Shown piece by piece: positions 1 to 32,610 of a stretch of 32,610 nucleotides of DNA (its first letter is position 1; the number at the start of each line of letters is the position of its first letter). Below the pieces are notes generated by a model. The model was not told the DNA's origin, did no database searches, and worked only from the letters and a program-made list of their open reading frames with translations. The translations under genes were made by a program, and so were the position numbers. This DNA comes from Dehalococcoidia bacterium (GTDB lineage: Bacteria; Chloroflexota; Dehalococcoidia; DSTF01; WHTK01): NCBI GenBank assembly GCA_035574915.1, contig DATLYJ010000109.1, positions 1 through 32,610 of the forward strand, in the 5' to 3' direction.

Positions 1-63
1 AACGACCCGGCCGTCATTGCCGCCTCACGGTGGTTGCGCGGACAGCCCGGCTGCGCGCCCTGA
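1..63 (+). CDS. possible 3' end of a gene entering the window
   Basis: The first frame is open from base 1 to a TGA at 61-63 and would encode a 20-residue tail reading NDPAVIAASRWLRGQPGCAP. It may be the C-terminus of a plus-strand gene that begins outside the window, but the piece is too short to recognise a family. It could equally be chance reading in GC-rich DNA. The rest of 64-140 holds only the promoter of the next gene. Confidence 0.3.
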   Translation, partial: NDPAVIAASRWLRGQPGCAP

Positions 64-103
64 CCCGGAGGCGGCCGATAGACGGGTGGTAGTTGCATGA
101 CCG

Positions 104-131
104 TTGACGGCCTGCCGCCACCAGATAACAT
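104..131 (+). promoter_or_regulatory. sigma70-type promoter of the serine hydrolase gene
   Basis: A TTGACG -35 box (104-109) and a TAACAT -10 box (126-131) are separated by 16 bp. The expected transcription start, about 7 nt past the -10 box, falls at 138-139. That is only 2-3 nt before the ATG at 141, and there is no Shine-Dalgarno sequence in front of that ATG. The mRNA may therefore be leaderless. Confidence 0.5.
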
Positions 132-140
132 AAGCGCAAC

Positions 141-1124
141 ATGCGACCGGCGCTTCCCCGCATGCTGGTCCCACTCCTGCCAGCCCTGGCCCTCCTCGCC
201 TGCGTGGCACCGGACCCCTCGGCCGCGCCCACCAGCACGCCGGAACTCTACCGCGGCCCCGTCGCTTCGCCCACGGCCCGGCTTCCGGTTACGGGACCCC
301 TGGCGACCTGGGAGGCAGGCAGGCGCCCCCCCGCCCCGCCAGCGCCCACCGCTGAGCCGGCGACGCCCACGCCTTTGCGGGCGGACGCGGCGCTTCAGCG
401 CGCCCTCCAGGAGCTCCTGGGCCCAGAGGCCGAGCACTACGGCGTCTACGCCAAGGAGCTGCGGGGAAGCCGCGGCGCGGCCATTAACGCCACGAAGGTC
501 TTCAACGCCGCCTCGACGTTCAAGGTCGAGGTGATGTTCGAGGTCTACAGGCAGCGGGATCTCGGCCTCCTGAAGTTCGACGAGCTACTCGAGGTGAACG
601 CGTATTACGCCGGGTTTGACCTCGGCACGCTGCCGGTCGAGGTCGGGGACTCGATGAGCATCGCGGAGGCCCTGTTCTACATGATGTCGGTGTCCGACAA
701 CGTGTCGGCGGTGCTGCTCCAGGACAGGGTGGGCGCGAGCAACATCAACAAGACCATGACCGCGCTGGGACTGAAGAGCACGGGACTTTTCCCGGAGGGC
801 TTGCCCGCCACGGCTGAGGACTTCGGCCTGCTTCTGGAGGCCATCGCGGCATCCGAGGACGTCCCGGAGAGCACGCGCCGGGAGATGCTCGACCTGATGG
901 CGTCGGAGTCGCGCGACAACGGCCTGGTGGCGGGAGTGCCGCGGGGGACGCGGGTGGCGCACAAGACGGGAAACTGGCCGGACGCGACGAATCATGTCGG
1001 CATCGTGCAGGCGCCGGCGGCTACCTATGTCATCGCCATCCTCTGTGACCTCGGCTATCAGCCGACGTTGATCCGCGCCATCTCCGAGACGGTGTACAGG
1101 CACCTGGGCCAGGCCGCCCGGTAG
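141..1124 (+). CDS. lipoprotein serine hydrolase, class A beta-lactamase fold
   Basis: The 327-aa product begins with a lipoprotein signal (LPALALLAC, lipid-modified Cys21), followed by a Pro/Ala/Thr-rich linker to about residue 80. It would be anchored outside the membrane. The penicillin-recognising serine enzyme motifs are in order: STFK with nucleophile Ser125, SDN at 185-187, and HKTG with Lys275. The omega-loop ExxLN that supplies the deacylating glutamate of true class A beta-lactamases is not evident: residues 215-226 read GLFPEGLPATAE. It could be a weak lactamase, a D,D-peptidase or an esterase-like cell wall enzyme, so drug resistance should not be assumed. ATG 141 fits the promoter at 104-131; ATG 162 is an alternative that still keeps most of the signal peptide. 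Confidence 0.85.
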   Translation: MRPALPRMLVPLLPALALLACVAPDPSAAPTSTPELYRGPVASPTARLPVTGPLATWEAGRRPPAPPAPTAEPATPTPLRADAALQRALQELLGPEAEHYGVYAKELRGSRGAAINATKVFNAASTFKVEVMFEVYRQRDLGLLKFDELLEVNAYYAGFDLGTLPVEVGDSMSIAEALFYMMSVSDNVSAVLLQDRVGASNINKTMTALGLKSTGLFPEGLPATAEDFGLLLEAIAASEDVPESTRREMLDLMASESRDNGLVAGVPRGTRVAHKTGNWPDATNHVGIVQAPAATYVIAILCDLGYQPTLIRAISETVYRHLGQAAR

Positions 1125-1197
1125 GACCTGGCGCCTGTATGAGAAGCCCCGGCGCACCGATAGCGGCCAACGGTGAGTGGCGAGGACCGCTGGGAAA

Positions 1198-1213
1198 GGG
1201 GCCGTTCGGCCCC
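1198..1213. terminator. short GC-rich hairpin after the serine hydrolase gene
   Basis: GGGGCC (1198-1203), loop GTTC and GGCCCC (1208-1213) form a perfect 6-bp stem 74 nt past the stop of the serine hydrolase gene. No strong T-run follows on the plus strand, only CCCTCCCTTT about 13 nt later. On the minus strand the stem is followed directly by TTTCCC. It is a plausible weak terminator and the only structure seen in the 1125-1282 gap. Confidence 0.35.
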
Positions 1214-1294
1214 CGGCGTCCCCTCCCTTTGCTGCTTGTTCATACCCGTGGCCGTTCCTAGAATGGCCACCCAGGCAGCTAAGGGGGACGTTTC

Positions 1295-1729
1295 ATATTC
1301 CTCACATCTAACCGCCGGAGCGCGGCCGCGCGAGACGCCGCCCGCAAAATCGCCGAAGCACGCCGCAAGGGCCAGGGGCTGCGGGTCCAGGACTGGGAGA
1401 TCGACGCCGGCGATGAGGGCCAGGTGAGCCGCGCCGTCGATTCGATACTCGACTGGGCCCGGCACACGCTCGCCGGCTGCCGCCGGCCCTACGGAATCGA
1501 CCACTTCGACCTGACGTTGGCCTTTGCGGCCGATAGCGACAGGCGTGTCCGCAGCCTGGCGTTCGACCGCCTGCGCCCGATCGACCTCTATCAGGAGCCG
1601 TTCCCGGAGCGTCTTGCCTCCGCCCTGGTGTCGGAGCTGACGGGCCTGAAAGCCTCGACCCTGCGGGTTTCGGCCGCTCTCTTCTCCTGGGGAGAGGCGG
1701 CGCACGCGGCGCTTCCGGCGCGGATCTAA
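1295..1729 (+). CDS. uncharacterised protein; start codon missing or non-standard (ATA)
   Basis: I do not recognise the family. The frame is open from 1283 (after a TAA at 1280-1282) to the TAA at 1727-1729. The first conventional start is GTG 1424, giving 101 aa. The 43 codons between 1295 and 1424 look coding: they read as a charged helix containing AARKIAEARRKGQGLRVQDW, with high GC at third positions. A clear Shine-Dalgarno, AAGGGGG (1281-1287), lies 7 nt before an ATA codon at 1295, the spacing expected of a start. Starting there gives 144 aa. The product is soluble with no signal peptide. Alternatives are a mutated start (a pseudogene in decay), a base-call error for ATG, or initiation at GTG 1424. 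It is convergent with the regulator at 1781-2509. Confidence 0.45.
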   Translation: MFLTSNRRSAAARDAARKIAEARRKGQGLRVQDWEIDAGDEGQVSRAVDSILDWARHTLAGCRRPYGIDHFDLTLAFAADSDRRVRSLAFDRLRPIDLYQEPFPERLASALVSELTGLKASTLRVSAALFSWGEAAHAALPARI

Positions 1730-1780
1730 TCCAGGCCAGCATTCCGGCCGCCAGGCGGGCCCGCCTCGCTCAGCACGGGC

Positions 1781-2509
1781 CTAGCCCTCGGCGCTCTCCG
1801 ATTCGGCCTCGAACTCGTCCGAACAGAAGATGTAGCCGATGCCCGTAAGCGTCTTGATGATCACGGGGTTCGCCGGGTCGTCTTCGAGCTTGCTGCGCAG
1901 GCGGAAGACCCAGACGCGCAGGTACTGAAGCTCCTCCCGGTACTCCGGGCCCCAGACCTTGCTCAGGAGCTGGTTGCTGACCATGACCTTGCCGGCGTTC
2001 GCGGCCAGGTGCTGGAGCAGCATCCACTCCGTCCGCGTGAGCTTCACGAGCTGCCCGTTCTTCCGCACCAGGCGGCGCTCGAGGTCGACCTCGACGTTGC
2101 CGGCACGGACGATGCTGGCGGCCTTGACGCCGTCCGTAACGGAGCGGCGGAGGACGGCGCGGATGCGCGCGCTGAGCTCTTCGGGGTCGAAGGGCTTGGA
2201 GATGTAGTCGTCGGCGCCGAGCTCGAGCCCGCGGACCTTGTCGAGGTTGCTGTTCTTGGCGCTGACGAGAATGATCGGCATCGTGCTGCGCTCACGCAGC
2301 TTGCGCATCACCTCGAGGCCGCTGATCCCGGGCATCATTATGTCGAGGACGGCAATGTCCGGCCGCTGTTCCTCGGCGATGCGCAACGCGTCCTCACCGT
2401 TAGAGGCGGAGATCACGCGGAACCCTTGGCTGCTCAACTCGGCGTCGATGAGCCGGAGAATGCCGGCCTCATCGTCGACACTCATTACTAATGGTTCGGC
2501 CGTCGTCAT
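1781..2509 (-). CDS. orphan OmpR/KdpE-like response regulator (paralogue 1)
   Basis: This 242-aa two-component regulator has an N-terminal receiver domain (residues about 5-120) and a C-terminal winged-helix DNA-binding domain (about 133-232). The receiver keeps the acidic pair Asp12/Asp13, phospho-acceptor Asp56 in DIMMPGISG, Ser83 and the invariant Lys105 in SKPF. The output domain resembles KdpE, with RTEWMLLQHLA and YLRVWVFRLRSKLE. The start is fixed by AAGGAGA 9 nt before the ATG. No histidine kinase gene lies next to it. It is closely similar to the regulators at 10899-11612 and 11777-12508. The upstream gene pair (tadE-tadG) ends at a terminator at 2661-2703, so this gene should have its own promoter in 2510-2660, but I see no convincing -35/-10 pair there. 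Confidence 0.93.
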   Translation of the reverse strand: MTTAEPLVMSVDDEAGILRLIDAELSSQGFRVISASNGEDALRIAEEQRPDIAVLDIMMPGISGLEVMRKLRERSTMPIILVSAKNSNLDKVRGLELGADDYISKPFDPEELSARIRAVLRRSVTDGVKAASIVRAGNVEVDLERRLVRKNGQLVKLTRTEWMLLQHLAANAGKVMVSNQLLSKVWGPEYREELQYLRVWVFRLRSKLEDDPANPVIIKTLTGIGYIFCSDEFEAESESAEG

Positions 2510-2660
2510 GCGAAGCGTCTCCTTGTCCGGTTGCGTAATGCCCTGGCGGGGTGGGCAGGCGCTACGGACGCCTTCCTGAACCTGCGGCGCGTAACGACCC
2601 GACTAATACTTGGCCCCGGAGCATCAATAAAAAGTGAACTGGCAGCCGTCTGAGGTGTCG

Positions 2661-2703
2661 AAAACGTAAAACGAGAGCCCGCCGGCATCCGGCAGGCCCT
2701 CTG
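2661..2703 (-). terminator. rho-independent terminator of the tadE-tadG operon
   Basis: Read on the minus strand, GCCGG and CCGGC pair around an ATG loop. A T-G wobble extends the stem into GCC/GGC, and AGA/TCT follows beyond a one-base bulge. The stem is followed by CGTTTTACGTTTT. It begins about 28 nt beyond the stop of the TadG-like gene and is the most convincing intrinsic terminator in the window. Confidence 0.75.
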
Positions 2704-2730
2704 CAGAGAACAAGACTCCCCGGACTCCTG

Positions 2731-3846
2731 CTACTCGATGAGCTTGATTACCCAGAAGAGCGCCTCGCCGGGGGCACCGGGGTTGGTGCGGAAAGAGGTC
2801 TCCGAGTAGTAGACCTCGGCCCGCATTGGGATGACGGTAACCGTTGCCTTTTCGTTCACGCCGCCCCCGCTGCAGGAGATGTCCACGATGTACACGGCCA
2901 CGTACTCGACAATGGTGATGTCCTGCGACGACCCGGAGGCGCCCGGTGCGATTTTGACGACCGGGATGAGCCCGAACCGCGGACTGTCCCGATTAACGAC
3001 ATCGTAGACGCCGTCGCCGTCAGTGTCGGAGATGAAGACGTCGGCGAGCTTGTCCGTGTTTCCGTCGAGGCGATCCTCGAAGTATCCGCAGGTGTTGGCC
3101 TGGGCGCCGGTCAGGGGTGTGGCCTTGTCGCCGCGCTTGTAGTAGCACTGGCTACCGTTGACGATATTGTCGCCGTACTCGTCGTTACCGTTGTTCTGGC
3201 CCCTGCAGCCGGGCGGGTAGTTCGGCTGGGGCGGGTTGGGGTCGTCGAGGCGCAGCGGACCAGTGTTGCCGGAGACCCAGGTGTCGCCGCTGCTCGGCTT
3301 GGGCACCTTGATGACGCACTCATCGCCGTAGACGTCAGGATCCGTGTAGTAACAGATCTCGGGGTTCGAGGCGATGTTCGGGTTGTCATGGAGCATGCCG
3401 ATGGGCAGGAGCCCATTCCCCCGCTCGGCCTGGCCGCGCCGTGCGGTGGCGCAAGCGTTGACGTTGCCGCTGGTGACTCCAAGTATGCGGCCGAAGAATG
3501 TGACCTGAGGGCGCCGTAGCCTAACGGTTATGGTGTCGTTGACGGACTGGCCGGAGCAGGTAACCCCGTACGAGATGCTCTGGATCTCTGACGACGAGAC
3601 GCCGTTGCGCGCTCCCCACTCCCGCGCGCGCGTCGTGGCGGCGGAGGTGACAGGTAGCTCGCGCGCACCGGCGAGAGCCATGGCGTCGGCGTCGTTCTGA
3701 AGGTCGCGGTCGGCCCTGGCAAAGAAGCCCACGTCGATGGCGAGGGCTGTCATCCCAAGGACCACGGTGAACAACAGGGCTGCCAGGACCAGTATCTGGC
3801 CCTGTTCATCGCCACGTTCTGGTGCACTTCCCGCTCTGTTGAACAT
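2731..3846 (-). CDS. TadG-like secreted/pilus-associated protein
   Basis: The protein is about 371 aa. An N-terminal segment (DEQGQILVLAALLFTVVLG, residues about 14-40) matches the TadG-type Flp pilus-assembly N-terminal domain: a short cytoplasmic tail, one hydrophobic anchor, then LQNDADAMALAGARELP, which is typical of the family. The rest is an extracytoplasmic region rich in Asn, Gly, Asp and Tyr with several cysteines. No von Willebrand-type MIDAS motif is obvious. It overlaps the stop of the TadE-like gene, starting at ATG 3846 (TGATG) or GTG 3849 (GTGA), so the two are translationally coupled. None of the Tad secretion machinery (CpaF/TadA, TadB/C, RcpA) lies in the window, so these may be accessory pseudopilins whose assembly system is elsewhere. 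Confidence 0.8.
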   Translation of the reverse strand: MFNRAGSAPERGDEQGQILVLAALLFTVVLGMTALAIDVGFFARADRDLQNDADAMALAGARELPVTSAATTRAREWGARNGVSSSEIQSISYGVTCSGQSVNDTITVRLRRPQVTFFGRILGVTSGNVNACATARRGQAERGNGLLPIGMLHDNPNIASNPEICYYTDPDVYGDECVIKVPKPSSGDTWVSGNTGPLRLDDPNPPQPNYPPGCRGQNNGNDEYGDNIVNGSQCYYKRGDKATPLTGAQANTCGYFEDRLDGNTDKLADVFISDTDGDGVYDVVNRDSPRFGLIPVVKIAPGASGSSQDITIVEYVAVYIVDISCSGGGVNEKATVTVIPMRAEVYYSETSFRTNPGAPGEALFWVIKLIE

Positions 3847-4340
3847 CACTCAAGCCTCATGTCGCTATCGGCCGTGAGATCGACGCGCGTCGATATCGAA
3901 CCGCCGCTCACCATGCTCATGAGGGCGGACAAGGGCGTGATCAGGGAGTACTGGTGACTCACCCTGACAGTCACCGAATTGCCCGGAAGACCATTCGCGC
4001 CGGTCACCGTGACGCACGCCGTACCTGTGCCAGCACCGCACGTGAGGCCAATCGAGCTCGTATCTACGACGCGCTGCTTTATCTCCGCTTCCGTGTGGCC
4101 GACGGCACCGTAGCGGGCACCCTCCCGGGCGGCGTTCGTAATCGAGATCCAGGCCCGCAGGCCCATGCCAAAGTCGACTATGGCGAAGATGAGCACCAGG
4201 AAGAGCGGCGCGACGAGGGCGAATTCAACCAGGTTCTGGCCACGTTCGCGGTTGCGGCCGGCTTTCGCGCGCCGGGCGCCCGCGGCGGCGCCATGAAGCA
4301 CGGGTGCGGACTCGGATTGCCTGAGCGCTGCGGTTGCCAC
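3846..4340 (-). CDS. TadE-like pseudopilin
   Basis: The 164-aa protein carries the TadE-like motif GQNLVEFALVAPLFLVLIFA (residues 34-53) after a basic N-terminal tail. The boundary fits a prepilin-type processing site: Gly34, then +1 Gln35, with the conserved +5 glutamate at Glu39. The segment ITNAAREGARYGAVGH that follows is also characteristic. After cleavage by a prepilin peptidase it would sit in the membrane as a minor pilin of a Flp/Tad-type structure. The start is GTG 4340, supported by AGAAGG 5 nt upstream. It is the first gene of the tadE-tadG operon, behind a long upstream region containing several hairpins. Confidence 0.8.
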   Translation of the reverse strand: MATAALRQSESAPVLHGAAAGARRAKAGRNRERGQNLVEFALVAPLFLVLIFAIVDFGMGLRAWISITNAAREGARYGAVGHTEAEIKQRVVDTSSIGLTCGAGTGTACVTVTGANGLPGNSVTVRVSHQYSLITPLSALMSMVSGGSISTRVDLTADSDMRLE

Positions 4341-4481
4341 GGCACCTTCTTGGCCGCCCGCTCAGAGTCCTTTCCTTCGGGGTCGACAGCCTAGAGTCGG
4401 TCCTGATCCCTGGACCGCCAACTAAAGAATCGGAAGGCATTCGCCGATCTGATGCCTTCAACCGATCTAAACGCGTAGCGC

Positions 4482-4566
4482 GGCCGAACATTTCGGCCTC
4501 GTGGGGCCCACATTCGAGGGCCTCCCTAAGATTGTCGGTTGACAGCAACCTGCAATCGAGGCCCTC
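4482..4566. other. structured non-coding region upstream of tadE (nested hairpins)
   Basis: Two clean dyads lie here. The first is GGCCGAA (4482-4488), loop CAT, TTCGGCC (4492-4498). The second is a long stem: GAGGGCCTC (4516-4524) with GAGGCCCTC (4558-4566), then GATTG (4530-4534) with CAATC (4553-4557), then GGTTG (4537-4541) with CAACC (4546-4550) around loop ACAG. That is 19 bp broken by a 5-nt bulge and a 2x2 internal loop. A weaker dyad CGGTCC/GGACCG lies nearer tadE, around 4397-4416. The hairpins would fall in a tadE leader RNA if transcription starts upstream. There is no T-run typical of a terminator directly after either arm. The remainder of 4341-4584 shows nothing else I can support. 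Confidence 0.55.
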
Positions 4567-4623
4567 TGCGCCGGTTTTCCTCCTTTGACCCCGCAACTCC
4601 TAGCCTCGGCCAGGAGGATGTCC

Positions 4624-4827
4624 GTGCGGCCGAGAGATTACGAAGGCGGGCGCGAGGCAATGCCGCGCGGGATCGCGGTGGTAATGACGATGGCGATCCT
4701 GACCTTGATCACCGGCGTCGTGATGGCGCTGGCGGTGATGGTCTGGCAGCCGTGGCACACCGAGGACCAGGGCGGCGGCATTCAAGGCGGCGGCGACCCG
4801 ACGCCGGCCCAGCATGGGCCGCGGTGA
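4624..4827 (+). CDS. possible small single-span membrane protein
   Basis: This frame would give 67 aa with a clear hydrophobic span (GIAVVMTMAILTLITGVVMA, roughly residues 15-36) and a short Gly/Pro/His-rich tail. The start is GTG 4624 because AGGAGG (4612-4617) sits 6 nt before it. ATG 4618 directly abuts the same sequence, which is too close. I do not recognise it. It lies on the opposite strand to both neighbours. The 3' end contains a perfect dyad, GGCCCA-gca-TGGGCC (4806-4820). It could be a real small membrane peptide or a chance frame in GC-rich DNA; the hydrophobic span plus a well-spaced ribosome site favours real. Confidence 0.4.
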   Translation: MRPRDYEGGREAMPRGIAVVMTMAILTLITGVVMALAVMVWQPWHTEDQGGGIQGGGDPTPAQHGPR

Positions 4828-4862
4828 CGGGCCGCCGGAAGCCCGCGGCGCCCGATGCAGCC

Positions 4863-7325
4863 CTAGGGCGGGATGATGACTCCGTGCGGCGAGGCAGCGC
4901 CATTCAGGGCGGCGAGCTCGAGCGGCGAGAGGGCCTCCTCCGGGGCGAGCCCCAGGAGCTCGCAGGCCGAACGCACCACGTGTGCCCATGAGCAGCGGTT
5001 CACGAATAGCATGGCGGGCGTGCTCAGCGTACCGCCGGCGTTAATGAAGCCGTGCACTCTTGTGGCGCGACCCGTGTCGAGCGGCTGGAGCACGCCCAGG
5101 ATGCGGTCCGGACGGGTGTGGCTCACGAAGACGCGCGCCTGTACCGACTCGGGATAGAGCCTCGCGGCGGCTTCCCGGGACACGACCAGCGCCTCCTCGA
5201 GGCCGCTGCGCGGTGCGCGAAAGCGGCCGGGCTCGATCATGTAGACGACGCGTATGCGCCTGCCGCCCTCGCGCAGCCGGAAGGCGGCCTTCAGGACTTC
5301 CTCGAGCTGGTAGGCGCCGACGGCGGTCAGAATGACCTCGGGGTCCTGGTCGGATGCCCACTCCAGCGCCAACGCACCCTCGCGCACCAGCGCCGCGGCC
5401 TCCTCCACGGAGAACAGGTCGGGCACTGACGCGGCTTTGGGGACGACGCAGGTCCAGACCTGGCCCTGCGTTTGATAGACGGCGGCCATGACGGACGCGG
5501 CGGTATTGAAGTCGGCGGGGAAGAGGACACGAGAGGAGGGCATGGGCTCGCCAAGCATGAGCTCGCACATGCTCGGGTCCTGGTGAGACTGCTCGTTCTT
5601 GGCGTTCTCCCATGTGTGTGACGTGAGGACTAATGGCATGGAGAGCCAGCCGGGGCTGCGGCCAGCTTGACGCAGGCCCTGGGCCCAGGTGACTTCCTGG
5701 CGGACGGCGCCATGCATCTTGGTCCCGAAGGCCTCATAGGTGACGACTATGCCGATGCCTCCCTTGTTGGCCAGCGCCGCGCAGCACACGGCTTCCTCGT
5801 TCAAGGCGGTCACCACGGCCCCCAGCACGCCCTCTGGCACTCCCGGCTCCGGGCTCGTCACACGAAAGAGCAGGGCTTCCAGGGTCTTCAGCATACGGTT
5901 TGACCGCATCTCGTCCGGGTTGCCGACCCGGGGCCGCAGATGCTGGTTCGCCTGGACGATGGCGAGGAATGACTCGTCGACTGCCGCCATGGGCGAGGCC
6001 CTGCTCCAGGACGCCGGGTCCGAGCGGTCGGCCGGTACTTCGCGACGGGGCAGGAGCGGCAACTCGCGGAGTTTCACTTCTCGCACCGCGAGGGGGTGGT
6101 CGCGCTCCGCTGGCCGGCCGCTTGCAGCATGGTTCCGGAGCCTGGCCGCGGCCTCGGTGAGCTCGCCGGGCGCCACCCAGAGTCGGTGCGCCGACTCGTT
6201 GAAGTTCGCCCGCGCGCTTGCGTCCCGTGAGGGGTTCGCGCCCAGGGGCAGGTTATGGGCGAGGTTGGTGCCGGCGCCGTAGAAGCCGAAGCCCTTCGGC
6301 GCGACCGCAATCCCGTAGGGCAAGCGCACCGGATAAGGGATCTGGCCGCGCTTCGCCAGTTCGCCCGCGGCGCGCAGTCTCTCCTCCTGCTCGATGATCG
6401 CCCAGGCGAATGCCGCGGGGTCGCGGCCATCGAGGACGACGGGCTCGAAGCTGTTGAGGCGCAGGTGGTCGAGGAACCAGTCGACACCGCCGATCTGGCT
6501 CATGGTCGTCCGCTGGTCGATGCGGCGGCCGTTGCTGATCATGATCGGCATCACCAGGCCGCAATCCTCGGCCCGCCACCAGCGCGGCGCCCAGTCGCTG
6601 CCGCGCTGCTCCTCGAAGGCGCCATCGCTCAGGAAGACCACGAGGCTCTCGCCCGGCAGAGGCATGTGGACATACTCGAGCTCGGTGAAACCCAGGTAGC
6701 CGCCTTCGACCATGCCACCCGCGGTATGGGCGTTCACGTGGCTCCCGAGGGGCGACTTCTGTTCGCCCTGCGGCGTCAGGCGATAGAGGTAGAAGTCCCG
6801 GACGTAGCGTGTGAGGCCCTCGTCGCTCAGCGAATAGCGCCCCGCGTGCTCAGGCGTCATATTGCCGAGGAGCAGGTTCAGGCTATCGATCGCCGCGACC
6901 GTGTGGCCCTGGCCCATGACCCAGGAGCGGGTAACGCCGCTGATCGCGTTCGCCGCCATGTAGCCCGCGTAGGCGGGCACCATGTTCAGGGCGCCGCCCG
7001 TGTGTCCTTCGGGCTCGCGCTTGAAATCTTCCGGGCCAAGGTCGCGCCCGTCGAGGTAGACGCGGTCGGCGTAGGTCTCGTGCACCACCAGCCACATGCC
7101 CGCGCTGGCGATGCGGTCAGTGGCGTGGAGGATTTCGAAGAATGCCTCGGCGCTTATCACGCCCCTGTCCTCGAGCTCATCGGCGAGAGCAAGGACGCGG
7201 GCGCGGGTTTCGAGCGTGTGCTGGATCACCCCGTATCCGGCTGCCCAGCGCGCCGCGCCAGGTCTTCGGCGAAGCGCAGCTTCGACGCGCTCGGAAGCCC
7301 GTACTTCGAGCACTTCATCCGCCAT
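4863..7325 (-). CDS. phosphoketolase-family (XFP-like) thiamine-diphosphate enzyme, divergent
   Basis: The 820-aa product has the length and domain order of D-xylulose-5-phosphate/fructose-6-phosphate phosphoketolase. Family landmarks are EGHTGG (106-111), GQGHT (138-142), MPIMISNGRRID (259-270), the ALNEEA glutamate region in the second half, and VHGFINAGGTLSTPAMLFVN near the C-terminus. Canonical enzymes split Xu5P or F6P with phosphate into acetyl phosphate and GAP or E4P. The cofactor motif GDGEAETGP is replaced by SDGAFEEQRG (233-242), so activity may differ. From memory, some proteins of this divergent branch are annotated as xylulose-5-phosphate 3-epimerase. The start is ATG 7325, with AGGAGGT 6 nt upstream, overlapping the end of ackA by 11 nt. 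Pairing with acetate kinase supports an acetyl phosphate product. Confidence 0.8.
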   Translation of the reverse strand: MADEVLEVRASERVEAALRRRPGAARWAAGYGVIQHTLETRARVLALADELEDRGVISAEAFFEILHATDRIASAGMWLVVHETYADRVYLDGRDLGPEDFKREPEGHTGGALNMVPAYAGYMAANAISGVTRSWVMGQGHTVAAIDSLNLLLGNMTPEHAGRYSLSDEGLTRYVRDFYLYRLTPQGEQKSPLGSHVNAHTAGGMVEGGYLGFTELEYVHMPLPGESLVVFLSDGAFEEQRGSDWAPRWWRAEDCGLVMPIMISNGRRIDQRTTMSQIGGVDWFLDHLRLNSFEPVVLDGRDPAAFAWAIIEQEERLRAAGELAKRGQIPYPVRLPYGIAVAPKGFGFYGAGTNLAHNLPLGANPSRDASARANFNESAHRLWVAPGELTEAAARLRNHAASGRPAERDHPLAVREVKLRELPLLPRREVPADRSDPASWSRASPMAAVDESFLAIVQANQHLRPRVGNPDEMRSNRMLKTLEALLFRVTSPEPGVPEGVLGAVVTALNEEAVCCAALANKGGIGIVVTYEAFGTKMHGAVRQEVTWAQGLRQAGRSPGWLSMPLVLTSHTWENAKNEQSHQDPSMCELMLGEPMPSSRVLFPADFNTAASVMAAVYQTQGQVWTCVVPKAASVPDLFSVEEAAALVREGALALEWASDQDPEVILTAVGAYQLEEVLKAAFRLREGGRRIRVVYMIEPGRFRAPRSGLEEALVVSREAAARLYPESVQARVFVSHTRPDRILGVLQPLDTGRATRVHGFINAGGTLSTPAMLFVNRCSWAHVVRSACELLGLAPEEALSPLELAALNGAASPHGVIIPP

Positions 7326-8520
7326 CCCGCACCTCCTGCCCCTGCAGGCATGCCCGGGCGTCCTCCGCGATAATCCGCGCCTCGTCGACGGCAACGCCGC
7401 AGCACAGCACGCGGGACCCCGTGCTCGAAATCACGGCGTCGCGACCGCGAGTCCGCGCGTTAGCGGTGGAGTCGAGTGAGAGGCCGAGCCAATCGAAGCC
7501 GGCGCATATGCGCTCGCGGACTGCCGGCTGGTTCTCGCCCACGCCGCCGCCGAACACGAGGGCATCCAGGCCGCCGAGCGCCGCCGCGTAGGCGCCGACA
7601 TACTTCCGGACGCGATAGCAGAAGACCGACAGGGCGAGGGTCGCGGCCGCGTCGCCCGAGGCCTCCAGCGCCAGCAGGCGGCGGATGTCCCCGGACGCCC
7701 CGGAGAGGCCGAGGAGCCCGGACCGCTCGTTCAAGATGCGCTCGACCTCCTCCGGCGAAAAGCCGCCTTCCCCGGCCAGGAACGAGGGTATAGCGGGGTC
7801 GATGTCACCGGAGCGGGTCGCCATGACAAGGCCCTCGAGCGGCGTGAACCCCATCGAGGTGTCAGCGGGTTTGCCCGAACGGATGGCTGCCGCCGAGCAG
7901 CCCGACCCGAGCTGCAGCGTGACGGCGCGCAGGTCATCCCTGCCGGCTAGCCCGACAAGACGGCGCCACATGTAGCGGTGCGCCAGGCCGTGGAAGCCGT
8001 AGCGTCTGATGCCGAAGCGTTCCCGCAACTCCGCGGGAATGGCGTAAGTCGAGGCATCGGCCGGCAGGGCGGCGAAAAAGGAGGTGTCGAAGGTAGCGAC
8101 CATTGGCGTCCGGTCGAGGCGCGAGCGCGCCGCGCGGATAGCCTCCAGCGCTGGGGCGTTGTGCAGCGGCGCCAACGCACCTGCAGCCTCGATCTCGGCG
8201 AGCGCCTCGTCCGAAAGCAGGACAGGCGCGGTCAGGCGCGGCCCTCCGTGCACGACGCGATGGCCGGCGGCCTCGAGGCCATCGAGGAGGCCACGCGATG
8301 CCAGCGCGTCCAGCAGGGCGAGCGTTCCCTCGCCGTACCCGGCGCCGGCGGCGACAGCGAATGCCTCCTCCGGCCCTTCGCCGAGGCGGATGACGCCGGC
8401 CGGCCGGTCGGGCAAGGCGCTCACACTGGCCGAGGCAAGCGCCTCATAGAGTCCATCGCCAAGGGAGATGACCGAGGCTTTGATGCTGGAGCTGCCGCAA
8501 TTGAGGGCAAGTATGCGCAC
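7315..8520 (-). CDS. ackA: acetate kinase
   Basis: The 401-aa cytoplasmic enzyme interconverts acetyl phosphate + ADP and acetate + ATP. ASKHA-fold signatures are all visible: LNCGSSSIK at the N-terminus, GHRVVHGG, FDTSFF, YGFHGLAHRY, QLGSGCSAA (HLGNG in most homologues), GFTPLEGLVMATRSGDIDP and FGGGVGENQP. GTG 8520 was chosen because it places LNCGSSS at residue 6, as in the family. The upstream TTG at 8547 would add an unusual basic tail and has no ribosome site. It overlaps the start of the downstream phosphoketolase-like gene, so the two are one transcription unit. Together they would convert sugar phosphate to acetate with one ATP. No phosphotransacetylase gene is present in the window. 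Confidence 0.93.
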   Translation of the reverse strand: MRILALNCGSSSIKASVISLGDGLYEALASASVSALPDRPAGVIRLGEGPEEAFAVAAGAGYGEGTLALLDALASRGLLDGLEAAGHRVVHGGPRLTAPVLLSDEALAEIEAAGALAPLHNAPALEAIRAARSRLDRTPMVATFDTSFFAALPADASTYAIPAELRERFGIRRYGFHGLAHRYMWRRLVGLAGRDDLRAVTLQLGSGCSAAAIRSGKPADTSMGFTPLEGLVMATRSGDIDPAIPSFLAGEGGFSPEEVERILNERSGLLGLSGASGDIRRLLALEASGDAAATLALSVFCYRVRKYVGAYAAALGGLDALVFGGGVGENQPAVRERICAGFDWLGLSLDSTANARTRGRDAVISSTGSRVLCCGVAVDEARIIAEDARACLQGQEVRDGG

Positions 8521-8546
8521 GGATGGCCGCCACCGCCGTTTCGACA

Positions 8547-8573
8547 ATTATCCACGGGCTATGGCGCGTGCAA
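8547..8573 (-). promoter_or_regulatory. weak candidate promoter for ackA and the phosphoketolase-like gene
   Basis: On the minus strand a GATAAT -10-like box (8547-8552) lies 26 nt before GTG 8520. A TTGCAC element (8568-8573) sits 15 bp further upstream, which is a short spacer. It lies in the 96-nt gap after the hypothetical gene at 8617-9057, so ackA may instead be read through from that gene. Confidence 0.25.
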
Positions 8574-8616
8574 GCAGCCTGTCCGGGCAAATCGGGCGCC
8601 GAAGCGCTCCCGGCTC

Positions 8617-9057
8617 TCAGGACGCGCGCGCTTCGCCCTCGTGGTCATCGCGACGGTCGAGGCCGAGGAAGACGTCGCGGAAACCGGGGCAGACCTTCTC
8701 GAAGCGCAGGGGCAAGGCCGGATAGCTGGCCACCAGTATGCTGGACTTGCCGCGTTCGAGAAGGCATTGCCCCACGCTCGCCTCCTGCATCACCTCGCAA
8801 CGGGCATCCTCGGCGAGGAAGGCGGCGAGCTTGAACATCAGCGCGCCCGCGAGCCGCTGCTGCGAGTGGTCGGCAAGCGACCCCACAGGCGGGTAGACGT
8901 TGAGGATAATGCGCTGCGGGTCAAGGCGCGCCGTGACCCAGGTGCCGTTGTCCAGCTCCCGGATCCAGGCAGAACGCTCTCCGCCGGTAAAGCCAGCCAG
9001 TTGAAGTATCTCGAGGGCCCTGGGGCCCACACCGTTGACCGTCGTTCTGCAGCACAT
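8617..9057 (-). CDS. conserved-looking hypothetical protein, 146 aa
   Basis: I do not recognise this protein. It is soluble, with no signal or membrane span, and starts MCCRTTVNGVG with two adjacent cysteines; two more follow in the second half (EDARCEV and GQCLLE). Composition and codon use match neighbouring genes. The start ATG 9057 is preceded by AAGGGA at suitable spacing. It is read in the same direction as ackA and the phosphoketolase-like gene and ends 96 nt before ackA, so it may belong to the same transcription unit, but nothing in the sequence ties it to acetate metabolism. Confidence 0.6.
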   Translation of the reverse strand: MCCRTTVNGVGPRALEILQLAGFTGGERSAWIRELDNGTWVTARLDPQRIILNVYPPVGSLADHSQQRLAGALMFKLAAFLAEDARCEVMQEASVGQCLLERGKSSILVASYPALPLRFEKVCPGFRDVFLGLDRRDDHEGEARAS

Positions 9058-9299
9058 GCATCGGTCCCTTCATCCCGTCCCCATGAGTCCAAAGTAGGGC
9101 CACCTGAATGAAGCTTGAATCCGGGTGTTACCGCCTGCCATTACAATCGCGGTACGAAGGGCAAGGCGCCCTCGAAACTCCTGGAACCCCCACAACGGAT
9201 GCTTAAGCTTCGCCCAAGTCCCTGTTATGCGGCGTATACCCGTCAGCAGCCAAAGTACGCGTAATCGCGCGGCCCCCCTTTCCGCCGGAGGAGGACTAG

Positions 9300-9458
9300 A
9301 TGACCCTCGAACAGAGCACTCGCACACTCCCGGGCAGTCCGGCGACCGGGACATCCGGCAAGCCGGAGGAGAAGGCACTGCGGATCCGGAGGGACGCCCT
9401 GCGCGCGCAGCCGGCAACGATCCGCTTCCTCACCGCTCCGAAGACCGAGAAACAATAG
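9300..9458 (+). CDS. 52-aa leader ORF or frameshifted N-terminus of the NADH dehydrogenase
   Basis: ATG 9300 follows the strong ribosome site GGAGGAGG (9287-9294), yet the frame stops at TAG 9456-9458, 30 nt before the first in-frame GTG of the NDH-2 gene. About 80% of its codons end in G or C, against about 58% for the NDH-2 frame over the same bases, so this frame looks like the translated one here. The peptide is hydrophilic and basic (MTLEQSTRTLPGSPATGTSG at its start). Either it is a short upstream ORF coupled to NDH-2, or it is the true NDH-2 N-terminus cut off by a one-base indel near 9440-9460. Confidence 0.45.
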   Translation: MTLEQSTRTLPGSPATGTSGKPEEKALRIRRDALRAQPATIRFLTAPKTEKQ

Positions 9459-9487
9459 AGACAGCGCCTCGTCGTCGGCCTCGAGTC

Positions 9488-10759
9488 GTGATCATCGGCG
9501 CCGGCTTCGCGGGCCTGGAAGCGGCGCGCCGCCTCTCGCGTACGGAAGCGGAGGTCCTGCTCGTCGACCGGCGCAACTTCCACACCTTCACTCCTCTCCT
9601 CTACCAGGTGGCCACGGCTGGCCTGGAGCCCGACTCCATCGTCAAGCCCGTGCGCTCCATCTTGCGCCGGGCGCCCAACGTGCGATTCGTGATGGCGGAC
9701 GTGGCCTCCATAGACCTGGCCAGGCGCCAGCTCCAGACAAGTGCCGGCAAGGTCCGGTATGACTACCTGATCGTGGCTACGGGTAGCGCCGTGAACTATT
9801 TTGGACAGGAGTCACTGTCGCGCTGGGCGCTGCCCCTGAAGGACCTCGATGACGCCATCGCGCTGCGCAGCCACGTGCTGGCTAGCTTCGAGGCCGCGGC
9901 GCTCGAGCGCGACCGCGAAGCCCGCCGCCGGCTGACCACGGTCGTGGTCTGCGGCGGCGGCCCTACGGGCGTGGAACTCGCCGGGGCGCTCCAGGAGCTG
10001 AAGCAGCACGTGCTCCGGCGGGACTTTCCCGAGCTGGCGCTTAGCGAGGACTCGGCCCGGGTGGTCCTTCTGGAAGCCGCGGACGCCCTCCTGCCCGGCT
10101 TCCCGTCATCACTCCAGGACGCAGCAGCCCGGCAGCTCAGAGAAATCGGCGTTGACGTGCGGCTTGGGAGTCCCGTCACCGGCGCCGGCGAGGCCGGCGT
10201 ACGGCTTGCCTCCGGCGAGGTCATCCCCGCAGGCACGGTCGTCTGGGTGGCGGGAGTGCTCGGCGCTGGGCCGGAAGGGCTTGACCTCTCGGGTAGGGCC
10301 AGGCGCGCCCGCGTCGAGCCCACTCTCCAACTCACGGACGCGCCGGAGGTACTCGTGGCCGGAGACCTGGCATACCTCGAGGACGGAGGCCGGGCCCTGC
10401 CCATGATGGCGCCCGTCGCTATCCAGGAGGGTCGCGCCGCGGCCGAGAACGTCCTCCGGCTAATCCGGGGCGAGAGCCCCCGGCCGTTCCGTTACAAGGA
10501 CAGGGGCCTGATGGCGACCATCGGGCGCACGCGGGCCGTGGCCTTTCTCCCGCCGCTCTGCTTGTCCGGCCCGCCAGCCTGGCTGGTCTGGCTGGCGGTC
10601 CACCTCTTCTGGCTCATCGGCTTCAGGAACAAGTTCCTCGTCCTGGTGGACTGGGCCTGGAACTACCTGCTCTACGAGCAGGGCTCTCGCGTGATCGCGG
10701 GGCCGGCGCGGCCCCGGGGCGCGAAGGAGGCAGGCGAAGCCAGGATTACAAACTCGTAA
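9488..10759 (+). CDS. type II NADH dehydrogenase (NDH-2-like, FAD)
   Basis: This membrane-associated flavoenzyme family oxidises NADH and reduces quinone without pumping protons. The first dinucleotide fold GAGFAGLEAARRL (FAD) opens the protein. The second, CGGGPTGVELAGAL (NADH), lies near residue 160, and VAGDLAYLEDGG is the C-terminal FAD contact. The last 80 residues contain hydrophobic segments (PAWLVWLAVHLFWLIGF and a second WNYLLYEQGSR region) that usually anchor NDH-2 to the membrane. GTG 9488 gives 423 aa, a normal family length, but it trims the first beta strand and has no ribosome site. The open frame continues upstream to ATG 9227 or ATG 9125 through poor-looking codons. The true start is unresolved; see the leader ORF at 9300-9458. 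A kinase-less response regulator follows. Confidence 0.85.
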   Translation: MIIGAGFAGLEAARRLSRTEAEVLLVDRRNFHTFTPLLYQVATAGLEPDSIVKPVRSILRRAPNVRFVMADVASIDLARRQLQTSAGKVRYDYLIVATGSAVNYFGQESLSRWALPLKDLDDAIALRSHVLASFEAAALERDREARRRLTTVVVCGGGPTGVELAGALQELKQHVLRRDFPELALSEDSARVVLLEAADALLPGFPSSLQDAAARQLREIGVDVRLGSPVTGAGEAGVRLASGEVIPAGTVVWVAGVLGAGPEGLDLSGRARRARVEPTLQLTDAPEVLVAGDLAYLEDGGRALPMMAPVAIQEGRAAAENVLRLIRGESPRPFRYKDRGLMATIGRTRAVAFLPPLCLSGPPAWLVWLAVHLFWLIGFRNKFLVLVDWAWNYLLYEQGSRVIAGPARPRGAKEAGEARITNS

Positions 10760-10862
10760 AGAGCGGTCTTCATTACGCATCGAACGCCTGTCGCGGCGTC
10801 CGGCGCGGCGCTAATATTTCGGGCGAAAGAAGGCGGGCCGCGGGCGCTAGGTGCGGGCCCAG

Positions 10863-10898
10863 GAGCGCCCTCCTGCCTCCACGAGCCTGGAGGCGCTC
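10863..10898 (+). promoter_or_regulatory. hairpins covering the ribosome site of response regulator 2
   Basis: GCCTCCA (10875-10881) pairs perfectly with TGGAGGC (10888-10894) around a 6-nt loop. The right arm contains the GGAGG ribosome site of the gene starting at 10899. A competing pair, GAGCGCC (10863-10869) with GGCGCTC (10892-10898), shares bases with it. The two cannot form in full together, which would suit translational control. The same DNA dyad could instead be a protein-binding site. Confidence 0.4.
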
Positions 10899-11612
10899 AT
10901 GTCCACAGAGCCACTCATCCTTGCCGTCGACGATGAGCCGGCGATCCTTCGCCTTGTCCGCATCGAGCTCACCGCCCAGGGCTTCAGAGTCGCCAGCGCC
11001 ACTAACGGGCCCGATGCCCTGAGGATGCTTGACGAGCAGCGGCCGGACCTGGTGCTGCTCGACATCCTCATGGAAGAGATGAGCGGCATCGAAGTCCTAC
11101 GGCGGATCCGCGAAAGGGCCAACATCCCGGTCATCTTCCTGACCGCCAAAGGCCGCGACACCGACAAGGTGCGCGGGCTGGAACTGGGCGCGGACGACTA
11201 CATCACCAAGCCCTTCCACCCGGACGAGCTCGCCGCGCGCGTGCGCGCGGTCCTCCGCCGGAGCACCAGCACGTCCGCGCCGGACAACATCGTCCGGGCC
11301 GGCTCGGTGGAGGTCGACCTGACGCGGAGGCTGGTGCGCAAGCACGGCGGCCCCGTGCCGATGACCCGCACCGAATGGATGCTCCTCGAGAGCCTGGCGG
11401 CGAATCACGGAAAGGTGATGCTCAACTCCGAGCTCCTGAGCCGCGTGTGGGGCCCGGAGTACCGCGACGACCTGCAGTACCTGAGAGTGTGGGTCTCCCG
11501 GCTGCGGAGCAAGCTCGAGGATGATCCCTCCCGCCCGGAGATTATCAAGACGCGCTACGGGATCGGGTACATCTTCGAAGCCACGGAAGCGCCGCTGGCC
11601 GCGTCCGCCTGA
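10899..11612 (+). CDS. orphan OmpR/KdpE-like response regulator (paralogue 2)
   Basis: The 237-aa product has a receiver domain (Asp11/Asp12, phospho-acceptor Asp55, Lys in ITKPF) joined to a winged-helix domain (RTEWMLLESLA; YLRVWVSRLRSKLE; IIKTRYGIGYIFE). It differs from its two paralogues in the loop after the phosphorylated Asp, reading DILMEEMSG where most receivers have DxxMPxxxG. The start is ATG 10899 with GGAGG 6 nt upstream, buried in a hairpin. It follows the NADH dehydrogenase on the same strand after 139 nt that include an AT-rich TAATAT, a possible -10 box without a clear -35. No histidine kinase is nearby. Confidence 0.93.
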   Translation: MSTEPLILAVDDEPAILRLVRIELTAQGFRVASATNGPDALRMLDEQRPDLVLLDILMEEMSGIEVLRRIRERANIPVIFLTAKGRDTDKVRGLELGADDYITKPFHPDELAARVRAVLRRSTSTSAPDNIVRAGSVEVDLTRRLVRKHGGPVPMTRTEWMLLESLAANHGKVMLNSELLSRVWGPEYRDDLQYLRVWVSRLRSKLEDDPSRPEIIKTRYGIGYIFEATEAPLAASA

Positions 11613-11696
11613 GCAGCTAGCCCCGGGCCAGCGCCGAGGCCGCGGGCCGCGCTTTTCGAGCCAGGAGCGGCGGTAGGAGTGGGCATCCAGTCCCCG

Positions 11697-11750
11697 GCGC
11701 TCGCCGGCCGCCCGCAGTCGCTACCGTAATCGACGGTCTCCGGCGAGCGC
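11697..11750. terminator. large inverted repeat between convergent regulators
   Basis: GCGCTCGCCGG (11697-11707) and CCGGCGAGCGC (11740-11750) are perfect 11-bp inverted copies separated by 32 nt. Inside that loop ACCGT and ACGGT can form a 5-bp stem around AATCG. The structure is symmetrical and sits between two genes that end towards each other (11612 and 11777), the usual place of a bidirectional terminator or a 3'-end stabilising hairpin. There is no T-run on either side, so intrinsic termination is not certain. Confidence 0.45.
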
Positions 11751-11776
11751 TTGCGGCTGTCGCCCAGCGGGGTCGC

Positions 11777-12508
11777 TCAGGACTCGCTCGTGCCCGCGTC
11801 CGCTTCTTCGGGCTTCTGTTGCTCGGCGTCGAGCAGGTAGCCGATGCCCTGCAGCGTCTTGATGATCACGGGGTTCGCCGGGTCCGGTTCGAGCTTGCTG
11901 CGCAGCCTCGAGACCCAGACCCGGAGGTACTGCAGGTCGTCGCGGTACTCCGGCCCCCAGACCTTGCTCAGCAGCTCCGTGTTCAGCATGACCTTGCCCG
12001 CGTTCGCGGCGAGGTGTTGTAGGAGCATCCACTCCGTCCGCGTCAGGGTCACGATCTCGCCGGCCTTCTTCACCAGGCGCCGGTTGAGGTCGATCTCGAC
12101 GTCGCCGGCGCGCACGAGGTTCTCGGTGCTCGAAAGGCCGACGCTGCGGCGGAGGACCGCGCGCACGCGCGCGCTCAACTCCTCCGGGTTGAAAGGCTTC
12201 ACCAGGTAGTCGTCGGCGCCCATCTCCAGGCCGCGCACCTTGTCGGCGTCGTTGTCCTTCGCGGTGAGCAGGATGATCGGGATGCCGCTGCGCTCGCGCA
12301 GCTTGCGCATCACCTCAAGGCCGCTCATGTCCGGCATCACGATGTCGAGCACCGCGATGTCGGGGCGCTGTTGCTCGGCGATGCGAAGGGCCTCCTCGCC
12401 GCCGCCGGCGGTCACAACCCTGAAGCCCTGACTCGAGAGCTCAAGCTTTATCAGCCTCTGGATGCCGACCTCGTCATCGACCGCGAGGATCAGCGGTTCG
12501 GAAGTCAT
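11777..12508 (-). CDS. orphan OmpR/KdpE-like response regulator (paralogue 3)
   Basis: The 243-aa product has a receiver (Asp11/Asp12, phospho-acceptor Asp55 in DIVMPDMSG, Lys in VKPF) and a winged-helix output domain (RTEWMLLQHLAANAGKVMLN; YLRVWVSRLRSKLE). By eye it is closer to paralogue 1 (1781-2509) than to paralogue 2. Initiation at ATG 12508 is backed by AGGAGG close upstream. It converges on paralogue 2. The short repeats upstream at 12520-12541 could be a binding site, as OmpR-type proteins bind direct repeats. No partner histidine kinase is present; the only kinase in the window is phoR, some 17 kb away. Confidence 0.93.
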   Translation of the reverse strand: MTSEPLILAVDDEVGIQRLIKLELSSQGFRVVTAGGGEEALRIAEQQRPDIAVLDIVMPDMSGLEVMRKLRERSGIPIILLTAKDNDADKVRGLEMGADDYLVKPFNPEELSARVRAVLRRSVGLSSTENLVRAGDVEIDLNRRLVKKAGEIVTLTRTEWMLLQHLAANAGKVMLNTELLSKVWGPEYRDDLQYLRVWVSRLRSKLEPDPANPVIIKTLQGIGYLLDAEQQKPEEADAGTSES

Positions 12509-12519
12509 CTATTCCTCCT

Positions 12520-12541
12520 GTACCGGATACATGGTACATGG
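12520..12541. repeat. TACATGG tandem repeat and GTACC/GGTAC dyad upstream of regulator 3
   Basis: TACATGG occurs twice head to tail (12528-12534 and 12535-12541), overlapping an inverted pair GTACC (12520-12524) and GGTAC (12533-12537). The block lies 12-33 nt before the ATG of regulator 3, which it could control. Function is inference. Confidence 0.3.
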
Positions 12542-12642
12542 AGACGGTTCTCCCCATTCGTGGCGTCCTCGGACGCCCGCCAGCCATCCGGTAGGCCGGC
12601 GCGGGTCAAAGTCATGATTGAACGCGCGCGATTCAAGACACG

Positions 12643-12669
12643 TTGACCGGCCTGATGGCGCTGTATCAA
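12643..12669 (+). promoter_or_regulatory. weak plus-strand promoter candidate
   Basis: TTGACC (12643-12648) and TATCAA (12664-12669) resemble -35 and -10 boxes, but the 15-bp spacer is short. They could drive the membrane protein gene at 12774. Just upstream is a dyad of TTGAA and TTCAA around a CGCGCGC core (about 12618-12636). Otherwise the gap between 12509 and 12773 shows no coding signal. Confidence 0.25.
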
Positions 12670-12773
12670 AGGCGTTAAGGTGGCCTCACGCCGTTCGCGC
12701 GCCTCCTTCGCCGGCGAGGCGGCGCCCACCGCGTGTTATTCGCGTGTAACTCGCCCGGCCCTAGGCTGACGGC

Positions 12774-13205
12774 ATGAGGGCGGGCCACCGCGACGAGGGC
12801 AGCGGTGAGGGACAGGCGCGCAGGGCCCTCTTCCTCGCGCAGGCGTGCTATTACCTGGCGACCGGCCTCTGGCCCATCCTGGACCGCCGGACCTTCGAAG
12901 CCATCACGGGGCCAAAGAGAGAATTCTGGCTCGTGCGCACGGTCGGCGCTCTGGCGACGGCGATCGGGGCAGTCCTGGCGCTGGCAGGGGCCAGAAGGCG
13001 GCCCTCCGCCGAGGCGCACGCCCTGGCGATAACCAGCGCCGTTGCCTTTGCGGCGGTCGACTTGAACTACGTTCTCCGGCGCCGCATCTCGCCGGTGTAC
13101 CTGATCGATGCGCTTCTCGAAAGCTTGCTCCTGCTCGCCTGGGCGAGAGCGCTCGCGAGGCGCATGCCGCTGTCACGGGCTGATATGGAAACCAGAGACG
13201 CCTGA
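12774..13205 (+). CDS. small four-helix membrane protein, uncharacterised
   Basis: The 143-aa product has four probable membrane spans at about 18-36 (ALFLAQACYYLATGLWPIL), 51-72, 80-99 and 103-126, joined by short basic loops (REFW, ARRRPS, LRRRIS). The loop DRRTFEAITGPKREFWLVRT between spans 1 and 2 has the look of a conserved signature. I recall similar small bacterial membrane proteins with a TGLWP...FE..TGPK pattern but no assigned function. There is no Shine-Dalgarno; TAGGCT (12762-12767) ends 6 nt before the ATG, which may indicate a leaderless transcript. The gene ends inside a terminator-like hairpin. Confidence 0.7.
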   Translation: MRAGHRDEGSGEGQARRALFLAQACYYLATGLWPILDRRTFEAITGPKREFWLVRTVGALATAIGAVLALAGARRRPSAEAHALAITSAVAFAAVDLNYVLRRRISPVYLIDALLESLLLLAWARALARRMPLSRADMETRDA

Positions 13206-13231
13206 AATTCGGCCATAGAGGCCGCTTCAGG
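13201..13231 (+). terminator. terminator-like hairpin at the end of the four-helix membrane protein gene
   Basis: CCTGAA (13201-13206) pairs with TTCAGG (13226-13231), and inside it CGGCC (13210-13214) pairs with GGCCG (13220-13224) around ATAGA. The left arm contains the TGA stop codon. GCTATTT follows, a modest T tract. It separates the membrane protein gene from the histidine-rich gene. Confidence 0.5.
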
Positions 13232-13288
13232 GCTATTTAGCGCTGTCCGTGCGAGAGTGAGGGATAGCTGCTACGCAGGGAGGCCCAT

Positions 13289-13639
13289 ATGAAAACGTGG
13301 ATACCGCTTGCGGGACTCGCTCTGGTCGCTGTCGGCGCCGTCGCGAGCGGGCGCCGCAACCTGGCCTGGGAGCTGAAGAAGCGCACCCACCTCGGGGCCT
13401 TCGAGTCGCACCACCACGAGGCGAAGCTACACGAGCACGAGCACGCCCACGTCACGCACAACCGCCGCATAGGCCCGGACATGGTCGCCATGGGGGAGTG
13501 GGAACACCTGACCTCAATGCACGCGCACGAGCACAACCACCCGGCGATCACGCATTCCCATCTCCCCCACGAGGACGCCGAGCACGAGCACCTCGGCGAA
13601 GCCCATATCCACGACCACGAACACCCGGCGGTCTCTTAG
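13289..13639 (+). CDS. histidine-rich, membrane-anchored small protein
   Basis: The 116-aa product has one N-terminal hydrophobic span (IPLAGLALVAVGAVASG, about residues 5-21), then a hydrophilic domain packed with histidine: 23 of 116 residues, many in HxH or HxHxH pairs alternating with Glu or Asp (LHEHEHAH, MHAHEHNH, HIHDHEH). There is no cysteine. Such stretches bind transition metals (Zn, Ni, Cu, Co), so metal buffering or delivery at the membrane is a reasonable inference, without family support. The start ATG 13289 has GGGAGG 5 nt upstream. The cysteine-less A-type gene follows after 9 nt and is very likely co-transcribed. No metal transporter or metal-sensing regulator lies next to it. 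Confidence 0.75.
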   Translation: MKTWIPLAGLALVAVGAVASGRRNLAWELKKRTHLGAFESHHHEAKLHEHEHAHVTHNRRIGPDMVAMGEWEHLTSMHAHEHNHPAITHSHLPHEDAEHEHLGEAHIHDHEHPAVS

Positions 13640-13648
13640 TGGCGGGCC

Positions 13649-13945
13649 ATGATTAGCGTCACGCAAAGGGCAGCATCCGTGCTCGCGGAAGCGCTCCGGG
13701 CCGGGGAGGCGGGGCAAGAGGTCGGGTTCCGGCTGGTCCCCGCCCGGCCAGGGGAGATACTCCTGGCCATCGATGGGCCGCGCGAAGGCGACCGCGTGGT
13801 GCGGCACGAAGAGCGCACCGTCCTGCTGTTAGACGAATGGGCCGTGCGGGAGCTCGCCGGGGCCGTGCTCGACGCCGAGATTTCCGGCGACGGCGCCAGC
13901 CTGACGCTGACGGGCGGGAGGCGGCCCTCGGCGCGCTGGAACTAG
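13649..13945 (+). CDS. cysteine-less A-type (HesB/IscA-fold) protein
   Basis: The 98-aa protein resembles the HesB/IscA domain: N-terminal VTQRAASVLAEAL helix (ITxxAxxxL in IscA), strand GFRLVPA, then GEILLAIDG, a D-R-V-V turn, VLLLDEWAVREL (the hold-the-cluster helix region) and SLTLTG. Canonical A-type carriers use three cysteines to bind Fe-S clusters; this protein has none at all. It may be a degenerate member that keeps the fold for another role, such as protein interaction or metal binding by other residues. Assignment rests on pattern similarity by eye. It follows the histidine-rich gene after 9 nt with only a weak ribosome site (GGCGGG), suggesting coupled expression. Confidence 0.55.
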   Translation: MISVTQRAASVLAEALRAGEAGQEVGFRLVPARPGEILLAIDGPREGDRVVRHEERTVLLLDEWAVRELAGAVLDAEISGDGASLTLTGGRRPSARWN

Positions 13946-14010
13946 CTCATCGCCGCCCGCGAGCCTGTCGCCAGCACAAAGCGCTTGCTAGTATGTAGTG
14001 GCGTCGCCGT

Positions 14011-14087
14011 GCTGGCGTAGCTCAGAGGCCTAGAGCGACCGGCTCATAATCGGTAGGTCGTGGGTTCGACTCCCACCGCCAGCACCA
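14011..14087 (+). tRNA. tRNA-Met (anticodon CAT), elongator type
   Basis: A full cloverleaf folds by hand: acceptor GCTGGCG/CGCCAGC, D stem GCTC/GAGC, anticodon stem ACCGG/TCGGT with loop CTCATAA (CAT at 14045-14047), variable AGGTC, T stem GTGGG/CCCAC with TTCGACT, and discriminator A. The CCA end is encoded (14085-14087). The paired first base (G1-C72) and the absence of the three G-C anticodon stem pairs argue against an initiator. A tRNA-Ile2 read through lysidine modification of CAT cannot be excluded without its synthetase signature. A possible -10 box TAGTAT lies about 17 nt upstream. The rplM leader follows. Confidence 0.93.
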
Positions 14088-14172
14088 GGCACAATGTCGG
14101 CTGAGGACGCAGGAGCGGAGGGCCTCTGGCCCGGCTATGCGTTATGCCCAGTCCCTGTTACCATTTACGTTT

Positions 14173-14634
14173 GTGAAAACCTACGCACTCAAGGCTAGCG
14201 AGATCGAGAAGAAGTGGCGCGTGTTCGACGCGACGGACCAGCCGCTCGGGCGGCTGGCTACCCGCGTGGCGGTCGCGCTGCGGGGCAAGGACAAGCCCAC
14301 GTTTTCGCCGCACCTGGATATGGGTGACTTCGTCATCGTCACCAACGCCGAAAAGGTGAAGGCGACAGGCCAGAAGCTGGCGCAGAAGCTCTACAGGCGC
14401 CACAGCGGCTACTTCGGCGGGCTCAAGGAGAAGACTCTGGCCCAGCAACTGCAGAAGCACCCGGACCGGGTTATCCGCGATGCGGTCTGGGGAATGCTGC
14501 CGAAGGGGCGCCTGGGGCGCCGCCAGATCCGCCACCTAAAGGTGTACGCAGGGCCCCACCACCCGCACGAGGCCCAGGTCAACGCCGGCCTCGGCAAAAA
14601 CGCCAGGAAGAACAAGGAGACGAGCGCTTCGTGA
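14173..14634 (+). CDS. rplM: 50S ribosomal protein L13
   Basis: The 153-aa product is a component of the large ribosomal subunit. Family features are VKTYALKASEIEKKWRVFDA at the start, LGRLAT, ALRGKDKPTFSPHLDMGDFV, NAEKVKATGQK, GMLPKGRLGR and the C-terminal HPHEAQ. GTG 14173 was chosen because it gives the V-K-T-Y opening typical of L13; ATG 14137 would add 12 unrelated residues. No ribosome site precedes the GTG, but TACCAT lies 8 nt upstream. The 85-nt leader after the tRNA contains a GGGCC-tct-GGCCC hairpin (14120-14132), which could be part of an L13-type autoregulatory leader. It overlaps rpsI by four bases. Confidence 0.96.
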   Translation: MKTYALKASEIEKKWRVFDATDQPLGRLATRVAVALRGKDKPTFSPHLDMGDFVIVTNAEKVKATGQKLAQKLYRRHSGYFGGLKEKTLAQQLQKHPDRVIRDAVWGMLPKGRLGRRQIRHLKVYAGPHHPHEAQVNAGLGKNARKNKETSAS

Positions 14635-15026
14635 CCACCCAGCAGTACTTCGCCGGCACGGGACGGCGCAAGACATCCGTCGCCCGTGTCCGCCTCTACC
14701 CCGGTGCTCAGGAAGTCATCGTCAACGGGCGGCCCCTCAAGGAAGCGTTGCCCCGCCTGGTCCTCCAGGAAGCGGCCCTCCGGCCCCTTACCCTGACCGG
14801 CAACGCCGGCAAGTTCGGCGTGCAGGTAAAGGTGGAGGGCGGCGGCCACACCGGCTGGGCCGGCGCCATATCCCACGGTATCGCCCGTGCCCTGGTCGAG
14901 TTCGACGAGAACCTCAAGCCCCAACTGCGCCGCTTCGGCCTCCTGACGCGCGACTCGCGCATGAAGGAGCGCAAGAAGTACGGCCTGCGCAAGGCCCGCA
15001 AGGCGACCCAGTACACGAAGCGATAG
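14631..15026 (+). CDS. rpsI: 30S ribosomal protein S9
   Basis: The 131-aa small-subunit protein has its C-terminal tail at the decoding site near P-site tRNA. Signatures are GTGRRKTSVARVRLYPG at the N-terminus, VNGRPL, GGGHTGWAGAISHGIARAL, RRFGLLTRDSRMKERKKYG, and the expected terminal KATQYTKR. It starts at GTG 14631, sharing GTGA with the rplM stop, the classic rplM-rpsI arrangement. The 156-nt gap to the convergent isomerase gene holds a perfect GACGCT-gtt-AGCGTC hairpin (15109-15123) and GC-rich palindromic sequence. Confidence 0.97.
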   Translation: MTTQQYFAGTGRRKTSVARVRLYPGAQEVIVNGRPLKEALPRLVLQEAALRPLTLTGNAGKFGVQVKVEGGGHTGWAGAISHGIARALVEFDENLKPQLRRFGLLTRDSRMKERKKYGLRKARKATQYTKR

Positions 15027-15108
15027 CCGCTCCGGGCTGTCGGCTCGGAGGCCAATCAGCGGGAGTCACGATCGCTGGAACATCCTGGCCGGAGCGCGGA
15101 CGGGCGGA

Positions 15109-15123
15109 GACGCTGTTAGCGTC
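15109..15123. terminator. hairpin between convergent rpsI and the sugar-phosphate isomerase gene
   Basis: GACGCT (15109-15114), loop GTT and AGCGTC (15118-15123) form a perfect 6-bp stem that GGC/GCC can extend past a 3-nt bulge. No T-run follows on either strand. Its position between two converging genes suggests a 3'-end structure. Confidence 0.3.
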
Positions 15124-15182
15124 GCCAGCACCCGGCCCTCCGGCCGGCCAGCCGACCAGTCGGCGAGCCGCCGGCTGCCCCG

Positions 15183-16244
15183 TTAGCCGCGCGCCAGCTG
15201 GTCCTTCAACCAGTCGATGTTCTCGACCTCCACGGGGCGGACCCCGAGGAGAAGGGCCAGGTAGTAGCTGGCGAGGTCCCCGAAGTGCACGGCGCAGAGC
15301 TGGGCGGCCAGGGGGTCTTGCTGCGGGAAGGTGATGCGCTGGCAGACGATGCCGGCGCGCTCGAAGAGCTCCTGTGTCAGGCCATAGCGCTTGCGGACGC
15401 GGGCGTGCAGGCCCTCGTGATCGAGGAAGACGGCCCGGGTGGAGCGCAGGATGCTTTCGGCGTGCCGAAGGCCGACCACCAGGTTGTGGTCGAGCTCCGG
15501 CAGCTCGTCCCAGAAAGCGAATACGTCGGCGTTCTCGTTGAGCTGCGTCCGCCAGCGGCGGGCGACCGGCGCCATGTAGCCGGCGCCGACGGTCAGGGGC
15601 AGCGCTCCCGCGAGGCCCCGCGCGAGCTTCTTGGCGTCGTTCTGGTCCTCGGGCGCATGCCAGCCGATAGCCTCCCGCAGCGCCTGCATCTCCTGGACGA
15701 CGCCCCGCAGGCGCGCTTCGTCCGTTCGCACCAGGCCCAGCGCGCCAGCGACGACGAGCAGGCGCACGAGGCCGTGGCCGAAGGCGTCCCGGGGGACGTT
15801 TGGGTACTGGTACTGCAGGGCCGCCACGCCGTTGAGTCGCGCCAGCTCAAGCACGCGGCCGCCCGTGGTGATCACGAGCTTCTTTGCCGGCAAGCCGCGG
15901 GCGGCCTCGAAGCAGGAGAGGACTTCTTCAGTGTTGCCGCTGTGGCTGCAGATGATGACCAGCGTGCGGCCGTCTACCCAGGCCGGCAGTTCGTAGCCGC
16001 GCACCACGGTTACTGGCATACGGCTCTCGGAGAAGGCGAGCGCTTGCAGGAAGTCGCCGGCGATAGCGGAGCCGCCCATGCCGGCGACGATGACCTTATC
16101 GATTTCGCGGAAGTCAGGCGGCGGCTGCCAGCCCTTCGTCTGCTCCCAGGCCTCCCAGCACTGCTCCGGCAGGCCACTGATGCGCTCGTAGCTGCCGTCC
16201 TGGTCGAGGCGGCCGCGGACTTCCGGGTCGTCCAGTGTGGTCAT
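15183..16244 (-). CDS. SIS-domain bifunctional phosphoglucose/phosphomannose isomerase
   Basis: The 353-aa cytosolic enzyme interconverts fructose-6-phosphate with glucose-6-phosphate or mannose-6-phosphate. The SIS fold is marked by VAGMGGSAIAGD (53-64) and ICSHSGNTEEVL (98-109). The C-terminal half carries the bacterial PGI/PMI region, with QLNENADVFAFWDELPELDH supplying the conserved Glu and His. The frame stays open 136 codons upstream, but ATG 16244 gives the family length, sits 7 nt after the stop of the phosphohexomutase gene, and avoids the serine/arginine-rich translation of the extension. With that gene it forms a two-gene unit able to feed hexose phosphates to the glycan cluster beginning at 20072. 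Confidence 0.88.
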   Translation of the reverse strand: MTTLDDPEVRGRLDQDGSYERISGLPEQCWEAWEQTKGWQPPPDFREIDKVIVAGMGGSAIAGDFLQALAFSESRMPVTVVRGYELPAWVDGRTLVIICSHSGNTEEVLSCFEAARGLPAKKLVITTGGRVLELARLNGVAALQYQYPNVPRDAFGHGLVRLLVVAGALGLVRTDEARLRGVVQEMQALREAIGWHAPEDQNDAKKLARGLAGALPLTVGAGYMAPVARRWRTQLNENADVFAFWDELPELDHNLVVGLRHAESILRSTRAVFLDHEGLHARVRKRYGLTQELFERAGIVCQRITFPQQDPLAAQLCAVHFGDLASYYLALLLGVRPVEVENIDWLKDQLARG

Positions 16245-16251
16245 CCGGCGC

Positions 16252-17733
16252 TCACAGCCCGGCCAGGGCCTTGGCGGCTTGCAGGAGCGGCTCGACGAGG
16301 CCCTTCTCTGTCGTCTCGGTGTAAATGCGCAGGAGCGGCTCGGTGCCCGAAGGGCGCACGAGCACCCAGCCCTTGTCGCCGAGCTCAAAGCGGAAACCGT
16401 CGACGGTGTCCTTGGAGACGACCTCGATGCCGGCAAGGCGCGTCGGCTCCGCTTCGGCAACGCGGGCGACAGCGGCGTCGCGGGTCGCGGGATCCAGATG
16501 GACGTCGATCCGGTCGTAGAAGTGCTGGCCGACCTTCGAGTACAACTCGCGCACCAGCTCCGAGGGCCACTTGCCCGAGCGGGCGATGAGGTCGAGGAAC
16601 AGGAGACCGGAGTAGACGCCGTCGCGTTCGGGGATATGGCCAGAGAAGGCATAGCCGCCGCTCTCCTCCCCCGCCGCCATGGCGCCGACCTCCGTCATCT
16701 TCGGCCCCAGGAACTTGAACCCAACCGGGGTCTCGTGCACGTCGACGCCGTAGAGGCGCCCGAGCTTGTCCACCATGCGTGTGCTCGTCAGGGAGCGGAC
16801 CAGGGGGGCGCGCAGGCCGCGGTACTCCAGCAGGTAGTAGCAGAGGAGGGCGTACGTCTGAAGTTGGTCGACGAAACGCCCGTGCTCGTCGATCACGCCC
16901 AGCCGGTCGGCGTCACCGTCGTTCGCGAGGCCCACGGCCGCGCGTTCGGAGACCACGCGCTCGGCCAGGGCCGAGAGGTTGCGGGCGATAGGCTCCGGCG
17001 AGGTCATGCCGGGAAAGGCAGGGTTTCGCTCGCCGCGGATCTCGATTACCCCCGTGCGGCCGCCGTCCAGGAGGCGTGCAAGGATGCCCGCGCCGGCGGC
17101 GTGCATGGCGTCGTAGACGACCGTGAGGCCTGCCTCGCGCAACGTCTGCAGGTCCACGAGGCCGCGGAGGCTCTCTTCGTACTCCGGCAGCGGGTCGAAG
17201 GTGACAACCTTCCCTTCTGCAGCCGGGGCGCCTTCAGCCACGACGCCAGCGCCGCGGCCGGCGAGACCCTCCTCAAGCTTCAAGGCGCCGTAAGCCCGGA
17301 TCTGCGCTTCGTCCAGGCCGGCCTCGATGCGGGCGATAACTTCCGGCGGCGCACTACCGCCGGCCTCGGTCTTGTACTTGAAGCCGTTGTAGCGGCCGGG
17401 GTTGTGCGAGGCCGTGATGACGACGGCGCCACCCGTCCCCTTGCGCAGGACGGCATGACAGGCGACCGGCGTGGGCGCGGGACGGTCGAAGAGCCAGACG
17501 TCGATGCCTCGCGCCGCGATTACGTCGGCGGCAGCCGCAGCGAAGTCCTCGGAGGCGAAGCGGGTGTCGTAGCCCACGACCAGGCCCCGCGACGCCAGGC
17601 CCGCGGAGTGAAGATAGGATGCGACCCCCTCAGCGCAGTAGCGGACGTTCTCGAACGTGTACTCGTCGGCGATGATCGCCCGCCAGCCGTCCGTGCCGAA
17701 GCGGATGAGGGTGCGGTGGGGTGAGGGAGCCAC
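16252..17733 (-). CDS. phosphoglucomutase/phosphomannomutase (alpha-D-phosphohexomutase)
   Basis: The 493-aa enzyme moves phosphate between C6 and C1 of glucose or mannose, giving hexose-1-phosphates for nucleotide-sugar synthesis. All four domain motifs are present: TASHNP (107-112, phosphoserine Ser109), metal loop DGDADR (272-277), sugar-specificity loop GEESGG, and phosphate-binding RPSGTEP near the C-terminus. Which hexose is preferred cannot be read from these motifs. GTG 17733 was chosen because it starts 8 residues before IRFGTDGWR. TTG 17796 is open too but has no ribosome site. TACGAT lies 7 nt before the GTG and could be the -10 box of a leaderless mRNA. The isomerase gene follows after 7 nt. 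Confidence 0.9.
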   Translation of the reverse strand: MAPSPHRTLIRFGTDGWRAIIADEYTFENVRYCAEGVASYLHSAGLASRGLVVGYDTRFASEDFAAAAADVIAARGIDVWLFDRPAPTPVACHAVLRKGTGGAVVITASHNPGRYNGFKYKTEAGGSAPPEVIARIEAGLDEAQIRAYGALKLEEGLAGRGAGVVAEGAPAAEGKVVTFDPLPEYEESLRGLVDLQTLREAGLTVVYDAMHAAGAGILARLLDGGRTGVIEIRGERNPAFPGMTSPEPIARNLSALAERVVSERAAVGLANDGDADRLGVIDEHGRFVDQLQTYALLCYYLLEYRGLRAPLVRSLTSTRMVDKLGRLYGVDVHETPVGFKFLGPKMTEVGAMAAGEESGGYAFSGHIPERDGVYSGLLFLDLIARSGKWPSELVRELYSKVGQHFYDRIDVHLDPATRDAAVARVAEAEPTRLAGIEVVSKDTVDGFRFELGDKGWVLVRPSGTEPLLRIYTETTEKGLVEPLLQAAKALAGL

Positions 17734-17864
17734 TGGCCCTATCGTACCGCATCGGTGGTCATGGCTGAGGCCAGGCCCCAGAGTGCAAAGGCACAAGCGT
17801 CCTTACTTGCGCCAGCCCGCTGCCCAGGGCGCCGGGCCGGCGATGAGTGACCTGTCTACTCTCT

Positions 17865-17977
17865 GCTCTCTGCTCTCTGCTCTCTGCTCTCCGCTCTCTG
17901 CTCTCCGCTCTCTGCTCTCTGCTCTCCGCTCTCTGCTCTCTGCCGTCTGCTCTGTCCTCTGCTCTCTGTCCTCTGTC
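17865..17977. repeat. heptanucleotide tandem repeat (GCTCTCT)n
   Basis: Eleven consecutive 7-bp units fill 17865-17941. Each reads GCTCTCT or GCTCTCC; only the last base varies, in the order T T T C T C T T C T T. Degenerate copies continue to about 17977, ending against the TAG stop (17978-17980) of the acyl-CoA synthetase. The strand bias is extreme: almost pure pyrimidine plus one G per unit. It resembles the short tandemly repeated (STRR-type) heptamers known from cyanobacteria. It lies in the 244-nt gap between two minus-strand genes, so it would be in the 3' untranslated part of the synthetase mRNA or the upstream region of the phosphohexomutase gene. Confidence 0.9.
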
Positions 17978-19624
17978 CTACCCCACCGCCGCCCACCGCC
18001 GGGCGACTTCCGCCAGCTGCTCCCGGAGGTGGTTTTTCGCGAACTTGCCGACGCTCGTCTTGGGGAGCGACTCGACGAAGAGGACTTCGTCCGGCAGCCA
18101 CCACTTGGCCACCTTGTCGGAGAGGAAGGCCCTCACCTCGTCGGCGGTCAGCATCTGGTCCGGCTTCAGGACGACGGCCGCGACGGGGCGCTCGTCCCAC
18201 TTGGGGTGAGGCAGGCCGACCACGGCCGCCTCCAGGACCTTGGGGTGGGCCATGATCAAGTTCTCGAGCTCGACCGAGGAGATCCACTCCCCGCCCGACT
18301 TGACGAGGTCCTTGGTGCGGTCGACCAGCTGAATGAAGCCGTACTGGTCGATGGTGGCGACGTCGCCGGTGCGGAGCCAGCCGTCGGCCGAGAACTTCTC
18401 GGCGCTCTGCGGGTCGTGGTAGTAGGAGCCGGTGATGTAGGGGCCGCGCACCTGCAGCTCGCCGAAGGCAACGCCGTCCCACGGGAGCTCCCTGCCGCTT
18501 TCGACATCGACGATGCGGCACTCGATCGTCGGGACGATCTGGCCCTGCTTGTAACGGTACTTGTTCTGCTCCGCCTCCGGTGCATCCAGCAGCACCGAGG
18601 GGATGCGGGTGAGGGAGCCGAGGGGCGAGGTCTCGGTCATGCCCCAGGCATGCACGAGCTCGATACCGTTGCGGCGCAGGCCGTCGATGAGGGCCGGCGG
18701 CGCGGCGGAGCCGCCACAGAGCACGCGTCGCAGCTTCGGCAGTCTGCGGCCGCTCGTCTCGAGCAGGTTGAGGACCCCGATCCAGATCGTCGGGACGCCG
18801 GCGGAGATCGTCACGCCTTCGCTGTCGAGCAGGTTCACGACGCGCTGAGGGTCGAGGAAACGGTCGCTAAGCACCTGGGCGGCGCCCGCCAGGGCGCAGG
18901 TGTAGGGAAGCCCCCAGGCGTTGGCGTGGAACATCGGCACCGCGTACATGACGGCGTCGTGCTCGCCAACGCCGGTGCTGTTCGGCAGGCCGGCGACGAG
19001 CGAGTGCAGGAAGGTCGACCTGTGGCTGTAGACCACGCCCTTCGGGTTGCCCGTGGTGCCGGAGGTGTAGCACATGCCGGCGGCCGAGCGCTCGTCCAGG
19101 TCGGGCCAGTCGAAGCTCTCGGAGCCAGCGCCCAGGAACTCTTCGTAGTCGACGGTCTGGAAGGCGTCCGTAGACGGCCCCGGCCCTTCGTTCATGAGTA
19201 CCACCAGGCGGACGCTGGGGATCTTGCCCGCGAGCTGCTCGAAGACCGGCAGGACGGAGCGGTCGCAGAAGACGACCTGGTCTTCGGCGTGGTTGATGAT
19301 GTACTCGAGCTGGTCGTGAAAGAGGCGGACGTTGATGGTGTGCAGGACGGCGCCCATGCACGGGATCGCGAAATAGCACTCGAGGTGCGTCTGGGTGTTC
19401 CATCCGAACGTGGCCACGCGGTCACCGGGCCTGACGCCGGCCCTCTCGAGGGCGCTGGCGAGCTTGCGGGCGCGGACCGCGACGCCACCGTAGGTGGAAC
19501 GCCTGGGTTCGCCGGCCTCCCGCTGAGTCACGACCTGGCGGTAGGCATAAAGCTTCTCCGCGCGCCAGAGGATCTCCTTGATGAGCAGGGGGCGGTCCAT
19601 CATGGTGCTGGGCATCGGGAGCAT
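17978..19624 (-). CDS. acyl-CoA synthetase, AlkK/FadD-type fatty acid-CoA ligase
   Basis: The 548-aa ANL-superfamily enzyme activates a fatty acid with ATP to acyl-AMP and then acyl-CoA. Motifs include P-loop [17 protein letters not shown] (186-202), [39 protein letters not shown] and the C-terminal adenylation lysine in SVGKFAKN (about 527). Sequence around P-loop and SGGEWIS is very like Pseudomonas AlkK, so medium-chain substrates are possible. ATG 19624 has GGAGG 8 nt upstream; the extension to 19972 runs through repeats and is rejected. No beta-oxidation genes are near. Heptamer arrays lie just beyond each end of this gene. Confidence 0.9.
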
Positions 19625-19678
19625 CAGGGCTACCTCCGTGGTTGGTGGGGGCATGTTAGCGCCGGTCGAAGCACGGCG

Positions 19679-19778
19679 TACAGAGTGCGGAGTGCAGGAA
19701 GAGTGCCTCCCTCTCACTAGTGACTCCCTATCACTACTCTGTGCTCTGCACTGTGTACTCTGCACTTTGCACTCTGCT
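19679..19778. repeat. second heptamer array (CTCTGCA type) with inverted copies
   Basis: Six 7-bp units run from 19737 to 19778: CTCTGTG, CTCTGCA, CTGTGTA, CTCTGCA, CTTTGCA, CTCTGCT. At 19681-19697 a related stretch lies in the opposite orientation, forming a 17-nt inverted repeat with 19760-19776 that matches at 15 of 17 positions (CTGCACT..GCACTCTG). The core CTCTGC is shared with the larger array at 17865-17977. It sits upstream of the acyl-CoA synthetase, in its probable 5' region. Confidence 0.75.
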
Positions 19779-19796
19779 CTGCCGGTGCAGTAATCC

Positions 19797-20058
19797 AGGC
19801 CCCCGCGCCATCGAGGGCCGCGGCGAGGCGGGCGGCGTCGAGGCCGTTGGTCTACAGGATGAGCAGGGCCTGTGGGACGAAAGATCGGACTTCGGCAAGC
19901 CAGGCCCGGTCGAAGCGGCCACGGGGAGCGGGGTCGATGACGACGACCTCGGCGCGCGGCGCCGCGAGGCAAGAGGGCAGGGCCGCGGCCGGCGGCAGCA
20001 GCCGAAAGCGCTCCTCGGCGTCGGCGAAGGCGAGCGCGAGGGCATCGAGGGCGCCCTG
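19797..20058 (-). pseudogene. remnant of a minus-strand gene with an internal stop
   Basis: Between a TAG at 20059-20061 and one at 19852-19854 the minus strand holds 68 open codons with very high GC at third positions. They read like real protein (ALDALALAFADAEERFRLL, then AEVVVIDPAPRGRFD, then VPQALLIL). The same frame continues after the stop with TNGLDAARLAAALDGAGAWI. There is no ATG, GTG or TTG start in the frame. It looks like a decayed or truncated gene; the family is not recognised. It fills most of the 447-nt gap between the acyl-CoA synthetase and the glycan cluster, next to the second heptamer array. Confidence 0.35.
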
Positions 20059-20071
20059 CTAGAATCGGGGA

Positions 20072-21145
20072 GTGCGGATTCTATACCTGGCGGACGCGCC
20101 CTATCCCCACACGCAGCGCTGGGTGAGGCACTTCGCGGAGCGCGGCCACGAGTGCGAGGTGCTTTCGTTCCGGCCGGCGGCGATCGAGGGGGCGCGGGTC
20201 ACGCACCTCTCGGGGCTGGAGGCGCTCGGGAAACTGCGCTACCTGGTGAAGGCGCGGGGCGTGGCCCGGCTAGTGCGCGAAAGGAAGCCGGACCTGCTGC
20301 ATGCCATGCACCTCACGAGCTACGGCTTCCTGGGCGCGCTCAGCGGCTACCATCCGTTCATCGCCTCGGTCTGGGGCATGGACGTCTTCGAGGCGCCACG
20401 CCTGTCGCCGCTGCATGGCTGGATCACGCGCTACGCGCTCTCCCATGCGGACGCCGTCACCGCGACGGGGCCCGCGCTCGCCCGGGCGACGATGCGCTTC
20501 ATGCCGCCGGACTGCGGCGTGCGCAGCATCCCCTACGGCGTCGACCTCGACCGCTTCCGGCCCGCCGAGCCGCTGCCGCGTGAGGATGTCGTCGTCGGCA
20601 CCGTCTCCCGGCTGTCACCGGAAAAGGGGTTGCGACACCTCATCGAAGCCGTCGCCAGCGCCGGCTTGCGAGACCAAGTCAAGCTGCGGATCGCCGGCGA
20701 GGGCCCGCAACGCCGGCGGCTGGAGGCCCTGGTGCGGGAGCGGGGCCTCCAGGGGCGCGTCGAGTTCTCGGGCTGGCTGGAATACGATAACGTGCCCGGC
20801 TTCCTTCGGACGCTGGACATCTTCGTGCTGCCGTCCCTGTTCGAGGGCTTCGGCGTCGCCGCGGTCGAGGCCTCGGCCTGCGGCCTGCCCGTGATCGCGT
20901 CGCGGGTGCAGGGCCTGCCGGATGTAGTGGTCGACGGCGTGACCGGCAGCCTGGTACCGCCGGGCGACGCCGGGGCTATCGCGGAGGCCATCGGCCAGCT
21001 GGCGCGGGACCCCGCGCTGAGACTGCGCCTGGGCCAGGCCGGGCGCGAGTTCGTAGCCGAGCATTACGACTGGGCGAAGAACGCCGCGGAGATGGCCCGC
21101 CTCTATGAGGAGCTTGCCGGCAGCCTGGCCGGGGTCACGGGATGA
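20072..21145 (+). CDS. glycosyltransferase family 4 (GT-B fold)
   Basis: The 357-aa retaining glycosyltransferase is the first gene of the glycan cluster and would add a sugar from a nucleotide donor to a lipid-linked acceptor at the cytoplasmic face. The N-terminal half opens with MRILYLADAPYPHTQRWVRH, typical of GT4. The C-terminal half has VGTVSRLSPEKGLRHLIEA, RIAGEGPQ and the donor-binding E-x7-E motif in FEGFGVAAVEASACGLPVIAS. Donor and acceptor cannot be deduced. GTG 20072 lies 6 nt after TAGAAT (20060-20065), a good -10 box, which suggests a leaderless transcript; GGGGA directly abuts the start codon, too close for a ribosome site. The stop shares ATGA with the next gene. Confidence 0.9.
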   Translation: MRILYLADAPYPHTQRWVRHFAERGHECEVLSFRPAAIEGARVTHLSGLEALGKLRYLVKARGVARLVRERKPDLLHAMHLTSYGFLGALSGYHPFIASVWGMDVFEAPRLSPLHGWITRYALSHADAVTATGPALARATMRFMPPDCGVRSIPYGVDLDRFRPAEPLPREDVVVGTVSRLSPEKGLRHLIEAVASAGLRDQVKLRIAGEGPQRRRLEALVRERGLQGRVEFSGWLEYDNVPGFLRTLDIFVLPSLFEGFGVAAVEASACGLPVIASRVQGLPDVVVDGVTGSLVPPGDAGAIAEAIGQLARDPALRLRLGQAGREFVAEHYDWAKNAAEMARLYEELAGSLAGVTG

Positions 21146-22260
21146 CGCGGCCGGCGGCCCCCGAAGAGCAAAGCGCCCCGGAAGGCCCGCCGGCGCCGCG
21201 GCCGGACCTGCCTTTCGTGTCCGTGATCATGGCCGTGCGCAACGAAGAGGGCTACATCGGCCCTTGCCTGCAGGCGCTCGCACAACAGGACTACCCGCGC
21301 GAGAACTTCGAGGTCATTGTCCTGGACGGCGAGTCGACCGATGGCACCATGGCGGAGGCGCAGGCCGCGGCCCTCGAACTGGGCGTCCCTGACCTCTTCC
21401 TGACGAACCGCAAGCGCACGACCGCCGCAGGCCTCAATCTGGGGCTGTCGGTAGCGCGCGGCGACGTCATTGTCAAAGTGGACGGACACTCGCTGGTCGA
21501 CCCGCACTTCCTCTCCGCGAGCGTGCGCGCTTTACGGGAGAGCGGCGCCGACGCCGTTGGCGGCCCGATCCGGACGATGGGGCGAGGGCCCGTCGGCCAG
21601 GCGATAGCGCTCGCCGTGTCGTCGCCCTTCGGGGTAGGAGACGCGGCCTTCAGGCACTCCCTGCAGGAGCAGTGGACGGACTCGGTCGCCTTTGGCGCCT
21701 ACAAGCGGGAGGTGTTCGAACGCATAGGCGGCTTCGACGAGGAAGCAGTGTACGGCGAAGATGACGAGTTCAACTACCGCTTGCGCGACGCCGGCGGCCG
21801 CATCCTTCTCACGCCCTCGATCGGCTCCGTGTACTACGCGCGCTCTACCTACCGCGATCTCGCGCGCCAGTACTGGCGTTACGGTATCGCCAAGGCCGGC
21901 GTCCTCCGAAAGCACCCCGGACGCCTGCGCTGGCGCCACCTGGTGCCGTCGGCCCTGGTGGCGTCGCTGGTGGGCTTGCCCCTGCTCTCGTCCTTTGGGC
22001 GCCCGTTCGCGCGTCTGCACCAGGCGGTGATGGCCTCATACGCGGCCTTTTGCCTGCTGGCCTCGCTCTGGATCGCGGCGCGCGGTGGGCACTGGCGCAT
22101 CTTCGCATTGATCCCGCCGGCGTTCCCCTGCATCCACCTCCCCGCCGGGGCCGGGCTGCTGTACGGCTTCGCGCGGCAGCTCCTGCCGTCGGCCGCGCGC
22201 CGCGGGCCGGCGGCAGCGCCTCGGAAGGTGCAGGCGGCGCCGCAAGCGCCCGATGTCTAG
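21142..22260 (+). CDS. membrane-anchored glycosyltransferase family 2 (ExoA-like)
   Basis: The 372-aa inverting glycosyltransferase has a GT-A domain: FVSVIMAVRNEEGYIGPCL, VIVLDGESTDGT (nucleotide-binding Asp), VKVDGHSLVDP in the DxD position, and GEDDEFNYRLRDAGG with the likely catalytic acidic residues. The C-terminal part has hydrophobic segments (about 265-285, 292-312 and 318-340) that would hold it in the membrane, as in ExoA-type succinoglycan enzymes. It starts at ATG 21142 inside the previous stop (ATGA) and ends 8 nt into the methyltransferase gene, so translation is coupled on both sides. Substrate is unknown. Confidence 0.88.
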   Translation: MTRPAAPEEQSAPEGPPAPRPDLPFVSVIMAVRNEEGYIGPCLQALAQQDYPRENFEVIVLDGESTDGTMAEAQAAALELGVPDLFLTNRKRTTAAGLNLGLSVARGDVIVKVDGHSLVDPHFLSASVRALRESGADAVGGPIRTMGRGPVGQAIALAVSSPFGVGDAAFRHSLQEQWTDSVAFGAYKREVFERIGGFDEEAVYGEDDEFNYRLRDAGGRILLTPSIGSVYYARSTYRDLARQYWRYGIAKAGVLRKHPGRLRWRHLVPSALVASLVGLPLLSSFGRPFARLHQAVMASYAAFCLLASLWIAARGGHWRIFALIPPAFPCIHLPAGAGLLYGFARQLLPSAARRGPAAAPRKVQAAPQAPDV

Positions 22261-23011
22261 CGACCTCGACCGGGAGGCGGCGCGCGTCCGGGCCGCGTAC
22301 GAGCGCCGGGCGCGTTTGGGGCTGGACGCCCGCTATGAGTACTGGCGCCCGGCAAACCTCTTCATCTACCAGTCTCGCGACCGGGCGCTGGCCCGCCTGC
22401 TCGATGATGCCGGGCTTCTGCCGCTCGAAGGGCGGCGGCTGCTGGATGTCGGCTGCGGCGACGGTGGCGTGCTGCGCGACCTCGTGCGCTTGGGCGCGGC
22501 GCCCTCCTGCATGACGGGCGTAGACCTGCTGCCGGAGCGCATCGCGCGGGCGCGGGACCTGACGCCTGGCGCCCGGTTCGAGGTCGCGGATGCCCAGGCG
22601 CTGCCTTTTCCCGACCAGGAGTTCGGCCTGGTGCTCGGCTTCACTCTGCTCTCCTCCGTAATAAACGCGGGCGCCCGGGCGCGCGTGGCCTCGGAGATGT
22701 CCCGGGTGTGCTCCCGCGAAGGCGCCATCGTCCTGTACGACTTCTGGGTGAACCCCCTCAACCGCGACGCCCGGCCAGTAAGCCGTCGAGAGGTGTCCCG
22801 GCTCTTTCCCGGCTGGCGGGCCACCTTTCGCGCCGTCACGCTCGCGCCACCGCTGACGCGGCTGCTGGCGCCGCTGCCGGGTGGCTGGCTCGCCTGCACG
22901 CTCCTCGAAGTGCTACCCTTCCTGCGCACTCACTACCTCGCGGTCCTCCGGCCCGTGCTCGCCACCGAAGGCAGCGCCGGCCCGGACCTCGGCCCCACAG
23001 GCCCGCCTTGA
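22253..23011 (+). CDS. class I SAM-dependent methyltransferase
   Basis: The 252-aa product has the Rossmann methyltransferase motifs: I at 63-72 (LLDVGCGDGG), acidic end of strand 2 in TGVDLLPERI, VADAQALPFPDQEFGLVLG (motifs II/III) and EMSRVCSREGAIVLYDFWVN. It resembles UbiE/type 11 methyltransferases. Its place inside the glycan cluster suggests O- or N-methylation of a sugar residue or of the lipid carrier; this is inference from context. ATG 22253 overlaps the GT2 gene by 8 nt. The stop shares TTGA with the aminotransferase start. A larger frame (22708 onward) through the second half of this gene belongs to the aminotransferase and is not a separate start. Confidence 0.85.
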   Translation: MSSDLDREAARVRAAYERRARLGLDARYEYWRPANLFIYQSRDRALARLLDDAGLLPLEGRRLLDVGCGDGGVLRDLVRLGAAPSCMTGVDLLPERIARARDLTPGARFEVADAQALPFPDQEFGLVLGFTLLSSVINAGARARVASEMSRVCSREGAIVLYDFWVNPLNRDARPVSRREVSRLFPGWRATFRAVTLAPPLTRLLAPLPGGWLACTLLEVLPFLRTHYLAVLRPVLATEGSAGPDLGPTGPP

Positions 23012-24156
23012 CTGACGACTTTATCCCGCTCGCCCGGCCGGACATCACCCAGGAGGAGATCGACGAGGTCGTCGACACGCTGAGGTCGGGCTGGCTTGCT
23101 TTCGGCCCCAAGACCCAGCGCTTCGAGCAGGAGTTCGCGCGCTACATCGGGGCCAGGCATGCCGTCGCGGTCAGTTCATGCACGGCGGGCATGCACCTTG
23201 CGCTCCTGGCCTGTGGGATCGGCGAAGGCGACGAGGTCATCACCAGCGCACTTACGTTCCCTTCGACCGCCAGCGTCATCGTGCACACGGGCGCGCGGGT
23301 CGTGCTGGCCGACATCTGCTACGACGACCTCAACATTGACCCCGCCGACATCGAGCGCAAGCTCACGCCGCGCACGAAGGCGATCATGCCCGTCGTCTAC
23401 GCCGGCCAGCCCTGCCGGATGGACGAAATCATGGACCTGGCGCGGCGGCACGGGCTCAGGGTGATCGAGGACGCGGCGACGGCCGCGGGGGCGAAGTACA
23501 AAGGCCGCTTCGACGGCACTATCGCGCATGCCAGCATCTTCAGCTTCTACGCCATCAAGAACATGACGACCGGCGAAGGCGGCATGGTCACGACGGACGA
23601 CAGCGAGCTGGCGGCCCGGGTCGCCGTGCTGCGCAACCAGGGCCAGGACACGGACGCCTGGAAGCGCTATGCGGCCACCGGGGCGCCGTACTACACGGTC
23701 GACGCGGCGGGCTTCAACTACCGGATGACGGACCTGGAGGCGTCGCTGGGGCTGGTGCAGCTCCGGAAGCTGGAGGCCATGAACCGCCGCCGGGCGGAGC
23801 TCGCCGCGCTTTACACGCGGCTGTTCGCCGGCTGCGAGACGGTGGAAACGCCCACCGTCCGGCCAGAGGTGACCTCCAACTGGCACCTCTACGTCATCCG
23901 CCTGCGCAACACGCCCGTGCCCAGGAACGAAGTGGTCGAACGGCTTAGCGCGAAGGGCATCAGGTCATCCGTGCATTACTACCCGGTGCATTACCAGCCG
24001 TACTACCGGGAGCGCCTGGGCCTTCGAAAGGGCGACCTGCCGGTAACCGAGGCGGAATTCGAGCGCCTGATATCGCTGCCCTTGTACCCCGGGATGCGGG
24101 ATGCGGACGTCGAGCGCGTCGTGGAGGCCGTGAGGGAATGCACCAGGCCGGCATGA
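23008..24156 (+). CDS. DegT/DnrJ/EryC1/StrS sugar aminotransferase
   Basis: The 382-aa PLP enzyme transaminates a keto group on a nucleotide sugar, usually with glutamate as donor. Seen are the opening IPLARPDITQEEIDEV, GWLAFGPKTQRFEQEFA, SSCTAGMHLALLA, IEDAATAAGA with cofactor-binding Asp155, and the Schiff-base Lys184 in SFYAIKNMTTGEGGM. The C-terminal SVHYYPVHYQPYY is typical of the family. The start is TTG 23008, overlapping the methyltransferase stop as TTGA; it gives the normal family length and N-terminus, while the open frame further upstream lies inside the methyltransferase. A 4-keto sugar substrate would normally come from a 4,6-dehydratase, the role expected of the gene at 24872-26809. 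Confidence 0.92.
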   Translation: MTDDFIPLARPDITQEEIDEVVDTLRSGWLAFGPKTQRFEQEFARYIGARHAVAVSSCTAGMHLALLACGIGEGDEVITSALTFPSTASVIVHTGARVVLADICYDDLNIDPADIERKLTPRTKAIMPVVYAGQPCRMDEIMDLARRHGLRVIEDAATAAGAKYKGRFDGTIAHASIFSFYAIKNMTTGEGGMVTTDDSELAARVAVLRNQGQDTDAWKRYAATGAPYYTVDAAGFNYRMTDLEASLGLVQLRKLEAMNRRRAELAALYTRLFAGCETVETPTVRPEVTSNWHLYVIRLRNTPVPRNEVVERLSAKGIRSSVHYYPVHYQPYYRERLGLRKGDLPVTEAEFERLISLPLYPGMRDADVERVVEAVRECTRPA

Positions 24157-24875
24157 GCGATCGGGTCGGCCCCTCGCCGCAGACCGGGCCAGCGGCGCCA
24201 GGACGCCGGCCGCCCGGACGAAAGCCCGGCTCGCCCGCGCTCGTGCGGGCACTCGTGGGCGACGACGAGGGCGAGCCGGACGCGCTCCAGCGGCGCCTTT
24301 TCGACATCGGCATCGCTACCATCGGCCTGGTCGTCTTCAGCCCGCTGCTGGCGCTGATCGCGCTGCTGGTGAAGCTCGAGTCGCCGGGGCCGGTGCTTTT
24401 CCGGCAGAAGCGGGTCGGCAAGGGCGGCAGGCTCTTCGAAGTCTATAAGTTCCGCTCGATGAAAGTGGCGAGGCCGGAAGAGCAGACGGTGCCGGTTGTC
24501 GGCGAGATCGAGAGCTTCAGGTTCCGGCCGCCGGGCTTCGAGCGGCGGGTAACGGAGATCGGCCGGGTGTTGCGCGCCTGCAGCCTGGACGAAATGCCGC
24601 AGCTGCTCAACGTCATCAAGGGCGACATGCACCTCGTCGGCCCGCGGCCGGACGAGCCCGAGATCGTGGCCGCCTACCGGCCCGAATACCACGCGCGCTT
24701 CAAGGTGAAGCCCGGCATAACGGGACTGGCACAGGTGAACGGCCGCGCGGATTTGACCTATCAGGAAATCATGGCCTACGATCTCGACTACGTACGCGAA
24801 CATCCATTCGCACGTGACATTCGCATCATGCTGAAGAGCCTCCGCGTAGTGCTGCGCAGGGAAGGCGCTCGTTGA
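24153..24875 (+). CDS. polyprenyl-phosphate phosphoglycosyl transferase (bacterial sugar transferase)
   Basis: The 240-aa monotopic enzyme transfers a sugar-1-phosphate from a nucleotide sugar to undecaprenyl phosphate, the first membrane step of glycan assembly. It has the short PglC-like layout: a disordered N-terminus, one hydrophobic helix (51-73, DIGIATIGLVVFSPLLALIA), then ESPGPVLFRQKRVGKGG, KFRSM (99-103), LDEMPQLLNVIKGDMHLVGPRP (the conserved DE..Q.....G..S/H.VGPRP block) and PGITGLAQVNGR. ATG 24153 shares ATGA with the aminotransferase stop; ATG 24138 is a less likely alternative. The stop shares TTGA with the next gene. Confidence 0.92.
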   Translation: MSDRVGPSPQTGPAAPGRRPPGRKPGSPALVRALVGDDEGEPDALQRRLFDIGIATIGLVVFSPLLALIALLVKLESPGPVLFRQKRVGKGGRLFEVYKFRSMKVARPEEQTVPVVGEIESFRFRPPGFERRVTEIGRVLRACSLDEMPQLLNVIKGDMHLVGPRPDEPEIVAAYRPEYHARFKVKPGITGLAQVNGRADLTYQEIMAYDLDYVREHPFARDIRIMLKSLRVVLRREGAR

Positions 24876-26809
24876 CAGGTCAACCCGCGAAAGAGGCGAA
24901 TGGCGCCGGCGGCATCCGGCGCGGCGCGGGCGCAGTCGCCTGGCTCCTCCTCGACATCGGCATCGTCATCGGGAGCTATGCGCTGGCCCTCTGGCTGCGG
25001 TTTTCGCCGCAAGAGGTGCCGGCGGAGTCCTGGCGGCAGCTTGCCTGGGCAGGCCCCCTGATCGCCATTGCCTACATCCTCGCCTACCAGATGCTCGGCG
25101 TGTACCGGACGGCCTGGCAGTACGGCAGCGTCCGGGACGCCCTCATGCTGGCGATCGCGGTCGCGCTGGTGACCGCGGCCGTGTTCACCGTGAACGTCTT
25201 GCTGCCCAAGCGTCCCATCCCCCTGAGCGTGAACGTGATCAGCGCCGCCTTCATCTTCCTCTTCCACGCGATGGTGCGCATGCTGCCGCGGGTCTGGACC
25301 GGCGGCTGGCTGACACCGCCCGAGTTCAGCGGCCAGAAGCAGCGCGTAATGGTTGTCGGCGCTGGCGACACCGGCCAGTACCTGGTCGCGGACCTACAGC
25401 GGCGCCCGAACCAGCCCTACCGCGCCGTGGCCTTCATCGACGACGACCCGTCGCTGCAGGGCAAGCGCATCCACCGCGTGCCGGTCGTCGGCAACAGGAA
25501 CGACATCGCGGCCGCCGTCGAACGGCACAAGGTGGACGTGGTGGCGCTGGCGTTGACACCCGGACGTGACGCGCCGTTGCAAGACCTCCTCGCGCTCGTA
25601 GAGCCGTTGAAGGTCCCGGTCCGCATCGTCCAGGGACCCTCGGAGGTGATCCAGGGGCGCGGCCGCGCCGGCGAGATGCGCGAGATAACGATGGAGGACG
25701 TGCTCGCGCGGCCTCCGGTGGAAGTCGACGAGGAGCAGTGCCGCCAGGTGATCGAAGGGCGGGCGGTGCTCATCACGGGCGCGGCCGGGTCCATCGGGGC
25801 TGAGCTGGCCCGCAAAGTGGCGGCCCTGAACCCCGCGGCCCTGCATCTCCTCGACATCAACGAGACCGGGCTCTACGAGCTGCGCAACGAGCTCCGGCAG
25901 GGCGCGGCCAACCAGGAACTGATCAAGACCTGGCTGTACAGCATGACGGACCGCCACCGCCTGGAGGCTGTCTTCGAGGCAGCGCGGCCGCAGGTGGTCT
26001 TCCACCTCGCCGCCTACAAGATCGTGCCGATGATGGAGGACCACCCGGACCAGGCGTTCGAGACGGACGTGCTCGGCACGCTGAACGTCTTCGAGGCGGC
26101 GCGCCAGGTGGGCGCCGAGCAGGTGGTGTTCCTCTCCAGCCACACGGCGGTGAACCCGGCCAGCGTCTACGGGGCGGCGAAGCGCATCGGCGAGCTGCTG
26201 GTCGCTTCGCAACCGGGACCGACGCGCTTCGCGGCGCTGCGCCTCACCAACGTCATCGACGCGAAAGGCGCCGTACTCGGGCGCTTCACGCAGCAGATCC
26301 AGCAGGGCCTGCCGATCTCGGTGACCCACCCGGACATGGCGCGCTTCTTCCTCACCATCAGCGAAGTCGCTGGTCTTACGGTCCAGGCCGCTGCCCTTTC
26401 CCGCGGCGGCGACATCTTCCTGGTGGACGCCGGCGAGGAGGTACGGATTACGGACCTTGCCGAGCGCCTCATCCGGCTGCAGGGTATGGAGCCCGGCGAG
26501 GACGTGCCGATCGAGTTCGTCGGCCTGCGCCCTGGCGACCGCCTGCGCGAGAACCTGATAGCCGACTACGAGCAACTGCAGGCGACGCGCCACCCTAACG
26601 TGCGTCGCGTGGTATCGTCGCTTCGCTTTTCGGGCGCCGAGCTCCGCGCCGGCATCCGCGAACTCGAATTGGACCTGCCTCGCCGGCCGGTCAACCTGCC
26701 GGCGAAGCTGCACGCGCTGGCCCGCATCGACCGCGAAGAGCCCGTGGAGACGCCGAGGGTCTCGGAGCCCGGGGAGCCGCCGGTGGCGCCTCTCGAGAAC
26801 CAGGCGTAG
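24872..26809 (+). CDS. membrane FlaA1/CapD/PglF-family sugar nucleotide enzyme, atypical active site
   Basis: The 645-aa protein has four N-terminal membrane helices (about 23-42, 60-77, 90-110, 120-138), a CoA-binding-like Rossmann domain (VVGAGDTGQYLV, 161-172), then a second short-chain dehydrogenase domain (ITGAAGSIGAEL, 301-312; FHLAAYKIVPMMEDHP). Relatives such as PglF and WbpM are UDP-GlcNAc 4,6-dehydratases, which fits the aminotransferase and PglC-like genes upstream. The catalytic STDKAVNP block reads SSHTAVNP here (His424, Thr425), so the Asp/Lys pair is missing, though Tyr433 and Lys437 (YxxxK) remain. The reaction may differ, for example epimerisation, or the enzyme may be inactive. 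TTG 24872 overlaps the previous stop. It ends 6 nt from the convergent pit gene. Confidence 0.85.
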   Translation: MTGQPAKEANGAGGIRRGAGAVAWLLLDIGIVIGSYALALWLRFSPQEVPAESWRQLAWAGPLIAIAYILAYQMLGVYRTAWQYGSVRDALMLAIAVALVTAAVFTVNVLLPKRPIPLSVNVISAAFIFLFHAMVRMLPRVWTGGWLTPPEFSGQKQRVMVVGAGDTGQYLVADLQRRPNQPYRAVAFIDDDPSLQGKRIHRVPVVGNRNDIAAAVERHKVDVVALALTPGRDAPLQDLLALVEPLKVPVRIVQGPSEVIQGRGRAGEMREITMEDVLARPPVEVDEEQCRQVIEGRAVLITGAAGSIGAELARKVAALNPAALHLLDINETGLYELRNELRQGAANQELIKTWLYSMTDRHRLEAVFEAARPQVVFHLAAYKIVPMMEDHPDQAFETDVLGTLNVFEAARQVGAEQVVFLSSHTAVNPASVYGAAKRIGELLVASQPGPTRFAALRLTNVIDAKGAVLGRFTQQIQQGLPISVTHPDMARFFLTISEVAGLTVQAAALSRGGDIFLVDAGEEVRITDLAERLIRLQGMEPGEDVPIEFVGLRPGDRLRENLIADYEQLQATRHPNVRRVVSSLRFSGAELRAGIRELELDLPRRPVNLPAKLHALARIDREEPVETPRVSEPGEPPVAPLENQA

Positions 26810-26815
26810 GCGCCG

Positions 26816-27811
26816 CTAGTCCGGGATGATGGTCGCGATCAGATACCCCAGGCCGAAGCACACCGGGAAAGTCAGTACCCAGGCCGTGAGGATGTTGTAG
26901 GCAATACCCCAGCGCACGGCCGAGAGCCGCCTGGTCGCGCCCACGCCCATGATGGCCGAACCGATGGTGTGCGTAGTGCTCAGGGGGATGCCGAAGCGGG
27001 CGGTGACGGTAAGGGTTGTGGCCGCCGCAGCCTCGGCGCAGAAGCCCTGATATGTCTCCAACTGAGTCACCCGCATGCCCAGCGTCCTTATGATCCGCCA
27101 GCCTCCGGCCATGGTGCTGACGCCGAGCGTCCCGGCCCCCAGGAAGATCACCCACAGCGGCACCTCGAACTCGCTGGAGGGCGTCTCGTTGTAGATGGCG
27201 AGGGCCATGGCCATAACGCCGATCGCCTTCTGGCCGTCTGCCGTGCCGTGGCTCCAGGCCATGAAGGCGGACGACACCACCTGTAACGGCCCAAACAGAC
27301 GCCTGACCGAGGACGGATTGGTCTTCTGGAAGAGCCAGAGCACGGCGACCATCAGCACGAAGGCCCCGATGAAGCCGAAGAACACGGCCGTGCCGACACC
27401 GAAGAAGACCTTCTCCCAGCCGCCGACGATGAGCACGTCGAGGCCCGCGACGGCAACGGCCGCGCCCGCCAGGCCCGATACGATGCCGTGGCTTTCGCTC
27501 GTCGGCAGCCCGAAGTAGGCGGCGAGCGAGCTCCAGATGACCACGGCCAGAGCGCCGGCAGCGGCGGTCTCCAGCGTGAGTCCCTGGTCGATGTCGACGA
27601 GTCCCTTGCCGATCGTCGTCGCCACGGCAGTGCCGGACAGGGCGCCGACGAGGTTGAGCACCGCCGCCATGCTGACAGCGACCATCGGCGGCAAGACGCG
27701 GGTGGAGACGACAGTCGCGATCGCGTTTGGCGCGTCCGTCCAGCCGTTCACGGCTTCGAAGAGAAGGATGGCGATGAAGGTGAAGACCAGAAAGCCGAAC
27801 GTGTCCGTCAT
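26816..27811 (-). CDS. pit: Pit-type inorganic phosphate transporter (PiT/SLC20 family)
   Basis: The 331-aa membrane carrier has about ten hydrophobic segments and the two inverted PiT signatures: NGWTDAPNAIATVVSTRV (GxND-type, near residue 22) and WSHGTADGQKAIGVMAMA (near 190), followed by PLSTTHTIGSAIMGVG. Family members take up phosphate, often as a metal-phosphate complex, driven by H+ or Na+. The Asn of GxND is Thr in the first and Ala in the second motif; such variants occur in bacterial PiTs, as far as I recall. It is the last gene of the Pho cluster, 7 nt after the DUF47 gene, a very common pairing. No pstSCAB genes are visible. Confidence 0.92.
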   Translation of the reverse strand: MTDTFGFLVFTFIAILLFEAVNGWTDAPNAIATVVSTRVLPPMVAVSMAAVLNLVGALSGTAVATTIGKGLVDIDQGLTLETAAAGALAVVIWSSLAAYFGLPTSESHGIVSGLAGAAVAVAGLDVLIVGGWEKVFFGVGTAVFFGFIGAFVLMVAVLWLFQKTNPSSVRRLFGPLQVVSSAFMAWSHGTADGQKAIGVMAMALAIYNETPSSEFEVPLWVIFLGAGTLGVSTMAGGWRIIRTLGMRVTQLETYQGFCAEAAAATTLTVTARFGIPLSTTHTIGSAIMGVGATRRLSAVRWGIAYNILTAWVLTFPVCFGLGYLIATIIPD

Positions 27812-27818
27812 CCGGCCG

Positions 27819-28445
27819 TCAGGCGTGCTTCAGGACGATTGCCTCGAGCGCGTGCGCGACGGTCTCGCAGCCGTCCGTCGCCTCTTCGAGGAGGTCGTAG
27901 ATGTCACGCCACTTGATCACGTCGATGGCGTGGACCTCACCCTGGAACAGCTCTCCCATGGCGGACAGGAACAGGGCATCGGCCTCGTTCTCAAGGCGGT
28001 TGACTTCCTTCACCATCTCCAGGATCTCGCGCAGGCGGCCGCGGCTCTTCAGGGCCACAATCGCGGCCTGCAATTGCTTGGTCTGCATCCGGGCGATGTC
28101 GGCCAGGCCGCGAGCCGCGGGAGTAGGCATGTCGACGTCGTAGACACGGATGGCGGTGCCGGCTGCCTCCAGGAAGTCGATCACGTCGTCGAGGCTCTGC
28201 GCCAGGGCCGCTATGTCCTCCCGGTCGAAGGGCGTGACGAACGTCTGGTGCACGAGCCGGTAGAGGTCGTGCGTGATGTTGTCGCCCTCGTGCTCGAGCT
28301 GCTTGAGGTGCGCCGTCTTCATTTCCACGTTCTCGAAGTGCTGGAGCATGTCTGACAGGCTCTCGGCGCACTGGACCATCTTGTTCGCAAGCTGCTCGAA
28401 CAAGTCGAAGAAACGCGTATTCCTGGGGATTATGGAAATGGGCAT
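27819..28445 (-). CDS. DUF47 PhoU-like protein partnering the Pit transporter
   Basis: The 208-aa all-helical protein belongs to the DUF47/TIGR00153-type PhoU-like family: N-terminal RNTRFFDLFEQLANKMVQCA, then LKQLEHEGDNITHDLYRLVHQTFVTPFDREDI with the acidic metal-binding residues, SLDDVIDFLEAAG, and a matching second bundle with VNRLENEADALF and LLEEATDGCETVAHALE. Family members sit next to pit genes and are thought to regulate phosphate uptake. Here the gene lies 7 nt upstream of pit and 52 nt downstream of phoU, in one transcription direction. ATG 28445 is the natural start. Confidence 0.92.
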   Translation of the reverse strand: MPISIIPRNTRFFDLFEQLANKMVQCAESLSDMLQHFENVEMKTAHLKQLEHEGDNITHDLYRLVHQTFVTPFDREDIAALAQSLDDVIDFLEAAGTAIRVYDVDMPTPAARGLADIARMQTKQLQAAIVALKSRGRLREILEMVKEVNRLENEADALFLSAMGELFQGEVHAIDVIKWRDIYDLLEEATDGCETVAHALEAIVLKHA

Positions 28446-28497
28446 ACCGGCCTCAGCGCCAAGTCTAGCGCAAATCCCGCTTAGGGAATCCCTGACC

Positions 28498-29163
28498 TCA
28501 ATACTTCGAGATGTTCAGTTCCTCGATACGGCCCGAGACCAGGTAGATGACGCGCTCGCAGATGTTCGTCACCCGGTCCGCGATGCGTTCCAGGTTGTGC
28601 GCAACCCAGGTCAGGTGGGTCGCCCGCTCGATCGTAGAGGGGTCGCTGATCATGTAGGTCAGTAGCTCGCGGTACACCTGGTCGTAGAGCGCGTCGACCT
28701 CGTCGTCCTGGTCGACGATTCGGCGAGCGCGCTCCTCGTCGCGGTCGCGGAAGGCCTCGAGGCTGCCCGTGAGCATGTCCATGGCAATCCCGGCCATACG
28801 GGGAATGTCGATGTACGGCTTCAAGGGCGGGGCGTCGGCCATCATGATCGCTATCTTCGCCGTGCCCTCGGCATGGTCGCCCATCCGCTCGAGGTCCACG
28901 ATTATGTGAAGTATCGAGAAGATCACCCGCAGGTCGCCGGCGAGAGGCTGCTGGGTTGCAACGACCTCCTGGCAGCGGTGCTCGATATCGTAGCGCAGGC
29001 GATTGATCTTGATGTCGTCCTGGATCACCTCGCGCGCGAGATCGGCGTCGCGGTCCTTCAGGGCCTGGATGCTCCGCTCGATGGCGCTCTTGACCATTTC
29101 GCCCATGAGCAGCATGTCCTGCTGGATCTCGGCCAACTGCTTGTCGAACGCGGTCCTCGTCAC
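28498..29163 (-). CDS. phoU: phosphate signalling protein PhoU
   Basis: The 221-aa protein is made of two three-helix bundles and carries both PhoU metal-site motifs: DLERMGDHAEGTAKIA in the first bundle and LERIADRVTNICERVIYL in the second. PhoU damps PhoR activity when phosphate is plentiful, usually while bound to the Pst transporter. Here no pst genes are present, and DUF47-pit follow after 52 nt, so PhoU may report on Pit flux or act with a Pst system elsewhere. The start is GTG 29163, sharing GTGA with the stop of phoR, which indicates coupled translation. Confidence 0.93.
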   Translation of the reverse strand: MTRTAFDKQLAEIQQDMLLMGEMVKSAIERSIQALKDRDADLAREVIQDDIKINRLRYDIEHRCQEVVATQQPLAGDLRVIFSILHIIVDLERMGDHAEGTAKIAIMMADAPPLKPYIDIPRMAGIAMDMLTGSLEAFRDRDEERARRIVDQDDEVDALYDQVYRELLTYMISDPSTIERATHLTWVAHNLERIADRVTNICERVIYLVSGRIEELNISKY

Positions 29164-30551
29164 TGGGCCCTCCTTCTCGCCGGAGCCTCCGCGGCCTCCC
29201 CGGCGGCGCCGGAGCCGAGGACGGGCAGCGTGAGCCTGAACGTCGAGCCGCGGCCGAGTTCGCTTACGGCCTCGACGCGGCCGCCATGAGCTTCTACCGT
29301 ACGCTTCACGAGCGCCAGTCCCAGGCCGGAGCCCTCGGTGCGCCGCGACCGGTCGGACTTGTAGAAGCGCTCGAAGATGCGGGGCAGGTCACGCGCGTCA
29401 ATGCCGGCGCCATCGTCCTGGACTTCGACGGTCACGACGTCCCCGGCGGTGCGGGCACTGACCACGACATTCCCTCCCCGCGGCGTAAACTTCAGGGCAT
29501 TGTGCACCAGGTTCACCACGGCGCGCTCCAGCCGCTCAGCGTCTCCAAGCACGGCCGGCATGCTCTGCGGAAGAGCGAGGCCAAGGCGCACGCCCAGCCG
29601 TTCCGCCTGGGGCTGCATGCGGGTCACGGCCGCTCCCACGACGCGGGCCATGTCTGTGGGGACCGGCTTCGAGCCGAGGTCGCCGGACTCTATGCGAGAG
29701 AGCTCCAGCAGTTCGCCGACCATCGCTGTCAGACGCTCCACCTCCGCCTGGGCGCGGGAGATGAACTCGCGGCCGGCGACAGGGTCGGCCATCGCCCCGG
29801 CCTCGAGCGTATCGAGCACGGCACGGATGGACGCCAGGGGCGTGCGCAGTTCGTGGGAAACGTTGGCGACGAAGTCGCGACGCATCTGGTCGGCCCGCCT
29901 GACCTCCGTGAGGTCGTGAAAGACGAGGAATGCGGCCCAGTCACCCCCGACCACGGGGTTGACGCTGACCTCCAAGAACTCCTTGTTCGGACGCTCGATG
30001 GTGCGAGTCTCGCGCCGGCCGGCCTCCGAGCTGAGGCGCATCGCCTCCAGGATGTCAGCGTTCGGCATCAGCCAGGCAAAGGGCCGCCCCAGGAGGTCGC
30101 CGTGAGGACGGACGAGCAGCCTTTCCGCGGCGATGTTCGCGAACGCCACCTTGCCCTCCCCGTCCACAGCGACGATGGCGTCGCCGCTGCTGTTCAGGGC
30201 GGCGACGAGCCGGGCACGGTCGCGGGAGGCTGCATCCGCGCGCGTGGCCAGCGCCTGCGCCAGTTCCTCGATGGCGTCATGGAGCTCGGCGGATTCGAGC
30301 AGGCGCGGACCGGCGCCGGCGTCATCCTCAGCGCCGCGGGCGATGTTCCGCAGCCGTTGACTGGCCTGGGCGAAGGCGGAGGTGATGGTCTCGGCGGCGA
30401 GCAGGGCGGTTGCCCAGGCGCCCACCGCGGCGCCGGCAATGGCATAAGGCCAGCCGCCCGTGATTGCGTACGCCAGGACCGCGCCGATCGCGGCGGCCAG
30501 CCCCGTGGTGATCGGCAGGGTCACGCGGAGGGCAAGCCGGCCGCGAGGCAT
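29160..30551 (-). CDS. phoR: PhoR-type sensor histidine kinase
   Basis: The 463-aa kinase has two close N-terminal membrane spans (about 12-30 and 35-52) with almost no periplasmic loop, as in PhoR. A linker follows, then a PAS domain (about 112-218: VAALNSSGDAIVAVDGEGKV, VFHDLTEVRRA), HisKA with phospho-acceptor His233 in FVANVSHELRTPLASIRAVL, and a HATPase domain with NLVHNALKFTPRGG (N box), DDGAGID (G1) and GSGLGLALVKR (G2). Lacking a sensory loop, it would read phosphate status through PhoU and a transporter. It starts at ATG 30551, one base into the phoB stop (TGATG), and ends in a GTGA overlap with phoU. Confidence 0.93.
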   Translation of the reverse strand: MPRGRLALRVTLPITTGLAAAIGAVLAYAITGGWPYAIAGAAVGAWATALLAAETITSAFAQASQRLRNIARGAEDDAGAGPRLLESAELHDAIEELAQALATRADAASRDRARLVAALNSSGDAIVAVDGEGKVAFANIAAERLLVRPHGDLLGRPFAWLMPNADILEAMRLSSEAGRRETRTIERPNKEFLEVSVNPVVGGDWAAFLVFHDLTEVRRADQMRRDFVANVSHELRTPLASIRAVLDTLEAGAMADPVAGREFISRAQAEVERLTAMVGELLELSRIESGDLGSKPVPTDMARVVGAAVTRMQPQAERLGVRLGLALPQSMPAVLGDAERLERAVVNLVHNALKFTPRGGNVVVSARTAGDVVTVEVQDDGAGIDARDLPRIFERFYKSDRSRRTEGSGLGLALVKRTVEAHGGRVEAVSELGRGSTFRLTLPVLGSGAAGEAAEAPARRRAQ

Positions 30552-31228
30552 CAGTCGAACCTGTAGCCCACGCCGCGGACCGTAATCAGACGCGCCGGCT
30601 TCGAGGGCTCGGCCTCGATCTTCTGGCGGAGCCAGCTGACGTGGACGTCCACGGTGCGGCTATCGCCGGCGAAGTCGTAGCCCCAGACCTGGCTCAAGAG
30701 TTGGTCCCGGCTGAAGGCGCGGCCGCGGTTCTTCATGAAAAACGCCAGCAGCTCATACTCCTTGGGCTTCAGTACTAGTTCTACGCCCCCCTTCGTCGCC
30801 TCGCGGCGGGTCAGGTCGAGGACTATGTCGCCCGCCGTCAGCCTCTCGTGCTCGCCGGCCGCGCCCATTTCGCCGCGGCGCAGAAGGGCGCCGACGCGCG
30901 CCAGCAGCTCGCGCATGCTGAAAGGCTTGGTCACGTAGTCGTCGGCGCCGAGCTCGAGGCCAACGACCTTGTCTGTCTCCTCCGCGCGGGCAGTGAGGAT
31001 GAGGATGGGCACGGTGGACTCGCGCCGCAGGACGCGGCAGATCTCGAGGCCGCTCATACCCGGGAGCATCAGATCCAGGATGACGGCATCAGGGTGCTGC
31101 GCGCGGGCAAGGGAGAGGCCGGTCTCTCCGTCGGTGGCGGCGAGGACGCGGTGTCCTTCGCGCTCCAGGTTGTAGCGGAGCGCCGCTACGAGTGTGGGTT
31201 CGTCTTCAATGATCAGGACGTTCTTCAA
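30551..31228 (-). CDS. phoB: PhoB-type response regulator
   Basis: The 225-aa OmpR/PhoB regulator has a receiver domain (acidic pair Glu8/Asp9 in IIEDE, phospho-acceptor Asp52 in LDLMLPGMSG, Lys in VTKPFS) and a winged helix (KPKEYELLAFFMKNRGRAFS, VDVHVSWLRQKIE, TVRGVGYRFD). TTG 31228 opens with the KNVLIIEDE receiver start; the frame extends 199 codons upstream but that part is antisense to the divergent secreted protein gene. No ribosome site is evident before the TTG. The gene heads the phoB-phoR-phoU-DUF47-pit operon behind the promoter at 31259-31289. It is more distant from the three KdpE-like regulators than they are from each other. Confidence 0.93.
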   Translation of the reverse strand: MKNVLIIEDEPTLVAALRYNLEREGHRVLAATDGETGLSLARAQHPDAVILDLMLPGMSGLEICRVLRRESTVPILILTARAEETDKVVGLELGADDYVTKPFSMRELLARVGALLRRGEMGAAGEHERLTAGDIVLDLTRREATKGGVELVLKPKEYELLAFFMKNRGRAFSRDQLLSQVWGYDFAGDSRTVDVHVSWLRQKIEAEPSKPARLITVRGVGYRFD

Positions 31229-31258
31229 CGAGCATAATCCCGCGTGCCTTCCGATTTG

Positions 31259-31289
31259 ATGATACGCCCCGCCGGCCGCCGGCTGCCAA
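31259..31289 (-). promoter_or_regulatory. promoter of the pho operon
   Basis: On the minus strand TTGGCA (31284-31289) and TATCAT (31259-31264) are separated by 19 bp. The predicted transcript would have a leader of about 24 nt before TTG 31228. No obvious Pho-box direct repeats were seen. Confidence 0.45.
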
Positions 31290-31314
31290 CGGGCGCCGCA
31301 CGCCGCCCGCGCGT

Positions 31315-31344
31315 TTGACCGCACTCGCCGGGCCAAACTATCAT
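31315..31344 (+). promoter_or_regulatory. promoter of the secreted repeat protein gene
   Basis: TTGACC (31315-31320) and TATCAT (31339-31344) are separated by 18 bp, each one mismatch from consensus. Transcription should start near 31351, about 22 nt before TTG 31373. The -10 box is identical to that of the divergent pho promoter 50 bp away. Confidence 0.6.
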
Positions 31345-31372
31345 CCCTGCGGGCGGGGTAGAGAGTGGGCCT

Positions 31373-32610
31373 TTGAGGATACTGCGCAACCGCCTGCGCC
31401 GCAGCCGGCGCCCCTATCAGGCATTTGCCGCCATCACCGGCCTTCTCGTTGCCGTCCTCGTAGTCTTCGCCACGCCGGAGGGCGCCGCGCGCGCCAGAAC
31501 GGGCTACTCCTTCGGCGTCGAGAACTCCTGGATCCGCGTCCAGAACATCGGCAACGCCAACGCGACAGTCGAGGTCGACTACTTCGACGAGCAGGGGCGC
31601 CTGGCCGGCAAGGACACCTGCCCCTCGCCCGTCTGCCCGCCGATGTTCCCGGGTAGCGGCTGGACCTTCTTCCAACGCGACAACCCCAGCCTGCCGCCGG
31701 GCTTCCAGGGCTCCGCCGTAGTGTCCACGGACCAACCGATTGTGGCGATCATGGCTAAGGACGTCTTCCGGGGTTCGAACTTCGCCATCGCCGGGGACAC
31801 GGTCACGACGGGGCCGGGGTCGCACAGGCTATTCCTGCCCCTGACCGCGAAGCGGGACGGACCCCTGCGCGACTGGCAGGGCCGCTTCGCCGTCCAGAAC
31901 ATGAGCGACACCGTCACGGCCTGCCTGACGATCACCTACCTCTCGAACTACACGGATTCCGAGATCGCCTGGGAGCCATACAAGCCCGGGGCCGCGGGCG
32001 CGCCGCGATTGCCCGGCTGTCCCAACGGCGGCATGCCCCTGGCCCCGCGCGCTACCCTGTTCCGCGACCCGGACACTATGCCCGTCCCGGAGCAGTTCAC
32101 GGGCTCCGTGCGGATCGACCTCCACAAGAACGCGGCCAACCAGGGGCCGGAGCGGCAGTTCATCTCCGCGACAGCGGACACCTGGAACAGCCTGTTCAGC
32201 CCCTTCGCGTCCTACCGGGCCCTGGACGAAAGCGAGCTGGGGACGGACATCATCCTGCCCCTGATCGACAGGCAGGTAGGGCCCGGGAACTCCTACAGCA
32301 CCCACTTCCAGATCGTGAACAAAGACCCAACGCGGCCGGCGCGCGTCGACCTGCGTTTCGACGGGTTCGACCTGAGCAGCGGCGTGGCCCAGTTCGTCTC
32401 GAAGACCAACACGATCACGGTGCGCGGCGCCCGCCTCTGCTTCCAGGACCGCGACGACTTCGCGAACTGCCTCGCGCCAGGTGAGAGGCTGCCCTTCAAC
32501 TTCGTCGGCACCGTCCGTCTCACCTCCAGCGAGCCGATCGGCGTGATCGTGAACCGCGCCACCAGCCTGGGCGACACCTTCACCAACTATCGCGGCATCC
32601 GTCCGGCCGA
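31373..32610 (+). CDS. secreted beta-module repeat protein (partial, runs off the window)
   Basis: The frame is open for 412 codons from TTG 31373 to the last base. A basic N-terminus and hydrophobic stretch (AITGLLVAVLVVFATPEGAA, about 20-39) form a signal peptide or anchor. Three degenerate modules follow: from about 52 (SWIRVQNIGNANATVEVDYF ... GSAVVSTDQPIVAI), about 153 (LFLPLTAK ... RFAVQNMSDTVTACLTITYL ... FTGSVRIDL) and about 293 (IILPLIDR ... HFQIVNKDPTRPARVDLRF ... FVGTVRLTSSEPIGVIVN). Each looks like a beta-sandwich domain. I recall similar arrays in Chloroflexota surface proteins; binding partner unknown. Cysteines occur as apparent pairs (83/88, 184/216, 356/366). The TTG fits the promoter at 31315-31344; GAGAGTGGG upstream is at best a weak ribosome site. 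Confidence 0.75.
   Translation, partial: MRILRNRLRRSRRPYQAFAAITGLLVAVLVVFATPEGAARARTGYSFGVENSWIRVQNIGNANATVEVDYFDEQGRLAGKDTCPSPVCPPMFPGSGWTFFQRDNPSLPPGFQGSAVVSTDQPIVAIMAKDVFRGSNFAIAGDTVTTGPGSHRLFLPLTAKRDGPLRDWQGRFAVQNMSDTVTACLTITYLSNYTDSEIAWEPYKPGAAGAPRLPGCPNGGMPLAPRATLFRDPDTMPVPEQFTGSVRIDLHKNAANQGPERQFISATADTWNSLFSPFASYRALDESELGTDIILPLIDRQVGPGNSYSTHFQIVNKDPTRPARVDLRFDGFDLSSGVAQFVSKTNTITVRGARLCFQDRDDFANCLAPGERLPFNFVGTVRLTSSEPIGVIVNRATSLGDTFTNYRGIRPA

Follow-up and report, generated by a model that had tools for sequence, protein, structure and literature searches.

A cysteine-free A-type protein family of the Dehalococcoidia, encoded in one genome beside a histidine-rich protein, as a putative cluster-free adaptor

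The locus and its flanks

The window analysed here, 32,610 nucleotides in length, is the entire contig C109 of a Dehalococcoidia genome (3.25 Mb in 183 contigs, 96% complete). Two neighbouring open reading frames on its forward strand had been described in a sequence-only reading, and on re-reading the coordinates, strand, sizes and 9-nt gap of both were found to match exactly. The first gene (13289..13639, +) encodes a protein of 116 residues with an N-terminal membrane segment and HxH arrays, and an AGGGAGG ribosome-binding site, read from the sequence, is located 5 nt before its ATG (13277..13283, +). The TAG stop and the 9 nt up to the second ATG (TGGCGGGCC; 13637..13648, +) separate it from a second gene (13649..13945, +), whose 98-residue product was assigned to the A-type (IscA/SufA) fold by profile, model and alignment. 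The counts previously given, 23 histidines in the first protein and zero cysteines in the second, were both borne out. When the 197 stop-to-stop frames of at least 90 residues in the window were compared, the highest histidine count over 90 residues was 23, in the histidine-rich ORF, the runner-up containing 14. Both genes show a third-codon-position GC of 0.86, and this value, together with the occurrence of homologues in other genomes and the dN/dS of the histidine-rich gene (see below), indicates that both ORFs are more than chance.

A strong ribosome-binding site was found for the histidine-rich gene only, the 98-residue ORF being without one, and given the 9-nt gap a translational coupling of the second ORF to the first is possible. 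A scan for promoters and terminators over positions 12600-14200 returned nothing clearly exceeding shuffled sequence. The two ORFs share a reading frame, with one TAG and three codons between them, so that stop-codon readthrough would yield a fusion of the histidine-rich and A-type proteins. Readthrough or a recently split fusion was considered and set aside, since a fused relative was absent among the loci read and a shared frame is common by chance, about one in three adjacent same-strand gene pairs being in the same frame.

The upstream flank of the pair comprises an ORF that matched nothing in Pfam (12774-13205), an NDH2-like oxidoreductase and two similar OmpR-type response regulators, arranged end to end on opposite strands (10851-11612, +; 11777-12508, -). 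On the downstream side, a tRNA-Met (CAT; 14011..14087, +) lies outside the system, and rplM (L13) and rpsI (S9) (14137..15026, +) belong to the flank only. Eight flanking ORFs of the window were scanned with Pfam (L13, S9, NDH2-like, the two response regulators, a PGI-like and a PGM-like protein and one without a match) and no dsr gene occurred among them. At about 17847-17990 the window contains a repetitive coding-like stretch with SALCSLL and ESGEQRA repeats on opposite strands, which is probably a short tandem repeat array.

Fold of the 98-residue protein

Used alone as a query, the 98-residue protein matched neither Pfam PF01521 nor any NCBIfam family; it did not reach the curated PF01521 score and was unlisted in a scan to E<=10. 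A scan of genome contigs with the single sequence returned 0 relatives and a scan with a subset alignment returned 4. PF01521 was matched weakly by 15 of 20 homologues (best E 2.8e-4), and a 20-member profile searched against the PDB retrieved AQ_1857 (7.5e-8), HI1723 (3.8e-7), DsrR (7.7e-5) and E. coli IscA (0.0046). The AlphaFold2 model of the protein, obtained with a five-row alignment, showed a pLDDT of 87.1 and a pTM of 0.77, and its best Foldseek matches were IscA and SufA. Structural alignment of the model returned Z scores of 11.1 for SufA (2d2a_B; rmsd 2.3 over 89 residues), 9.8 for IscA and 9.0 for DsrR. Both the profile and the predicted fold thus confirmed the earlier description of the protein as HesB/IscA-like.

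The closest homologue, from genome G024, shares 41% identity with the window protein and is joined to it in the tree at 94/86. Such fast divergence, along with the loss of the cluster ligands detailed below, would fit a decaying former carrier, that is, a pseudogene-like paralogue without function. However, many intact ORFs of similar length occur over about 88 of 343 genomes, residues A8, R28, D48 and D75 are invariant in 20 family members, and identity to the G024 homologue at codon position 3 is 0.34, far under the 0.54 and 0.59 recorded at positions 1 and 2, all of which makes decay a very improbable explanation.

Cysteine loss across the family

The cysteine census was carried out on an alignment of 80 family members and 20 canonical proteins from related genomes, a fragment (L178) being left out of the 80-member counts. 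Cysteine occupied the three canonical ligand columns in 0/80, 0/80 and 2/80 family members, as opposed to 20/20 canonical homologues at each column, and the GGCSG loop is missing along with the three ligand cysteines. The claim that the second protein lacks the usual cluster ligands therefore held for the family as a whole, in which 46 of the 80 members are cysteine-free throughout and 67 have at most one cysteine. A canonical A-type protein (L150, GGGCSG...CACG) is kept in the genome of the window. In the tree the canonical proteins group in one clade (100/100), while many other forks of the tree are open because the alignment is short.

The cysteine-free family was detected in about 88 of the 343 class genomes (match of at least 48.5 bits). 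In a phylum sample of 301 genomes, 45 contained a match to the A-type profile at 1e-9, and the 21 loci read from this sample encode some proteins that are cysteine-free or nearly so and some that are canonical. No description of this family was found in the titles and abstract openings of the open-access papers searched, nor were functional data on it found.

Cys/His-rich C-terminal tails occur in 6 of the 80 members (L168, L169, L175, L181, L200 and L212), a hint that some members do handle metal, and at locus L174 (3884-4531, -) a cysteine-free A-type domain is fused to a thioredoxin domain. The six tailed members give the impression of having reacquired metal binding in a region outside the A-type fold. 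Separately, five proteins of 177-188 residues from the window's taxonomic order (L205, L206, L208, L210 and L214) carry a C-terminal extension after an A-type-like domain and constitute a subfamily with a clade of its own (100/100). In the wider phylum, the A-type-like protein L254 (genome G357) has cysteines at unusual places and ends in a Gly/Cys/His tail.

The histidine-rich protein and its family

The hydrophobic segment of the 116-residue protein spans residues 4-21 (Kyte-Doolittle 1.83) and is flanked by five Lys/Arg in the 20 residues after it versus one before. This charge distribution suggests that the histidine domain lies at the cytoplasmic face, anchored at the inner side of the membrane. 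An N-terminal hydrophobic segment whose following residues are the more positively charged is present in the copies of the window's genome and in both copies of G001, a genome of the same taxonomic family, while most other members begin at or near the histidine domain and appear soluble.

The protein had zero matches in Pfam, NCBIfam and the PDB, and even at E<=1 no family matched it in NCBIfam, a library that includes HpnL (NF033704). Counting its own genome each time, homologues were found in 15 of 148 relatives; at class level 19 of 343 genomes contained one and at phylum level 15 of 301, two of the class-wide matches being weak (G003, 1.7e-10, containing a stop, and G319, 8.8e-5). A second copy is present in the window's genome on contig C55, and comparison of the two paralogues gave a dN of 0.33 and a dS of 1.11. 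The invariant positions in an alignment of 14 members are 18 histidines, a single Glu and a single Asp, and the conserved pattern ends in EAHIHDH. The family is unnamed, although several families of the phylum have its conserved pattern in common. It shares a very high histidine content and HxH repeats with the Hpn/HpnL-type nickel proteins, from which it is distinguished by the absence of an NCBIfam match and by its own conserved pattern. Among the neighbours of the histidine-rich genes at 31 loci, none was conserved beyond 4/31.

The 18 histidines invariant in 14 homologues uphold the proposal that this protein is a good candidate for metal binding. On these sequence features metal binding is plausible, and the family may act as a cytoplasmic metal buffer.

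Adjacency of the two genes

Both families are present in 9 of the 343 class genomes, own genome included (88 with the A-type family, 19 with the histidine-rich one). This value slightly exceeds the expected 4.9 (one-sided Fisher p 0.03, ignoring relatedness), the genome sets having been typed by hand from the class-wide match lists. The two genes are side by side in one of these nine genomes, namely in the window, and on different contigs in all others. The histidine-rich paralogue of the window's genome and both G001 copies are likewise on contigs other than those of the A-type matches. The A-type gene of G024 is situated between folC-like and fabF-like ORFs (named by eye), and no histidine-rich match was found in that genome. 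G001 was the only further genome of the window's taxonomic family that was examined; ORFs read by eye as the rpoA C-terminus, rplQ and truA, in place of the pair, stand before its rplM, and its two cysteine-free A-type proteins cluster in the tree with those of G016, apart from that of the window. Since the contigs differ elsewhere and the contexts in G001 and G024 differ, the adjacency of the two genes is, on present evidence, recent or accidental. As to the downstream flank, rplM-rpsI follow the tRNA-Met and the pair in the window whereas rplM follows the rplQ-like and truA-like ORFs in G001, and a rearrangement point may therefore lie just upstream of rplM.

The sequence-only reading had proposed that the pair might be a metal handling or sensing module. 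The co-occurrence search found the pair without conservation in relatives, and a conserved module is not supported, the genes being adjacent in one of the nine genomes holding both families. A metal unit could still be envisaged in which the anchored histidine-rich protein binds Zn, Ni, Cu or Fe and the A-type protein docks it to an apo-client, so that two chains would share a task which NfuA or the Cys/His-tailed members perform in one. The 9-nt gap, the shared frame and the good ribosome-binding site on the first gene only are in line with this idea, and the tails (e.g., L200 and L175) and the thioredoxin fusion of L174 indicate that linkage of the A-type domain to parts with metal or thiol activity does occur. 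Nevertheless, the separate contigs of the two families outside the window and the absence of a histidine-rich gene from the genome of the nearest A-type homologue make such a unit unlikely.

Gene neighbourhood of the cysteine-free A-type family

The gene context was analysed at 81 loci, window included, out of 109 hand-counted places in the class at a score of at least 48.5 bits; these loci were taken mostly top down, regardless of context. Clustering of the neighbouring ORFs at 40 relative loci and the window returned two-domain zinc-finger proteins (zf_Tbcl/zf_Tbcl_2), RRM proteins and cold-shock-domain proteins. A gene of one of these three types occurs within 300 bp at 21 of the 81 loci, in every one of which such a gene lies upstream of the A-type gene and in the same orientation, and by hand count the 21 linked loci span 12 taxonomic families. 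Within 1500 bp, the zinc finger was recorded 17 times, the RRM 6 and the cold-shock domain 5 times over the 81 loci. Control loci gave 2/20 within 300 bp for canonical A-type genes (RRM, on the opposite strand) and 0/13 for histidine-rich genes. The zinc-finger family is present in 176 of 197 genomes and averages about 2.9 genes in 51 of the genomes listed, a density from which chance placement within 300 bp is estimated to be on the order of 0.1% per locus.

The repeated linkage suggests that the partners of the family may be RNA-binding proteins. As the three profiles derive from genes flanking 40 of these loci, neighbours of other types would have escaped detection; a CoA-transferase cluster linked at about 12 loci was kept out of the evidence. 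The window copy has no zinc-finger, RRM or cold-shock neighbour, as is the case for 60 of the 81 loci, so that for the window protein the RNA link is taken over from relatives that are about 26-41% identical to it.

Discussion

The 98-residue protein shares its fold with IscA, SufA and ErpA (PF01521), which possess the ligand cysteines and the GGCSG loop that it lacks and from which it is separate in the tree. Cysteine-free A-type proteins already have precedents in DsrR and in the N-terminal domain of NfuA. DsrR of Allochromatium vinosum (PDB 2k4z) is, like the window protein, a cysteine-free single A-type domain, and it reportedly plays a regulatory role without binding iron; it belongs, however, to organisms with dsr genes, which are absent from the eight flanking ORFs scanned in the window. 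DsrR is described as taking part in the regulation of sulfur oxidation, and the passages of PMC11406059 on its occurrence report it from four phyla, Chloroflexota not among them (PMC11406059). E. coli NfuA also shows A-type homology without cluster ligands, but there the domain forms part of a fusion with an Nfu domain that binds a cluster, whereas the 98 residues of the window protein are entirely A-type domain. The degenerate A-type domain of NfuA is described as targeting NfuA to apo-clients, and NfuA as interacting with ErpA (PMC8593673, PMC11327457).

These NfuA contacts, together with the canonical copy in the window's own genome, would also agree with a cysteine-free protein that heterodimerises with its canonical counterpart and modulates cluster transfer. 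We consider this arrangement rather unlikely, because genomes G024, G026 and G037, drafts that may be incomplete, contain the cysteine-free protein and no PF01521 match, suggesting that the protein may do without a canonical partner, and because the linkage of the family is to nucleic-acid-binding genes.

The explanation we prefer, with a rough probability of 0.55, is that of a cluster-free A-type adaptor, like DsrR or the NfuA domain, encoded beside an unrelated and independent histidine-rich metal buffer. The two small genes would thus be independent, and neighbours in this lineage. Counting against this explanation are the missing zinc-finger, RRM or cold-shock neighbour of the window gene and of 60 of the 81 loci, the Cys/His-rich tails, the slight excess of co-occurrence of the two families and the 9-nt gap with its possible translational coupling. 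The A-type family has lost the three cluster cysteines and would bind its partner through the surface of the A-type fold. Since the known cysteine-free A-type domains act via protein contacts, the 98-residue protein is by analogy most likely a small protein-binding adaptor or regulator, never carrying a cluster itself. In many relatives the partner machinery is likely to be nucleic-acid-binding, consisting of the zf_Tbcl, RRM and cold-shock proteins whose genes directly precede the A-type gene in the same orientation. The histidine-rich protein would be a separate metal buffer, attached in this genome to the cytoplasmic side of the membrane.

A broader and more tentative reading extends to the whole class: the Dehalococcoidia might have repurposed the A-type fold of the iron-sulfur carriers, so that without a cluster it serves as partner to small RNA-binding stress proteins, keeping the docking surface and dropping the metal chemistry; side branches with Cys/His tails or the thioredoxin fusion might then have regained metal or thiol chemistry.

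The main interest of the locus lies less in the pair than in the cysteine-free A-type proteins and the genes that surround them. Annotation pipelines miss these proteins or would label them Fe-S carriers, while the existence of a large cysteine-free family indicates that the fold is retained for something besides holding a cluster. The repeated linkage to RNA-binding genes provides a testable hypothesis for what this retained role of the A-type fold may be.
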